Assembly (NCBI GenBank): GCA_004138175.2
Contig: RYFE02000032.1
Coordinates: forward strand, 1-63,847
Reading direction: 5' to 3'
DNA: 63,847 nucleotides
DNA from: Chloroflexales bacterium ZM16-3
GTDB taxonomy: Bacteria; Chloroflexota; Chloroflexia; Chloroflexales; Chloroflexaceae
The notes under the pieces were generated by a model. The model saw only the letters and a list, made by a program, of their open reading frames with translations. It ran no database searches and was not told the DNA's origin. Positions 1 to 63,847 of this stretch are shown here, piece after piece (the stretch's first letter is position 1; each line of letters starts with the position of its first letter). The position numbers and the translations under genes are program-made.

Positions 1-2859
1 CTCCTGGCATGGTTCCAGCATGAAGGGTGCTTTCCTACGCACGCGCACGAGATCCCGCTCCCGGTACTCCACTTCCTGGCCAAGCAGGTGTCCGTCACCC
101 CTGACGTGATCCTGACCTACGACTGGGAAGGTCGCACCGCGGAGCGCTACCGCGCCCAGATCCGCCAGACGTTGGGTGTGCGCGAAACGACCGTCGCGGA
201 TGCGGAGGCGCTGATGGAATGGCTCGCCACCACTCAGGCACCACAGCAGCCGTCATTCGATGCGCTCAAAATCGCACTCCTGACGCACTGTCGGAGTCTG
301 CGGATGGAGCCGCCCTCCCCGCTCCGGATTGAGCGCCTCATTCGCTCGGCCATGCATCTCGCGGATACGCGATGTTGCCAACGCGTGGTTGGGCGGCTCA
401 CGGTGGAGGCTCGTGCGGGGCTGGACGCGCTCTTGGTGGTGGCGCAGCCCGATACGGTGGATGCCGTGGATGTCTCCCCGATCCATGCGTACTCCCCGCT
501 GCACACGCTGAAAACCGACGCGGGGCGGATCAGCCTTGATAGTATGCAGACCGAGATTGCCAAGCTCCAGCAGATTCGGGCATTGAATCTTCCCACCGAT
601 CTCTTTGCGACCATTGCACCCAAGGCGGTGGCAGCCTATCGGCAGCGGCTGGAGCGGGAAGACCTGCACGAAGTGCGACGCCACCCGGATCCGATCCGGT
701 ATACCCTCCTGGCCGCCTATGGCCACCTGCGGGGGCAGGAGATCACCGACACGCTCGTCGATCTGCTCATCGCCGTGGTCGCGGGCATCGGCACGCGTGC
801 GGAGCAGACGATCGACCGTCAGGTGCTCAAAGAGATCACCCGGGTGCGGGGCAAGAATCGGCTGTTCTATGCGGTAGCGGAAGCCGCACTGGCGCACCCT
901 GACGAGGTTGTGCGTACGGTGGTCTATCCCGCCGCCGGCGGTGAGCAAACCCTGCGGGATCTGGTCGCGGAATACCAGGCAACCGACAGCTACGAGCGCC
1001 AAATCCAGCGCACGATGCGCCGCACGTATGGCCACCACTATCGCCGCATGCTCCCAAACCTGCTACGCGTGCTGACCTTCCGCTCGAACAACACCGTGCA
1101 TCGCCCGGTCATCCGCGCCATTGATCTGCTCATCCGCTATGCGGATCGCACCCAGCTCCATTATGATGTCGGTGACGATGTCCCCATGACCGGGGTCGTC
1201 CCCACCGCGTGGCGCGATCTCGTCGAACAGACCAGCGCCCGCGGTGGGGTGCGGATCAATCGCATCACCTATGAGTTGTGTGTACTCCAAGCCGTCCGTG
1301 AGCAGCTCCGTTGCCGGGAGCTATGGGTCGAGGGGGCCAACCGCTTTCGCAACCCGGATGATGACCTCCCGCACGATTTTGACACGGGCCGCAGCGGCTA
1401 CTATGCCGCGCTGCGGCTGCCCACGGACGTGGAAACATTTATCGCCCAGGAGCAGGCCGCGCTGCGCAAGGCGCTGACCACCCTCAATGACGGGCTGCCC
1501 GGCAATTCCACGGTCAGCATCCGTACGCGGCACGCGCGGAGCCGGTTCGTGGTGTCGCCCTTAGCCCCCCAGCCGGAGCCGCAGAATCTGACCCGGGTCA
1601 AAGCCGAGGTTGGCCATCGCTGGCCGACCACGAGTCTGCTCGATATCCTCAAAGAGGCGGCGCTGCGGATTGGGTTCACCAACCGATTCAGCAGTGTGAC
1701 GGCCCACGAGGCACTTGACCCCGCCACGCTCCAGCAGCGCCTGCTCTTGTGCCTCTACGGTCTCGGCACCAATACGGGACTCAAAGCGGTCAGTGCGAGC
1801 GATCACGGCGCGGCCTACCGCGATCTGCTCTATGTCCGGCGACGCTTCATTACGCGCGATCACTTGCGTGCCGCGATCCAGGATGTGGTCAACGCCACGC
1901 TGCGGGTGCGCCGACCGGAGATCTGGGGGACCGCAACCACGGCATGTGCGTCGGACTCCAAGAAGTTTGGGGCCTGGGATCAGAACATCCTGACCGAATG
2001 GCATATCCGCTACCGTGGGCCGGGCATTATGGTGTACTGGCACGTCGAGCGCAAATCGGTCTGTATTTACTCCCAACTCAAGCGCTGCTCCTCGTCAGAG
2101 GTGGCGGCGATGATCGAGGGAGTCCTGCGCCACTGCACCGAGATGGCGGTGCAGCAGAACTACGTGGACACGCATGGGCAAAGCGAAGTGGCGTTCGCGT
2201 TCTGCTCCCTGCTCGGCTTCCAACTTTTGCCGCGTATCAAGGGGGTCGGGCGACAGAAACTATCCCCGTCCGACGTGGGAGCACCGGAGGCGTATCCAAA
2301 CCTCCAGGGGGTGTTGACGCGCCCCATCAACTGGGAGTTAATCCGCCAGCAATACGATGAGATGGTCAAGTATGCGACGGCACTGCGACTGGGCACGGCG
2401 GAGGCCGAGGCGATCCTGCGCCGCTTTACCCGGAGCGGGCCGCAGCATCCCACCTATCAGGCGCTTGCCGAGTACGGTAAGGTGCGCAAGACGATCTTTC
2501 TCTGCGACTATCTTCAGTCAGAAGCACTGCGCCGTGAAATCCACGAGGGGCTGAACGTGATTGAGTCGTGGAACGGTGCGAACAGCTTTGTCTTCTACGG
2601 CAGAGGCGGGGAGATCGCGACCAACCAGCACGAGGATCAGGAGCTCGCGTTACTCGCGCTCCATCTGGTGCAGAACTGTCTGGTCTACATCAACACCCTC
2701 ATGGTGCAGCAGGTGCTGGCAGAGCCGACATGGATGGCACGGATGCGGGCGGACGACCTGCGGGCGCTCACCCCGCTCTTCTATCGCCACGTCAACCCCT
2801 ATGGTCTGTTCCAGCTCGATATGACGACACGGCTCGATCTGGAGGATCGCGCGGCATAA
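1..2859 (+). CDS. tnpA: Tn3-family transposase, 5' end outside window
   Basis: The protein cuts transposon ends and joins them to target DNA in replicative transposition. The reading frame is open from base 1, so the true start lies upstream; the GTG at 88 is only the first in-window start codon. Counting codons from base 1, the DDE catalytic residues are visible: D652 in [10 protein letters not shown]723 in YVDTHGQSE and E855 in IESWNGAN. The C-terminus has the family's HVNPYG-x-F-x-LDM signature. The visible length of 952 codons is near the usual ~1000. No resolvase is adjacent; the nearest serine recombinase is at 58874. Downstream inverted repeats may belong to its resolution site or end. 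I am confident of the family but cannot say whether the transposon is complete. Confidence 0.95.
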
Positions 2860-2898
2860 GGATATGCCGTGGGTGTAAAATCTTTGCGCGTCCCAAGC

Positions 2899-2923
2899 GT
2901 AACATACGATGCGGATATGTTAC
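2899..2923. repeat. Inverted repeat after Tn3 transposase
   Basis: GTAACATA at 2899-2906 is repeated inverted as TATGTTAC at 2916-2923, with a 9-nt centre. It lies 40 bp after the transposase stop. It could be a recombinase-binding core (res or rst type) of the Tn3 element. That function is inference; only the symmetry is seen. Confidence 0.6.
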
Positions 2924-3025
2924 ACATACGCCGTTGAGCAGCCCAATACGGGGCCGATCAGCGCCATATCGTTTGACACCTGCCAACGAACCAATGCGGT
3001 GAATCGGCGCACACGCACCGCGTGC

Positions 3026-3069
3026 CGCGTGTAAAGCATTCTCGGATTCGCGCGAATGCTTTACACGCG
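3026..3069. repeat. 16-bp inverted repeat, possible resolution site
   Basis: The arms 3026-3041 and 3054-3069 are perfectly complementary (CGCGTGTAAAGCATTC and its complement) around a 12-nt centre. The GTGTAAA half-motif also occurs near 2873, and TGTAAA occurs again near 3092. It could be a Tn3 resolution site or a bidirectional terminator. There is no T-tract, which argues against a simple intrinsic terminator. Confidence 0.55.
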
Positions 3070-3180
3070 CCTGTATCCATGAGTCACCGTGGATGTAAAT
3101 ACCGTGCTGCGCACAACGGCCTCTTTTCCATGGCGGCTGGTGACAGCAACGTTTGTATAGGCCCCACCTGGGCCGTGCGC

Positions 3181-3240
3181 CACTACGGCCATGTCAACCC
3201 CTACGGTTCATTCGCTTATCTATCGGCAGATGCTGCGTGA
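3181..3240 (+). pseudogene. Relic of a second Tn3 transposase C-terminus
   Basis: The frame reads HYGHVNPYGSF, a tail of nine residues and a stop. This matches the terminal signature of the intact transposase at the window start ([14 protein letters not shown]). Only about 20 codons are recognisable and no upstream transposase domain is left in frame. It looks like the end of a second, decayed Tn3 copy or a deletion product. The match is short, so confidence is moderate. Confidence 0.5.
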
Positions 3241-3323
3241 GCGTGCAGCTTGTTTACCCGTTATGGTTTATGCGCTATAGGGAACGGTTAATGTTGGGAC
3301 AGGGCCAAGCTAGTCTGCTCAGC

Positions 3324-5705
3324 TCATGCGCGCTTGCTCCACGTCCAGTCCCGGATCTCCGGCATATCCTGGCCGTACCTGTCGATATACTGCTTGTGTT
3401 CAATCAGCTTGTCCTTCAGCTGCTGCTTGAGGTAGATGCCCCTGTCGCCGGTCTGCGGCAAGCGGTCGATCACGTCCATCACCAGGTGGAAGCGATCCAG
3501 ATCGTTCAGCACAGTCATATCGAAGGGCGTGGTGATGGTTCCCTCTTCCTTGTAGCCACGGACGTGGATGTTGTCGTGGTTGGTGCGGCGGTAGGTCAGC
3601 CGGTGGATCAGCCAGGGGTAGGCGTGGAAGGCGAAGATCACCGGCGTGTCTTTGGTGAAGAGCTCGTCGAACTCCAGGTCGCTCAGGCCGTGGGGGTGCT
3701 CGGTCTGCGGCTCTAGCTTCATGAGATCGACCACGTTGACCACGCGGATCCGCAGGTCGGGCAGGTGCTCGCGCAGGATCGACACGGCGGCCAGGGTCTC
3801 TAGGGTGGGCACGTCGCCGCAGCAGGCCATCACCACATCGGGCGCGGCACCCTGGTCGTTGCTGGCCCACGACCAGATGCCGATGCCCTCGCTACAGTGC
3901 TTGACCGCAGCATCCATGGTGAGCCACTGGGGCGCCGGGTGTTTGCCGGCCACCACCACGTTGACGTAGTGGCGGCTGCGCAGACAGTGGTCCATCACCG
4001 AGAGCAGGCAGTTCGCATCGGGCGGCAGGTACACGCGCACAATCTCGGCCTTCTTGTTCACAACATGATCAATGAAGCCCGGGTCCTGGTGGGTGAAGCC
4101 GTTATGATCCTGACGCCAGACGTGCGAGGCCAGCAGGTAGTTGAGCGAGGCAATCTTGCGCCGCCAGGGCAGGTCGGCGGTGACCTTGAGCCACTTGGCG
4201 TGCTGGTTGAACATCGAGTCGACGATGTGAATGAACGCCTCGTAGCAGTTGAAGAGCCCGTGCCGCCCGGTGAGCAGGTAGCCTTCGAGCCAGCCCTCAC
4301 ACTGGTGCTCGCTGAGCATCTCGATCACGCGCCCGGCGGGAGCGAGCAGCTCGTCGCCCGGCACGGTCGCGGCCTCCCACTGGCGCTCGGTGGCCTCAAA
4401 GACCGCCTCCAGCCCATTCGAGAGGGTCTCGTCCGGGCCGAAGATGCGGAAGTTCTGCTGAGCCGCATTCAGTTTCGTCACGTCGCGCAGAAACCGCCCC
4501 AGCACATGGGTGTCGCCGATGCCGGGCGCGCCGGGCGTGGGCACCTCCGCCGCGTAGTTGCGAAAGTCCGGCATGCGCAGGTCGCGCAGCAGTATGCCGC
4601 CGTTGGCGTGGGGGTTCGCGCCCATGCGCCGCTCGCCCTTCGGCGCCAGTTCGGCCAGCTCGGGCATGAGGCGGCCCCGCCCGTCGAACAGCTCCTCGGG
4701 CCGGTAGCTGCGCAGCCACGCCTCAAGCTGCTGGAGATGCGCGGGATGTTCGGCATCGACCAGCAGCGGCACCTGATGCGCGTGGAAGGTGCCCTCGATC
4801 TGGATGCCATCGACCATCTGCGGCCCCGTCCAGCCCTTGGGCGAGCGAAGCACAATCATCGGCCAGCGCGGGCGGGTGAGGTCGCCGTGGACGCGGGCGT
4901 TCTCCTGGATCCGCTTGATCTCCTCCACCACCTCGTCGAGCGTCGCGGCCATAGCCTGGTGCATCAGCGCGGGCTCGTGGCCCTCGACGAAGTGGGGCGT
5001 CCATCCGTAGCCGCGCAGCAGCTGCTCCAGCTCCTCACGCTCGATGCGGGCGAGCACAGTCGGGTTGGCGATCTTATAGCCGTTAAGGTGCAGGATCGGC
5101 AGCACCGCGCCATCGCTGGCCGGGTTGAGGAACTTGTTGGAGTGCCAGGCCGTGGCCAGCGGGCCGGTCTCCGCCTCGCCGTCACCGACGACGCAGGCGA
5201 CGATCAGGCCAGGGTTGTCGAAGACCGCCCCAAAGGAGTGGCTGAGTGAATAGCCCAGCTCGCCGCCCTCGTGGATCGAGCCGGGGCACTCGGGCGAGGC
5301 GTGGCTGGGGATTCCGCCAGGGAACGAGAACTGGAGGAAGAGCTTGCGCAGCCCGGCTGCATCCTGGCTGATGTTGGGGTAGATCTCGCTATACGTGCCC
5401 TCCAGGTAGGTGTTGCCCACCACGGCCGGGCCGCCGTGGCCGGGGCCGGAGACATAGATCATATCGAGGTCGTACTTTTTGATCGCCCGGTTCAGGTGGA
5501 CGTAGATGAAGTTCTGCCCCGGGGTGGTGCCCCAGTGGCCCAGCAGCATGTGCTTCACATCCGCAAGCGCCAGCGGACGCCGCAGCAGCGGGTTATCGTA
5601 CAGGTAGATCTGGCCGACCGACAGGTAGTTGGCGGCGCGCCAGTAGGCGTCAATCTTGCGGAGCAGGTCCGGGGAGAGCGGTTTAGATTCCACTGGTTTG
5701 CTCAT
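3324..5705 (-). CDS. xfp: Xylulose-5-P/fructose-6-P phosphoketolase
   Basis: This ThDP enzyme splits xylulose-5-P (and often fructose-6-P) with phosphate into acetyl-phosphate plus glyceraldehyde-3-P (or erythrose-4-P). It shows GHGGP at residues 89-93 and the ThDP-binding GDGEAETG at 174-181. The length of 793 aa is normal for the family. The ATG at 5705 was chosen because AGGGG lies 7 nt upstream and the protein then begins where family members begin; the longer frame adds hairpin-coded residues. It is the last gene of a minus-strand block with zwf and gnd, which feed pentose phosphates. Its usual partner ackA survives only as a scar at 10058, so the fate of acetyl-phosphate (Pta or another AckA) is not visible here. 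Confidence 0.96.
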
Positions 5706-5719
5706 AATGACCCCTGTGA

Positions 5720-5777
5720 TGCGCCGATGGCGCTGATGGGCCGACAGCACTATCGGCCCATCAGCGCCATCGGCGCA
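5720..5777 (-). promoter_or_regulatory. Perfect 25-bp stem-loop ahead of xfp
   Basis: The arms 5720-5744 and 5753-5777 are perfectly complementary, with an 8-nt loop. The structure fills the gap between the stop of the stress-protein gene (5784) and the xfp Shine-Dalgarno. No U-run follows on the transcribed strand, so it is not a classic terminator. It could protect or process the mRNA, attenuate, or bind a protein. Confidence 0.7.
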
Positions 5778-5783
5778 CATACG

Positions 5784-6290
5784 CTAGGCGTGTACGTTCA
5801 GCTCCTCCGCGTCGGTCTGACCCAGCAGCGTGCGAGCCTGCGCGACCTCAGTATCGCTCCCGTGGGCGATCACCAGGTACCTACCGGCCTTGAGCTGCTC
5901 CTCGTACGTGATGATATGCTGCTTGGAGACGCCCCAGCCGGCCAGGGCGCCCAGCGCTCCGCCCGTAGCGGCGCCGACCGCCGCGCCCTCGATGCCGCCC
6001 AGCAGCACGCCGGCAAATGCCCCCGCCACCAGCAGCGGCCCGAAGCCCGGCACCCAGATGAAGGCGGCACCCATCAGGATGCCAAACAGGCCGCCGGTCC
6101 ACGCGCCCACGCCTGCGCCCTGCTTCGCCACATCGCCCGCAGTGATATAGCCGTGGACCACCCGCTCGCTCTGCATGTCCTGGGACAGGATCGACACCTG
6201 GCGGATCGGGAAGCCGCCATCGCCGAGCGTATGCACGGCCTGCTCGGCCGCGTCTAGCGTCGCATATGTTCCTATCGTGCTCTGGTTCAT
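5784..6290 (-). CDS. General stress protein, YflT/17M-like with glycine-rich membrane hairpin
   Basis: The protein has 168 aa. Residues ~5-60 resemble the heat/stress-induced YflT (general stress protein 17M) domain, with a TYATLDAAEQAV start. Residues ~60-120 are glycine/alanine-rich and very hydrophobic, with GALGALAGWG-type packing motifs. A short hydrophilic end follows (YLVIAHGSDTEVAQA). It is likely membrane-inserted, and no catalytic residues are visible. ATG 6290 was chosen because AAGGA lies 7 nt upstream; a GTG one codon earlier is possible. It sits between zwf and xfp on the same strand, so co-regulation under stress is plausible. The exact function is unknown. Confidence 0.8.
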   Translation of the reverse strand: MNQSTIGTYATLDAAEQAVHTLGDGGFPIRQVSILSQDMQSERVVHGYITAGDVAKQGAGVGAWTGGLFGILMGAAFIWVPGFGPLLVAGAFAGVLLGGIEGAAVGAATGGALGALAGWGVSKQHIITYEEQLKAGRYLVIAHGSDTEVAQARTLLGQTDAEELNVHA

Positions 6291-6442
6291 CACCGTATCC
6301 TTCTGCGTCTTTACGCGCTATTGCCAGTTTCGGCATCTCCAGGTCTGCACCTAGCATAGCCCCACCAGCTGGATGCCAACAGTAGGAAGATCCTGTTTTT
6401 CAGAAGCCCAGACCCTGGGGTGCGCATCAGCGCCAACGATGC

Positions 6443-7807
6443 CTAGCCGGTGCCTGGCCGGTGCCAGCCGCCCACATCGGCGATGAGCCGCTCGGCCTCC
6501 TGCGGCCCCCACGTGCCTGGCGCATAGTCGCACAGCGGCGTCACGTCGTCGAGGATGGGCTCGACGATCGACCAGGCGATCTCGACCGCATCCTCACGCG
6601 CGAACAGCATCGCCTCGCCCCGCATGGCGTCGGTGAGCAGCCGCTCGTAGTCGCCGAGCATGCTCGGGCCGGGCTGATACGCGGCGGTCAGCTCTTGCTC
6701 GCGTGCGGCCATGGCGTCGCCCGCAGCCTTCATGCGGGTGTTGACCCCCAGCGTGATCGGCGGAGTGAGGCGGAAGCGCACGCGGTTGCCCTGACCGGGT
6801 GCCAGCCCGGCGAGCGGCGGGCGCTTGAGCGTCACCTGCACCTCGGTCGTCGTCACCGGCAGGCACTTGCCGGCGCGGATGGAGAAGGGCACGCCGGCCC
6901 AGCGCCACGAGTCGATGTGCAGGCGCACGGCGGCGTAGGTCTCAACGCGCGAGTCAGGGCGCACGCCCGGCTCGCCACGGTATCCAGCGACCTGCCCGCG
7001 CACCAGGTTCTGTGGGTCGAGCGGCTCGATGGCGCGGAAGACCTTCGCGGTCTCGTCGCGGATCCCCTCGGGGTAGGCCAGGATGGGCGGCTCCATCGCC
7101 ACATAGGCCACGACCTGTAGGAGGTGGTTCTGCACCACATCGCGGATCGCGCCCAGCTCGTCGTAGAGTTTCCCCCGGCCCTGCACGCCGAACGCTTCGG
7201 CCATGGTGATCTGCACGCTCTCGACATAGTGGCGGTTCCAGATCGGCTCTAGGAAGATGTTGGCGAAGCGGAAGAAGAGCAGGTTCTGCACCGCGCTCTT
7301 GCCCAGAAAGTGGTCGATGCGGAAGATCTCCGCCTCTGGGAACACGCTGTGCAGCGTCGTGTTCAGGGCCTGGGCCGAGGCGAGGTTGCGGCCGAAGGGC
7401 TTCTCGACCACGACCCTCCCGCCCGTGGCGCAGCCCGACTGCCCGAGCTGGGTCACGGCATCGCCGAACAGCCCAGGCGGGATGGCTAAGTAGTGGATCG
7501 GGTGCTGGGCCGGACCGAGCGCCTGCCGCAAACGCACGAATGTCTCCGGATCGCGATAGTCGCCGTCGATATACTGGAGCAGCGACATCAGCGTGGCGAA
7601 GGCCGGCTCGTCGAGGGTGCTGTGTTCCACGATGCTTGCGCGGGCCCGCTCACGCAGCTGCTCCAGGCCCCAGCCGGATTTGGCCACGCCGATCACCGGC
7701 ACGCGCAGGGTGCCGCGCTGAACCATGGCCTGCAGCGCCGGGAAGATCTTCTTGTAGGCCAGGTCGCCCGTCGCGCCAAAGAAGACAAAGGCATCAGATT
7801 CCGTCAT
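6443..7807 (-). CDS. zwf: Glucose-6-phosphate 1-dehydrogenase
   Basis: It oxidises glucose-6-P to 6-phosphogluconolactone while making NADPH, the first step of the oxidative pentose phosphate path. It shows the dinucleotide motif GATGDLA at 11-17, EKPFG at 135-139 and the substrate/catalytic block RIDHFLGK at 163-170. The length of 454 aa is a little below the ~490 of enterobacterial enzymes but within range. ATG 7807 has AAAGGTGG about 8 nt upstream. It follows gnd by 28 bp on the same strand, so both steps are probably co-transcribed. No lactonase (pgl) is seen nearby. Confidence 0.96.
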
Positions 7808-7835
7808 CGCTCGCACCACCTTTCGCTCGCCGCCA

Positions 7836-8852
7836 TCACGCCAGCGGCAGCTCGTGATGCCCGCCAAACTGGAATCGCATCGCGGAGAGCAGCTTGTCGG
7901 CGAAGTCGTCCTCGCCGCGTGATGCGAAGCGCTGGTCCAGCGCCGCGCTCAGCACCGGCGCGGGCGCGCCCGTCTCGATGGCCGCCAGGATCGTCCAGCG
8001 CCCCTCGCCCGAGTCCGAGACCCGGCCCATGAACTGGGCGAGCTGTGGGTCCGCCACCAGCGCCGTCGCGGTCAGATCGAGCAGCCACGAGGCGATCACA
8101 CTGCCGCGCCGCCAGACCTCAGCCACGTCGACCAGGTCCAGATCGTACTGGTAGTCCTCCGGATGGCGCAGCGGTGTCATCTCGGCGCTGATGGCGTGGC
8201 CCTGCGCGCCGACGTTGGCGTGCTTGAGGATGTTCAGCCCCTCGGCATAGGCCGCCATGATCCCGTACTCGATCCCGTTATGCACCATCTTGACAAAGTG
8301 GCCGGCCCCGCTCGGCCCGCAGTAGAGGTAGCCAGCCTCGGCGGTGCCGCCCAGCTGCGCGCGGCCAGGCGTGCGTGCGATCGTGCCCGCCCCGGGCGCC
8401 AGCGCTTTGAAGATGGGGTCGAGGTGCTGCACGGCGGCCTGCGGCCCGCCGATCATCATGCAATAGCCGCGATCCAGCCCCCACACGCCGCCGCTCGTGC
8501 CCACATCAATGTAGGTGATGCCGCTGGCTGCCAGCTCCTGCGCCCGGCGCATGTCGTCGATGTAGTAGGAGTTGCCGCCATCGACCACGCTGTCGCCGGG
8601 CTGGAGCAGCCCGCGCAGATCCTGCAGCGCCGAATCGACCGCAGCGGCGGGCAGCATCAGCCAGATCACCCGCGGCGTCTCCAATGTGGCGACAAGATCG
8701 CCGAGTGACGTGGCAGCGGTCGCGCCTTCGCCAGCCAGCTCGGCCGCCGCCGCCTGATTACGGTCATACACGACGCACGCGTGCCCGTTGCGCATCAGGC
8801 GGCGAACCATACCCGCGCCCATGCGCCCGAGGCCGATCATTCCAAGTTGCAT
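7836..8852 (-). CDS. gnd: 6-phosphogluconate dehydrogenase, decarboxylating, short form
   Basis: It converts 6-phosphogluconate to ribulose-5-P, CO2 and NAD(P)H. The Rossmann motif GLGRMG is at residues 7-12. [11 protein letters not shown] lies at 117-127 and the catalytic block with K188 and N192 (HFVKMVHNG) follows. At 338 aa it is the short GndA/YqeC-like type rather than the ~470-aa enterobacterial type; short forms are often NAD-preferring, which is inference here. GGAAGGAG lies 10 nt before ATG 8852. It precedes zwf and follows the histidine phosphatase, all on the minus strand with short gaps. Confidence 0.95.
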
Positions 8853-8911
8853 AGTGATCTCGCTCCTTCCAAGCCCACGCGGGGGCTCAGCGTCATTCAA
8901 GGTACACGCGC

Positions 8912-9490
8912 CTACGCGCTGGTGTTCCACATCGCGATGACCGCCACCTCGGGGTGATGCGGGTCGTAGCCGAGGATGCTCAGCGATGCGGTGTTGAGCC
9001 GAAAGTGCTGCGCCTCGATCACGGCGAGCCCGATCCAGCGCGCGGCCAGCACCGCGCTGAACTGGCCGTGCGAGAACAGCGCGACATTGCCGTCCAGCAC
9101 GCGCAGGCGGTCGATCAGCCGATCCGCGCGGGCCGAGATCTCGGCCGGCGACTCGCCGTGCGGACAGCCGTCACGGAAGACGTTCCAGCCCGGACGCTCC
9201 GCCCGAATGTCCGCAGAGCTCCGGCCCTCGTAGTCGCCATAGGCCCACTCGGCCAGATCGGGGTCGATCACGGCCTTCGGCCCCACGCCCGAGAGATCAT
9301 AGGTCTGGCGCGCCCGCTGGCTCGGGCTCGTCAAGACATGGGTGAACATCACAGCCTGAAGGCGGGGCGCGAGGCGCCGCGCCTCGGCCTCGCCCTGGGG
9401 GATCAGCGGGATGTCGCTGCGGCCGGTGTGCTGGCCAGAGACCGACCAGGCGGTCCCGCCGTGCCGAACCAGGTAGAGCTGCAGGGTCAT
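8912..9490 (-). CDS. Histidine phosphatase family protein (phosphoglycerate mutase-like)
   Basis: The N-terminal [11 protein letters not shown] holds the RHG phosphohistidine motif (His at about residue 10). A later [14 protein letters not shown] block and a second His in [10 protein letters not shown] complete the usual active site. The 192-aa length fits small broad-specificity phosphatases or GpmB-like enzymes; the substrate cannot be told. ATG 9490 was preferred over 9496 because AGGAAGG then sits 9 nt upstream. The gene overlaps no neighbour but starts 3 bp after the pgm scar, so it was probably once translated behind pgm in the same operon with gnd and zwf. Confidence 0.88.
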
Positions 9491-9492
9491 GA

Positions 9493-9654
9493 TCATCCAC
9501 CTTCCTGATCTGCCAGTGCGGCGCTCACCATTGCCTGTGCCTCCTCCAGCAGGCGGCGCATAGGGGTCTCCGTATAATAGGCACTGACCAGCCTGGGAAT
9601 ATGTACCAGCAGCAACTCTTCGACCGGGTTCCTAGCCAACGGGCTCACGTTCAT
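9493..9654 (-). pseudogene. pgm: Phosphoglucomutase scar: N-terminus joined to C-terminus
   Basis: The 53-codon frame begins MNVSPLARNP and continues to RLVSAYYTETP. This matches the characteristic N-terminus of alpha-D-glucose phosphate-specific phosphoglucomutases. It then jumps to LLEEAQAMVSAAL, which looks like the family's last residues. The ~480-500 residues between, including the catalytic-serine and metal-binding parts, are absent. A Shine-Dalgarno (GGAG) still precedes the ATG and the reading frame is kept. I infer one large in-frame deletion. The N-terminal match is strong from memory; the C-terminal match is weaker. It lies directly upstream of the histidine phosphatase. Confidence 0.65.
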
Positions 9655-10057
9655 GGCCAACTCCAGACGTATCATTGCGACTGCTGATCCAAGGTCTGTG
9701 TAAGCCAGTGTACAGAAGCGAAATGAAGAGACAGGTGCATGCCAGCTAAGGCAAAGCTAAAGCGAACAGGCGTAGCCGTACGACAATTGGCACACATTAC
9801 GGTACACGTGGATGATGGAAATCTCCGCATAACGGTACTAGCAGGATATGTGCCGTCCCGCTGTCCCGCTATCCCTAGCAGTGCCAGGGGTAAAGTAGAG
9901 ATCGTGATCCGAATTCAGTGCCTCAGTGGCTCAAGCCTGCTGCTCAGTGCTATAGGTGTAGGGGTTTTGGGTGAATCTCGCCCGTCTTCGGCACACCCCA
10001 TATAGCCTTGTGTAGCCTCGCGCTGCTGCTGGCCCATAGCAAGCGGAGGACCCAGCT
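9655..10057. other. Intergenic region between pgm and ackA scars
   Basis: The region is less GC-rich than its surroundings. It would have held divergent promoters for pgm (minus) and ackA (plus). The short open frames here show no recognisable family and no convincing Shine-Dalgarno. The sequence AGCGGAGG just before 10058 is the surviving ackA ribosome-binding site. Confidence 0.5.
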
Positions 10058-10196
10058 ATGACCGATGTCATTCTGGCGCTCAAGGCTGGCTCGTCGAGCA
10101 TCAATTTTGCACTGTTCGCGGCTGAGCGCGGTGCACCGCCGAGGCGATCGACCTGTTCGTGTACCGCATCGGGCGGGCGCTGGCTCATCCTCCTAG
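10058..10196 (+). pseudogene. ackA: Acetate kinase scar, two fragments out of frame
   Basis: The first fragment starts with ATG behind GGAGG and reads MTDVILALKAGSSSINFALF, an acetate kinase N-terminus. Two family residues are changed: the Asn of LNxGSSS is Lys, and the Lys of SSSxKF is Asn. From 10141 a second fragment in another frame reads EAIDLFVYRIGRALA, which belongs around residues 270-285 of acetate kinase. The ~250 residues between are missing and the rest of the C-terminus is gone. The gene is dead here. Acetate kinase is the usual partner of phosphoketolase, which lies 4.4 kb away. Confidence 0.75.
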
Positions 10197-11294
10197 CGCG
10201 GCGCGGAAGAAGTCACGCATCGCCGGGAGATACGCGGCGTTCCCCGCTGCGTTGAAGGAGTGCGGCTGACCAGGGTAGACGACAAACTCCACCGGTTTCC
10301 CCGCGTCGCGCAGGCTCTGGTAGAGATCCTCCGGCCACGTGCGCGGCACCGTCTCATCCTGATCGCCCCAGATGATCATGGTGCGCGCGGTGACGTAGCG
10401 GGTGAATCCGAGCGGCGAGAGGCGCGCATACAGATCTGGCGCGGCGTCGGGCGTCACTGGGAACTCGATGCTAACCCGGTCAATCACACCGCTGCGCGAG
10501 CCGGTCGGCTGGCCCGTGCGCAGACGCGCCCGATCAACCCGAAACGCATAGTCCTCCGCGATGTTTGATGAGGCTGGCGAGTAGATCAGGGCGGCGGCAA
10601 TCTGCTCGCTGACGACAATCGTCTTAGCGGTGATCGCCCCACCGTTGCTGTGGCCCCACATCAGCAGCTTGCCGGGCTGCGCATCGGGCAGGGCCTGGGC
10701 TAATGGAATGAGGTTCAGCGTATCGATCACGTGCCCGGCGCGGAAGACGTTCGGCGCATTGTCCGATCCGGCGTGGCTGCGGAAGTCCGGCGCGATGGTC
10801 AGGAAGCCCTGGCGGGCCAGGTAGTCGGCGGCGAGCTTCGAGCCGTTGCCAGTCTGGTAGGTGTCGAGCGGGTAGTAGCCGTGGTTGAGGATGACGACGG
10901 GGAAGGGACCGTCCCCGTGGGGGCGGTTGAGCATCCCGGTGATGCGCAGACCATCACTGGGGTAGGCGATCAGGTAGCGGGTGAACGTCGGCGTCTCCTC
11001 CAGCACGCGTACGAAGGTGATCGCACCGCCGCCGTAGGTACGGCTGCGCAGCCCCGCAATCGTCAGCGGGGCAAGATCCGCGTAGGGGTCGGGCGTTGGG
11101 CTGGGTGGGGCAGGTGTGACGCTGGGTGGGGCAGGTGTGACGCTGGGTGGGGCAGGTGTGACGCTGGGGGCGACCGCGATATGGGTGGGTGCGACCGCAG
11201 GGGCGGAGGGAATGGCCGTAGCGGCAGCTGGCACGCCGCCCACGCTACAGGCAGATAGGATGAGCAGCAGCAGCAGGTGGAAGATCAAGCGCAT
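10185..11294 (-). CDS. Lipoprotein alpha/beta hydrolase
   Basis: This is a secreted, lipid-anchored serine hydrolase of 369 aa. The signal peptide MRLIFHLLLL ends in the lipobox LSAC with Cys16. Residues ~20-70 are a proline/threonine linker with the repeat VTPAPPS. The hydrolase fold follows with nucleophile elbow GHSNGG (Ser216), acid Asp311/313 in GDQDETVP and His345 in GQPHSF. The fold resembles dienelactone hydrolase/acyl-peptidase-like esterases; the substrate is unknown. ATG 11294 was chosen because AAGGA precedes it and the signal peptide begins there. The 3' end overlaps the ackA scar by 12 bp. Confidence 0.88.
   Translation of the reverse strand: MRLIFHLLLLLILSACSVGGVPAAATAIPSAPAVAPTHIAVAPSVTPAPPSVTPAPPSVTPAPPSPTPDPYADLAPLTIAGLRSRTYGGGAITFVRVLEETPTFTRYLIAYPSDGLRITGMLNRPHGDGPFPVVILNHGYYPLDTYQTGNGSKLAADYLARQGFLTIAPDFRSHAGSDNAPNVFRAGHVIDTLNLIPLAQALPDAQPGKLLMWGHSNGGAITAKTIVVSEQIAAALIYSPASSNIAEDYAFRVDRARLRTGQPTGSRSGVIDRVSIEFPVTPDAAPDLYARLSPLGFTRYVTARTMIIWGDQDETVPRTWPEDLYQSLRDAGKPVEFVVYPGQPHSFNAAGNAAYLPAMRDFFRAALGG
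11100..11162. repeat. Three 21-bp tandem repeats in lipoprotein linker
   Basis: Three exact 21-bp copies run head to tail, starting at 11100, 11121 and 11142. They code the VTPAPPS heptads of the linker on the minus strand. Copy number could vary by slippage and change the tether length. Confidence 0.9.
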
Positions 11295-11708
11295 GAGCAG
11301 ATATCCTTTTAGCACAGCATGTGCTGGCAGTCGTTGGCAACACGGGTGATCCCGGCATCAGGGCTATTGTAAAGCCACACACGAAATAGGATATAATCGA
11401 GCGCGCCCGCCATGGCGCGCTGCGGGATCGGGCTGAAGCCCTTCGCAACCGGTATGATAAAGTCTGGTCGCTGCCAAATAGCGTGGCGGTGCATATGGTA
11501 GGATCCACGGTGAACACCTTTCTCATGATTGGATGCTTGATGCCCCAATCATACCCGGAAAGATGCTCGCTTATTTGTGCGCTTTCCACCGAGCAGTATC
11601 TTTGCAACAGCCCTGCATCACATGCCTACCTGAATCACGCGAGCGGCGTTAGCTGCTATACTACAGTCAACCCAACGCCATTTTGTAGGTCAATCTCATA
11701 GAAGATCT
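11295..11708. other. Intergenic region upstream of the SNF2 helicase gene
   Basis: This divergent gap separates the lipoprotein gene (minus) from the helicase gene (plus). I see no coding frame with a ribosome-binding site. Relatively AT-rich stretches near 11380 and 11650-11700 could hold promoters, but no clear -35/-10 pair can be defended. Confidence 0.4.
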
Positions 11709-13778
11709 GTGATACCAACCATTGAGGTCGGCGACACCTGGGGGCTTGAGGCCCGCGCAGGCGATCTGCTGACCGGCCATCTGCCACTGGCGCCCGCGAT
11801 GCTAGGGCTCTTCAGCGCCGGGAGCGTCAGCCTCTTCGCGGAGACGGCCACTGGGCCGCAGCCCCTCGCCCTCGACCATGTCCTGGCGGCCATCGTTGGC
11901 CCGGCCCTGCGCGAGCTGGCGGCCCCCGGCGTGCAGCTGCGCCTAGAGTGCCGCAGCGTAGCCCCGCTCACGCTCCACCTGCTGCGCGCGGGCGCGCCGG
12001 CGCTGGCGATCCCCGCCGCGCCGATCACCACCGAGGATGGCGTGCCCCTGGCCTTTGACCCCCAGGACAGCGCGCAGCTCGCGACGCCTGACGCGCCGAT
12101 CCGCTGGAGCGACTTCCGCCTCAGCCTCCAGGCGGCCCAGTTTGCCATCGTCGCCGGCTTTGACGAGCTGCTCGCCACGCCGCTGCTGCGCGATGTCGAG
12201 CTGCTGGAGCACCAGATGCGCACCGTCCGCACCGTCCTGCGGCGCATGCGCGGCCGCGCCCTCCTCTGCGACGAGGTCGGCCTCGGTAAGACCGTGGAGG
12301 CCGGCATGGTCACGCTGGAGCTGGCCACGCGCGGGCTGGCCCGACGCACCCTGATCCTCACCCCGCCCGCGCTTGTCGAGCAGTGGCAGGGCGAGCTGCG
12401 CCGCAAGTTCGGGCTGGACAGCATCGCCTATGACGACCCGCTCTTCCGCGAGCAGGGCGCGGCGGCCTGGGGCCAGCACGAGCGGATCATCGCCTCCTTC
12501 CACACCGCCAAGCGCGAGCCGCACCGCTCGGCCATCCTGGCCCACGAGTGGGATCTGGTGATCGTCGATGAGGCCCACCACCTGCGCAACCGCACCACCG
12601 TGCTCTGGAAGTTCGCGGCCGAGCTGCGCAAAAAGTATATCCTGCTGCTCACCGCGACCCCGGTGCAGAACAACATGGAGGAGCTGTTCAACCTGGTCAC
12701 GCTGCTCCAGCCCGGCCTGCTGCGCACCGCCCGCGTCTTCCAGCAACAGTTTGTGGATAAGCGCGACAAGCTTACGCCGCGCAACATGGACCAGCTCCAC
12801 GACCTGCTGGCCGAGGTGATGGTGCGCAACCGGCGCTCGACGGTGGGCCTGGCCCTGACCCGGCGGGTCGCCCGCACCGAGAGCGTGCCGCTGGCCCCCG
12901 CCGAGCGCCAGCTCTATGATGGGGTGTCCGCATTTGTGCGCCGGCACCTTCACGCCAGCGGCGGGCGCGGCCCGCTCAACCGCATGACCCTGCTCTCGCT
13001 CCAGAAGACCCTCGGCAGCTCCAGCCTGGCCGCCGCGCCCGCCCTGGAGCGGCTGGCCCTCGATGAGCGCCTGCCCGCCGCCGAGCGCGAGGCGGTGGGG
13101 GCGCTCGCCGACACCGCTCGCAGCCTCAGCGACCACGCCAAGCTGAACCGCCTGAGTGAGCTGGTGCGCGCCTTCCCCGACAAGCTGGTGATCTTCACCC
13201 AGTTCCGCGAGACCCAGGCCCTGCTCCAGCGCCGCCTGAGCGACGACGGCGAGCAGGTGGTGATGTTCCACGGCGGGCTGACCCGCGTGCAGAAGGAGGA
13301 GGCGGTCACGGCATTCCGTGGCCCGGCCCGCCTGCTGCTCACCACCGACGCGGGCAGCGAGGGCCGCAACCTGCAGTTCTGCAACGGCATCGTCAACTTC
13401 GACCTGCCCTGGAACCCGATGCGGATCGAGCAGCGTATCGGGCGGCTCAGCCGGATCGGCCAGGCCCGCGATGTCTTCGTCTTCAACCTGGCCGCCGCCG
13501 ACACCCTGGAGGCGGCCATCCTGCACCTGCTCGACGCCAAGATCGCCATGTTCGAGCTGGTGATCGGCGAGGTCGATATGATCCTGGGCAACCTCGACGA
13601 CGAGCAGGAGTTTGAGGATCTGCTGGCCAACATGTGGGCCGCCGCGCCGGACGACGCCGCATTCCACAGCGCCATCGACCAGCTCGGCGAGCGCCTGGTG
13701 GCCGCGCGCGGGGCCTACCAGCGCCAGCGCGCCCACGACGACCGGCTGTTTGGCGAGCGATTCGCCCCGGAGGGATAG
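11709..13778 (+). CDS. SNF2-family helicase-like ATPase
   Basis: This 689-aa protein belongs to superfamily 2. Residues ~1-160 form an unrecognised N-terminal region. The ATPase core shows DEVGLGKT (Walker A) at 188-195, DEAHH at 287-291 and LLTATPVQNN at 313-322. The second RecA lobe has FTQFRETQALL, GSEGRNLQ and the arginine-finger block RIEQRIGRLSRIGQ. SNF2 proteins translocate on double-stranded DNA and remodel bound proteins; the target is unknown. The start is GTG 11709 without a strong Shine-Dalgarno. Its stop is one base before the ATG of the next gene, so the two are translationally coupled. It resembles RapA/HepA-like remodelers; a defence role (compare DrmD of DISARM) is only a possibility. 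Confidence 0.9.
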   Translation: MIPTIEVGDTWGLEARAGDLLTGHLPLAPAMLGLFSAGSVSLFAETATGPQPLALDHVLAAIVGPALRELAAPGVQLRLECRSVAPLTLHLLRAGAPALAIPAAPITTEDGVPLAFDPQDSAQLATPDAPIRWSDFRLSLQAAQFAIVAGFDELLATPLLRDVELLEHQMRTVRTVLRRMRGRALLCDEVGLGKTVEAGMVTLELATRGLARRTLILTPPALVEQWQGELRRKFGLDSIAYDDPLFREQGAAAWGQHERIIASFHTAKREPHRSAILAHEWDLVIVDEAHHLRNRTTVLWKFAAELRKKYILLLTATPVQNNMEELFNLVTLLQPGLLRTARVFQQQFVDKRDKLTPRNMDQLHDLLAEVMVRNRRSTVGLALTRRVARTESVPLAPAERQLYDGVSAFVRRHLHASGGRGPLNRMTLLSLQKTLGSSSLAAAPALERLALDERLPAAEREAVGALADTARSLSDHAKLNRLSELVRAFPDKLVIFTQFRETQALLQRRLSDDGEQVVMFHGGLTRVQKEEAVTAFRGPARLLLTTDAGSEGRNLQFCNGIVNFDLPWNPMRIEQRIGRLSRIGQARDVFVFNLAAADTLEAAILHLLDAKIAMFELVIGEVDMILGNLDDEQEFEDLLANMWAAAPDDAAFHSAIDQLGERLVAARGAYQRQRAHDDRLFGERFAPEG

Positions 13779-13779
13779 G

Positions 13780-14817
13780 ATGACCACACCCCTGGAGCAA
13801 TTTCTGCGCGACTACGCCGAGGCGGTCGATGGCCTGTGGGATGAGATCGAGCCGCAGGTCTACGATGTGCTCTGGCCCGATACGGAGCAGCCGATCCGGC
13901 TGACCTTCGACCCCGAGGCGCTACCCGAGCACCCGCAGGCCCAGCTGCTCACCTTCGGCCTGCCCCTGCTCGCCGAGCTGCTGAGCGCGGCCCAGGAGCG
14001 CGGGCATATCGCCCACGTCTACCACGATGAGATGAACCTGCAGCCCTACCGGCTGGAGCAGCAGGTGCGGCGCGATCTGCGCGTCCCGGCGGGGACGGAG
14101 CTAGAGCTATCCGCGCCGCGCCCGTCCTATGTCGCGCACTGTATCTGCTGGTTCGAGGTGAGCTACCTGGGCGATGAGAAGACTCAGGCGCTGATCTCGG
14201 CGGCGGTCGATCGGCGCTACGGGCGGCTGGTGCGCCACCTCGACCCCTTGCTGGCTAACCCGGATCTGGGCGAGGAGCGGCGCTGGGCCTTCCCCGACGC
14301 CCCGGCGATCCCGCTGGAGCGGGCCTACCTGATCGCACGCGAGCGGGTGGTGCGCAGCGTGGTGACGGAGGCCAACAGCCAGCAGCGCGAGCGCCAGGGG
14401 CGGGCCGACCGCGAGATCGCCCGTATGGAGCGCTACTTCGCCGATATGGCCGAGGATCTGGAGGCGCGCATGGCCAAGGCCACGGCCAAGGGCGAGGATA
14501 CGGCGCCCCTGGCCCAGCGCAAGGTCGCCCTCGGGCGCGAGGCGGCCCTGCGCATCGATGAGCTGCGCCGCAAGGCGGGTGTGCGCGCCCAGCTGCGCCT
14601 GCGCAACCTGCTCCACCTGAGCGCGCCCCGGCTCTTCCTGCGCGCCCGCCTGACCGGCCCGAAGCTGGCGTCCACACCAGCACTCAGCGTGAGCTGGGAC
14701 CCGCTCACAGAGAAGACCGACGCCCTCGACTGCCCCAACTGCGGCCGCCCCACGTACGCGCTGGCCCTCGCTCGGCGGGGTGAGCTGCGCTGCGAGGCAT
14801 GTGCCGACCGGCCTTGA
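13780..14817 (+). CDS. Coiled-coil zinc-ribbon partner of SNF2 helicase
   Basis: I do not recognise the family of this 345-aa protein. Residues 1-190 are acidic with conserved-looking hydrophobic stretches. Residues ~200-290 are rich in Arg/Glu/Ala/Lys and are probably a coiled coil (RQGRADREIARMERYFADMAED). The end carries a zinc ribbon: CPNC, then about 17 residues, then CEAC. ATG 13780 follows the helicase TAG with a single base between, behind AGGGATAGG, so co-translation is likely. The natural reading is a DNA- or protein-binding adaptor for the helicase. No nuclease motif is visible. Confidence 0.8.
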   Translation: MTTPLEQFLRDYAEAVDGLWDEIEPQVYDVLWPDTEQPIRLTFDPEALPEHPQAQLLTFGLPLLAELLSAAQERGHIAHVYHDEMNLQPYRLEQQVRRDLRVPAGTELELSAPRPSYVAHCICWFEVSYLGDEKTQALISAAVDRRYGRLVRHLDPLLANPDLGEERRWAFPDAPAIPLERAYLIARERVVRSVVTEANSQQRERQGRADREIARMERYFADMAEDLEARMAKATAKGEDTAPLAQRKVALGREAALRIDELRRKAGVRAQLRLRNLLHLSAPRLFLRARLTGPKLASTPALSVSWDPLTEKTDALDCPNCGRPTYALALARRGELRCEACADRP

Positions 14818-14947
14818 CCTGCTCCGTGCTGCCCCGTGCGATCACGACCAGGTCCCCGCGCTTCAGAGCACGTACAGGCACGGTCTCGACCGCCCCATCG
14901 CGACGAACTCGCGCGTGGCCGGTCGGCAAAGCGGTATCGCTCTTCAT
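14705..14947 (-). pseudogene. Short P-type ATPase-like A-domain fragment
   Basis: ATG 14947 has a good GGGAGGG site. The first ~37 residues (…HARVRRDGAVETVPVRA, then LKRGDLVVIARG) resemble the start of the actuator domain of P-type ATPases (KdpB or metal-pump like). The rest (Arg/Gly/Ser-rich) is not recognisable. The reading frame runs convergently over the end of the zinc-ribbon gene. It may be the scar of an internally deleted pump beside the intact pump at 15002. The similarity is by eye only; an unrelated small protein is possible. Confidence 0.35.
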
Positions 14948-15001
14948 TGCGCCCTCCCCACTACATGCCATCCGTCCGCTGGGGCAGCGCTGGCCAGCGG
15001 C

Positions 15002-17674
15002 TTAGCTCAGCGCCCCAAACCAGCCCCGCCGCTCCATCCACTTCGCGAGCTCCAGCACTGGGGAGACGGTGAAGGCGACGCCGATGACGATCATCCAGTC
15101 GACCAGCGGCAGCGCGAAGGTGCCGAAGGGCTCGTGCAGGAAGGGGACGTAGATAATCCCGACCAGTAACAGCAGCTCCCACAGAATGGACATATTGAGC
15201 CACTTGTTCGCGAACGGACGCCGCAGCACCGAGTGCCGGTCGGAGCGATAGTTGTAGGCTTTGAAGAACTGGATGAGCACCAACGCGACAAAGGTCATCG
15301 TCATGGCCTCCATCAGCGATCGGCCTGAGTTGAGCGCCCAGGCGAACAGCCCCAGATTGACCATGGTGGACCACAGCCCGCCGATGAGCATCAGGACCAC
15401 CACCGGGCGGGTGAAGATGCCGCTGCGCGGGTTGCGCGGCTGGCGTTGCAGCAGGTCCGCCTCGGGCGGATCGACCGCCAGGGCCAGCGAGGGCAGGCCG
15501 TCGGTGGCCAGGTTGACGTACAGAATCTGCACGGCCGTCAGCGGCAGCGGGAAGCCGAGCAGCACGGCGCCGGTCATCAGCCCGATCTCGCCGATGTTCG
15601 ACGAGAGCAGGTACATCAGGTACTTCTTGATATTGCCGAAGATGCCGCGCCCCTCCTCGACCGCCGCGACGATTGAGGCGAAGTTGTCGTCGGTCAGGGT
15701 CATTGCCGCCGCCTCTTTGCTCACGTCCGTGCCGGTGATGCCCATCGCCACGCCGATGTCGGCCTTCTTGAGCGCGGGCGCGTCGTTCACCCCGTCGCCG
15801 GTCATCGCCACCACGTGGCCGCGCTGCTGAAGCGCGGTGACGACCCGCAGCTTGTGGGCCGGGGAGACCCGCGCGTAGACCGCGATCTCCTCAACCGCCT
15901 GCGCCAGCTCCGCCTCGCTCATGGCATCCAGCTCGGCGCCGGTCACAACCCGCCCATGGGTCAGCAGGCCCAGCTCGCGGGCCACCGCCTGCGCGGTGAT
16001 CGGGTGATCGCCGGTGATCATGACCGTCTTAATCCCAGCCTGGACGCAGGTGGCGATCGCGGCGCGGGCCTCGGGGCGGGGCGGGTCGATCATCCCCACC
16101 AGCCCCAGGAAGGTCAGCTCGTGCTCCGCCTCGGCGATGGCGCTGACGCGCTTGCGGGCCACGGCCAGCACCCGCAGCGCCGCGCCGGCCATCTGCTGCG
16201 CCGCAGCCAGGATCGTCTCGCGGCCCAGCGTGTCGAGCGGGCGATCCCCCTCGGCCGTCAGCGCGGAGCCGCATGCGGCGAGGATGATCTCCGGCGCGCC
16301 CTTGGCGTAGGCGACCGCGCCGTCGGGCGTGGTGTGGAGCGTGATCATGCGCTTGGTCTCGGAGGTGAAGGGGATCTCGCCCACGCGCGGCGCGGACACC
16401 TCAAGGTCAGCCTTCTCCAGCCCGGCCTTCGCAGCCGCCACAATCAGCGCCCCTTCGGTGGGATCGCCCTTGATCTGCCAGCGACCCTCGTGCTGGATCA
16501 GCCGTGCGTCGGAGCAGAGCGCGCCCGCGCGTAGCAGCTCTCCCAGCGCGCCATCCGGCGTCACCGGCGCACCATCCCGCAGAAATGTGCCGGACGGCTC
16601 ATAGCCGGTATTGGTGACCGCGATCAGCTCCCCGGCGACGAAGATCTGGCGGGCGGTCATCTCATCTTTGGTGAGCGTGCCGGTCTTATCCGAGCAGATC
16701 ACCGAGGTGCTTCCCAGGGTCTCCACCGCCGGCAGCCGGCGGATCAGCGCGTTGCGGCGGGCCATGCGCTGCACGCCGATGGCCAGCGAGATCGTGACCA
16801 CCGCCGGCAGCGCCTCCGGCACCACGGCCACCGCGAGAGCGATCCCGAAGATCAGCATCTCAAGGAAGGGCTGTCCACGCAGGATGCCGAGCGCCACCAC
16901 AATGGTGACGACGACAAAGGCGGCGATAGCCAGCGCCTTGCCCACCCGGTCAAGATTCTCCTGCAAGGGCGTGCGCCCGGTCTCGACAGCCTGAAGCATG
17001 CCCGTGATCCGGCCGAACTCGGTCTGCATCCCGGTCGCCACCACCAGCGCCTTGCCACGCCCATAGGTGACGATGGTGCCAGCATAGATCATATTGGTGC
17101 GGTCGCCGACCGTAAGCTGCCCTTCGGGGAGCGGCGCGGTCTGCTTGGCAACCGGGAGCGACTCCCCGGTCAGGGATGCTTCCTCGATCTGCAAATTGAC
17201 CGCCTCAATCAGCCGGGAGTCGGCCGGGACACGCTGGCCGGCCCGCAGCATGATCACATCGCCCGGCACCAGGTCGCGGGAGGGGATCTCGATCTCGTCG
17301 CCGCCACGCAGCACGGTGGCGGTTGGCGCGGCCAGCTCGCGCAGCGCCTCGATCGCCCGCTCGGCGCGATACTCCTGGACGAACCCGAGCAGGACCGCAA
17401 ACAGCACAATGACAGCGATCACCAGCGCTTCGAGCCCCTGGCCAAGAAACGCGGAGATCGCCGTCGCGGCGAGTAGGATGATGACGAGGACATTGCGAAA
17501 CTGCTCGGCCAGCATCGCCCAGGGCGAGACGCGGGCGGTCGCCTGAAGCTCGTTGGGGCCGTACTTGGTCTGGCGCAGCGCGATCTCCCGCTCCGCAAGG
17601 CCAGCGGGCGTGGAGCGCAGCCGGTGCAACACGGTCTCGGTGGAAAGGGTGTGCCAGAGGGCTGAGGGTTCCAT
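15002..17674 (-). CDS. Cation-transporting P-type ATPase (P2A/Ca2+-pump type)
   Basis: This 890-aa inner-membrane pump uses ATP to move a cation, most likely Ca2+. It shows an N-terminal cation ATPase domain, TGES at 169-172, the M4 signature VVPEALPAVV near 285-293, phosphorylated Asp329 in SDKTGT, and MTGDGVNDAP before the C-terminal membrane bundle. PEALP replaces the usual PEGLP. The length matches bacterial PMR1/SERCA-like pumps. ATG 17674 has GGAGGT 8 nt upstream; the longer frame is not supported. Such pumps are common in low-oxygen/dormancy gene sets. The ion is inferred from the subfamily look only. Confidence 0.92.
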   Translation of the reverse strand: MEPSALWHTLSTETVLHRLRSTPAGLAEREIALRQTKYGPNELQATARVSPWAMLAEQFRNVLVIILLAATAISAFLGQGLEALVIAVIVLFAVLLGFVQEYRAERAIEALRELAAPTATVLRGGDEIEIPSRDLVPGDVIMLRAGQRVPADSRLIEAVNLQIEEASLTGESLPVAKQTAPLPEGQLTVGDRTNMIYAGTIVTYGRGKALVVATGMQTEFGRITGMLQAVETGRTPLQENLDRVGKALAIAAFVVVTIVVALGILRGQPFLEMLIFGIALAVAVVPEALPAVVTISLAIGVQRMARRNALIRRLPAVETLGSTSVICSDKTGTLTKDEMTARQIFVAGELIAVTNTGYEPSGTFLRDGAPVTPDGALGELLRAGALCSDARLIQHEGRWQIKGDPTEGALIVAAAKAGLEKADLEVSAPRVGEIPFTSETKRMITLHTTPDGAVAYAKGAPEIILAACGSALTAEGDRPLDTLGRETILAAAQQMAGAALRVLAVARKRVSAIAEAEHELTFLGLVGMIDPPRPEARAAIATCVQAGIKTVMITGDHPITAQAVARELGLLTHGRVVTGAELDAMSEAELAQAVEEIAVYARVSPAHKLRVVTALQQRGHVVAMTGDGVNDAPALKKADIGVAMGITGTDVSKEAAAMTLTDDNFASIVAAVEEGRGIFGNIKKYLMYLLSSNIGEIGLMTGAVLLGFPLPLTAVQILYVNLATDGLPSLALAVDPPEADLLQRQPRNPRSGIFTRPVVVLMLIGGLWSTMVNLGLFAWALNSGRSLMEAMTMTFVALVLIQFFKAYNYRSDRHSVLRRPFANKWLNMSILWELLLLVGIIYVPFLHEPFGTFALPLVDWMIVIGVAFTVSPVLELAKWMERRGWFGALS

Positions 17675-18060
17675 AGCGCCTACCTCCGCATTGAAGTAGG
17701 CCGTGGGGAGGTATAAAAAGGACGAGCACCCCCACGGCAGCGTGTGTCGTGGTGGTCTCGCCAGTAGTGTTGTTACACGTACGATCAGCCGGGAGCGGGG
17801 CTCCGTGATGACGACTGATCGGCCCGAAGGGCGGGTGGCTACTCCCCTACCATCCATGAGTATAGCACTAGGGAGGGGCGGTAGAACGCGGGTGATATTA
17901 CCGTAGGTGACGATAGAACAACAGGGGCGCATGGCGGCGCACGAAAGATCGGCAGTATAGTGAACCCAAGAATCTGCACACTCAGGAGGCCAGGGCCCGG
18001 TAGAATGAGCCTATGAAAAAGTCTTACACTGCGAGCTTCTATAGTGGCTCAAGTTGTCAA
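17675..18060. other. Region between P-type ATPase and IS3 element
   Basis: No coding region is supported here. The first ~200 bp would be the promoter region of the pump gene. The remainder leads into the IS element. Confidence 0.4.
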
Positions 18061-18940
18061 GACACTGTTTTGGCCAGATATCCGTAGATCGCGAACCGGA
18101 TTTGGGCACGAAAGGCTTGACACTGGCACCACCATGATCGACGCCGATGTGCGTGAAATCATGCCCGACATGAGCTGTCCACCGCCCTCTGGTACGGCTG
18201 AACACGATGGCTACCGACCGTGCATCGGTCACGACGTTGCGGTGGTCAGGTCATGCGGGCCGCCGGAGGCGCCTGGGGTCACGGGAGGTGGCGCGAAAGA
18301 GACCGATACCGGAGTCTGGTAGGCGAGGGCCTGATGGGGGCGCTGCCCGTTGTAGCGCGCCATGTATCGCGTGATGCCCTGGCGCACGTCGCGCGGGCAG
18401 GCATAATCATACAGATAGACCTCCTCGTATGTGACGGAGCGCCAGAGCCGCTCGGTAAAAATGTTATCGAGGGCACGGCCTTTCCCATCCATGCTGATAC
18501 ATACCCCCGCCGCCACCAGACGCTGCGTATACTGTGGGCTGGTGAAGTGGCTGCCCTGATCACTATTCCAGATGCGCGGCGTGGCGACGGCCAGGGCGGC
18601 ATCGACGGCCTCCAACACGAACGGCAGTTCCAGCGTGTCATCGAGTGCCCAACTCACCACAGAGCGCGAGTACCAGTCCAGCACGGCGACCAGATACATC
18701 CAGCCCTGGCGCATGCGGATAGAGGTGATATCAATGCCCCAGATGTGATTTGGCTCAGCAGCCGTGATGCCGCGTAAGAGATAGGGGTAGATCTGATGGT
18801 CGAGGTGCCGCCGACTGATATTCGGCCCAGGATAGATCGCCGCAATCCCCATCTCCTGCATATACCGCCGCACGGTATTGCGCGCCAGGGTGCCGAATTC
18901 CGGTCGCAGCAGCACCTGAATCTTCCGTGAACCATAAAAG

Positions 18941-19054
18941 GCAATAGAGCATAAGTAACGCTGTCACCCTGAGCGAAGCGAAGGGTCCCGGCCGGGATTC
19001 TTCGCTTCGCTCAGAATGACAGGACACCTCACAGCGTTACTTCTGCGGTATTGC
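18941..19054. mobile_element. 114-bp non-autonomous inverted-repeat element, copy 1
   Basis: The element runs from GCAATAGAGCATAAGTAACG to the inverted counterpart ending in GCGGTATTGC. Its 8-bp target duplication is CATAAAAG at 18933-18940 and 19055-19062. The core is itself a palindrome (CTGAGCGAAGCGAAG... and complement). It carries no gene. It interrupts IS3 orfB. Identical length and architecture recur at 19515 and 37591. Confidence 0.92.
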
Positions 19055-19247
19055 CATAAAAGGGAGCGTCGGTAGAGATCTCATCGATCCGATGCTTGAT
19101 CGCCACCTCACGCGCAGACGGTGCAACGGGTTGATAGTACAGGCTGGAGCGGCTGAGGGTCAGGAGCATGGCCTGGGTCGCGAGCGGCAGCTCAGGCGTA
19201 TCGCGCTCGATCAGCGCCTGCCGTTCCCGCAGACTCAGGCTGGTAGC

Positions 19248-19255
19248 TTTTTTTT
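19248..19255 (-). promoter_or_regulatory. -1 frameshift slippery run in IS3
   Basis: Eight consecutive A on the coding strand followed by G (A AAA AAG type) lie in the overlap of orfA and orfB. orfB is in the -1 frame, as expected for production of the OrfAB transposase in IS3 elements. Confidence 0.8.
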
Positions 19256-19514
19256 CAGCCAATGCAGCTGCGTGGTGCGGCGACCGATCTCGGCGTACAG
19301 CTCCTCCAGCTGCTTCTCGCGGGCGGCGTGCTGGTCGGCCAAGTTGTCCCGCCGCTCATAGAGCGATGCCAGGCATTTGCGTGCGATAGCCCGCCACGCG
19401 CACAGCACGGTGGTTCCCACCCCATGCGCGCTCCTGAGCTGAGCCAGGGTCTTCTCTTCCTTGAGCAGTTCCAGCGCGACCTGGGCCTTGAAGGCGGACG
19501 TGTAAACCTTTTTC

Positions 19515-19628
19515 GCAATAGAGCATAAGTAACGCTGTCACCCTGAGCGAAGCGAAGGGTCCCGGCCGGGATTCTTCGCTTCGCTCAGAATGACAGGACG
19601 CCTCACAGCGTTACTTCTGCGGTATTGC
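19515..19628. mobile_element. 114-bp non-autonomous inverted-repeat element, copy 2
   Basis: It has the same ends and core as copy 1, in the same orientation. The 8-bp target duplication is CCTTTTTC at 19507-19514 and 19629-19636. It lies in IS3 orfA just after the start codon. Copies 1 and 2 are nearly identical, differing at only a few bases, which suggests recent spread. Confidence 0.92.
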
Positions 19629-19704
19629 CCTTTTTCATCGGGTCAGGCTCCCTTTCTTTTGCCTGGCCGAGTGTCCGAATTCCTTGAGCCATTATAGGCG
19701 GCGG

Positions 19705-20205
19705 CTAGCGGCTCTGCTGCGTCACCTGCCGCTGCGCGGCCTGGACCTCGGGTGGCCAGGTGCTCTTGATGTAGGTCAGCACGGCCACGATCTGCGCGTC
19801 GCTGAGCTGGCTGCCGAAGGCCGGCATGCCGCTCACATAGCCCGGCGAGGCGACGCTCTGCCCGCCAGCCTTCGTGATCTGGAAGAGCAGGTCGTCGGCG
19901 TGGTGCCAGGTGTGGCCGCTCGCGTCGTGGGGCGGCGCGGGCATGGTCCCGCTGGCCAGCGGCTGCTTCCAGTTTGGCTGGCCCTCCAGGTTGATGCCGT
20001 GGCAGCTCGCGCAGTAGGTCACATACAGCGCCCGTCCGTCGCCAGACGCCGCCACGCCGCCGGGACCGCCGCCGGACGGGCGGTTCGCCAGCACATTGCC
20101 GATGATCGCCCCGGCCAGCAGCAGGCCAACGGCGGCGAAGCCGATCGTGCGCTGCGACAGCCGGCGGCTGCCGCGTGCGATGGTACGTCCCATGGGCTCC
20201 TTCAT
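19705..20205 (-). CDS. Membrane-anchored c-type cytochrome
   Basis: This 166-aa electron carrier has an uncleaved-looking N-terminal membrane anchor (residues ~20-40). The class I cytochrome c domain follows, with CASCH at 65-69 and the likely Met ligand in SGMPAF (Met127). It probably acts on the outer face of the membrane. ATG 20205 is used; an ATG four codons later sits only 3 nt behind AAGGAG. It is followed upstream by a SHOCT protein and a two-component pair on the same strand, so the four may be co-regulated. Confidence 0.9.
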
Positions 20206-20291
20206 TTCTCACTTGGGTGCGCAGTGATACCGCCCCGCTGGTGCGTGGACCGTCAAACCTCAGGGCCATCGCGGGTGCGCCCGCTGCCGTG

Positions 20292-20534
20292 CTAGCGCAA
20301 GACGCCCGGCGCCTGGAGGGTCTCGACCGCCTGGAGGTACTCCTCGCGGCTGATCTCGCCGCTGGCGTAGCGTCGGCGCAGGATGGCCAGCGCGTCGGGC
20401 TCGACCGTGCGGCTGCGCGGGAACAGGCCCGACAGCCCCCAGACCACCAGGGCGATCACGCCGACCCAGATCAACAGCATCATGATCATCCCAAGCCAGC
20501 CCATCCCGCCAAACATATCGTATCCGTACATCAT
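20292..20534 (-). CDS. Small SHOCT-domain membrane protein
   Basis: The 80-aa protein has one strongly hydrophobic segment at ~12-38. A C-terminal SHOCT motif follows (ALAILRRRYASGEISREEY). SHOCT domains are short oligomerisation modules found at the ends of many membrane proteins; the role here is unknown. GAGGG lies 7 nt before ATG 20534. It lies between cytochrome c and the kinase gene on the same strand. Confidence 0.85.
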   Translation of the reverse strand: MMYGYDMFGGMGWLGMIMMLLIWVGVIALVVWGLSGLFPRSRTVEPDALAILRRRYASGEISREEYLQAVETLQAPGVLR

Positions 20535-20626
20535 GACATTCCCTCTTTCCGTGCATCCGGGCGTGCGATGCGTCCGGCTGATGCGCAGTATAGCCGTCGC
20601 TGGTCAAGGGAACGTGCGCGCACGCA

Positions 20627-21778
20627 TCAAGATTGGGTCAAGCGTTCGGCCCGCTCGGCCACCGGCAGGGTGAAGGTGAAGGTCGATCCCTGGCCGGGGC
20701 CGGCGCTCGCGGCCCAGATCTGGCCGCCGTGGGCCTCGACCAGCGCCTTGCTGATCGTCAGGCCGATCCCACTGCCGCCAGTGGCCCGCGCGCGGGCCTT
20801 GTCCACCCGGTAAAAGCGCTCGAAGAGGTGCGGCAGGTGTGCTGCGGCAACCCCCGCCCCACTGTCTCGCACCTCGAAGCGTACCGCTGCATCGTCGTGC
20901 GCCACCGTGAGCGCGACCGCGCCATCGGCTGGGGTGTGCTGGAGCGCGTTGCCCAGCAGGTTGATCAGCACCTGGACCATGCGGTCGGCGTCGGCGGCGA
21001 CGGCGGGCAGGCCGGGGGCGACCACGGTGGTCAGCGCCACGCCCTTCTCGGCGAACTGCGTGGCCAGCCGGGCGACCGCACGCTCGGCCAGCGCCCCCGG
21101 CGCGATCAGCGCCAGGTGCAGGGGCAGCTGCCTGGCCTCGGCCCGCGAGAGCGCCTGCAGGTCGGCCACCAGCCGCTGGAGCCGGCCAGCCTCGTCGAGG
21201 ATGAGCGCCCAGGCAGCGTCGTCCGGCACCACCACCCCGTCGAGGGCACCCTCGGCCTGGGCCGCGATCGTGGCCAGCGGCGTGCGCAGCTCGTGGGCCA
21301 CGTCACCGATCAGCGTGACCCGGCGGCGCTCGGCCTCCTCCAGGGCACCGGCCATGGTGTTGAACTGGAGCGCCAGGGCGGCCAACTCGTCGCGGCCCTC
21401 GGTGGGGACGCGCTCGGCGTAGTGGCCGCCGGCGATGCGCTGGCTGGCCATCAGCAGCCGCGCGATCGGCGTGACGATCCGGCTGGAGACCAGCAGGCTC
21501 ACAGCGGCGGCCACCAGGCAGGCCGCGCCGCCGCTGAGCAGCAGCGCCTCGAACATAGCGGTCTGGAAGACCGCATTGGTGGCCTGGGCCATCGCGGCCA
21601 TGCCTGGGTCAGCCGCCGTCGGCGCATCGGCACCGAGCAGCGCGATCATCAGCCGGTCGTGGAGCGAGGGCGCGATCAGCAGCGTCACCAGCAGCAGGGT
21701 CGCCATCCCGGCGACGATCACCAGCAGGTGGGCGAGGAACAGCCGGGCGCGCAGGCCGACGCGGCGACGCGGGCTCAC
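20627..21778 (-). CDS. Two-component sensor histidine kinase
   Basis: This 383-aa kinase has two membrane segments (~12-36 and ~78-100) bounding a short extracytoplasmic loop. A HAMP domain (~100-150) follows, then a HisKA with His162 in DVAHELRTPL and a HATPase domain with N, G1 (DSGAG) and G2 (GSGIGL) boxes. The GTG start overlaps the TGA of the response-regulator gene by 4 bp (GTGA), so the two are coupled. The signal is unknown; neighbours hint at redox or envelope stress. Confidence 0.92.
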   Translation of the reverse strand: MSPRRRVGLRARLFLAHLLVIVAGMATLLLVTLLIAPSLHDRLMIALLGADAPTAADPGMAAMAQATNAVFQTAMFEALLLSGGAACLVAAAVSLLVSSRIVTPIARLLMASQRIAGGHYAERVPTEGRDELAALALQFNTMAGALEEAERRRVTLIGDVAHELRTPLATIAAQAEGALDGVVVPDDAAWALILDEAGRLQRLVADLQALSRAEARQLPLHLALIAPGALAERAVARLATQFAEKGVALTTVVAPGLPAVAADADRMVQVLINLLGNALQHTPADGAVALTVAHDDAAVRFEVRDSGAGVAAAHLPHLFERFYRVDKARARATGGSGIGLTISKALVEAHGGQIWAASAGPGQGSTFTFTLPVAERAERLTQS

Positions 21779-22479
21779 CGCGGCTCCACAAAGCGGTAGC
21801 CAACCCCGCGCACCGTGGCGATGAACTGGGGCTGGGCCGGGTCGTCGCCGAGCTTCTTGCGCAGGTTGGCGATATGCACATCGACCACGTGGTCGTCGCC
21901 AAAGTAGGTATCGCCCCAGACCCGGTCGAGCAGCTGGGCGCGGGTGAAGGCCCGGCCAGGGTGGGCGGCCAGCGCGGCCAGCAGATCATACTCCAGGCTC
22001 GTCAGCGCCAGCGGCGCGCCAGCGAGGCGCGCCTCGTGGCGGGCGTGGTCGATGGTCAGCGGGCCAAAGACCAGATCCAGCGGTGGAGGCGCCTCGCTGG
22101 ATAGACCGGCACGCGGCCGGCGCAGCATCGCCCGCACGCGGGCCACCAGCTCGCGCGGCGAGAAGGGCTTAGTCAAGTAGTCGTCGGCACCCACCTCCAG
22201 GCCGATCACCCGATCGATCTCCTCCGCCCTGGCGGTGAGCATCAGCACATAGGCGTCGGAGAAGCTGCGCAGCTGGCGGCAGACCTCCAGCCCATCGATG
22301 CCGGGCAGCATCAGGTCGAGCACAACCAGGTCGGGCGGCTGGCGACGGGCGATCTCCAGGGCGCGCAGCCCATTGTCGGCGAGCGTCACCTGGAAGCCGG
22401 CCTGCTCCAGGTAGCCGCGCACCAGCTCGCGCAGCCGGGCCTCATCATCAACCACAAGCACGGTCGGGGCAGCGCTCAT
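21775..22479 (-). CDS. OmpR/PhoB-family response regulator
   Basis: The 234-aa regulator has a receiver domain with DD at 11-12, phospho-acceptor Asp55 (VVLDLMLPG) and the Lys of TKPFSP. A winged-helix DNA-binding domain follows, ending in VRGVGYRF. ATG 22479 has GAGGAAG 6 nt upstream. It is the first gene of the pair with the overlapping kinase. Two direct repeats at 22584-22618 in the upstream divergent gap are candidate binding sites, suggesting autoregulation. Confidence 0.93.
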   Translation of the reverse strand: MSAAPTVLVVDDEARLRELVRGYLEQAGFQVTLADNGLRALEIARRQPPDLVVLDLMLPGIDGLEVCRQLRSFSDAYVLMLTARAEEIDRVIGLEVGADDYLTKPFSPRELVARVRAMLRRPRAGLSSEAPPPLDLVFGPLTIDHARHEARLAGAPLALTSLEYDLLAALAAHPGRAFTRAQLLDRVWGDTYFGDDHVVDVHIANLRKKLGDDPAQPQFIATVRGVGYRFVEPR

Positions 22480-22583
22480 CGCGTCTTCCTCACTGCGCGC
22501 CAATCCTGGTTGGCGATCTGAAACCGTTCGCACCGATGCATGATGGTTGCGAACCGGCCCTCCGTCAACTCGCATGCAGCTTG

Positions 22584-22618
22584 ATCAGATCTTGATGATT
22601 GCGCGCATCAGATCTTGA
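22584..22618. promoter_or_regulatory. Direct repeats ATCAGATCTTGA, candidate regulator site
   Basis: The 12-mer occurs at 22584-22595 and 22607-22618, with starts 23 bp apart (about two helical turns). It lies in the divergent gap between the response regulator and the membrane protein at 22736. OmpR-type regulators typically bind such tandem sites. Confidence 0.55.
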
Positions 22619-22735
22619 GCGTGTCGCGATACACTGCCTGTGGAAGAAGCGCTCTTCCCGTGAGGCGCTTGGTTGCGCCCTCCGCATATGATAGGTAAGG
22701 AATCGCTACAGCGAACCACAGAGGAGATCGAACGC

Positions 22736-23458
22736 ATGCCCCGATCTGCAGATATCCGATCTGCCAAAGCCCTTCGTCTACAGCGCCGGCTTATCCGTCA
22801 CTATGTGCCACTTGGCCTGCTGAGCGGGATGGCGATGATCGCTATCGACCTCGTGCTCCACCCTGATGGCAGCAAGCTGGAGCGGCTGGTGGTGGCGAGC
22901 GCCTACCTCGGCCTGATCCTGATCGGAGTCACATTGCTGATCGGGCCGCTCAACCTGCTGCGCCGGCGGCCCAACCCGCTCTCGAACGATCTGCGCCGCG
23001 ACGTCGGGATCTGGGCTGGCCTGGTAAGCGTAGCCCATATGCTCTTCGGGCTCCAGTGGCACTACCCCTGGGAGCCCTGGAAGTTCTTCTGGGATGGTAG
23101 CGGCACTATCCCGCTGCGGCTCGACAGCTTCGGCCAGGCCAGTTACCTTGGACTAGGCAGCATTCTGATCGTCGCATTGCTCCTGACGATCTCCAATGAC
23201 CGCGCGCTGCGAAACCTCGGCCGCAGGCGCTGGAAATTGCTCCAGCGGCTGAACTATGTGCTGCTCGGACTGATCACGCTCCACGCAATCGTCTTTATCC
23301 CGACTGATGAGCGAGCGCAGACATATCTATTCCTGGCCATCGGCATCGTCGCCGCCATCCTCGGCGGACAGATCGCGGGAGTGGTGGTATGGCGCCGCCG
23401 GATGCGGGTGGCACGTCAGATGGCGATTCAGACGACGACCACAGACGATATGGCGTGA
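22736..23458 (+). CDS. Multi-pass membrane protein, ferric reductase/MsrQ-like
   Basis: This 240-aa protein has about six hydrophobic segments. Histidines lie inside membrane segments (VAHMLFGLQWH and ITLHAIVF). These features fit the ferric-reductase-like transmembrane (MsrQ/YedZ-like) heme family. The start ATG 22736 was chosen because GAGGAG lies 9 nt upstream. The gene is divergent from the two-component system, with shared candidate regulatory repeats. No partner molybdoenzyme (MsrP) is present, so the electron acceptor is unknown. Confidence 0.7.
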   Translation: MPRSADIRSAKALRLQRRLIRHYVPLGLLSGMAMIAIDLVLHPDGSKLERLVVASAYLGLILIGVTLLIGPLNLLRRRPNPLSNDLRRDVGIWAGLVSVAHMLFGLQWHYPWEPWKFFWDGSGTIPLRLDSFGQASYLGLGSILIVALLLTISNDRALRNLGRRRWKLLQRLNYVLLGLITLHAIVFIPTDERAQTYLFLAIGIVAAILGGQIAGVVVWRRRMRVARQMAIQTTTTDDMA

Positions 23459-23528
23459 GCGGCGCGCGCCGCGCTGCCGACGGGCCGCTCTGTGCCCCCC
23501 GAGCGCCAATGAAGCGAGAGCTGTAGAA

Positions 23529-24692
23529 TCAGAGCTGATCTGGGTCGGCCTGAGTAGTCTCATCCTGCGGGAGCTGTTTCAGCGCCTCGTGCAGCCGGCG
23601 GGCGGTCGCCTCCAGATGGGCGCGGAGCTGGGCGGAGGCTCCCCCACGCAGCTCGTGAAACCGCGGTCGCGTGCGCGCCACCTGCGCATCGACACGCCCA
23701 AGCTGCTCCTGGAGCGACAGTACCCACCTGGGAGTAGGGGCAGGTGGCGTACTGCTCGCGGTGCGCTTCGCCCGCGCCACCACGCGGGCGATCGTCGGCC
23801 CATCCAGTTGCGGGCGCGTCTCCGCTGCCGCCTCATCCGCCGGGGCGATCAGACGACCCAGCTGTGCCAGTACCGTGTCCACATGCGCGGGCTGCAGCTC
23901 GCCGGCACGGGCTGCGGCGTGAAGTGGGCGCAGCTGCGTCTCGCGAAGCCTGAGCCGCGCCACCTGAACCTGCTGGTCGGCGGTGAACGTCGCGAGGCGC
24001 AGCAGCTCCTGCCGGCGTCCGCGGCTCATCTGGAAGCGCTCCTCGACCGCATCCCAGGGCGCATCGCCCAACGCCTGCTTCATCTGCTGGAGCGCCCACA
24101 CCCGCTCCATGTCGCTGAAGTCTACCCGCTCCTCATTCTCGGCATACTGGATGCGCACGCGGTCGGCCGCGCTCGGCGGATCGACGACAACGGCGTCAAT
24201 CTCGGCCATGCCGATCAGACGGGCGGCAGTCCAACGGCGGTGTCCGACCAGGATGTGGTAACGTGCGGCAGGCGCGACCGCGCTCTCGTCCGGGTAGACC
24301 ATGATCGGCTGGATCTGGCGATCCTGGATCGACCGCCCGAGATCGAGCAGCGACGCCACAAGATCCGCGTAGGCCGGGTTCGGAAGGCCCTGGATAAGCA
24401 GATCCTCAGGTGGCGGCAGCAGCCGAGCCTGGCGGGCCTCCGGTCGCTGCTCGGGCGAGATCGCGGCGAGAGGGAGTCGCTGCACAGCGCGCCCCTGCGC
24501 CACCTGATCGAGGGCCGCGATCCCGAAGTGTGCGTTGAGCTTCGCAGCTGGCGTATCCGCAGCAGCGACGGAAGGCTGGTCAGGGGCAGCCTCTCGCTGA
24601 GATTCGGGCGCAGGCTCAACTGCCGGGCGGTTCATCATGGCGGCAGCGCGCTCGCGCAGCTCCCGCATCTTCTCATTTGGCTTTGGCGGCAT
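23529..24692 (-). CDS. parB: ParB-family partition protein
   Basis: The 387-aa protein has a Pro/Ala-rich N-terminal tail. A ParB/RepB-type nuclease-like domain follows, with LVGHRRWTAARLIG and IQYAENEERVDFSDMER. A helix-turn-helix region lies around MSRGRRQELLRLATF, and a long Gln/Arg-rich, probably helical C-terminus ends the protein. The start ATG 24692 overlaps the parA stop (TGATG). It is unlike the short chromosomal Spo0J type, so plasmid or mobile-element partition is plausible. Its likely centromere is discussed at 25598. Confidence 0.88.
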   Translation of the reverse strand: MPPKPNEKMRELRERAAAMMNRPAVEPAPESQREAAPDQPSVAAADTPAAKLNAHFGIAALDQVAQGRAVQRLPLAAISPEQRPEARQARLLPPPEDLLIQGLPNPAYADLVASLLDLGRSIQDRQIQPIMVYPDESAVAPAARYHILVGHRRWTAARLIGMAEIDAVVVDPPSAADRVRIQYAENEERVDFSDMERVWALQQMKQALGDAPWDAVEERFQMSRGRRQELLRLATFTADQQVQVARLRLRETQLRPLHAAARAGELQPAHVDTVLAQLGRLIAPADEAAAETRPQLDGPTIARVVARAKRTASSTPPAPTPRWVLSLQEQLGRVDAQVARTRPRFHELRGGASAQLRAHLEATARRLHEALKQLPQDETTQADPDQL

Positions 24693-25501
24693 CACACCCT
24701 CCCATCCAGCACCATCAGCTCCTCGATCAGCTGAAGGAACAGCGCCCGCACCTCCGAGGCATCGGTGCCGGTATAGCGAAACACGCTCTGCTGCATGGCC
24801 GCCGAGTCGCGGAGCGCGGCGCGGATCGGAAAGACCGTCTGCGCCATCTGGACAGCGTAGTGATCATGCAGCAGCTGGTCGAAGACCCGATCCGCGTTGC
24901 TGCGCGGCGCGTACTTGTTGCGGACGATGCTGACCTGGAGGCCCTGGTTCACCCCGTTGGATTTGATCTGCTGCACTGAGGTCATCAGCGCCCGGAGCGC
25001 CCGCATCACCAGATCTTCGGGCTGGATGGGCACGAGGCAGCGGGTGGTGGCGGCGAGCGCCATCGCCAGCACCGGGCCGCGGGCCGGGGGGAGATCCAGA
25101 ATCACGATATCGTAGGTATTCGCCGCCCGCGCGAGCTCCGCGAAGACATGCTTGAGCAGGAAGAGCCCGCCCAGCGGCGCCGAGGTCAGCTGTGCGGGCA
25201 GCGACGCCATAAGGCTGTGGGCCGCCAGAATTGAGATGCCCTCCGGGGTGTCCCGCACGCGGCGGAGCACCGACGCCGCCGTCGCCCTATTCTGGATGGC
25301 GTCGTTCAGCACACCTAGCACGCTCTGGTCTGGGTGCAGAGACTCCGGATCGATCCCCAGCCAGTGGGTGGCGCTGGCCTGTGAGTCGAGATCGACCAAG
25401 AGCACCCGCAGGCCCAGCTGCTGGAATGCCGCAGCGATATTCACCGCGAGCGCCGTCTTTCCGCAGCCGCCCTTCTCCAGGCTGAGCGCATAGACATGCA
25501 T
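24692..25501 (-). CDS. parA: ParA-family partition ATPase
   Basis: This 269-aa ATPase has the deviant Walker A KGGCGKT at 10-16, DLDSQASAT as Walker A' and ILDLPPARG as Walker B. It would form nucleotide-dependent patterns on the nucleoid that move ParB-bound DNA. ATG 25501 has AAAGGAG upstream, and the Walker motif then lies at its usual N-terminal distance. It is translationally coupled to parB. There is no N-terminal DNA-binding extension, so this is a type Ib-like ParA and autoregulation may fall to ParB. Confidence 0.92.
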   Translation of the reverse strand: MHVYALSLEKGGCGKTALAVNIAAAFQQLGLRVLLVDLDSQASATHWLGIDPESLHPDQSVLGVLNDAIQNRATAASVLRRVRDTPEGISILAAHSLMASLPAQLTSAPLGGLFLLKHVFAELARAANTYDIVILDLPPARGPVLAMALAATTRCLVPIQPEDLVMRALRALMTSVQQIKSNGVNQGLQVSIVRNKYAPRSNADRVFDQLLHDHYAVQMAQTVFPIRAALRDSAAMQQSVFRYTGTDASEVRALFLQLIEELMVLDGRV

Positions 25502-25597
25502 GGCGAACGCTCCTTTAAATAGTTCTTGAAGTGCATATATGATACGAGAACGCACAGCTCGTGTCAACATATAGGGCGTCAGGACGCCAAAACACGC

Positions 25598-25698
25598 GGG
25601 GCATGATGATCATGCCCCTCCGCACAGGCGAGATCATCTCATGTGCAGGTTTAGCGCATCAGGACGGGTAAATCGCAGGGGCATGATGATCATGCCCC
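25598..25698. promoter_or_regulatory. Two identical palindromes upstream of parAB, candidate parS/operator
   Basis: The 21-nt palindrome with arms GGGGCATGAT/ATCATGCCCC occurs at 25598-25618 and 25678-25698, starts exactly 80 bp apart. Each copy is preceded by a related CATCAGGACG/CGTCAGGACG segment. They fill the gap between the upstream gene's stop and parA. Paired perfect palindromes beside parAB fit a centromere (parS) or operator; this is inference. Confidence 0.7.
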
Positions 25699-25721
25699 CC
25701 TCCCATTGCGCAGACCAGATC

Positions 25722-26621
25722 TCAGCGCTGTGTGATAGCGTACTGCAAGCCATCGCGCAGCGTGGCCACACTAGTGATCCCGCTCAGATCAGCGCCGAGA
25801 TGCACCACCGTCTGCGCGATCTCGGCGCTCATACCCGTGAGTAACACCTGAGCACCGAGGAGCTTGGCTGCCCGCGCCGCGCGCAATAAGGCATCGGCCA
25901 CCTGGGTATCAACCATGCGCACGCCGCTCACATCAATGATCGCCACATCGGCCTGTAGCCGCGCAATGCCCTCAAGCAAGGTCTCCATAATCTGAAGTGC
26001 TCGGTGGGTGTCGATTGATCCAACGAGGGGCATGACGACGACCCCATCACTCAGCGGAATCAGCGGGGTCGAGATCTCGCGCAGGGTGTCCTGCTGCGCC
26101 TCAATCGTGCGCTCTTGTACGATAAGCCGATCCTGTTCGGCCTGCCGACGCTCCGTGATATCCTCGTATGTGCCGAGGAGGCCGATCATGACACCCTCGG
26201 CGTCAATCAACGGCAGCTTGGAGGTGCGCAGCCACGCATCTGTGCCGTCATCACGACTCTGCGGCTCCTCATAGTTCTGCCGCCCCTGGCGAGAATCGAG
26301 CACCAGGCGATCATCGGCACGATAAGCCTCGGCCTGATCGGCCCAGCCCATATGATAGTCATCATCGCCGATCAGGTCAGACGGGGATCGGCGTCCGCTA
26401 TCCTGGGCAAATCCGAGGTTGCAGCCGAGGTAGCGCAGATCCTGAGCATCTTTCCAAAAGACCCGCATGGGGAGGGTATCGATCACCAGCTGATACTGCG
26501 CGAGATCACGACGCAGCCCCGCCTCGACCTCGCGCCATTCCTGCTCGCGCCGCACAAACTCAGCCAGCTTCGCCTGCGCTTCCTCTAGCTGGGCCTGGAG
26601 AGTCTCATCGTGATCACTCAT
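25722..26621 (-). CDS. rsbR: RsbR-like PAS-STAS stressosome protein
   Basis: The 299-aa protein has an N-terminal coiled coil (~5-40) and a PAS domain (~42-155, VFWKDAQDLRYLGCN to YEDITERR). A linker helix and a C-terminal STAS domain follow. Both RsbR phospho-threonines seem present: one in SIDTHRA and one in MVDTQVA. It would be a stressosome sensor shell subunit. AAGGAG precedes ATG 26621. It stands alone upstream of parAB, 3 kb from the rsbRST operon, as an extra sensor subunit. Confidence 0.9.
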   Translation of the reverse strand: MSDHDETLQAQLEEAQAKLAEFVRREQEWREVEAGLRRDLAQYQLVIDTLPMRVFWKDAQDLRYLGCNLGFAQDSGRRSPSDLIGDDDYHMGWADQAEAYRADDRLVLDSRQGRQNYEEPQSRDDGTDAWLRTSKLPLIDAEGVMIGLLGTYEDITERRQAEQDRLIVQERTIEAQQDTLREISTPLIPLSDGVVVMPLVGSIDTHRALQIMETLLEGIARLQADVAIIDVSGVRMVDTQVADALLRAARAAKLLGAQVLLTGMSAEIAQTVVHLGADLSGITSVATLRDGLQYAITQR

Positions 26622-26732
26622 GGATGCTCCTTAATGCTTGACGATCTATCGTGATGACACCCAGGGGTAGTGTTCCTATCTTCGTCCGATCAACGCAATA
26701 ATGGCGGGGGCTCGCAAGCCACTGCTATACGG

Positions 26733-27380
26733 CTAGTGAGATGACGGCTCGCCCATCCGGCCCGGGATGCGACCAGAGCGGGCGGGAACCCGCTCGGCGA
26801 CCAAGGTGTGCCAGATGACGCCGGGACGAGAATCGTCGTCGCGGGACTCGCGGTGCTGCACGGTGAGGCCCGCGTGCTTCAGCAGCAGGGCCAGATAATC
26901 GGGCGGTATGGCGGTGAAGAGCCGCCCATCGGGCTCGCGCTCACCGACCGCCGCGCTGGCGCGGTGGGTGATGACGAGTCGGCCGCTGTCGGCGAGGATG
27001 CGGGCGAGGGCGAGGGTAGCGCCAATTAGCTCCTCGCGGGGCAGGTGCATCAGCACCGCGTTACAGAGGACGTTGGCGTAGGCCGCGTCGGGCACGCCGT
27101 CCAGGTCGGGCAGGGCGGCGTGGGCGAAGGTGAGCTGCGGGTGGGCGGCGCGGGCCTCGGCCAGCATCCCCGCCGAGGCGTCGTAGCCGACGGCGGGGTA
27201 GCCTGCCTCCGCGAGCCAGGCGGTGTCGCGCCCACTGCCGCAGCCCACATCGGCTGTGGGCGCGCCGATGTGGAAGAAGGCCCGGATCAGCTCCTGGGTG
27301 CGGGCGGGTGTGATCGCCCGGTGAATGGCGGCGAGGCGGTCGGCGCGTGTGTCGTAGGCAGCGAGGGTCTCAGCATCCAT
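26733..27380 (-). CDS. Class I SAM-dependent methyltransferase
   Basis: This 215-aa soluble enzyme has the SAM motif I ADVGCGSGRD near residues 43-52, an acidic residue after strand 2 (VGYDASAGML) and motif IV-like NVLCNAVLMHLP. It fits the methyltransferase-11/25 group; the substrate cannot be told. ATG 27380 has GGGAG 9 nt upstream. It lies between the tyrosine recombinase and the RsbR gene on the same strand, without a clear functional link. Confidence 0.88.
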   Translation of the reverse strand: MDAETLAAYDTRADRLAAIHRAITPARTQELIRAFFHIGAPTADVGCGSGRDTAWLAEAGYPAVGYDASAGMLAEARAAHPQLTFAHAALPDLDGVPDAAYANVLCNAVLMHLPREELIGATLALARILADSGRLVITHRASAAVGEREPDGRLFTAIPPDYLALLLKHAGLTVQHRESRDDDSRPGVIWHTLVAERVPARSGRIPGRMGEPSSH

Positions 27381-27459
27381 ACTGTGACGGCTCCCAGATG
27401 AGAAGGATCTGCCATACCACCACAGATATGGTAGCCGGGGGCGGGCGAGGCGTCAATGA

Positions 27460-28440
27460 TCACGCATCCCGCACCTCCGCAGGGAAGAAGGGCACGTGGA
27501 TCTTCTCGGCGGCGCGCTGGCGGGCCTGCTCGCCGCGCCTATCATAGCGCGCCGTCGTCTCCACGCTGGCGTGGCCGACCAGCTGCTTGGCGGTAGCGAT
27601 ATCGATATCGGCGTCGAGCAGCTGCGAGATGTAGGTGCGCCGGAAGTCGTGCGGCGAGAGGTTGGCCACGCCGACCATCCCCGCGCGGCGCAGGAGGATG
27701 TGCAGCACGGCCTGGTCGGTGATCCGCCCGCCGCGCTGGCTGGGCCGCCGGTCGTAGGAGGTGAAGAGCGGCGCGTCGGCGGCCACCTCGCCGCGCGCGG
27801 CCAGCCATGCGGCGACGGCATGGCGGGTGCCGGCGGGCATGGGCACGCGGCGGGCCTTGCGCCCCTTGCCGAGCTGGACGAGCGCGCTGCCCTCGGCCAC
27901 GTCGCCCACATTGAGCGCGACGGCCTCGGCGCGGCGCAGGCCGCAGCCCAGCAGGATGGCGAAGAGGGCGGCGTCGCGCGCGCCCATGGGCGTGCCGTCG
28001 GCGCAGGCGCGCATGAGGGCCGCCTGCTCGCCGGGGGCCAGCATGCGCCCGCGCGGCATGCCCGCCCCCTTGACCGGCTTGAGGTCGCCTGCGGCCGCCG
28101 CTGCGTCAGCGCCCATCAAGCCGAGGCGGCGGCACGCGATGAGGGTGCCGCGCAGGGCCGACAGGTGCTTGTTGACGGTGGCGGGTGCCAACGCATCGAT
28201 CAGGCGGGCGCGCAGGGCGGCGGTGTGGGCGTAGGTGAGCCGCTCCCATGGGAGCAGCAGGGGGTCGGCGTCGGCCTGACCGGTGAGCAGATGGGCCATG
28301 GAGTCTAGGCAGGCGCGCATGGTGCGCCGGCTGTGGGGGCTGGGCAGGCTGGCCAGGTAGACCGCCGCCGGGCTGCGGGCCGGGTCGGCCCGCGCAACCG
28401 GGGACAGGGCGGTGTTGTCGTTTGGCACGATCTCGCTCAT
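27460..28440 (-). CDS. Tyrosine recombinase (XerC/integrase type)
   Basis: The 326-aa protein has a SAM-like N-terminal core-binding domain (~25-110) and a catalytic domain. The catalytic set is visible: R169 in GLRRAE, K192 in LGKGRK, H264 and R267 in SPHDFRR, H290 in VGHAS and Y299 in TARYD. It could act as a dimer-resolution or integration recombinase. The Shine-Dalgarno is weak (AGAGAGAG). No flanking attachment sites were recognised. With parAB, iterons and a primase in the window, it could be the resolution or integration function of a replicon. Confidence 0.92.
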   Translation of the reverse strand: MSEIVPNDNTALSPVARADPARSPAAVYLASLPSPHSRRTMRACLDSMAHLLTGQADADPLLLPWERLTYAHTAALRARLIDALAPATVNKHLSALRGTLIACRRLGLMGADAAAAAGDLKPVKGAGMPRGRMLAPGEQAALMRACADGTPMGARDAALFAILLGCGLRRAEAVALNVGDVAEGSALVQLGKGRKARRVPMPAGTRHAVAAWLAARGEVAADAPLFTSYDRRPSQRGGRITDQAVLHILLRRAGMVGVANLSPHDFRRTYISQLLDADIDIATAKQLVGHASVETTARYDRRGEQARQRAAEKIHVPFFPAEVRDA

Positions 28441-28570
28441 GACACTATGTGCTCTCTCTGAGCGGCGGGGCTATCCGGTTCCGGTTGGGTGGTTGAGTCT
28501 CAGAGCGGTGCGTGTGAGAACTATCATTCTCATAAGCATTTTACCACGCCTGCGTGGCCTCGACCGCCGG

Positions 28571-28604
28571 GCGTTGCCGCACAGGGTGATTTCTGCGGCA
28601 TTGC
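28571..28604. repeat. Degenerate paired ends of the 114-bp element family
   Basis: GCGTTGCCGCACAGG and the facing TTTCTGCGGCATTGC resemble the two ends of the 114-bp family with almost no core between. It may be a decayed or core-deleted copy. No target duplication is visible. Confidence 0.35.
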
Positions 28605-28612
28605 GATGAAAG

Positions 28613-28716
28613 GGTAGTGGCCCAATGTGGAATGGTGATCATTCCGAGCGCAGCGAGGAATCCCGGTCGGGACCCTTCGCTCCGCTCAGGGTGACATTCG
28701 CGATAGATCCACTACC
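28613..28716. mobile_element. 104-bp inverted-repeat element, second type
   Basis: The ends are GGTAGTGG and CCACTACC. Target duplication CGATGAAAG lies at 28604-28612 and 28717-28725 (9 bp, or 8 if the shared C is excluded). The core (GAGCGCAGCGAGGAATCCCG... on this strand) is the inverted counterpart of the core of the 114-bp family. So the same core has been packaged between different ends. It lies in the promoter gap of the rsb operon. Confidence 0.8.
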
Positions 28717-28877
28717 CGATGAAAGTGTGTGTGCAATGCGATTCATGCGGGCCGAAAAACCTAACCACAGTTGATACACAAAAACTACAGACACATGCCG
28801 ACTGCCTTGTTAGACTAGGCTGTTGCCAGGCCATGTTCCTGGCACGGTTCTATGTTGTGACAAGGAACACTGGCGCA

Positions 28878-30482
28878 ATGAATACGTCCTCATCCGGCAA
28901 CCTTGAACCTGAGCGCCAGATCATGCGCTCAAGTGCGCCGCAGAATCTCCCACTGAGCCATGAGGCTCTTGAGTCGCTCCCCTTCCCGCTGACGATCTGC
29001 ACCTGCGATGGCCTTTGCGTTGGGGTCAACAACCTATCAGAGCAGCTCTTCCGCATCCCGCGCGCGGCGGTGATCGGGACTCTGAATGTGCTGACCAACG
29101 CCACAAATCAGGATACCAGCAGGCCGGCCCTGTTCGCGGCGGCGGTGGCCGGTAAGGCTGGGCAGTCGCCACCAATGTATTACGACTTCTCCTTCCCCGG
29201 CAGCCAGGGCGCGGATCGGGCGAGCTGCTGGGTCACGATTAGCTACTTCCCCTTCTGCGACGGCGACGGCCACGCCACCCACGTAGGCATGATGCTCCAG
29301 GATGTCACCGAGCAGGTCGAGGCCGAGCGGAAGATGTCGCTCTTCTCTGCGCTGGTTGAGAATGCCCACGATGGTATCGGCGTGACCGATCTGTCTGGGC
29401 GGATCACCTACTGTAACCCGGCCCTCGGCAGGCTTACCGGCTACGGCGACCAGATGATCGGGAAGTCGCTTAGCGACATGCACCCCGATGACATGGAGGT
29501 CGTCGCCGCCGACCACGCGCAGGCAATGGCGCGGGGCCACTGGCACAACCAGATGAACATTTGCCGCGCCGACGGCAGCAGCCTCCCGGCCGATGTCGCG
29601 GGCTTCGTGCTGCGCGACGCCGACGGAAAGCCAAGCAGCACGGCGGCGATCGTGCGCGACCTGAGCGCGGAGCGGGCCCGCGAGCAGGAGCTGCGCCTGG
29701 TGAAGTTCACCCTCGACCGGGCCGCCGACAGCATCTACTGGCTCAAATCGGACGGACAGATTGCCTATGCGAACGACACCGCCAGCACAACCCTGGGCTA
29801 CACGCGCGAGGAGCTGCTGCTGCTGAGCATCTTCGATGTCGCCATCAGCCTGAAGAGCAATGATATGGGTCAGATCTGGACGGCGATCAAACACCACCAG
29901 GCACAGCTGTTCGAGGGAGTGCAGCGCCGCAAGGACGGGCGTGAGATCCCGGTCGAGGTCGTCACGAACTACCTGGCCTTCGAGGGCCAGGAGTACGCCT
30001 GCATCTTCTCGCGTGACATTAGCGAGCGTCGGCGGGAGGAAGAGGATCGCCTAAACCTGCAAGAGCAGGTGATCGCGGCCCAGCAGGCTGCCCTCCGCGA
30101 GCTATCGACCCCGCTGATCCCGATCGCCGAGGGCGTGGTGGCCATGCCGCTGATCGGCAGCATCGACAGCGGGCGGGCCCAGATGGTGATCGAGACGCTG
30201 CTGACGGGGGTGGCCTCGCTGCGCGCGGAGACGACGATCCTTGACATCACTGGCGTGCCGGTGGTTGACACACAGGTAGCAAACGCCCTGCTCCGCGCGG
30301 CCCAGGCGGTCAAGCTGCTTGGCGCGCGGGTGATCCTCACCGGCATTCGCCCCGAGGTGGCCCAGACGCTGGTGGGCCTGGGGGTCGATCTGAGCGGGAT
30401 CATTACTCGCGGCACCCTCCAGGATGGGATCGCTGAGGCGCTGGGGTGGCAGACAGGTATGGCCCTCACCGGACGAAGGTAA
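28878..30482 (+). CDS. rsbR: RsbR-like protein with three PAS-like regions and STAS
   Basis: This 534-aa stressosome sensor heads the rsb operon. It has one divergent and two clearer PAS regions (roughly 30-150, 165-275 and 285-400) followed by a helical linker and STAS domain (~425-525). The threonine equivalent to T205 is kept (VPVVDTQVA). The T171-type site is Ser (GSIDSGRA). ATG 28878 was chosen with AAGGA upstream; longer frames run into a Cys-rich stretch near the repeat. It ends 4 bp before rsbS. PAS domains could sense redox, light or ligands; no cofactor motif is certain. Confidence 0.88.
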   Translation: MNTSSSGNLEPERQIMRSSAPQNLPLSHEALESLPFPLTICTCDGLCVGVNNLSEQLFRIPRAAVIGTLNVLTNATNQDTSRPALFAAAVAGKAGQSPPMYYDFSFPGSQGADRASCWVTISYFPFCDGDGHATHVGMMLQDVTEQVEAERKMSLFSALVENAHDGIGVTDLSGRITYCNPALGRLTGYGDQMIGKSLSDMHPDDMEVVAADHAQAMARGHWHNQMNICRADGSSLPADVAGFVLRDADGKPSSTAAIVRDLSAERAREQELRLVKFTLDRAADSIYWLKSDGQIAYANDTASTTLGYTREELLLLSIFDVAISLKSNDMGQIWTAIKHHQAQLFEGVQRRKDGREIPVEVVTNYLAFEGQEYACIFSRDISERRREEEDRLNLQEQVIAAQQAALRELSTPLIPIAEGVVAMPLIGSIDSGRAQMVIETLLTGVASLRAETTILDITGVPVVDTQVANALLRAAQAVKLLGARVILTGIRPEVAQTLVGLGVDLSGIITRGTLQDGIAEALGWQTGMALTGRR

Positions 30483-30486
30483 CATC

Positions 30487-30870
30487 ATGGACGCGCTCCG
30501 TATCCCGATCTTGAAGATCGGAAACACCCTGATCACCTCCATCCAGACGGAGTTGCACGATGCTTCGGCGGTTCAGTTTAAAGACGATCTGCTTGAGCGC
30601 ATCCACACAACCCGCGCCCAGGGGGTGGTGATCGATCTCACCGCCGTCGATCTGGTCGATAGCTTCATTGGCCGTCTGATCAGTGATATCGGCGCGATGT
30701 GCGGCCTGATGGGCACACAAGTGGTGCTCACCGGCATCCAGCCAGCAGTTGCGATCACCCTAGTGGAACTGGGCCTGGAGCTGCCGCGCATCCATACCGC
30801 CCTGAATCTGGAAAAAGGTCTGGCGCTGTTCCAGTCTAAGCCAGAGGGAATCGGACATGAGCAGCCCTAG
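30487..30870 (+). CDS. rsbS: RsbS stressosome scaffold (STAS)
   Basis: The 127-aa single STAS domain protein co-assembles with RsbR and holds RsbT. The phospho-serine is present exactly at residue 59 (DLVDSF), as in Bacillus RsbS. GAAGGT lies 8 nt before ATG 30487. The end overlaps rsbT by 14 bp, so production is coupled. The high similarity to the classical protein supports a real stressosome. Confidence 0.93.
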   Translation: MDALRIPILKIGNTLITSIQTELHDASAVQFKDDLLERIHTTRAQGVVIDLTAVDLVDSFIGRLISDIGAMCGLMGTQVVLTGIQPAVAITLVELGLELPRIHTALNLEKGLALFQSKPEGIGHEQP

Positions 30871-31258
30871 TGATGTGACGATCCGCAGCGACCTCGATAT
30901 TGTAATCGCCCGCACGTCCGCCCGCGATGTGGCGAAGCGGCTGGGCTTTGGTGCGATCGACCAGGCTCGGATCGCGACGGCGGTCAGCGAGCTGGCGCGG
31001 AATATCTTCCTCTACGCCGGATCGGGAACTGTGTCGGTGCACCTTCTTGATCGGCTGGGGCGCTGTGGCATCGAGATCGTCTGCCAGGACCAGGGGCCTG
31101 GCATTGCCGACATCCCCTTGGTGATGCAGGACGGCTACAGCACCTCGCGCGGCATGGGGATGGGACTGCCAGGAGCGAAGCGGCTGATGGACGAGTTCGA
31201 CCTGCGCTCGCAGGTGGGTGCCGGGACGACGGTTATCTGTAGAAAGTGGCGCCGGTAA
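30857..31258 (+). CDS. rsbT: RsbT serine/threonine switch kinase
   Basis: The 133-aa GHKL kinase phosphorylates RsbS and RsbR under stress and is then released to its target. The N box is E45/N49 in VSELARNI, the G1 box is DQGPGIAD at 78-85, and SRGMGMGLPG forms the G2/lid region. ATG 30857 lies inside rsbS. In Bacillus, RsbT activates RsbU; no RsbU, RsbX, RsbV or sigma factor is present in the window, so the output is unknown. Confidence 0.93.
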   Translation: MSSPSDVTIRSDLDIVIARTSARDVAKRLGFGAIDQARIATAVSELARNIFLYAGSGTVSVHLLDRLGRCGIEIVCQDQGPGIADIPLVMQDGYSTSRGMGMGLPGAKRLMDEFDLRSQVGAGTTVICRKWRR

Positions 31259-31274
31259 GCCCGGTGAGGAAGTA

Positions 31275-32453
31275 ATGACTCAAGCACTACGTACATGGTG
31301 GGGTCGGATACCTGTCTCGAATCTCGTGCAGCGACAGCAGGCAGGGTTTTTTCAGGTTGTCCTGGTGGGCTGGATCATCCTGGCGACGTTCGGGCTGCCG
31401 CTCAACTTCCTGCGCAGTTTCGCGGGTGGGCAGTCGGCCATGCCAACGTCCGAAGCGCTTCCGCCGATCATGATCGCCCTGATCTCGCTGCTCTTCCTCG
31501 CCACGCTGATGCTGTGGCTCGCGCCGGTGATCGCGCTGGTGCTCCTGCGGCGCGGGCGCTTCGCGGCTGCAGTGGCGATGGCGGTCTGGGGGCTGCTCTT
31601 CGGCCACACGATCGCCACCTACGCCCTGGGGGTCACCGACCCCTCGGTGTATGTGGTCTACCAGATCCCGATCACGCTGGCCGGACTGCTGGGCGGGCGG
31701 CGTATGCTGCTGGCTGTGTCGGGCTATGGCATCGGATTCGTGCTGCTGGTCGGCTTTCTGCAAAGCATGAGTCCGCCCCAGGCCGGCTTCTTCAGCGCGG
31801 CCGCGATGGCCGCCGCCATGGGCGGCACCGCGACGACGCCCGACCTCGGGCAGCCGCTGGTCTTCTTTGTGGCGGTGACTCTGCTGATCTCGCTGATGCT
31901 CGACCGCTTCGGGGCGGCGCTGCGCGGCGCGCTCAGCCAGGCGCTGGAGCGCGAGGCCGAGCTGGAGGGCATCCGTGGCTCGCTGGAGGTGATGGTCGGC
32001 GAGCGCACCGCCGCGCTTGAGACGGCCCTGCACGACATCCGCCGCCAGGCAGATGAGCAGAATCTCCTGCTAACAGAGAACGCGCAGCAGCGCGACTTCA
32101 TCCGCGAGATGAGCGTCCCGGTGCTGCCGATCAGCAACGACACGCTGGTGATGCCGCTGGTGGGTGCGCTCGATAGCGCCCGGCTCGCTCATATTCAAGA
32201 GCAGGCCCTCGGTCGCCTGGAGTCCACCCGCGCTCGTCACCTGCTGCTCGATATTACCGGCGTGCCCGTGGTAGACACCCAGGTTGCGCAGGGGCTGATC
32301 CGCGTTGTGCAGGCGGCGCGGCTGCTCGGGGCACTTGTGACCCTGGTCGGCATCCGTCCCGAGGTCGCCCAGTCGATCGTCGGGCTCGGGATCGACCTGC
32401 GCGACATCCGCACGCATAGCACGCTGCAGAGCGCGCTCGGCCATGCGGTTTGA
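31275..32453 (+). CDS. Membrane-spanning STAS protein, RsbR-like
   Basis: The 392-aa protein starts at ATG 31275 behind GAGGAAG. Residues ~20-225 contain about six hydrophobic segments. A coiled coil (~230-275) follows, then an RsbR-type STAS domain (~280-390) with VPVVDTQVA conserved and Ser at the T171-type position (GALDSARL). It is last in the rsb operon. Classical RsbR proteins are soluble, so this form would tie a stressosome to the membrane. The sensory ligand is unknown. Confidence 0.85.
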   Translation: MTQALRTWWGRIPVSNLVQRQQAGFFQVVLVGWIILATFGLPLNFLRSFAGGQSAMPTSEALPPIMIALISLLFLATLMLWLAPVIALVLLRRGRFAAAVAMAVWGLLFGHTIATYALGVTDPSVYVVYQIPITLAGLLGGRRMLLAVSGYGIGFVLLVGFLQSMSPPQAGFFSAAAMAAAMGGTATTPDLGQPLVFFVAVTLLISLMLDRFGAALRGALSQALEREAELEGIRGSLEVMVGERTAALETALHDIRRQADEQNLLLTENAQQRDFIREMSVPVLPISNDTLVMPLVGALDSARLAHIQEQALGRLESTRARHLLLDITGVPVVDTQVAQGLIRVVQAARLLGALVTLVGIRPEVAQSIVGLGIDLRDIRTHSTLQSALGHAV

Positions 32454-32492
32454 TCTGGCGCACGACGGGTTCTCCAGCGCATCTCACCCCTC

Positions 32493-32574
32493 GTAGAGAC
32501 GCCCCGGCGGGGCGTCTCTACCCCCGCGCACCGGAAGACGCCCCGGCGGGGCGTCTCTACCCCCGCGCACCGGA
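32493..32574. repeat. Tandem 39-bp repeat with AGACGCCCC palindromes
   Basis: A 39-bp unit beginning AGACGCCCCGGCGGGGCGTC is present twice (32497-32535 and 32536-32574). The first copy sits in a larger palindrome, 32493-32521. Related palindromes occur at 41961 and 44959. It lies just after the rsb operon and may serve as its terminator, though no T-run follows. Confidence 0.85.
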
Positions 32575-32770
32575 AGAATCAAGATAGCGGATTGATTTGC
32601 CGCGCTTGTCAGTTATCGTTCCTCCACCTACAACAAAAAGATGACATCTTTTCCCATTTCCTAAGGATGGTAGGATGGGCTATCCCGTGAAATTGATCAC
32701 AATAGTCGCTGGTTAGTGCGTCGTTGCTCTGACCTAGCTTGTGCCGTACGCTCCCAAGATAGGTAGAACT

Positions 32771-35032
32771 ATGCACCCTTACCTAGAACCGCAGACATGT
32801 GTGGACCCAGGCTCGGCGTGGCGCACCTTTACTCCCGGCGCGTGGAGCACCTCCATTGCCGTCCGCGACTTTATCCAATACCAGTACAGCCCTTACGATG
32901 GCGACGCGAGCTTTCTGGCTGGCCCCACCGAGCGCACCACGCGCCTCTGGGCCGAGCTGAGCGAGCTGTTTACCCTTGAGCGGGCGAAGGGCGTGCTCGA
33001 TGTCTCTCAGATCCCCAGCAGCATCACCGCCCACGATCCCGGCTATATTGACCGCGACCTGGAGCTGATCGTCGGCCTACAGACCGAGAAGCCGCTCAGG
33101 CGCGCGATCTTCCCCTACGGCGGCTGGCGCATGGTCGAGAGCAGCCTGGAGAGCTACGGCTTCCCGGTTGAGCCGCAGCTGCGCGAGATCTTTACGAAGT
33201 ATCGCAAGACCCACAACGATGGCGTCTTCGATGCCTACACGCCTGAGATCCTGCGGGCGCGCAGGTCGCACATCGTCACTGGCCTGCCCGACGCCTACGG
33301 GCGCGGCCGGATCATCGGCGACTATCGCCGCGTGGCGCTCTACGGCATCGACCGGCTGATCGCGGCGAAGCAGGACGAGAAGGCAAGCATTGATGCGGCC
33401 CACTCCAGCGATGAGATTATCCGCGACCGCGAGGAGCTGTCCGAGCAGATCCGCGCCCTCCACGAGCTGAAGGAGATGGCGCTCAGCTACGGCTACGACC
33501 TCGCACGCCCCGCCGCCACGGCCCGCGAGGCGGTGCAGTGGCTCTACTTCGCCTACCTCGCCGCCGTCAAAGAGCAGAACGGCGCGGCGATGTCGCTCGG
33601 CCGCACCGCTACCTTCCTCGATATCTACTTCGAGCGGGATCTGCGCGAGGGCCGCATCGACGAGCGTGAGGCTCAGGAGCTGATCGACGACTTTGTGATC
33701 AAGCTCCGTATCGTGCGCTTCCTGCGCACCCGCGACTACGACGCCCTCTTCTCCGGCGACCCGACCTGGGTCACGGAGAGCCTCGGCGGCGTGGGCACGG
33801 ACGGGCGGCATCTGGTGACGCGAACCAGCTTCCGCTTCCTGCAGACGCTCTACAACATTGGCCCCTCGCCCGAGCCAAACCTCACCGTCTTCTGGTCGCC
33901 AGATCTGCCAGAGGGCTTTAAGCACTTCTGCGCCCAGGTGAGCATCGATACGAGCGCGATCCAGTACGAGAGCGATGAGCTGATGCGCCCGACCTGGGGC
34001 GATGACACCGCTATCGCCTGCTGCGTCTCGGCGATGAGCGTGGGCAAGCAGATGCAGCTCTTCGGCGCGCGGGTCAACCTGGCGAAGTGCCTGCTCTACG
34101 CGATCAACGGCGGCCGTGACGAGATCAGCGGCGAGCAGATCGGCCCGGAGAGCGAGCCCGCCGGGGACGAGGTGCTCAACTTCGACGAGGTGATGGCGAA
34201 GTTTGATGTGCAGATGGACTGGCTGGCGCGGGTGTATGTGAATGCGCTGAACTGCATCCACTATATGCACGACAAGTACGCCTATGAGCGCATCGAGATG
34301 GCGCTACACGACTATAGCCCGCTGCGCACCATGGCCTTCGGCATCGCCGGCCTCTCGGTGGTGGCCGACAGCCTCGCGGCGATCAAGTACGCCCAGGTGC
34401 GGCCCGTGCGCGACGAGCGCGGCCTGGTGGTGGACTATATCACCACGGGTGATTTTCCCACCTATGGGAATAATGACGACCGCGCCGATGATCTCGCCGT
34501 GGATATGGTGGGGCGCTTCATGGAGAAGCTGCGGCAGCACCCCACCTACCGCAACGCTACCCACACCCAGTCGGTGCTGACGATCACCTCAAATGTGGTC
34601 TATGGCAAGCATACCGGCAACACCCCCGACGGCCGACGCACGGGCGAGCCCTTCGCCCCTGGTGCCAACCCGATGCACGGCCGGGACACGCACGGCGTGG
34701 TGGCGGCGGCGCTCTCGCTTGCCAAGCTGCCCTATGAGAGCGCCCAGGACGGCATCTCGTGGACAACCTCAATTGTGCCCTCTGCCCTCGGACGCAACGC
34801 CGATGAGCAGGTGCGCAATCTGGCCGGCGTGCTCGACGCCTACTTCGCCGAGGGCGGCTTCCACATCAACGTGAACGTCCTCGACCGCGAGATGCTGCTC
34901 GACGCCGTGGAGCACCCCGAGCGCTACCCCCAGCTCACCATCCGCGTATCGGGCTACGCCGTGAACTTCATCAAGCTGACCCGCGAGCAGCAGCTTGATG
35001 TGATCAACCGGACCTTCCACGGCGGGATATGA
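32771..35032 (+). CDS. pflB: Formate C-acetyltransferase (pyruvate formate-lyase)
   Basis: This glycyl-radical enzyme converts pyruvate and CoA to acetyl-CoA and formate without oxygen. The 753-aa chain shows the catalytic cysteine pair C417-C418 (IACCVSAM) and the radical Gly728 in RVSGYAV near the C-terminus. ATG 32771 has AGGTAG close upstream; a GTG ten codons earlier is weaker. Its activase pflA follows after a long stem-loop. It implies fermentative or microaerobic life phases. The upstream 200 bp is comparatively AT-rich and probably holds the promoter. Confidence 0.96.
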
Positions 35033-35043
35033 GTTGGGGGCTT

Positions 35044-35185
35044 CGCCCCATGCGCATCAAGTTTAGGGCTGCCGCCCTAAAAACTGGTGTTGTTTTGGCA
35101 AAAATGGCCAGCTTCGCTGGCCATTTTTGCCAAAACAACAAGAAATTCCGGGAAGCCTGGGACTTAACGTGATGCGCATGGGGCG
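35044..35185. promoter_or_regulatory. Nested long stem-loops between pflB and pflA
   Basis: An outer 16-bp inverted repeat (35044-35059 with 35170-35185) encloses a perfect 23-bp inverted repeat (35089-35111 with 35117-35139) with a CTTCG loop. It starts 12 bp after the pflB stop. It could set unequal pflB:pflA levels by attenuation or mRNA protection, as PFL is needed in excess of its activase. It might also be a small inserted repeat. There is no U-run. Confidence 0.75.
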
Positions 35186-35277
35186 GCGCAGCCGCCCCCG
35201 CACCCCCGCCGGGAGGGACAATCCCTCTCCGAAAAATACCCACCATATTTCATTGTGGTGAGCCACCACCAGGATCC

Positions 35278-36012
35278 ATGAGCCAACCGACAGGCTACAT
35301 CCACTCGTACACCACCGGCTCTTCCCACGACGGGCCGGGGCTGCGCACCGTGGTCTGGACCACCGGATGCCACTATCGCTGCCAGTACTGCCACAACCCC
35401 GACACCTGGCACCTCAAGGGCGGCCATGAGGTGACAGTCGATTCCGTCGTTGCGGAGGTGGCGCGCCACGCGTCGTTCATGCGCTACACCGGGGGCGGCG
35501 TGACGATCAGCGGCGGCGAGCCCCTCGTGCAGGCACCCTTTGTGATGAGCGTACTGCGCGGCTGCAAAGAGCGGGGCATCCACACAGCCCTGGATACAAA
35601 CGGATTTTTCGGCGACCGGCTCAGCGATGATGAGCTGCGGCTGGCCGACCTCGTCCTGCTCGATATTAAGTCGTGGGACCCGGACACCCACCTGCGCGTT
35701 GCGGGGGTTGAGGTTGGCCCCACGCTGGCCTTTGCCCGCCGCCTCGCGGCACTTGCCCGCCCGGCGTGGGTGCGCTTCGTGCTCGTGCAGGGCCTCACCG
35801 ATGACCCGGCGAATATCGCGGGGCTGGCCGACTTTGTGGCCGGGCTACCCAACGTGGAGCGCGTCGAGGTGCTGCCCTTCCACCAGCTGGGGCGCGCCAA
35901 GTGGGAGCAGCTTGGCCGCGACTATCCCCTCGCCGACACCCAGCCCGCCACTGCCGAGGCGACCCTGCGCGCAGCCGAGATCTTCAGGGCCAGGGGGCTG
36001 CATACGATCTGA
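35278..36012 (+). CDS. pflA: Pyruvate formate-lyase-activating enzyme
   Basis: This 244-aa radical SAM enzyme makes the glycyl radical on PFL. The [4Fe-4S] motif is C31-x3-C35-x2-C38 (CHYRCQYC). The GGE motif (ISGGEPL) and a DTNGFF block follow, as in PflA. ATG 35278 has AGGA close upstream. It lies 245 bp after pflB with a strong RNA structure between, and is followed by a repeat. Confidence 0.95.
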   Translation: MSQPTGYIHSYTTGSSHDGPGLRTVVWTTGCHYRCQYCHNPDTWHLKGGHEVTVDSVVAEVARHASFMRYTGGGVTISGGEPLVQAPFVMSVLRGCKERGIHTALDTNGFFGDRLSDDELRLADLVLLDIKSWDPDTHLRVAGVEVGPTLAFARRLAALARPAWVRFVLVQGLTDDPANIAGLADFVAGLPNVERVEVLPFHQLGRAKWEQLGRDYPLADTQPATAEATLRAAEIFRARGLHTI

Positions 36013-36027
36013 GGCAGCTTGGATTCG

Positions 36028-36092
36028 ACGAACGACGAACGACCAATGACCAATCACGCCCCGTCGTTGATCATTGGTCGTTCGTCGTTCGT
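36028..36092. repeat. Inverted repeat of CGAACGACGAACGACC type
   Basis: The 22-bp arms 36028-36049 and 36071-36092 are perfect complements. Related sequences occur at 49423-49497 and 59461-59487. It is placed just after pflA, where it might end transcription, but the family is dispersed. Confidence 0.8.
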
Positions 36093-36543
36093 GTCTTCGC
36101 CACTCCCTGCTTCCCGACACACAAGCTGACCGTGATTGATACGTAACATGCATTCGCCAGCCGAGCATCTTGGGCAGACGCTGGCGGAGATGTCTCCAGA
36201 TCTGGCCCCGCCAGCGCGGACGCGAGCAGCATGGATGCTTGAGGAGGCGCATTCACCAGGACGGCCACGACATCGTGCATGCCGCACCTGTGCGCAGCAG
36301 TGAAAATTTCAAAGTGTCCCGGCCCCATGTCATGCTGTGCGCAGTGATGCGTTGACGATGCCCGTCACATCTGCTAGGCTTGTCGTCGATCAGGCACGAC
36401 GCATCACCGTGCATCAGTATCGGGAGACGCACCCCGACCTGCGCCAGGCCGCAGAGCGACGATCTCACCGACATGGTAGATGGTGGCCACGCGGCCGCGA
36501 CTCATACCTGGCCCCGCAAGCGCATGGCGAAGGAGCGCGCCCG
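36093..36543. other. Non-coding stretch before the ATP-binding regulator
   Basis: Open frames occur on both strands but none has a ribosome-binding site plus a recognisable domain. The region probably contains the promoter of the gene at 36544 and decayed sequence. Confidence 0.4.
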
Positions 36544-37587
36544 ATGAGCGACAGCCGGATTGACCTCCAGAGCCTCCAGACGATCGACAGCGTGCCCATT
36601 GATGGAACAGGCCCGGATCTGTTCGATATGGAGCGCGTGCGCGCCCACATCGAGGGCGCGATCAAGTGGCGGCGCCACACGGGCGACCCCGACCCCATCG
36701 CCTATCTCATCCAGCGCCGCTGCCTGGTGCAAGACGGCGAGGTTCTCCTGGCCACCCCCGCCGGGATCTTGGCCTTCGCACGAGAGCCGCAGCGCTTCTT
36801 CGCCGCCAGCGGCGTCCACCTGCTGCACTACCGTGGAACCCAACCAAACTCGCTAGAGGTTATCCACATCGAGCGCGCCATCGGAGGCACCATCTTCGAC
36901 CAGCTCGCGCGCATCGAAGAGTACCTCAACCATAACACCAAGCACGGCATGACCATCCAGAGCGGCTACGAGCGCGTAGATGTCCACGAGTACCCGCCGG
37001 TGGTGCTTCGCGAGCTGGGGGTGAATATGATCGCCCACCGCGACTACCGCGATCTTCACTCCTTCGCCAGCGTCAAGCTGTTCGCGGATCACATTGAGTG
37101 GATGAACCCAGGCGGCCTCCCCGAGGGAGTCACCATCGACCAGCTCCTCAACGTGCAGCGCAGCCGCAACCCCGCACTCTTCGCGCTGCTCTTCGACCGC
37201 GGCCTCATCGAGGGGGTAGGCCAGGGGCTCGACACCGTCGTCGAGACGCTCGCCCGCGAGAAGATGCAGCCCGCCGAGTTCGAGGACATCAACCACGCCT
37301 TCTTCGTCGCCCGCGTGCGCGGCCGGTCGATCGAGAATGTCTTCCAGCACGACGCCTACACACAGCTCAACGCGCGCCAGAAGCAGACTCTAGAGGTGAT
37401 CCGCGAGCGTGGCGAGGTGACCGTCAACGATTTGCGCGGCGTGCTCGGCTCCACGATAAGCGCGCGGCAGATCCTGCGCGACCTGAACCTCATGGTCGAC
37501 ATGGGGCTGATCGTCATCGTTGGCCGCTCGCGGAATACGCGCTACCGCATCGCAGGCCCGCCGCGTCTCCCGCGTCTCGAACCATAA
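36544..37587 (+). CDS. COG2865-like ATP-binding regulator lacking AlbA_2 domain
   Basis: The 347-aa protein has a central GHKL-type ATP-binding domain (HATPase_c_4) around residues 130-250, with ELGVNMIAHRDYRD as its N box. A winged-helix region lies at ~285-340 (VTVNDLRGVLGSTISARQ). Such proteins usually begin with an AlbA_2/Schlafen-like domain, which is absent. ATG 36544 has AAGGAGCG 9 nt upstream. Its stop codon lies inside the 8-bp target duplication of copy 3 of the 114-bp element, so the insertion just spared the frame. It lies next to the iteron region, so a role in replication control is possible but unproven. Confidence 0.75.
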   Translation: MSDSRIDLQSLQTIDSVPIDGTGPDLFDMERVRAHIEGAIKWRRHTGDPDPIAYLIQRRCLVQDGEVLLATPAGILAFAREPQRFFAASGVHLLHYRGTQPNSLEVIHIERAIGGTIFDQLARIEEYLNHNTKHGMTIQSGYERVDVHEYPPVVLRELGVNMIAHRDYRDLHSFASVKLFADHIEWMNPGGLPEGVTIDQLLNVQRSRNPALFALLFDRGLIEGVGQGLDTVVETLAREKMQPAEFEDINHAFFVARVRGRSIENVFQHDAYTQLNARQKQTLEVIRERGEVTVNDLRGVLGSTISARQILRDLNLMVDMGLIVIVGRSRNTRYRIAGPPRLPRLEP

Positions 37588-37590
37588 ACC

Positions 37591-37704
37591 GCAATACCGC
37601 AGAAGTAACGCTGTCACCCTGAGCGAAGCGAAGGGTCCCGGCCGGGATTCTTCGCTTCGCTCAGAATGACAAGCTCTCCCACAGCGCCACTTATGCGGTA
37701 TTGC
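37591..37704. mobile_element. 114-bp non-autonomous inverted-repeat element, copy 3
   Basis: It has the same 114-bp length, ends (GCAATACCGCAGAAG... and complement) and core as copies 1 and 2, with several base changes near its right end. Target duplication CATAAACC lies at 37583-37590 and 37705-37712. Confidence 0.92.
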
Positions 37705-37726
37705 CATAAACCTCCCTTTCTCGACA

Positions 37727-37791
37727 TTGCGTGACATCGTAATGTCGAGAAACGACCGCGCGCCATTGCGTGACATTACGATGTCACGCAA
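37727..37791. promoter_or_regulatory. Inverted ATGTCACGCAA sites, candidate Rep operator
   Basis: Three copies of the 11-mer lie here: 37727-37737 and 37766-37776 in reverse, and 37781-37791 forward. The last two face each other within a large perfect palindrome with 19-bp arms at 37758-37776 and 37781-37799, centre TACG. Inverted iterons typically act as the autoregulatory operator of an initiator gene; that role is inference. Confidence 0.65.
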
Positions 37792-37942
37792 TGGCGCGCA
37801 ACGGCCCGCACCCGGTGCGATGTAGACAATACCTGCGGGCATCGACACCATGCGGCCATGTCGAGCAATATATGCACCAGCCACTGTGCAGAAACCGCAT
37901 TAGGACGCGGTAAACAGCCCTGGCCAGCTTAACTGTGCCTAA

Positions 37943-38042
37943 TTGCGCGACATGACGGGGCAGCCCATGTCACGCAAACTACGATTCATGTCGCGCAAGT
38001 CATCGAAAAGTGTCACGCAACTATCTTGTGCATGTCACGCTA
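37943..38042. repeat. Iteron array, candidate replication origin
   Basis: Five further copies of ATGTCACGCAA lie here with at most one mismatch each. One is reversed at 37943-37953. Four are direct at 37967, 37988, 38010 and 38032, spaced 21, 22 and 22 bp (two helical turns). This is the geometry of iteron origins bound by a Rep protein. A less GC-rich stretch follows (38041-38300), then the primase/helicase-like gene. Binding and origin function are inferred. Confidence 0.7.
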
Positions 38043-38405
38043 AATTGCTATGCTAGGTGCAGTATCACATTCTCGATGATGGAGCACACGTCACGGCGAC
38101 ACGGCCATCACCACGGAAAATAACACAGTATTGCGGGCACGCAAAAGGCCCTCGACCCCTCTGCCGCCAAGCACTAGGTCGAAGGCCTCCCAAACGCAGC
38201 CCGCATACAGCATGGCTTTGTGTTGCCATTTTACTATAACAACTGCCGATCCCACTGTCAAGCCCTCCTGTTGATAGGGACGCGCGTTTCGTTTTTCTAA
38301 GCCAGATAACGCCCATAGCGGGGCCGTCTTGCCCATGTTGATCACCTCGGTCGATGTGGCGGGTTCGTGTCGCCAAAAAAGGGCCTGCTGGCAGGAGCAT
38401 CACCT

Positions 38406-41400
38406 GTGGACCCGTATCAGACCATCCCGACCATTCACCCGAGCCTGCCACCGCTCCGCCTCGTCAATCGGCGCACGCTAGAGCATGTCGGCGCATGCCC
38501 CTTCTGCGGCGGCGACCACCGCAGCGACCGCTTCCACGTCTGGATGGAGCCCGGCCACGAGCGCTTCTGGTGCCGCACCTGCGACGCCAAGGGTCCACTG
38601 AAGAAGCTGCTTGGCGAAGAGATCCGCCCGCAGACAATCACCACTCGCCAGAGCAAGCGGCACCCGGTCACCCTGGCCGACCCGGCCCACGTCGCCCACT
38701 ACCGCCAGATCTACGCCACCATCGCCCTGTGGGGGCACACCCTGCTGCTTGACGAGGCCAATCCCGAGCCGCTGGCCTACATCCGCCAGCGCGGTATCAC
38801 GGAGGCGATGATCGGCCACCAGCTGCTCGGCGTCACCCTGCGCGACCCCCAGGCTATCCCCGATCTGCTGCGCCGGGAGCTTCCCGAATTGCTCACCTAT
38901 GCCGAAGAGGCTGGTGTGCTCGTGCGCGACGGCGATCAGCTGCGCGCCCACCCCAACCTCTGCGGTGCCCTGCTCTTCCCCTACCTCGCCGATGGCGAGG
39001 TGGTCGACCTGCGCGCCCGCTCCTTCCCCGGCAAGGGCTACCGCTCGCTCCCCGGCGGCTACGCCGAGCGTGGCGCGATCTTCCCCTTCGGCTGGGACAG
39101 CCTCGACGGAGAGGATACCGTCATCCTCACCGAGGGCGAGTTCAAGGCCCTAGCCGTCACCCAGGCATACCGCGACGGGCGACTGAGCCTGCCCGCCCTG
39201 GCCCACCCCGGCCTGAGCTACATCCGCGAGGAGTGGGCCCAACAGCTTCAGGCCCGCGGCATCCGCACCGTCATCCTGGCCTACGACAGCGGCCCGCGCC
39301 CAACGAAAGACGGCGCGCTCCAGCTCGCCCCCGAGGAGACCTGGAGCATCCGCCATGGCCAGCGCCTGGCCGCCGCCGGGCTGGATGTGCGCGTGCTGCG
39401 CCTGCCGCTCGCCCCCGGCCAGCAGAAAGCCGACCTCGACGCCTTCCTGCTTGATCACAGTCCCGCCCAGCTCCAGCACCTGATCGACAGCGCGCCCAGC
39501 CTGCACGACTATCACCGCAGCCTGCCGCGATACCTGCTCCAGCAAGCAAAGATTCCCACGCCCGGCAGCTATCCGACCCGCCGGGCCCGGCCGCAGCGCC
39601 TAGCGGCGTCAGCCGCCCGCTCGGCCGCGCCACCGCCCAGCATCAGCCTGGAGCAGACCCGTGCCCAGATCGCCCAGATCGTGCAGCAGCACGCTACCGA
39701 CGGCCAGGGCTTCCTCATCCTCGCCCACGCCCCCGGCATCGGCAAGGGCCACAACACCACGGAAGGTCTGCGGGCACACCTGCGCAGCACCGAGTCCCCC
39801 GGCCAGATCGTCTGGACTGCCCCACGCAAGGCCCAGCTCCACGACCAGACCGGCCTTGACCTCATCCCGCTCCACGGGCGCAACGAAGGCAACTGCCATC
39901 GGCTAGCCGAGGCCCAGGCCCTGGCCGCCAAGGGCTACCCCGTGCGCCAGACGCTCTGTGAGCGCCGCTGCCCCTTCGTCGATCACTGTCCCTACCTGCG
40001 CCAGTTCGGCGTCGAGGCCGACCGCTTCGCCGCCCAACCGCTGCTGCTCGCCACCGGATGGTGGCAGGATGCCGGCGTGCTGGTGATGGACGAGTTCAAC
40101 CCGGCCCAGCTCACCAACCTCGTCACCCTCACCAGCGCCGACCTCGCCGCGATCGGGCGGAGCGCGGACTGCCCCCACGCCCAGGCAACCCTGCGCTGGC
40201 TGGGACAGATCCTCGGGGCAACCAGTGACCGCACCCTCACCGGAGGGCTGCTACTGCGCGAGCTGGAGACCGCCGCCCGCGCCGAGGGTCTCGCGCTGGC
40301 GGCCACCCTCAACGCCGCCGAGGCCAACCTGCCCGACGAGGCTCAGCAGGCGCTGCTGCCCGGCCTCCCCAACGGCGCGAGCCTGGCCGAGTTTAACGCC
40401 CTGCCACCCAACCACCTCGGCACAATCATCCGCCAGCTGGCCCGCGAGCAGCACCGCCACCTGAGCGGCACGCCGTTCACCAGCCGCCTAGAACTGGGCG
40501 GCGGCATACTGCGCCTCCTGCTGCGCCACACGCACCTGATCGCCCAGCTCGCCCAGCCCGCCCAGCCCAAGATCATCCTCGACGCCACCGTCAACACGCC
40601 GCTGCTCCAGGCGATCTTCCCCGACACGCCCATCCAGATCGAGCAGCCGCCCCGCGCCGACCAGGCCACCGTGATCCAGGTCATCTCCCGCGACTGGGCC
40701 AAGAGTACCCTGCGCGGCCAGCGCCGCGACCAGTGGTACGACGCAGTGGCGCAGCACATCCGGCCTGACCGACCAACCCTCGTGGTGTGCACGCTGGCCG
40801 CCGCAGACGACCTGCGGCGGGCGCTGGCCGCGCGCGGCCACCCCGATGTGGTCGTCGCCCATTATGGCGCACTGCGCGGCGCGAACGACTACAAGGGCCA
40901 CGACGTGATCCTGGCCCAGGTCTACCACCCCAACCTGGAGGCGATCACCCGCGCGGGCCGGGCGCTGTTCGCCGACGACGCCGAGGCGCTCGACGAGCGG
41001 ATCATCACCACCGACCGGGTGTTGGCGGACGCGAGTGGGGCACGCTGGGCGGTGCAGGTGCCGACCTTCGCCGACGCGCGGCTGGCAGCGCTGCTAGAGA
41101 GCCAGCGCGAGGCAGAGATGGTGCAGTGCGCGCTGCGCGGGCGACCGCTCGATCACCCAGACGTACAGATCACCCTGCTCTTTGGCCTGCCCATCCCCGG
41201 TCTGAGCCCAACCAAGATCCACGAGGATACGCCCTCGCGAATGAGCAACGGCGGGCGTCTCCAGCAGGCCCGCGAGACGCTAGCCGCGACGGCGCGCAGG
41301 CTGCTGGACAGCGGCGCACGGCTGATCGGCGTGGAGGAGTTAGCTCAGGCCAGCGGGGCCAGCGTAGTAACCGTGCGCAAGCACTTGGCCGCGGTGGCGG

Positions 41401-41705
41401 GCCGACTCGGGCTACGGCTGGTTCAACAGCGGCGGGTCGTGACGCTGCCGCAGGGCGGCGAGCGCGCCTACGAGCGCTGGGTGTTGATGCGGCGTGGGCG
41501 ACGGGTGCCACCGCGTAGCGAGCGGGATCTCCCCACCGATTATGCGCAACCTGCGGAGGGCACGGATCAGGCGCGTAATATGAATTCAATTATCCGCGTG
41601 ATCCGTTCTCCGGGTATGCGGCGATCACTGCTACGCGCACAGCACCGACGGTCGCTGAGCCGACGCAATTATCTGATGCGTAACCGATTTCATCTTCGCA
41701 CCTGA
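38406..41705 (+). CDS. Primase/helicase-like replication protein (zinc ribbon, TOPRIM, P-loop, HTH)
   Basis: This 1099-aa protein has a CHC2-like zinc ribbon with Cys 31, 34, 56 and 59. A TOPRIM-like region follows with E243 in LTEGEFKAL and AYDSGPRP further on. A P-loop variant APGIGKG (~441) and a Walker B-like VMDEFNP (~560) come next. A Cys cluster CERRCPFVDHC (~517) recalls the Fe-S motif of DinG/XPD helicases. A C-terminal helix-turn-helix lies around GVEELAQASGASVVTVRKHL. GTG 38406 was chosen for its AGGAG 9 nt upstream; GTG 38367 is an alternative. It is probably a mobile-element replication protein acting at the iterons upstream. Walker A lacks the usual Ser/Thr after Lys. Confidence 0.7.
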   Translation: MDPYQTIPTIHPSLPPLRLVNRRTLEHVGACPFCGGDHRSDRFHVWMEPGHERFWCRTCDAKGPLKKLLGEEIRPQTITTRQSKRHPVTLADPAHVAHYRQIYATIALWGHTLLLDEANPEPLAYIRQRGITEAMIGHQLLGVTLRDPQAIPDLLRRELPELLTYAEEAGVLVRDGDQLRAHPNLCGALLFPYLADGEVVDLRARSFPGKGYRSLPGGYAERGAIFPFGWDSLDGEDTVILTEGEFKALAVTQAYRDGRLSLPALAHPGLSYIREEWAQQLQARGIRTVILAYDSGPRPTKDGALQLAPEETWSIRHGQRLAAAGLDVRVLRLPLAPGQQKADLDAFLLDHSPAQLQHLIDSAPSLHDYHRSLPRYLLQQAKIPTPGSYPTRRARPQRLAASAARSAAPPPSISLEQTRAQIAQIVQQHATDGQGFLILAHAPGIGKGHNTTEGLRAHLRSTESPGQIVWTAPRKAQLHDQTGLDLIPLHGRNEGNCHRLAEAQALAAKGYPVRQTLCERRCPFVDHCPYLRQFGVEADRFAAQPLLLATGWWQDAGVLVMDEFNPAQLTNLVTLTSADLAAIGRSADCPHAQATLRWLGQILGATSDRTLTGGLLLRELETAARAEGLALAATLNAAEANLPDEAQQALLPGLPNGASLAEFNALPPNHLGTIIRQLAREQHRHLSGTPFTSRLELGGGILRLLLRHTHLIAQLAQPAQPKIILDATVNTPLLQAIFPDTPIQIEQPPRADQATVIQVISRDWAKSTLRGQRRDQWYDAVAQHIRPDRPTLVVCTLAAADDLRRALAARGHPDVVVAHYGALRGANDYKGHDVILAQVYHPNLEAITRAGRALFADDAEALDERIITTDRVLADASGARWAVQVPTFADARLAALLESQREAEMVQCALRGRPLDHPDVQITLLFGLPIPGLSPTKIHEDTPSRMSNGGRLQQARETLAATARRLLDSGARLIGVEELAQASGASVVTVRKHLAAVAGRLGLRLVQQRRVVTLPQGGERAYERWVLMRRGRRVPPRSERDLPTDYAQPAEGTDQARNMNSIIRVIRSPGMRRSLLRAQHRRSLSRRNYLMRNRFHLRT

Positions 41706-42040
41706 CAGATCTACGATCATATCGTACGGTAAGAAAAGCTTCGTGGAGACACGTGGCACGCCGATCTACGGCATCAAACGACCGCTGTGGATGGTCATGC
41801 TGGTGTTGGCGTTGTTGGCGAGCGGGTGCCCTATTCCGCCATCGTGTTTGCCTTCATGCTGCCCGAGTAGCAATTGCGGTTCTATTGTGTGTAAAAAGTG
41901 GCAATACCGCAGAAGTCACGTGGTACATCAATCCGCAATCTTGATTCTTCCGGTGCGCGGGTAGAGACGCCCCGCTGGGGCGTCTCTACGGCATTGGAGC
42001 GCGGTAGGTTATCCCCTGAAACAGAATTTCTGTCCGCCCT
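41706..42040. other. Repeat-bearing gap after primase gene
   Basis: A solo end of the 114-bp family (GCAATACCGCAGAAGTCACG) lies at 41901-41920 without partner or duplication. A GTAGAGACGCCCC palindrome lies at 41961-41989. A GTG-started frame at 41743-41964 has a lipoprotein-like start (LALLASGC) but weak initiation and runs into the solo end. It may be a truncated lipoprotein gene and is not called as real. Confidence 0.5.
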
Positions 42041-42130
42041 AACCGCTCCGAGGGAGAGAGGGAATCCCGCATCAGGATGCGCTCATCCCTCTTTACCCTG
42101 GTGGGAGAGAGGGCTGGAGGGTGAGGGCTG
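42041..42130. repeat. Dispersed CCCTCACCC-type repeat
   Basis: GAGGGAGAGAGGG ... GGGAGAGAGGGCTGGAGGG is the inverted counterpart of the sequence at 63668-63775 (CCCTCACCCCCAGCCCCC). Such repeats are widespread in bacterial intergenic DNA. Confidence 0.6.
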
Positions 42131-42400
42131 GGCTGCGGCAGATTCCTTGAGAGGGCAATCTGGGGACACGACACATATCTGACAGACAACTGCCCCGGAG
42201 CTTATACGGAGGCTGTCAAGGAGCGTGCGTGGGGCACTGAATCGAACCGTAGCGACTGTTATTCAAGGTGCAGCCCCATCACATATGCGCACAGGAGCGA
42301 ACCACAACCGACACAGAAAAAGCATAGATCTCCTCGCGCTCGGCGTATACGATGGGTGATAGCAACACGGTGTTCGGTCGTGAGCACAAGGGGGCCTTCT

Positions 42401-43513
42401 ATGACTCGGGGCGCTAGCCTTTTCGACAAAAAGGTATTATTGGTTGACGATCAGGAGATAAACCTCCAGTTGCTCGAACGTATTCTCCGGCACGAAGGCT
42501 TTAGCTCTGTTCATAGCCTGAGCGACCCCTACGAGGTACTGTCGACCTACATCGAGTACCAGCCCGATGTCATCCTGCTCGACCTGATGATGCCCGGCCT
42601 CGACGGCATCACGATCATGCATCTGCTGAACCAGTACATCCCCGACAGCGTCTACCTGCCCGTCTTGGTGCTCACGGCAGACATGAGCCCCGAGTCGCGG
42701 CGGGAGGCTCTGGCCGTGGGGGCGAAAGACTTCCTGACCAAGCCGTTCGACCCGACCGAGGTCGTCTTGCGAATCCGGAACCTTCTGGAGACACGCCACC
42801 TTTACCTCCAGCTCCAGAAGCAGAATCAACACCTGAGCCAACAGGTTCAGCTCGGCCTGCGCGACATCGACGAGGCCCAGACTGAGGTCATCCTGCGGCT
42901 CGCGCAGGCCGCCGAGTACCGCGACGAAGACACTGGCCTGCACACCCAGCGCGTTGGACGGCTCTCGGCGCTAATCGCCAGGTCGCTTGGCCTCAATGAC
43001 GATCAGATCGAGCTTATCCGCCGCGCCGCGCCGCTCCACGATATCGGCAAGATCGCGATCCCTGATCATATTCTGCGCAAGCCGGGACGGCTCACCGCAG
43101 ATGAGCTTCGGCGGATGCAGGAGCACGCGGCGGTGGGGGCGCGTATGTTGGAAGATAGCCGGTTCCCGCTGCTCCAGGCCGCCCACGAGATCGCCCTCTA
43201 CCATCATGAGCGATGGGACGGCGCAGGCTACCCGCAGGCGATCAAGGGGCCTGACATCCCGATCATGGCTCGGATTGTCGCAGTGGCCGACGCCTTCGAT
43301 GCACTGACCCACGAGCGTCCCTATAAGCGCGCCTGGAGCGTCGAGGAGTCGCTGGCCGAGCTGCGTGCGTGCAGTGGCGCTCGCTACGACCCACGGGTGA
43401 TCGAGGCGCTGAATAAGGTCGTGATCCAGGAGGGGCTCATTCGCCCCGAGGCGAGCGTCTCTTTGGGCGCGATCTACCCAGATCATGGAGCGCGGATCAT
43501 GGCCACCATGTGA
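42401..43513 (+). CDS. Response regulator with HD-GYP domain
   Basis: The 370-aa protein has an N-terminal receiver (DD at 16-17, Asp61 in LLDLMMPG, Lys in LTKPF), a coiled linker (~130-160) and an HD-GYP domain with HD at 213-214 and GYP at 276-278 (HHERWDGAGYP). It would hydrolyse cyclic di-GMP when phosphorylated. ATG 42401 follows AGGGGG. No dedicated kinase is adjacent, so one of the kinases in the last 9 kb could serve it. The upstream region is repeat-rich. Confidence 0.92.
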   Translation: MTRGASLFDKKVLLVDDQEINLQLLERILRHEGFSSVHSLSDPYEVLSTYIEYQPDVILLDLMMPGLDGITIMHLLNQYIPDSVYLPVLVLTADMSPESRREALAVGAKDFLTKPFDPTEVVLRIRNLLETRHLYLQLQKQNQHLSQQVQLGLRDIDEAQTEVILRLAQAAEYRDEDTGLHTQRVGRLSALIARSLGLNDDQIELIRRAAPLHDIGKIAIPDHILRKPGRLTADELRRMQEHAAVGARMLEDSRFPLLQAAHEIALYHHERWDGAGYPQAIKGPDIPIMARIVAVADAFDALTHERPYKRAWSVEESLAELRACSGARYDPRVIEALNKVVIQEGLIRPEASVSLGAIYPDHGARIMATM

Positions 43514-43542
43514 GGCAGCATCGCCCGGCGGCTGAATCCGCG

Positions 43543-43576
43543 GGCATAGCCCGCCCGTTTACGGGCCGGGCGCTCA
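43543..43576. repeat. Hairpin repeat shared with 54459-54495
   Basis: GCATAGCCCGCCCGTTTACG followed by GGCCGGGCGCTCAG recurs with few changes near 54459-54495. The self-complementary CCGCCCGT...ACGGGC part could be a terminator after the HD-GYP gene. There is no T-run. Confidence 0.5.
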
Positions 43577-43624
43577 GCTTGGTAACGGCGACACCCGTTC
43601 AGATCCCATCGTCGTGTGTCCCCT

Positions 43625-44008
43625 CTAGTGGCGCAGCGTGTCTGCTGTCGGTTGCCTCTGGTCTGTCGCCGTAGGATCGTCTACGGCCTCGTCACGCAGG
43701 CTCACCAGTAAGAGGTCAAGCACACGTGGGAGGAGGTCAGGGCGTCGCTCCAGAAGGCTAAGAATGGTCTGTAATCCTTCATTGGCGTAGACACCGGGGA
43801 GGAAGATGGTTGCCGGGCGACCGAGCAGATGGGCAGCCTGTATCAGCGTGCTGACCGACATACTCCGCGTGCCATGCTCATAGCGGGCGATCGTTGAGCG
43901 ATCAACCCCCATCTGCTCCGCGAGATCGTCCTGCCGCAACCCCCGCGACAGCCGAGCGGAACGCAAGGCGTTGCCTACCTGGGCGTCAACCTGGGCGGGA
44001 TCGGTCAT
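43625..44008 (-). CDS. XRE-family helix-turn-helix regulator
   Basis: The 127-aa protein has an HTH_3 domain at ~12-65 (LRQDDLAEQMGVDRSTIARYEHG) and an unrecognised acidic tail. Its ATG overlaps the stop of the antirepressor gene by 4 bp (ATGA), so the two are coupled. It is the likely ligand of the four operator repeats upstream of the operon. It resembles prophage or mobile-element repressors. Confidence 0.9.
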   Translation of the reverse strand: MTDPAQVDAQVGNALRSARLSRGLRQDDLAEQMGVDRSTIARYEHGTRSMSVSTLIQAAHLLGRPATIFLPGVYANEGLQTILSLLERRPDLLPRVLDLLLVSLRDEAVDDPTATDQRQPTADTLRH

Positions 44009-44763
44009 AGCAAGCTCTCCTGGAGTGGTGGCAGCGCATCTGGGTCATCAGGCAGGTAGGTTCGCGCTGTCTGTCCTAGCCACCTCAGCGCCTGTTCATA
44101 CTTTGATTCGGGCAGCGCATCGTAGCGCGGTGTGCCCAGGTCGATGCAGAACTGAGCGAAGAGCTTGCCGAAGATGTCGCGTCCCTCCCGCAGCTCATAG
44201 CGTTTTGCGATGCGCTTTATTGACCGCTGGATATATTCAGCCTGTGTCGCGCTGACAGGGGTACGTTGCTGGATGTCGCCCACAATCTCCTCGACGATGC
44301 TGATGCGCCGCTCGTGGTTGATCTGGGCGTCTAGCAGGCGGCGAATATCGGCGAGCGCCTCGTCAATCCGCTGCTGCGCTGGGGTCGTCGGCACGTCGGA
44401 GCTGCGTAGGTAGATCTGGGCCAGCACATCGACCAGCTCGGTCTGGTACTGCACCAGCTTTGGGCGTACCGCCTCGCTCACCTGATGTGGCGAGATAGTC
44501 GCGAGCCAGAAGGGGATGTATTTGTGGAGCAGCACCGCGATCTCTCGTGCTTGTCCATCGATGGGCACGCGATCTTTGCGCAGCCCTTGTCGTAGCACCT
44601 CGTGACGGCGGATTCGTTCGCTCTGGCTCTTGAGGTCGAGTCCTAGCACCGCGCAGATGGTACGCACGGGCACTGCCATGCCCTCGCCGGGGCGGTACAC
44701 AGAGAGCAGCGTATCGCCTTCAAACGCGATCTCTTGATATTTCTCTGGTGGGAGCAGATTCAT
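44005..44763 (-). CDS. Phage antirepressor N-terminal domain protein
   Basis: This 252-aa protein begins with a P22_AR_N-like domain (EGDTLLSVYRPGEGMAVPVR, then CAVLGLDLKSQSERIRR). The middle and C-terminal regions are helical and charged; the end (IAKRYELREGRDIFGKLFAQF) resembles phage ORF6C-type domains. ATG 44763 has AAAGGG 7-8 nt upstream. Antirepressors bind or titrate repressors; here it is co-transcribed with an XRE protein. No other phage structural genes are seen. Confidence 0.82.
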   Translation of the reverse strand: MNLLPPEKYQEIAFEGDTLLSVYRPGEGMAVPVRTICAVLGLDLKSQSERIRRHEVLRQGLRKDRVPIDGQAREIAVLLHKYIPFWLATISPHQVSEAVRPKLVQYQTELVDVLAQIYLRSSDVPTTPAQQRIDEALADIRRLLDAQINHERRISIVEEIVGDIQQRTPVSATQAEYIQRSIKRIAKRYELREGRDIFGKLFAQFCIDLGTPRYDALPESKYEQALRWLGQTARTYLPDDPDALPPLQESLL

Positions 44764-44778
44764 GGCGAACCCTTTTAT

Positions 44779-44934
44779 ATGTGCCGGAGAGTCACACCTA
44801 CCGTAGCACGAGCGTACTGATCTGTCAAGCGTGACTCTCTGGCACACATGATGGGCCATCTGCCCACCAATATGTGCCAGAGAGTCACGTAGCAAGGGGA
44901 GGATGGCCTCCGCTGCGTGACTCTCTGGCACATA
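44779..44934. promoter_or_regulatory. Four operator-like repeats TGTGCCAGAGAGTCAC
   Basis: Copies lie at 44779-44795 (forward, one change), 44831-44849 (reverse), 44871-44889 (forward) and 44916-44934 (reverse). The last two form an inverted pair extending to CCAATA/TATTGG (44867-44938). They cover the promoter region of the antirepressor-XRE operon. The pattern is that of a cooperative repressor operator. Which of the two proteins binds is inference. Confidence 0.8.
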
Positions 44935-44958
44935 TTGGTGGGGTTCAGCCGACGTGGT

Positions 44959-44983
44959 AAAGACGCCCCGCCGGGGCGTCTTT
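44959..44983. repeat. AAAGACGCCCC palindrome
   Basis: A perfect palindrome of the same family as 32493 and 41961; like 41961 it is followed by CGGCATTG. It is dispersed repeat DNA. Confidence 0.75.
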
Positions 44984-44991
44984 CCGGCATT

Positions 44992-45115
44992 GCTCATCCC
45001 CAACTAGCGTGCAAAGCGCACGTGTGTTTGATGATTCTGGCGCGCGGCGTGGGCGTCCTGAAGAAAAACACGCTTGTTCGCTTTTTAAGAGGTTGCACGC
45101 TAGTTGGGGATGAGC
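44992..45115. repeat. 124-bp element with perfect 23-bp terminal inverted repeats
   Basis: The arms 44992-45014 and 45093-45115 are exact complements (GCTCATCCCCAACTAGCGTG plus CAA). No target duplication and no coding frame are evident. It could be a third non-autonomous element type or a large stem-loop. From 45116 to 45249 I see nothing. Confidence 0.65.
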
Positions 45116-45249
45116 GAGTGTGTCTTCGGCTATTGCTCTTTTGCTACAATCGCATGCTGCTCACGGAAGCCGATCACCGAAGGTGGCAATGATTTTGTGC
45201 AATGTACGGTCGATTCGTCACCACACCACCATTCGGGTATTCGCCACTA

Positions 45250-45645
45250 CTAAGTCCTGCCTGCCGGACGGAGGCCGAGCGGTCCTAGCGCGCCTGCATG
45301 ATCCCACTGTGTCCAGCTCTCGGCGATCTGGCTGTCGGCAATCCGGCAGACGAGGATCCCTGTCAGCGTGCCATGATGGACGGGGCTCCGCGCAGTCCAT
45401 CGCACCAGCACGGCATTCCGCCGTGCGGTCAGCGCGTCGATCATGATCTGGAGATCGGGAAACGCAGTGCGGTAGAGGGCGACGCTGACCTTGATCGCCT
45501 CCGGGCCACGCACGAGATTCGTGATCAGGCCGGCGTGGTTGATATAGTCGTCGGCGAAGAGGATGTCGGCTACGGCGAGATCGCCCTGGTTCCAGATCGC
45601 CTCGACCGCGCGGCGCACCAGCGCCGTCGTATCAATCTTAGGCAT
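45250..45645 (-). CDS. SnoaL-like (NTF2-fold) protein
   Basis: The 131-aa protein has the small cone-shaped SnoaL/ester-cyclase fold signature: NQGDLAVADILFADDYINH at the start, VSVALYRTAFPDLQI in the middle and ILVCRIADSQIAESW near the end. Family members are polyketide cyclases or of unknown function; no polyketide genes are nearby. GGAGGCG lies 7 nt before ATG 45645. It is divergent from the response regulator at 45871. Confidence 0.85.
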   Translation of the reverse strand: MPKIDTTALVRRAVEAIWNQGDLAVADILFADDYINHAGLITNLVRGPEAIKVSVALYRTAFPDLQIMIDALTARRNAVLVRWTARSPVHHGTLTGILVCRIADSQIAESWTQWDHAGALGPLGLRPAGRT

Positions 45646-45870
45646 GCGACGCCTCCATCCTGATGTGATGGCCCCGGTGGCCTGCGCGACGGGCGCAGAC
45701 CCGTATGAGCGGTCGTGGATGAGTCTAGCAGTCCCGCAGCGCCCTCGTATGAAGATCGCTCATCACGCGCAGCGGGGGCTGCCCCACGCCGCAGCTGCGT
45801 GGCCCAGCCGTGCCTAACGTGCTATGCTGAACATAGCGCTTTGTGGCCCGCAACCTGCGGAAGGCAACCG

Positions 45871-46611
45871 ATGAACCTGCATGCTCGCCCGTTCGACACG
45901 GCCCCGCGCGTGCTGCTGGTGATCGACCAGCTGGTGCTCGCCCAGTATGTCAGCCTCACGCTCAACCATGGCATCTCCCAGACCCAGGTGGCGCGGAGCA
46001 CGGAGGATGCGCTCGCCGCGATCCGCAGCTGGCGACCGCATCTGGTGATCGTCGATATGGATCTGGCGCACGGCGCTATCCTCGGGCAGCTCGGCTATAC
46101 CACCCCGTCCACCGATCGCCTCCCGGCCATCGCCCTGACCCACCGGGGCGATCTTCAGACTAAGCTGGCGGCCTTCGACCACGGCGTGGACGATATCCTC
46201 ACCGTGCCCTTCTCGCCGGAGGAGCTGGTCGCCCGCATGCTGGCGGTGCTGCGGCGCACCTACCACGAGAGCGTGACATTTACCCCTGTGCTGCGCCTCG
46301 GCGACCTGGAGATCGATATCTTGAATCGGACGGTGCATGTCCACGGGAAGGATCTGCACCTGACCTCGGTCGAGCAGAGCCTGCTGTATCTGCTGGCGGC
46401 CAACGCGGGGCAGCTGCTGAGCCGCGATGAGATCATGGACCAGCTGTGGGGCGCCGACTATGTGGCCGAGAGTAATGTGGTCGACCGGCACATCCACAAC
46501 CTGCGGGTGAAGCTGCAGAACGGGTGGAAGGAGCCGCGCTACATCGCGACGATCCCCGGCCGTGGCTATCGCTTCGTCGCCACGGCGGCCGAAGATCCCA
46601 CGGCGGCGTAG
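45871..46611 (+). CDS. OmpR-like regulator with degenerate receiver
   Basis: The 246-aa protein has a C-terminal winged helix (~150-238, VVDRHIHNLRVKL, GRGYRFV) typical of OmpR/PhoB. The receiver keeps an Asp in VIVDMDL (62/64). It has ID-Q in place of the acidic pair (residues 18-20), and Val in place of the conserved Lys (LTVPFSP). It may therefore work without phosphorylation. ATG 45871 has GGAAGG 6 nt upstream. No cognate kinase is adjacent. Confidence 0.88.
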   Translation: MNLHARPFDTAPRVLLVIDQLVLAQYVSLTLNHGISQTQVARSTEDALAAIRSWRPHLVIVDMDLAHGAILGQLGYTTPSTDRLPAIALTHRGDLQTKLAAFDHGVDDILTVPFSPEELVARMLAVLRRTYHESVTFTPVLRLGDLEIDILNRTVHVHGKDLHLTSVEQSLLYLLAANAGQLLSRDEIMDQLWGADYVAESNVVDRHIHNLRVKLQNGWKEPRYIATIPGRGYRFVATAAEDPTAA

Positions 46612-46645
46612 AGGGACGTGGCTCTGTGGGCCAGGCCAATAGTAG

Positions 46646-47311
46646 TCACTCCCGGATCACGATATCATTGGCCACTGTCGTCACCCCTTTTGCGCGCCAG
46701 GCCACATCCCCGGCGGTGTCAAACTCGGCCCAGGATTGAACCGTGCCCTCCAGCGTCACATGTGAGCCCTCGATGAAGATGGCGATCCCGCTCGCATCGA
46801 TCGCGGCGTGACGATCCAGCGCCTTCCTGATCCCCGTCTCAATATCGCTCGCCGACACATGCGGCTGCACGATCGTGATGTCGTTATCCACGCCCTTGAC
46901 GTCCGCGATCCGCCAGGCGTCGGCCTCGGCGGCGGCGCGCTGGTAGTACCAGTCGGTGGTGCCGCGCAGCGTCACCCAGCCGTCTTCGACGCTGATCTGA
47001 ATGCGGTCGCCCAGCACCGCTGCGTCGAAGCGCAGCGCGTCGGCGAGATGGCGCGCGATGTCCGCGTCGGCGTAGCGCTGGCCTCTGACGGGCGTGATCG
47101 TGAGCGCATTCGTCAAGCCGCGCACCCCGGTGATCCGCAGCACGTCGCGCTCGGCGGCCCACTTCTCGCTCGCCAGCACGACGGCCCCGCGCAGCGTCAC
47201 CACGCCATCGCTGACCGTCACGCCGATATCGGTAATGGTAACCTCAGGGTCCCATGCGATCTCATCACGCACGTCGTCCTGGATCTGGAGATCGGACTTT
47301 ACGCTTGACAT
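46646..47311 (-). CDS. Triple BON-domain protein
   Basis: This 221-aa protein is built of three BON domains (~5-75, ~80-150, ~155-220), each with the G-V-V-T-L-x-G signature (SDGVVTLRG, EDGWVTLRG, EGSHVTLEG). There is no signal peptide, so it is probably cytoplasmic or membrane-peripheral. BON proteins bind membranes and are often induced by osmotic or low-oxygen stress. GGAGGAT precedes ATG 47311. It is divergent from the baeRF gene. Confidence 0.92.
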   Translation of the reverse strand: MSSVKSDLQIQDDVRDEIAWDPEVTITDIGVTVSDGVVTLRGAVVLASEKWAAERDVLRITGVRGLTNALTITPVRGQRYADADIARHLADALRFDAAVLGDRIQISVEDGWVTLRGTTDWYYQRAAAEADAWRIADVKGVDNDITIVQPHVSASDIETGIRKALDRHAAIDASGIAIFIEGSHVTLEGTVQSWAEFDTAGDVAWRAKGVTTVANDIVIRE

Positions 47312-47557
47312 AGTATCCTCCTCGCTCTTGCCGCATATCCACCGGCATTACTCTTGCTAGTCTAGATGTGGAGCGCACCGTAGACAGTATCGCCGATTGC
47401 AGACAGATTCGTATGAACAAACTTCATACCACCATGGGGTGCCTCCCCTAGAATACATCCACCCGCAGGTCAGGGACAGAGAGAAGCGCGAGATTATTGA
47501 CAGGTGGCCCGAACCCTGGGATCGGGGGGGGACCCTGCAAGAAGAGAGGAATACACC

Positions 47558-48709
47558 ATGTACTCGCTTTATCAAGACGACGAAACGGGGATCTTGGAGA
47601 GCTGTGTGCCCCCCTGCATCTCGCTCTACCAGCCGACCCATCGGCACTTTTCGGAAAACCAGCAAGATCCAATCCGGTTTTGCAACCTTGTGAAGACACT
47701 TGAGGAGTCGCTCCTCCAAAAGTATCCAACGGAGGTGATCCAGCCGTTGTTGGATCCGTTCCTGGCCTTGGCTGACAGCCACGACTTCTGGAACCACACC
47801 CTTGATGGGCTGGCGGTGCTGGCTGCAAAGGGTGTATTCCGCGTGTACCGACTCCAGCGGTCGGTTCCCGAGCTGGCGATCGTGGCCGATAGCTTCCATA
47901 CCAAGCCGCTGATCCGTATCCGTCAGTCGACTGATCGCTATCAGATCCTCGGCCTGAGCCGCCAGGCGATCACGCTCTACGAGGGCAACCGTGATGCCCT
48001 GGACCAGATCGAGCCGGCCCAAGGTATTCCGCGCACCATGATTGAGGCGCTCGGCGCAGAAGTGACTGAGCCGCACATGACGGTCGCCTCATACGGCGGC
48101 GTCGGTGGCGAGAACTCAGCGATGCACCATGGCCACGGCGGGAAAGAGCCCGAGGTCGCGATCGATGACGAGCGCTTTTTCCGTGCCATCGGCCAGGGAA
48201 TTCTGGAGCACCACTCGCGGCCATCGGGTCTGCCGCTGATCCTGGCGACGCTGCCGGAGCATCGTCAGCTGTTCCACGAAGTGAGCCACAATCCATTCCT
48301 CCTGGAAAATGGCATTGATAGCAACCCGGAGGCTTTATCGCTCGACGAATTCCGCATGCGTGCCTGGCAGGTGTTCGAGCCGCACTATCTGGCACGGCTG
48401 GATGCGCTGGTCGCGGAGTTTAGCAGCGCCAGGCCCAAGGATCTCGGTGACGATGATCTGGGGCGGATCGCCAAGGCAGTCGTAGCCGGGCGGGTCGCGA
48501 CGTTGCTGATCGAAGCCAATCGCTGGATTCCTGGTCGGATCTCTGCTGTGACCGGCGACATTGAGCTGGACGATCTGGCAAATACGCAGATTGATGATGT
48601 GCTCGATGACCTGGGAGCGCTGGTCTTGAAAATGGGCGGACAGGTCGTGATCATGCCCGCCGAGCGGATGCCGACGGCGATGGGCGTCGCCGCGATCTAC
48701 CGGTATTAG
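47558..48709 (+). CDS. baeRF family 3 protein (release-factor-1-like fold)
   Basis: The 383-aa protein matches the bacterial archaeo-eukaryotic-release-factor-like family 3: CISLYQPTHRHFSENQQDPIR near the start and a Gly-Gly/His-rich loop in the middle (ASYGGVGGENSAMHHGHGGK). A C-terminal L7Ae-like part (DDVLDDLGALVLKMGGQVV ... MGVAAIYRY) ends it. These proteins are thought to act on stalled or dormant ribosomes. ATG 47558 has GAGAGGAA 7 nt upstream. It is followed by an HPF-like gene after 9 bp, supporting a ribosome-linked role. Confidence 0.85.
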   Translation: MYSLYQDDETGILESCVPPCISLYQPTHRHFSENQQDPIRFCNLVKTLEESLLQKYPTEVIQPLLDPFLALADSHDFWNHTLDGLAVLAAKGVFRVYRLQRSVPELAIVADSFHTKPLIRIRQSTDRYQILGLSRQAITLYEGNRDALDQIEPAQGIPRTMIEALGAEVTEPHMTVASYGGVGGENSAMHHGHGGKEPEVAIDDERFFRAIGQGILEHHSRPSGLPLILATLPEHRQLFHEVSHNPFLLENGIDSNPEALSLDEFRMRAWQVFEPHYLARLDALVAEFSSARPKDLGDDDLGRIAKAVVAGRVATLLIEANRWIPGRISAVTGDIELDDLANTQIDDVLDDLGALVLKMGGQVVIMPAERMPTAMGVAAIYRY

Positions 48710-48718
48710 AGGAAGGAT

Positions 48719-49042
48719 ATGACTATGCTTATTCAGATCAACACCGATAGCAACATCGAGGCCGATGCCACCCTGACCCAAAAGGTCAACGCGATCATAG
48801 CGGACAGAATCACGTATTTTGGTAAGCAGATCACACGGATGGATGTCCACCTGAGCGACGAGAACAGCGACAAAAAAGTCGGCACCGACGCGAAGCGCTG
48901 CCTGCTGGTGGCAGATCTGGCCGGCATGCAGCCGATCGAGGTGAGCGATCATGCCTCGACTCTGGAGCAGGCGGCCGAAGGCGCGGCACAGAAGATGAAG
49001 CGCGCCCTCGACAGCGCGCTCGGGCGGCTGGCCAGCAGGTGA
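48719..49042 (+). CDS. HPF/RaiA-like ribosome hibernation protein
   Basis: The 107-aa protein looks like a single HPF N-terminal domain: ITYFGKQITRMDVHLSDEN, a basic central strand and a helical end (AAEGAAQKMKRALDSALGRL). It would bind the 30S subunit and promote hibernation. GGAAGG lies close to ATG 48719; ATG 48725 has better spacing. It sits in a row with baeRF3 and a DUF4405 protein. Confidence 0.78.
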   Translation: MTMLIQINTDSNIEADATLTQKVNAIIADRITYFGKQITRMDVHLSDENSDKKVGTDAKRCLLVADLAGMQPIEVSDHASTLEQAAEGAAQKMKRALDSALGRLASR

Positions 49043-49067
49043 CAGACTCACAAGCAAGGAAGCACCC

Positions 49068-49406
49068 ATGAGCCTTAAATCTGGCGCGGTTGGTCACGCC
49101 CATACCTCAGACCGACGCCGCCAGAGCACCCAAAAGGCTCGTCTGCGGGCGCTGATTGCCGTGACCCTGATCGTGCTCTGGATCCTTACCGCACTGACCG
49201 GATTTCTCCTGTACGTTGCGCCGGCAGGCCCGCGCTCGGGAGGGCTGATCATGTTCATCCTGACCAAGGCGCAGTGGGCCGATGTTCACTTTTGGCTCAG
49301 CATTGCCGCAAGCCTGGTCACAATCATGCACATCGTCATTGATCGGAAGGCGCTCACCGCGTGTGTGCGCTTCCTGACCAGTGTCGAGCGCAAATCGATG
49401 ACGTAA
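49068..49406 (+). CDS. DUF4405-like membrane protein
   Basis: The 112-aa protein has two or three membrane segments (~28-50, ~70-90). Histidines in WADVHFWLS and IMHIVID are typical of the cytochrome-b-like DUF4405 family. Heme binding is likely but not shown. AAGGAAG lies upstream of ATG 49068. It is the third gene of the baeRF/HPF group. Confidence 0.8.
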   Translation: MSLKSGAVGHAHTSDRRRQSTQKARLRALIAVTLIVLWILTALTGFLLYVAPAGPRSGGLIMFILTKAQWADVHFWLSIAASLVTIMHIVIDRKALTACVRFLTSVERKSMT

Positions 49407-49422
49407 ATCCGTGGTGTGTTCT

Positions 49423-49497
49423 GCGACGAACGACGAGCGACGAACGACGAACGACGAACGATCATACATTGGTCGTTCGTCGTTCGTCGTTCGTCGC
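49423..49497. repeat. Inverted repeat of CGAACGACGAACGAC type
   Basis: The 24-bp arms 49423-49446 and 49474-49497 are complementary with one mismatch. It is the same family as 36028. It sits between DUF4405 and the truncated nadR, at the point where nadR ends early. Confidence 0.8.
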
Positions 49498-49525
49498 ACA
49501 GCCCGAGGGTGAGCCGGAGTGCGAT

Positions 49526-50395
49526 CTAGACCTGGCGGTCGGCGTCGCCCGAGCGATCCCATGTGTCGTTGTAGGGGATATCGCTGTCACAGACAATGAT
49601 CAGGTCGTAGCGGCTCTGGGCCTGCAGGGCGAGATCCGCCAGGCGCGGGGCCACCGCGCCGTGGTAGGCCAGCGAGAACATCGCGGTCGTGATGGCGTTG
49701 GTGTCGCTGAAGAGGTAGTGGTTCGCCTGCGCGAGCAGCGCCTCCTCGCGCACGAGGTGGCCCTCGGCGAGATCGGCCAGCTGCTCCAGCGTCAGGCGGC
49801 GGTCGACGTGGTGCTGCTCCCAGTACTCCCGCCCGTACTCCGGCATCCAGACCGTGCCGTATGCCTCGGCCAGCCGCGCGGCCAGCGTGGTCTTTCCCGT
49901 CGAGGGCGCGCCGAGCAGGACGACATTCGTCACCAGATCGCGGTAGACCAGCGGGTGGACGAAGGCGCGCCAGGCGTACGGGTCGGAGCGCACCTTGGTG
50001 CCAGAGACTGGGATCGCCGCGCGGGCCGGATCGACCCGGCGGTCGATGGCACCGAGGGCGCGGCTCATATGGTCGCCGTAGAACTCGCTGGAGTAGAAGT
50101 GAGTGATGCCGCCGATCTTCAGCCGCTCGATAATATACTGCTCGTGGGCGTGTCGGATCGTCGGCGTGTCGCCGACCTCGGTCGGGCCATCCCATGCCTC
50201 AACCACCCGCACCGCCGGGTAGAGCCGACGAAGCCACCCCGCGCGCACGGTCAGCGGGATGGGCGTTGTCTCAGGGGCGTCATAGATCACGACCACCAGC
50301 TCATCCGTCTCGGCAAGTGCCGTCTCGATAAGCAGCTGGTGGCCCTTGTGCAGCGGGGCGAACTTACCGAGGGTGAGCCCGCGTGTTCCTGTCAT
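49526..50395 (-). CDS. nadR: NadR-like NMN adenylyltransferase/kinase, C-terminus shortened
   Basis: The 289-aa protein starts with the nucleotidyltransferase motif GKFAPLHKGHQ (HxGH) and SGTKVRSDP. A P-loop kinase domain follows (GAPSTGKTTLA, ~165). It would adenylate NMN and phosphorylate nicotinamide riboside. It ends at IPYNDTWDRSGDADRQV, where related proteins continue for roughly 40-60 residues. The stop lies ~30 bp from the 49423 repeat, suggesting loss of the tail. ATG 50395 was chosen because the HxGH motif then lies at its usual place; the Shine-Dalgarno is weak. Confidence 0.85.
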   Translation of the reverse strand: MTGTRGLTLGKFAPLHKGHQLLIETALAETDELVVVIYDAPETTPIPLTVRAGWLRRLYPAVRVVEAWDGPTEVGDTPTIRHAHEQYIIERLKIGGITHFYSSEFYGDHMSRALGAIDRRVDPARAAIPVSGTKVRSDPYAWRAFVHPLVYRDLVTNVVLLGAPSTGKTTLAARLAEAYGTVWMPEYGREYWEQHHVDRRLTLEQLADLAEGHLVREEALLAQANHYLFSDTNAITTAMFSLAYHGAVAPRLADLALQAQSRYDLIIVCDSDIPYNDTWDRSGDADRQV

Positions 50396-50595
50396 CGGGT
50401 TGCTCTGCACGTACTGATTGGGCGGGGACGCTGATACGGGGCAGTATAGCAGAACGCACGCCGCACGCTGCCGCATAGGCCCACCGGCGTAAGGCGACAT
50501 ATGGCCGCGCCAGGGTCTCCCAGCCTCATTTCCTGTGAGGCTCCGCAGATTCTAGTTGACCTTTGTATAGAACGCGCACGTGCGGTGCCCAGGGT

Positions 50596-50641
50596 CAGCG
50601 CGCAATCTAGCCGCTTGCGGAGCGGCTAAGATTGCGCGCTG
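50596..50641. repeat. Imperfect 20-bp stem-loop in divergent gap
   Basis: CAGCGCGCAATCTAGCCGCT at 50596-50615 pairs with 50621-50641 with a single bulge. It lies between nadR (minus) and the zinc-ribbon protein (plus); the rest of 50396-50727 shows nothing else. Confidence 0.6.
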
Positions 50642-50727
50642 CGCACAGCGGGAGCAGTCGGCCACTGGTATGCCATGCGCCGTATACTTGGGAGGCATCC
50701 GAAAATCTGTTTGTCTGGATATGCCGT

Positions 50728-51636
50728 ATGTCACCTACACCACGATTCTGCCCCCATTGCGGCGCGCCACAAGACCAAGGTTCCACGCGTTGCCGCGCCT
50801 GTGATCGTCCGCTCTCCCCGCCCACCGCCGCCGCGCCGGTCGGCGCGTCGCCGCCTGTTCCCGCCTTCCGCACCCCAGCCTCCGAGGCATGGCCCGTCCT
50901 ATCGGTGCTGATCGCCATCTGCGCCATCGGGTATGCTGCCGCCTATGCCGCCGACAGCACCGGCCTGGCCTACAGCCTGTTGCTCATCGGGCTCACCCTG
51001 CTGCTCACCCTGCTGCTGCTCTGGGGCCTCGGGCGCGCGAATGTCCGCCAGGGCCGCGCATTCCTGGGCAGCTCGCGCCCTCTGGTGCGCTGGGCCTACA
51101 CGCCCGAGGAGTGGCAGCAGGTGCGCAGCTTCTTTTACGAGGAGCAGCAGCGCGACCGCCCGCCCCTGGGATGTCTGCCGCCGCTCTTCGCCGCGCCTGG
51201 CCTGCTCGCCGGTCTGATGATCGGTGCCGACACGGGGCTCTCCGAGGCGCTGGTCGGCGCAGCGGTCGGCGCAGCGGTCGGCGCAGCGGTCGGCGGCATG
51301 CTGATTCTGCCCGTGCGCCTGATCAACTATCTGGCCGCCACCCGTGCGCTTCGCGACGAGTCTCCGGCCACGGTGGCGATCGGTGCTCACGAGCTGTTCT
51401 ACGAGCGGCTCTACTTTGATGCCCGCCGCCACCACCTTGCGGCGGTGCGACTCAACCGCCACAGCCCGCCGCGTCTGAAGATCGACCGCTACGCATCTCG
51501 CTTCAGCCTCGTCTACGCCTTCCCGACGGTTATTCTGGTGCCGCCCCGCATGCTCGCCGCTGTGCAGGAGGCGCTGCCCCGGATGGAGGTCCGTGGCGCC
51601 GGGGATGCTGTCGATGACGGCCCCGATGAGGGGTAG
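50728..51636 (+). CDS. Zinc-ribbon membrane protein of unknown function
   Basis: The 302-aa protein begins with a zinc ribbon (CPHC, 11 residues, CRAC). A Pro/Ala linker follows, then two hydrophobic segments (~55-105). A cytoplasmic part, a Gly/Ala-rich hydrophobic hairpin (~160-200) with repeats VGAAVGAAVGAA, and a C-terminal domain complete it. I do not recognise the family. ATG 50728 has no good Shine-Dalgarno. It precedes another zinc-ribbon membrane protein by 33 bp, so they are probably an operon. Confidence 0.7.
   Translation: MSPTPRFCPHCGAPQDQGSTRCRACDRPLSPPTAAAPVGASPPVPAFRTPASEAWPVLSVLIAICAIGYAAAYAADSTGLAYSLLLIGLTLLLTLLLLWGLGRANVRQGRAFLGSSRPLVRWAYTPEEWQQVRSFFYEEQQRDRPPLGCLPPLFAAPGLLAGLMIGADTGLSEALVGAAVGAAVGAAVGGMLILPVRLINYLAATRALRDESPATVAIGAHELFYERLYFDARRHHLAAVRLNRHSPPRLKIDRYASRFSLVYAFPTVILVPPRMLAAVQEALPRMEVRGAGDAVDDGPDEG
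51253..51288. repeat. Three 12-bp tandem repeats in coding DNA
   Basis: GTCGGCGCAGCG is present three times in a row, coding VGAA units in a hydrophobic hairpin of the zinc-ribbon protein. The length may vary by slippage. Confidence 0.9.
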
Positions 51637-51669
51637 CCCCGCAGACCCGGCGATCAGAACCGGAGGCCA

Positions 51670-54345
51670 ATGATGACTCCGACAACTCCTCCCGATAGCC
51701 GCTGCCCAGGGTGCGGCGCGACCGTCTCGGCGCGGGCGCGATTCTGTACGTCATGTCGCCGCCCGCTCGGCGGCACCTGCCCGCGCTGCGGCGGCCCCCT
51801 GGCCCCAGCCGCACGCTTCTGCCAGGGCTGCGGGACGCCTGTGGGCGACACGGTGGTGCCCCTGCCTCCGCCCTCACCGCAGCCAGCCGCGCCAATCGCC
51901 AAGAAGCGCCCGCGCCGCGCGGGCTGTCTGGCTGTCACCGGGATCCTGCTCATCGCGCTCATCGCCGCCGCCGCCATCCCGCTCGTCGGCGGGTGGCCGA
52001 TTGCTGCCTGGCCGCCCCCCGACGCCAGCGATGCGGCCGCCGATGCACTGGCGTGGCCCGCCCCTGAGCTCCCGCCGGTGCCCCGCGATCTGACGACGCT
52101 GGCGCAGGAGACGCTCGGCCCCTCCGACGAGATCCAGAGCCTGGTCGTCCCCGGCGCCATTGCGGTGAGCATCCCAGGCGGGCTGCTCACCACGACGCAG
52201 CAGGTCAGCATCGCCGCTGTAGACGGGCTGCCGCCGCCGGATATGCCGTTCGGCGGCGCGGTTCTGGCCCAGTACGATATCCAAATCGGTGACATGCACC
52301 AGTTTGAGCAGCCCCTGCTCATCGCCATCGCCTATGACCCCGCTGCGCTCGATACGCCGCTGCCGCCCGAGGAGGCGCTGTCCGCGCGCTTCTGGGACGA
52401 GTCGCTCGGCGGGTGGGTGACGCAGCCGTCGCTGGTCGATACGGCAAACCATCAGCTGATCATCGTCACCAGCCACCTCAGCACCTTTGTCGGTGTGACG
52501 AGCAAGAGCGACGGACACTGGCAGAACGACTGCTTCGACCTGTTCTTCAGCCAGGCCGATCTGCGCCAGCAGATCGACACTGGCATGGTTGATCGCAACT
52601 ACCTGGAGACGGTCTGGGACGCGCTGAATGACACCGCGCTGGCCTATGACGCGGCCGACATGCCGCGCATCTGCCATGTCTCCCGCACGGTGGCGAGCCA
52701 GCGCTACGTCAGCGCCGACGGCCTCGTGGTCAACCTGCCCACCCTCAGCGAGGTCGTCGTGCGCCAGCAGGTGAGCCTTGCGGGCGACGGCGGGCTCTCG
52801 CGCAGCAAGTACACCGGCGCCATCCAGATGCCCTACCTCACGGTCTTCACGCGCGCGCAGCTGCGGCTGTTCATCGCCCACGAGATCTTCCACAGCGTAC
52901 AGGCGACCTACTACACGGCGGCGGGCATGACCGAGTTCGGCATCCCGCTCACCTCGGCGCCTGGGGCGCTGCCGACCGGCATCTTCCGGGTCTGGTGGCT
53001 CGACTCCACCGCCGAGTATGCCGCCGCCACCATCGCCTACCCCGATGGCGACCGGCCAAACCCGTCGATGGCCGGGAGGCGCATCCCGCGCTACCTGGAC
53101 GAGTCGCTGCTCTACGCACCAAGCGAGATCTACGAGGCGCTGGGCGGCACCGACCCGCAGCGCGACCACGCCTATGCCACGGCCTGGTTCTTCGCGTTTC
53201 TGACGCAGCGCTACGGGGTGGATTTCCCAGAGCTGTTCCGCACGGTGGCAAGCTCGCGCAACCCCTCCGTCGTCGCAGCGCTTGACGCGGCGCTCAGCGA
53301 CCGCTGCGAGCTGGGACGCGGCCTGGACGGCTGCTACCGGGCCTTCGCCCGCGACTGGCTGTTCAACACGGCGAGCGCGCTGCCGGCCAGCCCGCCGGAG
53401 CTGCTGCCCCCGGCGGTGGCAGAGCATGTCCGCATGGAGGCGACGGCGACCGTGGTCGAGCACCGCTTTGCGCTCAAGCCCTACTACACCGCGCAGGTGC
53501 TCAGGGTTGAGGTGGCAGCGAGTCCCGGCCAGGCCACGCGCATGCTGAAGGTCGAGCCGCTGGAGCTGCCCGATGGCACTACCCTCTACGTCGACGTGCT
53601 GCCCGGCGACCGGCGATCAGCGGGCGGGGCGAATCCCTGGGCCACCTTCAGCTCCTCCAGCATGGACCTGAACGAGCTGACCCGCTCGGTTGAGGTGGCG
53701 GTGGGGCCGGGCGACGGCCTCTACCTGCTGGCGGTGAATAGCGCGGGGGCCGCGCGCGCGGTGCATGCCCGCATCACCGAGATCGTGACGCCGACACCGG
53801 CCGGTCAGTCCGGCGCATGGCAGCTCATCGAGCGCCGCGACCGCGAGAGCGCCAGGAGTACTTCCAATCCAGCATGCACGCTAACCCAGAGCTTCATGGA
53901 TACAGGCTATAGCCAGAGCGGGGGCTGCGCCGAGCGCCCGGGCATGTTCGGCGGGACGTCCCCCGCCTACAGCTACCAGATCGACGCTAGCTGGAGTGGG
54001 CTGCCCGAGACGCTGCGCCCCGGCGAGCCGTATGAGCTGGTGCTGGATGCTCAGGCCACCAACAGCGGTACAGAAACCTGCGCGATCATGGTCGCGATTC
54101 TGCCCTACAGGTGGGCGCATCCCGATGAGGAGACGCCGGGGTTCGGGTCCGTGATCGAGCAGGTGGCCGTCACTAACGGCCAGCGGGTGATCGCCTTCAC
54201 GCCAGACACCCCAGTGATGGAAGGTACACAGGCGCAGGTGAGCATTGCGGTCTATGTGACCAGCTGTGGCGATGTGATGACGGATGCCGATAATCTGGCG
54301 CTCAGGAGGGTGTACGACTACAGCGCCAGCCTCAGTGCGCCGTAG
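51670..54345 (+). CDS. Zinc-ribbon membrane protein with extracellular HExxH metallopeptidase-like domain
   Basis: The 891-aa protein has two zinc ribbons at the N-terminus (CPGC/CTSC and CPRC/CQGC, residues ~12-55). A Pro linker and one membrane segment (~85-110) follow. The long outside part holds HEIFH at 404-408, a gluzincin-type zinc site, and WLDSTAEYAA ~40 residues later may give the third ligand. Beta-rich C-terminal domains follow, with paired cysteines (~738-760). No known family is recognised. GGAGG lies close to ATG 51670; the next ATG is also possible. Its neighbour shares the zinc-ribbon/TM plan. Confidence 0.75.
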   Translation: MMTPTTPPDSRCPGCGATVSARARFCTSCRRPLGGTCPRCGGPLAPAARFCQGCGTPVGDTVVPLPPPSPQPAAPIAKKRPRRAGCLAVTGILLIALIAAAAIPLVGGWPIAAWPPPDASDAAADALAWPAPELPPVPRDLTTLAQETLGPSDEIQSLVVPGAIAVSIPGGLLTTTQQVSIAAVDGLPPPDMPFGGAVLAQYDIQIGDMHQFEQPLLIAIAYDPAALDTPLPPEEALSARFWDESLGGWVTQPSLVDTANHQLIIVTSHLSTFVGVTSKSDGHWQNDCFDLFFSQADLRQQIDTGMVDRNYLETVWDALNDTALAYDAADMPRICHVSRTVASQRYVSADGLVVNLPTLSEVVVRQQVSLAGDGGLSRSKYTGAIQMPYLTVFTRAQLRLFIAHEIFHSVQATYYTAAGMTEFGIPLTSAPGALPTGIFRVWWLDSTAEYAAATIAYPDGDRPNPSMAGRRIPRYLDESLLYAPSEIYEALGGTDPQRDHAYATAWFFAFLTQRYGVDFPELFRTVASSRNPSVVAALDAALSDRCELGRGLDGCYRAFARDWLFNTASALPASPPELLPPAVAEHVRMEATATVVEHRFALKPYYTAQVLRVEVAASPGQATRMLKVEPLELPDGTTLYVDVLPGDRRSAGGANPWATFSSSSMDLNELTRSVEVAVGPGDGLYLLAVNSAGAARAVHARITEIVTPTPAGQSGAWQLIERRDRESARSTSNPACTLTQSFMDTGYSQSGGCAERPGMFGGTSPAYSYQIDASWSGLPETLRPGEPYELVLDAQATNSGTETCAIMVAILPYRWAHPDEETPGFGSVIEQVAVTNGQRVIAFTPDTPVMEGTQAQVSIAVYVTSCGDVMTDADNLALRRVYDYSASLSAP

Positions 54346-54463
54346 CGCGGCGAGCGTGGGCGGCCTTGAGATCCGTCACCGAGTCGTGCTTCTCGAAGAC
54401 ATCGGCCAGACCATTGATCGCGGCGAGCTGGCCAAGGCTCTTGGTTTCTTTTGTCGATGCCAT
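54332..54463 (-). CDS. Possible 43-aa protein downstream of hybrid kinase
   Basis: ATG 54463 opens a frame starting MASTKETKSLGQLAAINGLA that is helical and charged. It begins 12 bp after the stop of the hybrid kinase gene on the same strand. The upstream region is the repeat shared with 43543, and the ribosome-binding site is poor. The end overlaps the stop region of the metallopeptidase-like gene on the other strand. It could be real or chance. Confidence 0.3.
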   Translation of the reverse strand: MASTKETKSLGQLAAINGLADVFEKHDSVTDLKAAHARRATAH

Positions 54464-54474
54464 AGCTCGCCCGC

Positions 54475-56643
54475 TCACGGGCCGGGCGCTCTCAGTCGCT
54501 CCGTGAGCTGTGCCAGCGTCTTATCGTAGACATGGCGGGCGAGGGCGAGGGTCTCGACGAGCGACTCTCCTGGGATCTGTGACGCGATCTCGATAGACTC
54601 CCAGTGGTCGCTCAGCCGATTCGCGCCGAGCTGTCGGCTGCCGCCGCGCAGCTTGTGGGCCAGGAGCCGGACGCGGGGCCGGTCATCTGCGATGATCGCG
54701 TCGGCGATGTCCTCCATCTGGGCCGAGAGTACACTGCGGAAAAGATCTAGCACAATCACCGACACCTGATCCGGCCCCCCTCCCACCGAGCCGATCAGGT
54801 GTTCTAGCATAGGCCAGTCGATAAGGTCGTCTGGTTGCATTGAATTGTTGGGCTGCGCAGAAGCCGACTCCGGCTGGGCGGTCGGGCTGGGCAGTGCGCC
54901 GCCGCGCCGCGCCGTTCGTGCCAGCGCGGCGTGCAGATCCTCGATCTGCACCGGCTTGCTGAGATAGTCGTCCATGCCGGCCGCCAGGTAGCGCTCGCGG
55001 TCATCGTGCAGGGCCGAGGCAGTCAGCGCAATAATATAGGGCTGGGCGGTATGCTGTAGCGCGCGGATGCGCCGGGTCGCCTCCTCACCATCAAGCTTGG
55101 GCATCTGGATGTCCATCAGCACCACATCGTATGCCTGGCGGGTCACGGCGGCCAGCGCCTCTGCTCCGTTCCCCACGATGTCGGACGTGTGGCCGAGGTT
55201 CTCCAGTAGCCGGAACAGCACCTCCTGGTTGACCGGGTTGTCTTCTGCCAGGAGCACATGCAGCCGTCCCTGTGCAGCCGGGCGACTATCGTCCGGGGCG
55301 TCCTCTCGCACGGCGAGGGGCATGTCGGTGCGAGGTAGCGGCAGGCGGATCATGAAGTTTGATCCCGTGTGATGCCCACTTGTCACGCTGATCTCGCCCC
55401 CCATCCGGCCAATGATCTGCTTGCTGATCGTCAGGCCCAGCCCCGTGCCCCCGAATCGCCGGGTCGTCGTGCTGTCGGCCTGCACAAACGGGTCGAAGAT
55501 CTGCGACAGATGCTCGGGCGCGATCCCGATCCCCGTATCGCGGATGCTCAGCGATAGCTCGTAGGTGGCATCGGAGAGCGGCCTGCCGCCTGCGGTGAGC
55601 GTCACCGAGCCACGCTCGGTGAACTTCACCGCGTTGCCGAGGAGGTTCACCAGCACCTGGTGCAGCCGCCCGCGATCACCGATGAGGGCGACGGGCACCG
55701 TCGCCTCAACCACCCAGTCTAGCGCTATCCTCTTGCGCCGGGCTTCGTGCGCAACGAGGTCGAGCGTATCGCGCAGGCAGGCCCGCAGATCAAAGGGCTG
55801 CGACTCGAGCTCGATCTGGCCGGCCTCGATCTTCGAGATGTCGAGGATGTTGCCGATGATCGTCAGCAGAGTCTCGACACCGGTGCGGATGGTGGCCAGG
55901 TACTCACGCTGGCGCGGCGAGAGGTGCGTATTGTGCAGCAGGCTAGCCATGCCAATGATCACCGTAAGCGGCGTGCGGATTTCGTGGCTGACGTGCGCCA
56001 GGAAGTTCGACTTGGCTCTGTCGGCGGATTCGGCGGCCTCCTTGGCATGGAGCAGCGCATCAGTTGCATGGTGGCGCTCGGTGATATCGCTTATGACCAC
56101 CCGATACATAGCCACACCGTCTGACGTCTCTGGCGCTGCCGTTGCCTCCAGCCGCACCCAAAACGGAGCGTGATCTGGTCGTCGCATGCGCAGCTCACAG
56201 ACCTGCCGCCCGCCCTCGCGCAACAGCGCCATGTGTTGGATGTAGTAGATATTTTGATCCTCAGGGAGGATAAACGTACTAAACGGCTGGCGGAGCAAGG
56301 TGCCACGCGGCAGCTCTAGCATCGTTGCGGCGGTGAGGTTCGTCTCCTGAATCATCCCCTGCGCACTCAGCGTCATGTAGCCAACCGGGGCAAGGTCATA
56401 GAGGTCGAAGTAGCGCATGCGCGCGGTCGCCAGCTCATCCTGGGCGCGGCGCAGCTCCTCATTCTGTAGCTCCAGCTCGATCTGGTGTACCTGTAGCTCG
56501 TGTATGATCCGCGCGATCTCCTCGGGCGATTGGGTCTGCGCGACCGGGATGTCCTTGATAAGGATCAGATCCTTCGCGCGCCGACGCAGGGCATCAGCAT
56601 CTTTGGGGTAGGCGGGGGTATTTTCGTGATCGAGATGTCCCAT
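54475..56643 (-). CDS. Hybrid sensor kinase: PAS, HisKA, HATPase, receiver, Hpt
   Basis: The 722-aa soluble-looking kinase has a coiled N-terminus (~40-75) and a PAS domain (~75-190, ending SDITERHHA). A HisKA with HVSHEIRTPL and a HATPase domain with DTGIGI and GGTGLGL follow. A receiver with Asp in LMDIQMPKLDG and a C-terminal Hpt with His in LLAHKLRGGSRQLG end it. It is thus a complete phosphorelay in one chain. GAAGGC precedes ATG 56643. It follows a single-domain receiver gene by 23 bp on the same strand. The last residues (RAPGP) are coded by the dispersed repeat at 54459. Confidence 0.93.
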   Translation of the reverse strand: MGHLDHENTPAYPKDADALRRRAKDLILIKDIPVAQTQSPEEIARIIHELQVHQIELELQNEELRRAQDELATARMRYFDLYDLAPVGYMTLSAQGMIQETNLTAATMLELPRGTLLRQPFSTFILPEDQNIYYIQHMALLREGGRQVCELRMRRPDHAPFWVRLEATAAPETSDGVAMYRVVISDITERHHATDALLHAKEAAESADRAKSNFLAHVSHEIRTPLTVIIGMASLLHNTHLSPRQREYLATIRTGVETLLTIIGNILDISKIEAGQIELESQPFDLRACLRDTLDLVAHEARRKRIALDWVVEATVPVALIGDRGRLHQVLVNLLGNAVKFTERGSVTLTAGGRPLSDATYELSLSIRDTGIGIAPEHLSQIFDPFVQADSTTTRRFGGTGLGLTISKQIIGRMGGEISVTSGHHTGSNFMIRLPLPRTDMPLAVREDAPDDSRPAAQGRLHVLLAEDNPVNQEVLFRLLENLGHTSDIVGNGAEALAAVTRQAYDVVLMDIQMPKLDGEEATRRIRALQHTAQPYIIALTASALHDDRERYLAAGMDDYLSKPVQIEDLHAALARTARRGGALPSPTAQPESASAQPNNSMQPDDLIDWPMLEHLIGSVGGGPDQVSVIVLDLFRSVLSAQMEDIADAIIADDRPRVRLLAHKLRGGSRQLGANRLSDHWESIEIASQIPGESLVETLALARHVYDKTLAQLTERLRAPGP

Positions 56644-56666
56644 CGTATGCCTTCGTCACTTCACGG

Positions 56667-57071
56667 TTATGCCGAGGCTCCTACCCCACAGTAGAGAGGG
56701 GCAACTTCAATGCGAGCAAGCCAGCGGATCTGCGCGATCATCTGCGGAAAGTTGATCGGCTTTGGCACGTAGGCATCGCAGCCGTAGGCCCGGATCTGAT
56801 CCTGCGCCTCTTCAAACAGCGACCCAGTCAGCACAATGATCGGGATCCCCCGCGTCTCCGCGAGCGACCGCAGGCGCTGGGCCACCTGCCAGCCATCGAG
56901 GATGGGTAGATCGATATCGAGCAAGATCAATGCGGGATGCTCGGCCCGTGCAAGCGCGACCGCCTGAACGCCGTTGCTCGCCGTGATGATCTGAAACCCC
57001 TCGCGGTTCAGTCGGCGCGTCAGCAGATTACGTATGAGCGAATCATCCTCGACGACCAATAGCTTTAGCAT
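56667..57071 (-). CDS. Single-domain response regulator
   Basis: The 134-aa receiver has ED-D at 8-10, Asp52 in LLDIDLPILDG, Thr in VLTGS and Lys in YVPKPINF. There is no output domain, so it probably passes phosphate to or from a kinase, or acts by protein contact. ATG 57071 was chosen because the receiver starts at residue 2. It lies 23 bp upstream of the hybrid kinase gene and is likely co-transcribed with it. Confidence 0.92.
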   Translation of the reverse strand: MLKLLVVEDDSLIRNLLTRRLNREGFQIITASNGVQAVALARAEHPALILLDIDLPILDGWQVAQRLRSLAETRGIPIIVLTGSLFEEAQDQIRAYGCDAYVPKPINFPQMIAQIRWLARIEVAPLYCGVGASA

Positions 57072-57452
57072 AGCGCACTTTCGATGTACTACCAATTGTC
57101 GTAAGCTCACCGTGCATAGAACGGGCAGGAAACAGCTCTAGTGTAGCTGTTCGCACAGGCTGTGTCTGTACTGCTTGTGTATCAGCTATCGTCTAGCTTA
57201 CGCAACGCCGCGCAGGCTGCACACACAACATGACCACAGAAGACACACAGCACACATAGACGGTGACGGGCTGGCTGGCTACAATAGGCGCTACAAGGAT
57301 TTACTATTGAGTACGCTTGCCCTATTGGCATGATTCCTGAGGCGTGATGCTGCAGGTTCACGCCCCATACTAATGCCCCACGCCCAAACGAGCTTGTGTG
57401 GAAAAGTTAGGCGATAGTAGGCATCGTATGGCCCCTTAGGAATCTCGCGATC
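57072..57452. other. Divergent promoter gap between receiver and kinase genes
   Basis: There is no supported gene. The region is more AT-rich than the flanks around 57160-57310, consistent with two promoters; no repeat or operator stands out. Confidence 0.45.
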
Positions 57453-58604
57453 ATGAATATGGCCAACCTGGATTATGCAAACACTGGGGCTGTGCCGGAC
57501 ACGAGACACCTCAACCAGGAGATTGCCACATGGCTTGCCGAGCATTTGCATGAGCTGACGGCGCAGCTTCAGCTCACCTTGCAGGCGACGATGTTCAGTA
57601 ACCGCCAGGAGATGTACCCAGATCAGCTCGGCAGTGTCGCCAATGAGGAGGCCCAGATGCTGGCCGCCTATGTGGCGGCACCCGACGACTCGGCGGCGCT
57701 GGCGCGCGGCCAGCGGCTCTGTCGGGATGGGCTCGGCGATGCGAGCATTGTCACCCTCGCGCAGGCGGCCCGCCGCTTCTTCCTCAGCGGCGTCCCGGAG
57801 CACCTGCGCATCCCCGCGCTCGACCTGGTCGAGCGCTACGAGAGCGGGGTTACGCGGGGATTTATGGCGGCCCACGCAGCTATCATCACCGAGGATGCCA
57901 ACCATGCCAAGAGCACCTTTTTGGCAAACATGAGCCACGAGCTGCGCACGCCGCTGACCGCGATCATCGGCTACAGCGAGCTGCTGCACTATGATGCGAA
58001 GCACCGGGGCTACCCCGATATGATCTCCGACCTCGGCAAGATCAACGCGGCCGGTCAGCACCTGCTGGCGATCATTAACGACATCCTCGACCTGTCGAAG
58101 ATCGAGTCTGGCAACACGCAGATCTTTGCCGAGACCTTCGACCTCAGCGCGCTGCTCATCGACGTGCTGGCGACGTCCACTCCGCTGATCCAGAAGAACC
58201 GCAACTCACTTGATATCCAGCTTCCTGACACGCTCGGCCCGATGCACTCGGATATGGCCAAGATCCGGCAGATTATGCTCAATCTGCTGAGCAATGCCGC
58301 CAAGTTCACCGAGAATGGCCAGATCACCCTGCGCGCCATGCGCGAGCGAGACGTTAAGCAGGAGGAGTGGGTTGTGATTAGTGTCGTCGACACCGGCATC
58401 GGGATCGCGCCCGAGCAGCTCGGCAGCTTGTTCCAACGGTTTACGCAGGCCGATGCGTCGACGACCCGTAGACATGGCGGTGCCGGGATAGGGCTGGCCC
58501 TTAGCCAGCGGTTCAGCCAGATGCTCGGCGGCATGATCAGGGTGACGAGTGAGGTCGGTGTTGGCTCGACCTTCACCGCGCGGTTCCCGCTGTCGATACC
58601 GTGA
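57453..58604 (+). CDS. Soluble sensor histidine kinase
   Basis: The 383-aa kinase has an all-helical N-terminal region (~15-150), possibly an RsbRD-N-like or globin-like helical sensor. HisKA with NMSHELRTPLTAI and HATPase with DTGIGIAPEQ and GAGIGLAL follow. There is no membrane segment. AGGA lies ~12 nt before ATG 57453. It is alone on the plus strand between two minus-strand kinase groups. The signal and the partner are unknown. Confidence 0.9.
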   Translation: MNMANLDYANTGAVPDTRHLNQEIATWLAEHLHELTAQLQLTLQATMFSNRQEMYPDQLGSVANEEAQMLAAYVAAPDDSAALARGQRLCRDGLGDASIVTLAQAARRFFLSGVPEHLRIPALDLVERYESGVTRGFMAAHAAIITEDANHAKSTFLANMSHELRTPLTAIIGYSELLHYDAKHRGYPDMISDLGKINAAGQHLLAIINDILDLSKIESGNTQIFAETFDLSALLIDVLATSTPLIQKNRNSLDIQLPDTLGPMHSDMAKIRQIMLNLLSNAAKFTENGQITLRAMRERDVKQEEWVVISVVDTGIGIAPEQLGSLFQRFTQADASTTRRHGGAGIGLALSQRFSQMLGGMIRVTSEVGVGSTFTARFPLSIP

Positions 58605-58674
58605 CGGATTGCATTGCTGGGCAAAGTTAGGGCGTTCAGATGGAGTATGTCGCCGCCGAGATCCGCGAACTCAT

Positions 58675-58792
58675 GGCATGTGCAACGTCGCGGGCGGTTC
58701 CGGCGTCGGCGCAGGCCGACGCCCGGCGCAACGCGCCCCGCCGGCGCGACTTCAGCCGCCATCCGTGGGGCGCGCAGGACGTTGCACATGCC
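58675..58792. repeat. 118-bp inverted-repeat segment ahead of resolvase
   Basis: GGCATGTGCAACGTC at 58675-58689 is repeated inverted at 58778-58792. A second nested pair (GGCGTCGG / CCGACGCC) lies at 58702-58723. It lies 80 bp upstream of the serine recombinase gene and could be its recombination site or a mobile repeat. No target duplication was seen. Confidence 0.55.
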
Positions 58793-58873
58793 CTGCCGCG
58801 AACCTTGTCTTCTTGACAAATGCCGCGAAGGGTCATAGACTTCTTCCTGACAGCATGTGTGCAGGAGAGATCT

Positions 58874-59434
58874 ATGAAGGGTCAACGCATCGGCTACGTC
58901 CGGGTCAGCAGCTTCGACCAGAACCCAGAGCGGCAGCTGGAACAAGTCCAGGTGGACAAGGTGTTCACCGACAAGGCATCCGGTAAAGATACGAAGCGTC
59001 CCGAGCTAGAGCGGGCGCTGGCCTTCGTGCGCGAGGGTGACACACTGGTCGTCCACAGCATGGATCGTTTGGCCCGCAACCTGGATGATCTACGCCGCCT
59101 GGTGCAGCAGCTGACCAAGCGCGGCGTGAGCGTCTCTTTTGTGAAGGAGTGCCTGACCTTCACGGGCGCGGACTCGCCGATGGCGAATCTTATGCTCTCG
59201 GTGATGGGCGCGTTTGCCGAGTTTGAGCGGGCGCTGATCCGCGAGCGCCAGCGTGAGGGCATCGCCTTGGCCAAGCAGCGCGGCGTGTACCGTGGGCGCA
59301 AGAAGGCGCTGTCCGCTGATCAGGCGACCGATCTGCGGCGGCGGGTTGGCCAAGGCGAATCGAAGGCGGCTGTCGCTCGCGCTTTCGGTATCAGTCGCGA
59401 GACCCTGTACCAGTATCTGAAACGAGAGCATTGA
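58874..59434 (+). CDS. Serine recombinase (resolvase/invertase family)
   Basis: The 186-aa enzyme has catalytic Ser12 in YVRVSSFDQ, the Arg cluster in HSMDRLARN and the E-helix ERALIRERQREG. A C-terminal helix-turn-helix (AVARAFGISRETLYQYL) binds DNA. The length is that of Tn3 resolvases/DNA invertases. ATG 58874 follows AGGAGAG. It is far from the Tn3 transposase at the window start, so the link is unclear. The upstream inverted repeat may be its site. Confidence 0.94.
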   Translation: MKGQRIGYVRVSSFDQNPERQLEQVQVDKVFTDKASGKDTKRPELERALAFVREGDTLVVHSMDRLARNLDDLRRLVQQLTKRGVSVSFVKECLTFTGADSPMANLMLSVMGAFAEFERALIRERQREGIALAKQRGVYRGRKKALSADQATDLRRRVGQGESKAAVARAFGISRETLYQYLKREH

Positions 59435-59460
59435 GAACGATGAAGACCGGGGCGTGATTA

Positions 59461-59487
59461 GTCATTGGTCGTTGGTCGTTCGTCAGC
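59461..59487. repeat. Fragment of CGAACGACC-type repeat
   Basis: GTCATTGGTCGTTGGTCGTT lies here, half of the inverted repeat family seen at 36028 and 49423, just after the recombinase gene. Confidence 0.6.
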
Positions 59488-59518
59488 GGAACCCGAAAGG
59501 GATTTCTGAAACCTTGTA

Positions 59519-61459
59519 CTAGTGGGTTGGACCTGCCATGCGGACCGGCAGTGGCAGCTCGATAGTGAATGTCGAGCCCTGGCCCAGTGTGCTTGTCACG
59601 GCGATGGTTCCGCCCATCAGATGGCAGAGTCGATAGCTAATCACCAGGCCCAGGCCGCTCCCGCCATACTTGCGGGTTGGCGAATCATCAATCTGTACAA
59701 ACTCTTTGAAGAGATCCCGCTGCTGCTCAGGGCTTATGCCGATGCCTGTATCGCTGATCTGAAATAGGGCAACAACAGGCTGGCCGCTTTCCAGCGGGGC
59801 TGTTCCCGACCGTGCTGTAGCCGCTTCGATGCCCGCACGTAGCCGGATCTGGCCGTGCTCGGTAAACTTGGCCGCGTTGTCAAGCACATTGAGCAGCACC
59901 TGACGCATGCGCGTGCTGTCGGCATACATCATCCCGCTATCGGAAGGGCAGTCGACATGAAACGTATTGCCGTTCTTCTGCACAAGCGGCATGATGGTAA
60001 CTTCCACATCGCGCACCAGAGTCGCAATATCAAAGTACTCCAGGTGTAAGTCGAGCTTTTCTGCCTCAATGCGGGTGATATCGAGCACATCGCTGATTAG
60101 GCTGAGCAGGTGCTGCCCGGCAACCTGAATGTGCTCGATATCATTCACCAGATCCTGGGAGCCTTGCTTCCTGGCACTGATCTTCAGTAGTTCTGCGTAG
60201 CCAAGGATCGCGCTCAGTGGCGTGCGCAGCTCGTGGCTCATATTGCCCAGAAAACGACTCTTCGCCCTGTTGGCCACCTCAGCGGCCTCTTTCGCCAGAG
60301 AGAGAGAGACTTCCGTCTGCTTGCGCTCGGCCAGCTCCTGCTGGACAGCGCTGTAGAGCCGTGCGTTCTCGCTCGCGAAGGCGGCCAAATCCTCGTTCTG
60401 CCGCTGGAGCGCCATAGCGGCGCGTCTGCGCTCGGTGCTGTCGCGCAGCACGATGACGCGCCCGTTGATCTGGGCGCTGCGGTCAAAGATCGGCGAGATG
60501 CGCAGCTCGAAGGAGCGATCATCGGGCGCGGTGCCAAACACGAGCTCCTCGCAGACATCGCTGACCTGGCGGTAGCGCGCGATCATCTCTGCCTGGCCTG
60601 CAAAGACACGCTCTACCGGATGGCCAATCACCTCGCGCGACTCTCGGCGGATGAGCGCGAGGGCGGCCGGGTTGATCTCAACCACCTTGTCGCGCCCATC
60701 CAGCACGATCACCGCGTCATCCATGCTCTGAAAGACGGTGCCGTAGGCGATAGGCACAAGCTCAAACAGGCCGAAGCGGAGGAGATCCCAGGTGAGCGCG
60801 AGCCCGCTGATGCCTAGCGCGAAGGGTGTCAGGTCTAGGTGAGGAAAGGGGCTAAGGCCGCTCAGGTAGATCGCATTGCCGGCCCACGTTGTGATAAGCC
60901 CGATGATGAGGCCGCTGGCCTGCCTGCGGTAGGAAGGCGACATCCGGAATAGACTGCGTGCCAGCAGGAGGCTGCCCAGCAGCAGCAGCAGGTAGGAGTA
61001 GGCCGTGTGAATCCAGAACAGGGGTCCGAACGTCGTCTCAAGCACGACGAACGAGCCGCTGTTGACAAGATAGACCCCGCTGCGAAACAGATGGTGTTGC
61101 TCATTGGTCCAGGCTGCGGCCAGGCTCGTCAGAGGCATGATTGTGAGCAACAGCAGCCTGCTCCGGGTGAGCCAGCCGCCCTGGCCGCTGTAGATCAGGG
61201 CGAAGGCCAGCCAGCTTCCCGGCACCAGCACAATGCCCACTAGAGCCAGGTTGACCCAGAAGAGCTGCGCCGCCAGCGTTGTGCCTGCAAGGCTGAACAT
61301 GTACGCCAGTGACCACAGCGACACAGCGGACACCAACACCGCCAGGGGCACGGCGCCCGGTGCCTGTCGACGTCGCCAGATCACAAGCGTGAGCAGTGCG
61401 CAGAGAGCCGCGGTGATCAAGAGGGGTGCGGAGTAAGGGGTAGATTGCATGATGCTCAC
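59519..61459 (-). CDS. 7TM-type sensor histidine kinase with PAS
   Basis: The 646-aa membrane kinase has seven hydrophobic segments within residues ~10-225, matching the histidine-kinase N-terminal 7TM region. A PAS domain (~235-350), coiled linker, HisKA with NMSHELRTPLSAI and HATPase with DTGIGISPEQ and GSGLGLV follow. The start is GTG 61459 or ATG 61450; no strong Shine-Dalgarno decides. It lies 13 bp after the stop of the next kinase upstream on the same strand, so both are likely one transcript. Confidence 0.92.
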   Translation of the reverse strand: MSIMQSTPYSAPLLITAALCALLTLVIWRRRQAPGAVPLAVLVSAVSLWSLAYMFSLAGTTLAAQLFWVNLALVGIVLVPGSWLAFALIYSGQGGWLTRSRLLLLTIMPLTSLAAAWTNEQHHLFRSGVYLVNSGSFVVLETTFGPLFWIHTAYSYLLLLLGSLLLARSLFRMSPSYRRQASGLIIGLITTWAGNAIYLSGLSPFPHLDLTPFALGISGLALTWDLLRFGLFELVPIAYGTVFQSMDDAVIVLDGRDKVVEINPAALALIRRESREVIGHPVERVFAGQAEMIARYRQVSDVCEELVFGTAPDDRSFELRISPIFDRSAQINGRVIVLRDSTERRRAAMALQRQNEDLAAFASENARLYSAVQQELAERKQTEVSLSLAKEAAEVANRAKSRFLGNMSHELRTPLSAILGYAELLKISARKQGSQDLVNDIEHIQVAGQHLLSLISDVLDITRIEAEKLDLHLEYFDIATLVRDVEVTIMPLVQKNGNTFHVDCPSDSGMMYADSTRMRQVLLNVLDNAAKFTEHGQIRLRAGIEAATARSGTAPLESGQPVVALFQISDTGIGISPEQQRDLFKEFVQIDDSPTRKYGGSGLGLVISYRLCHLMGGTIAVTSTLGQGSTFTIELPLPVRMAGPTH

Positions 61460-61472
61460 ACGTACTTGATAC

Positions 61473-63410
61473 CTACGCTACAGGCAGTGTAAACGAAAAG
61501 GTGCTGCCCTCACCTAGCCTGCTCTCCACACCAACGCTGCCGCCAAGCTTCTCCACGATCCGGCTCACAATTGAGAGCCCCAGGCCGTGGCTATCGGCGC
61601 GGGCCGGCTGGAGCTGTGTGAAGGCGTTGAAGAGCAACTCCTGCTGCGCGTCGGCGATCCCCGCGCCGTTATCGCGCACCCAGAAGCGCACGAACCCGCC
61701 CGTCGGCGGGTCGGCCCCGATGCTGATCTGCGGCGGCGTGCCGCCATATTTCAGCGCATTGCTTACATAGTTGACCCACACCTCCTCAACCCAGGGGGCG
61801 TAGCCCAGCGCGGCAGGCCATGTCGGCGGGCCACTCAGCGTAGCCTGCGACTCGGTGATCAGGTGCGCGAGACGTGCGGTCACCTCGGCGATAATCGCGG
61901 CCATGTCGAGCGTCTCGTAGGTGATCGGGCCGAATCGCCGCACATTCGCCAGCAGGAGCAGCTCGTTGATAATGGTTGTCATCTTCCTACCGGCCACCAG
62001 GATGGACTGGAGATCGCGATCAATCTCGTCGGCGTCCATCTTGCGGTGGAGCAGCTGGAGCAGCTGGGTATAGCCAATGATCGCGGTCAGCGGGGTCTTC
62101 AGATCGTGCGCCACCGTATGCCCGAAGGCGTCGAGGTCGCTGTTCTGCGCCTGGAGCTCGTGCGCGGACTGCTGTAGGGCCAGCTCCACCTCGGCGCGCT
62201 CGGCGATCTCGCGCTGGGCGGTGTCGTAGAGCCGGGCATTCTCTAGCACCAGGGCGATCAGCTGCGAGAAGAGCTGGCCCTGGCGGATATCCTGCGCGGT
62301 GAACACATGCCCGGCCGCCGCGCGGCCCAGGGCCAGCACGCCCTGGCAGTGATCACCGATCATGATCGGAAAGTCGGCCACGGTGGAGACCGCGACCTCC
62401 ATATACAGGTCACGGCGCCCCGCCCAGGCCGCATAATCATCGCGCACGACCGGCTGGCCGCTGTCGCACGCCTGCCACGAGAACCGCGCCTCGTGGCGGC
62501 CGACGCGGTCGCCCTTCAAGAAGGGCTGGTTCGCGGTATGGGCGCGCACCACCAGCGCATCACCATCACGGATCATCAGCTCGCCATAGGGCGAGTCGAG
62601 GATCAGCGTGGCCCGCTCCACAATCGACTGGAGCAGATCATCCATCTGGCGGCGATTGAGCAGGTCGAGCGTCGTCTCATACAGCGCGGTCATGTACGCG
62701 CGCTGCTCAGCCACCTCACGGCCCGTCGCCAGCGCCACATCGCGGGCCAGGGCCAGCTCGCGAGTGCGCTCCTCGACCCGGGCCTCCAGCTGGTCGCGCA
62801 GCTGGCGCTCATCCTGGAGGGCCGTGTCAAGCTGGGTCAGCAGCACGGCAATCCCGAACTGGAGCGCCCCGACGACGCTGAAGAAGATCACCGCCGTGTC
62901 GATAATCATCACCGCATTGATGTCGCGGAACAGAAACCCCCAGACCACAAAGCGCCCCGTAGCGATCATCCCGCCGATGCCCAGCAAGGTCAAGGTGTTT
63001 GCCAGCAGGATGGCCGCCCCGATGCGCTGATTGAAGAAGAGCACGCCCAAGAGCGCACAGGCGATGAGGTAGGCGTGCCCATCGACGGTGTAGCCAAAGT
63101 TGAGCAGCTCTGTGAGGCCAAGCAGGTAGGTGCTGAACAGGAGCGTGGCCGCCCGCAGGCGGTAGGGCAGTTTCCGACCCAGGGCCATCACCCAGAGCGT
63201 GCTCACGGCCACGAGATAGACTGGAAAGATGTACAGCACCCCCTCAGCGACGAAGGAAGGGAGGGTGAAGAGTAAGGCCAGGAGGCCCAGGACTGCACCG
63301 GCTCTGGTCATGGCCTTGAGAATACGCTCACGCGCCTGCTGGAGGCTGCGACTCTCCAAGCCGGGAGTCTGAGCATCCTGCCAAAGCATTCGGATCAGTC
63401 TACGCCTCAT
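61473..63410 (-). CDS. Membrane GAF-domain sensor histidine kinase
   Basis: The 645-aa kinase has about six membrane segments in residues ~35-200 and a coiled coil (~200-255). A GAF domain (~250-400, LNRRQMDDLLQSIVERATLI to LGRAAAGHVFTAQD) follows. HisKA has TVAHDLKTPLTAI, and HATPase has NGAGI and SHGLGLSI. HDLKTP rather than HELRTP is the cyanobacterial/phytochrome-like variant. ATG 63410 has no clear ribosome-binding site. Upstream is a truncated STAS gene. Confidence 0.92.
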   Translation of the reverse strand: MRRRLIRMLWQDAQTPGLESRSLQQARERILKAMTRAGAVLGLLALLFTLPSFVAEGVLYIFPVYLVAVSTLWVMALGRKLPYRLRAATLLFSTYLLGLTELLNFGYTVDGHAYLIACALLGVLFFNQRIGAAILLANTLTLLGIGGMIATGRFVVWGFLFRDINAVMIIDTAVIFFSVVGALQFGIAVLLTQLDTALQDERQLRDQLEARVEERTRELALARDVALATGREVAEQRAYMTALYETTLDLLNRRQMDDLLQSIVERATLILDSPYGELMIRDGDALVVRAHTANQPFLKGDRVGRHEARFSWQACDSGQPVVRDDYAAWAGRRDLYMEVAVSTVADFPIMIGDHCQGVLALGRAAAGHVFTAQDIRQGQLFSQLIALVLENARLYDTAQREIAERAEVELALQQSAHELQAQNSDLDAFGHTVAHDLKTPLTAIIGYTQLLQLLHRKMDADEIDRDLQSILVAGRKMTTIINELLLLANVRRFGPITYETLDMAAIIAEVTARLAHLITESQATLSGPPTWPAALGYAPWVEEVWVNYVSNALKYGGTPPQISIGADPPTGGFVRFWVRDNGAGIADAQQELLFNAFTQLQPARADSHGLGLSIVSRIVEKLGGSVGVESRLGEGSTFSFTLPVA

Positions 63411-63480
63411 AGAATCTCGCGATGCGGATTCGCTCGGGTGCGGTCTGGGTCGCGTGGCCTGGAGCGGTCATTCGCCACGG

Positions 63481-63618
63481 TCAGCCACGCATCGTGTAGG
63501 CGATGCCGTCCTGCAGCGTACCGCGCGTGACGATGCTCCCCAGCAGATCTGTCCCCAGGCTGATCAGGGTCTGCGCAACCTCGGGACGGATCCCGGTGAG
63601 TACCACCTGTGATCCCTG
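63481..63618 (-). pseudogene. C-terminal fragment of an RsbR-like STAS protein
   Basis: The frame holds SQVVLTGIRPEVAQTLISLG and then TRGTLQDGIAYTMRG. This matches the end of the RsbR STAS domains at 28878 and 25722 (LTGIRPEVAQTLVGLG, TRGTLQDGIAEALG). The front half of STAS and any sensor domain are absent. Beyond 63620 the sequence is unrelated and repeat-rich. It is a truncated gene, once next to the GAF kinase. Confidence 0.8.
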
Positions 63619-63667
63619 GCGATTTAGACAAGGTTTCAAGAGGGCCAAGTTTACTTTACCGTTCCGC

Positions 63668-63775
63668 GCGGCCCTCACCCCCAGCCCCCTCTCCCTGACC
63701 GAGAGAGGGGGAGCCGGAAGCGTCTTGGTGCGAAATCTCCCCTCTCCCCTTGAGGGGGGGCGGGAGTGAGGGGGA
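63668..63775. repeat. Dispersed CCCTCACCCCC-type repeat
   Basis: CCCTCACCCCCAGCCCCCTC and a later GAGGGGGGGCGGGAGTGAGG form an imperfect inverted repeat. Related DNA is at 42041-42130. It probably marks the junction that truncated the RsbR gene. Confidence 0.6.
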
Positions 63776-63813
63776 AAGCCCGGCGCGCAATCGGCTTATT
63801 TGAAAAGTATTAG

Positions 63814-63847
63814 GCAATACCGCAGAAGTAACGCTGTGAGGCGTCCT
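63814..63847. mobile_element. 114-bp element, copy 4, cut by window end
   Basis: GCAATACCGCAGAAGTAACG followed by CTGTGAGGCGTCCT equals the inverted right end of copy 2. So this copy lies in the opposite orientation. Only 34 bp are inside the window; its duplication would start AGTATTAG at 63806-63813. Confidence 0.85.

Follow-up and report, generated by a model that had tools for sequence, protein, structure and literature searches.

A clustered repeat array before a primase-type gene of a Chloroflexales bacterium: probable operators of an upstream ATPase-winged helix protein

Results

Genes and repeats of the locus

The window, i.e. the whole stretch of 63,847 nucleotides from Chloroflexales bacterium ZM16-3 analysed here, is one entire contig (C54) out of the 127 in a draft genome, and its relevant features are collected in Table 1. 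An array of short repeats lies between the gene of a putative regulator (the 36544 protein) and a replication-type gene (the 38406 gene). Within 316 bp there are eight copies of the 11-mer ATGTCACGCAA with at most one mismatch, as an earlier note on this DNA had counted, and these are eight of the nine such matches in the window; in 30 dinucleotide-shuffled windows there was never more than one copy per 316 bp. The last four copies are direct repeats with the spacing that the note had given, and the palindrome it described is also there, with two 19-nt arms (37758-37776 and 37781-37799) that are 100% complementary across a 4-nt gap. Two extra copies with two mismatches lie within the array, at 37791 (plus strand, overlapping the 37781 copy) and at 37858 (plus strand). 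When two mismatches were allowed across the whole window there were 20 matches against a mean of 14.68, which is not unusual; the signal of the array is therefore its clustering.

Table 1. Coordinates of genes, repeats and predicted signals in the window
Feature	Position	Strand	Remarks
ParB-like gene (PF02195)	23529..24695	-	
ParA-like gene (PF13614)	24692..25570	-	12.8 kb upstream of the primase-type gene
Tyrosine recombinase (PF00589)	27460..28440	-	
Regulator gene, 347 aa	36544..37587	+	PF13749 HATPase_c_4 (RecG C-terminal-like) and C-terminal winged helix; proposed to bind the array
Dispersed repeat with inverted ends, outside the array	37591..37704		Arms 37591-37614 / 37681-37704; between regulator gene and array
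Inverted-repeat part of array	37714..37804		Copies 37727 (-), 37766 (-), 37781 (+); palindrome 37758-37799
Two-mismatch array copy ATGTCGAGCAA	37858..37868	+	Same as the commonest motif of Chloroploca locus L044
Array copy ATGTCGCGCAA	37943..37953	-	
Four direct repeats	37967..38042	+	Starts 37967, 37988, 38010, 38032; 21/22/22 bp apart
Predicted promoter of replication-type gene	38026..38054	+	-35 TTGTGC 38026-38031; -10 TATGCT 38049-38054
Predicted antisense RNA, ~85 nt	38140..38226	-	Complementary to leader of replication-type gene; both ends are estimates
Hairpin and T run of predicted antisense RNA	38143..38187	-	Apex TGC-TTGGCG-GCA
Predicted antisense promoter	38233..38261	-	TTGACA-N17-TATAGT
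Replication-type gene, 1099 aa	38406..41705	+	DnaG-like primase N-terminus
Xre-type HTH gene and P22_AR_N/ORF6C antirepressor-like gene	43625..45003	-	

Across the 6.27-Mb genome the 11-mer is matched 45 times when up to one mismatch is allowed, compared with 16 times for a reversed-pattern control, and it has five exact copies. The earlier note had named a dispersed repeat as the finding that would speak against it; the genome count and the shuffles led us to reject this for the array, as the copies cluster and four of the five exact copies in the genome lie here. The sole exact copy outside the array is at G000:C73:156163. A dispersed repeat does occupy the space between the regulator gene and the array: its 16-bp end has 300 matches in the genome (up to two mismatches) compared with 1 for the reversed control. 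The ends of this repeat, GCAATACCGCAGAAGT, are also present at 19039, 19613, 41901 and 63814 in the window, and many pairs about 107 bp apart among the matches listed suggest a MITE-like family. A search of 36000-42400 against Rfam at E up to 1 gave only two matches, both to microRNA models, far below the cut-off and lying on inverted repeats.

The replication-type gene and the regulator

The earlier note took the next gene to be primase/helicase-like. The primase part of this holds (phrog_47 DNA primase, E 1.4e-15); the helicase part was confirmed by none of the libraries, the only match being a weak one to phrog_239 'DNA primase/helicase' at residues 187-258. In ten sequences the columns C31/C34/C56/C59, E243 and D294 are invariant, as are G444/G446/K447 and D562/E563, which by eye look like a helicase-like ATPase. 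No Pfam family, RepC included, matched the protein at 0.001, and a single-sequence structure prediction was unusable (mean pLDDT 39). The same genome has the primase-type gene in three further places, one of them a fragment, and the protein was matched in 15 of the 61 genomes examined, its own included; searches of plasmid and phage records at E 1e-5 gave no match. Membership of the CyRepA1 family was considered and rejected, because the protein did not match NF042913 at E up to 10, a model on which CyRepA1 of Synechocystis scores 595.8 bits; a profile comparison between CyRepA1 and the 38406 protein gave a probability of 1.4%.

The regulator belongs to HATPase_c_4 by its score at residues 176-255 (Pfam E 3.9e-16; 59.3 bits against a gathering score of 26), and from the label of this domain we take it to be a GHKL-type ATPase. 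A structure model built from 22 sequences reached a mean pLDDT of 81. Its best match in the PDB was 3lmm, with a TM of 0.58 over the query and an rmsd of 15, the placement of the domains being different; further, shorter matches were to ArsR-type regulators and GHKL kinases. Our placement of the winged helix at the C-terminus is based on the sequence and on a weak match of residues 281-339 to an ArsR-type profile, rather than on structural alignment ranges. PADLOC models match parts of the regulator (the best at E 7.4e-16, residues 59-247, being an Argonaute-associated model, with weaker ones extending to the C-terminus) and none of them matches the primase-type protein; a defence system was not adopted as the main reading. 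The window also holds two exact TTATCCACA DnaA boxes, one of which lies inside the regulator gene at 36860-36868 and may be there by chance.

Arrays in related loci

Forty-three loci that encode a relative of the regulator, the window among them, were read, and the best 9-mer was counted over as much as 1000 bp downstream of the regulator gene; the count exceeded that of all 20 shuffles in 29 of the 43. The set of 31 array loci used below was made from these 29 by dropping two by eye (L119 and L129, where the sites are scattered) and adding by eye four that had failed the shuffle test (L107, L125, L135 and L136), the remaining 12 loci being those without an array. By eye, the order is inverted or tandem copies first and direct repeats next. 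One Chloroploca array (L107, on G030:C161) appears, again by eye, to be interrupted after the first inverted pair by an inserted small-transposon-like gene.

The 31 loci carry 23 different 10-bp motifs, with TGGCGCGGTT common to six loci and TGGCGCGAGA to four. Examples are TGTCACGCAA in the window, TGTCGAGCAA in Chloroploca and TGTCGTTTAT in Oscillochloris ZM17-4; others among the related loci are TGTCGCATTT, TTGCACTTAA and TTGCCGATAA. Counting copies of the respective motif with at most one mismatch, we found 181 within 500 bp downstream of the regulator gene, 2 within 500 bp upstream and 12 in the gene itself, so that the regulator seemingly does not act just upstream of its own gene in this way. 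Motifs within one genome were not significantly more different than chance (0 of 36 pairs identical versus 1.6 expected, P 0.16), and we therefore rejected the idea that addresses differ significantly between the loci of one genome.

The genes downstream of the arrays fall into four families that have no BLAST link at 1e-6, i.e. I (9 loci), II (9), III (8) and IV (3), with L107 and L116 left unassigned. Family III is the primase type. DnaA_N is above the Pfam cut-off in five of the six family II proteins scanned, and L111 and L114 pass for DnaD_N, which makes a role of family II in replication initiation likely. No Pfam match was found for family I (four of nine scanned) or family IV (one of three scanned), whose position would suggest a replication-type role. 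A locus without an array, L138, precedes what by eye is a DnaB-like helicase.

Which protein the motif tracks

We compared distances between array motifs with distances between proteins in Mantel tests on the 31 loci, with motif consensuses picked by hand. Loci whose motifs differed more also had more different winged helices (r 0.51, P 2e-4), and this correlation remained given the rest of the regulator (r 0.33, P 4e-4). The rest of the regulator given the winged helix did not correlate significantly (r 0.10, P 0.18); uncorrected it also correlates with the motif (r 0.42, P 2e-4), and shared ancestry inflates such correlations. There was no correlation with the family of the downstream gene (r 0.01, P 0.40, 29 loci). 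The recognition-helix segment of 16 residues, taken by itself and corrected for the rest, gave a borderline value (r 0.18, P 0.057). When only the repeat nearest the promoter was used, also picked by hand (27 loci), the outcome was upheld, the corresponding values being r 0.29, P 0.009 versus r 0.08, P 0.26. These results are strong but not final evidence that the array motif follows the winged helix of the regulator and not the downstream gene family, because the motifs were read by hand and the loci are related sequences.

The primase-type genes allow a second comparison. A primase-type sequence is present in 19 loci, nine of them with a regulator hit. In all eight cases where the regulator lies just upstream of the primase-type gene there is an array; in the ninth, L036, the regulator lies elsewhere, before another gene, and has its own array there. 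The primase-type genes without a regulator had a clustered array in none of the eight tested, L033 and L042 (no regulator hit, parts of genes only) being excluded; one of these eight, L035, exceeds its shuffles by one, with scattered sites. By eye, other small DNA-binding proteins (Xre-like, excisionase-like) or repeats precede the primase-type genes of L035, L037, L039, L047 and L040. Since primase-type genes occur with other DNA-binding proteins upstream, the control module appears to be exchangeable.

These comparisons bear on the plan that the earlier note had proposed, i.e. that of an iteron plasmid. In iteron plasmids such as R6K, pSC101 and P1, direct repeats about two helical turns apart, with inverted repeats nearby, are bound by the initiator. 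Applied to the window, the 38406 protein would bind the direct repeats, melt the DNA and start replication, and the inverted pair would be its own operator. The phased direct repeats do adjoin a replication-type gene, the contig does carry ParA/ParB, and exact DnaA boxes are present in 4 of the 31 array regions compared with 0.04 expected, which hints at an origin close to some of the arrays. However, the motif bears no relation to the downstream gene family, the same kind of array stands before four unlinked families, no clustered array was seen at the eight tested primase-type genes that lack the regulator, and the window's own array contains no DnaA box and no stretch rich in AT (AT 0.33-0.53 per 60 bp over 37561-38460). 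We regard a classical iteron origin as very unlikely. What survives of the plan is its link to plasmid-type replication, through the replication-type gene, ParA/ParB and the shared layout; initiator-bound iterons are unsupported because the motif tracks the regulator, the repeats lie on a predicted promoter (see below) and no clustered array was found without the regulator. The inverted pair may well be an operator, as the note had it, but this seems to extend to the entire array, with the upstream protein rather than the initiator as its binder.

The array could also combine both functions, as operators and as a regulatory part of the origin, with the regulator in addition blocking or pairing origins (handcuffing). 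This overlaps with the operator reading, and with as many as 10 sites in 500 bp at a locus there are more than a simple operator would need; the DnaA boxes of the four loci fit it as well. Nothing places an origin at the array, though, and the eight primase-type genes exist without a clustered array, which leaves this an unlikely extension.

Geometry of the predicted promoter

The last repeat fills the 17-bp spacer (38032-38048) of the predicted promoter of the replication-type gene, and the same geometry was aligned in 27 of the 31 array loci (L031, L107, L131 and L136 were excluded). A TAnnnT element follows 15-16 nt after the start of the last repeat in 27/27 loci, which alone proves little because the repeat was picked with the -10 box in view. 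A TTG exactly 17 bp further up, a feature that was not used in choosing the repeat, is present in 23/27. Measured from the promoter repeat, the first spacing is 22-23 bp in 25 of the 26 loci with a value, the second is 21-22 bp in 23/26 and the third is 21-22 bp in 14/24, ties having been resolved towards 22.

A regulator bound at these sites might activate the promoter instead of repressing it. In phase with the promoter repeat, extra sites precede it by about 22, 44 and 65 bp, and the -35 boxes are often weak past the TTG, both of which would suit an activator. A site located in the spacer, as aligned in 27 loci, is nevertheless unusual for one: activators seldom bind inside the -35/-10 spacer, MerR proteins being the exception. 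Activation therefore seems improbable to us, and repression is the action that we assume for the regulator below.

Predicted antisense RNA

A search for TTGACN-N16-18-TANNNT between the promoter and the gene found this element on the opposite strand in 20 of the 27 loci and on the sense strand in 1 of 27, with 0.14 expected. The strict antisense promoter is missing in L044, L108, L113, L114, L116, L117 and L118, among which L044 has a regulator 68% identical to that of the window; it was not found either in L031, which holds the nearest paralogue of the primase gene and is outside the 27.

The antisense promoter is followed by a GC-rich hairpin, often with a T run. We located 18 such hairpins and aligned 16, leaving out the divergent L036 and L130; the stem has 11 pairs, five of which are changed on both sides. 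The hairpins had been chosen on the antisense strand, though not by their G-U cells, and on this strand 172 of 174 cells of the stem are paired compared with 148 of 174 on the sense strand, with 24 G-U cells against none. The antisense strand gave the more stable fold in 15 of the 16. The UUGGCG loop presumably resembles the loops of ColIb-P9/R1-type antisense systems; a literature search on the letters of this loop found no paper. YUNR loops are a known feature of antisense control by loop-loop contact (PMC4485353).

Proposed control of replication

We propose that the array is a set of operators through which the 36544 protein represses the promoter of the 38406 gene, with an antisense RNA as backing, and from these computed features we give this a probability of about 0.7. 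The GHKL-type ATPase with its winged helix would bind the array, where direct repeats two helical turns apart would place several copies of it side by side on one face of the DNA. The last bound copy would lie within the -35/-10 spacer and so exclude RNA polymerase, and the upstream inverted pairs might anchor or loop the regulator-DNA complex. The antisense RNA of about 85 nt, if transcribed, would pair with the leader of about 345 nt (its start being estimated), so that less replication protein would be made. Together, regulator and antisense RNA could set the frequency of replication and give replicons separate control addresses. The earlier note was thus right in its observation and in the setting it gave to it; what it described is probably a repressor-operator array with an antisense RNA instead of iterons.

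The closest known logic, by analogy, is that of pIP501 and, for the type of gene, that of pSYSA (PMC4981023; PMC9978351). CopR and antisense RNAIII control repR in pIP501, where the repressor gene is also upstream, the operator lies upstream of and overlaps the rep promoter, a convergent antisense RNA lies in the leader and this leader is 329 bp long (PMC4981023). At the window, the geometry of the 27 aligned loci would put repressor sites over the promoter, and the predicted antisense promoter with its strand-biased hairpin would put an antisense RNA in the leader. The repressor differs: by its domains the regulator is of the HATPase_c_4 and winged helix kind, not of the CopR kind, and CopR is a small protein that binds as a dimer to two consecutive sites (PMC4981023) compared with a protein of 347 residues and eight or more sites here. 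The replication protein of pIP501 is also of another kind. pMV158 similarly combines a transcriptional repressor, CopG, with an antisense RNA, RNAII, on the rep mRNA, but it has a rolling-circle RepB, a 48-nt RNA, another repressor and loops without the U-turn motif (PMC4485353). The pSYSA plasmid of Synechocystis has, like the system predicted for the window, a replication protein with primase/helicase domains (CyRepA1) and an antisense RNA (asRNA1) just upstream; there the antisense RNA overlies a small reading frame, and a repressor array is not mentioned in the part of the source available (PMC9978351). Unlike CyRepA1, the window's protein has no match to the curated CyRepA1 model.

The phased direct repeats, with 21/22/22 bp here and 22-23 and 21-22 bp in most relatives, and the accompanying inverted repeats are a likeness to iteron plasmids; unlike the sites of a Rep initiator, however, the window's repeats follow a separate upstream regulator, as judged from the motif comparisons. 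In repABC replicons an antisense RNA precedes the initiator gene. These are large low-copy replicons with partition genes (PMC3155836), which is a further likeness. Unlike in repABC, ParA/ParB are not directly upstream of the primase-type gene but at the distance given in Table 1, and the product of that gene has no Pfam match, RepC included. Searches of the open-access literature listed no description of replication control in this bacterial group, of this regulator class on plasmids, or of a repressor class with varied repeat addresses.

If the operator reading is true, an ATPase-type repressor joins the proteins that set plasmid replication. Each of the 31 loci would then be a natural pairing of a winged helix with its DNA address (23 motifs in all), from which a recognition code might be read, contigs that are unassigned in draft genomes of this order would be marked as possible separate replicons, and the modules would provide parts for vectors in hosts that have few. 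A wider scheme, which is possible though doubtful, is that the repressor is switched by ATP and forms a phased filament on the replication promoter (perhaps joining origins), acting with the antisense RNA and an antirepressor, and that coexisting large replicons of one cell each have a separate address, which could be exchanged along with the regulator whether or not the replication protein changes too.

Replicon setting and distribution

ParA was found in the fetched flanks, which are of unequal length, of 21 of the 31 array loci compared with 2 of the 12 others, and P22_AR-like genes in the flanks of 15/31 compared with 2/12. The window's genome has relatives of ParA on 9 of its 127 contigs and the array-type regulator on five, four of which also carry ParA (C54, C65, C34 and C71, not C86). 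No overlapping ends were found in the 23 contigs examined (the window, 20 by their ends and two whole), and none of the contigs is visibly circular.

The antirepressor-like genes raise the question of a lysogeny-type switch on an integrated element, in which the regulator would act as immunity repressor, the P22_AR-like protein would counter it as antirepressor, and the array would be the immunity operator ahead of a replication module. This is partly compatible with the operator reading, and the P22_AR-like genes, the tyrosine recombinase at 27460 and the spread of paralogues over several contigs are consistent with it. The prevalence of ParA in the flanks argues against it, as do the searches of phage records, which gave no match to the primase at E 1e-5 or to the regulator at E 1e-15, and of viral contigs, where the 25 matches of the regulator were at most 37% identical and over part of it only; moreover, no phage structural family was found among 40 scanned proteins of the window and related loci. 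We consider such a switch distinctly unlikely, and the operators of a plasmid-type control system remain our preferred reading.

A comparison with the nearest genome, G004 (Oscillochloris sp. ZM17-4), is consistent with exchange of the control module. The window from 11.7 to 63.5 kb and contig C35 of G004 share collinear blocks at about 80-94% identity. The primase gene of that contig lacks residues 243-701 through an internal deletion, and on the same contig a family I gene and ParB/ParA are preceded by a different regulator that has a different motif. This looks like one control module swapped for another. Both flanking genes that were tested map to other contigs of G004, and we found no clean empty site.

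Among 21 loci, the regulator occurs in Oscillochloris, 'Ca. Chloroploca', 'Ca. Viridilinea' and MAGs called Chloroflexaceae, Chloroflexales, Herpetosiphonaceae and Roseiflexaceae, together with MAGs labelled simply 'bacterium'. Plasmid records gave one distant match at 1e-20. At 1e-25 it was matched in 71 genomes among 120 relatives, a count that includes a longer type without an array. In a stricter profile search at 1e-60 over 400 genomes sampled from the phylum, 10 genomes matched, seven of them in the window's family (its own genome included) and three with the longer type, as judged by frame length.
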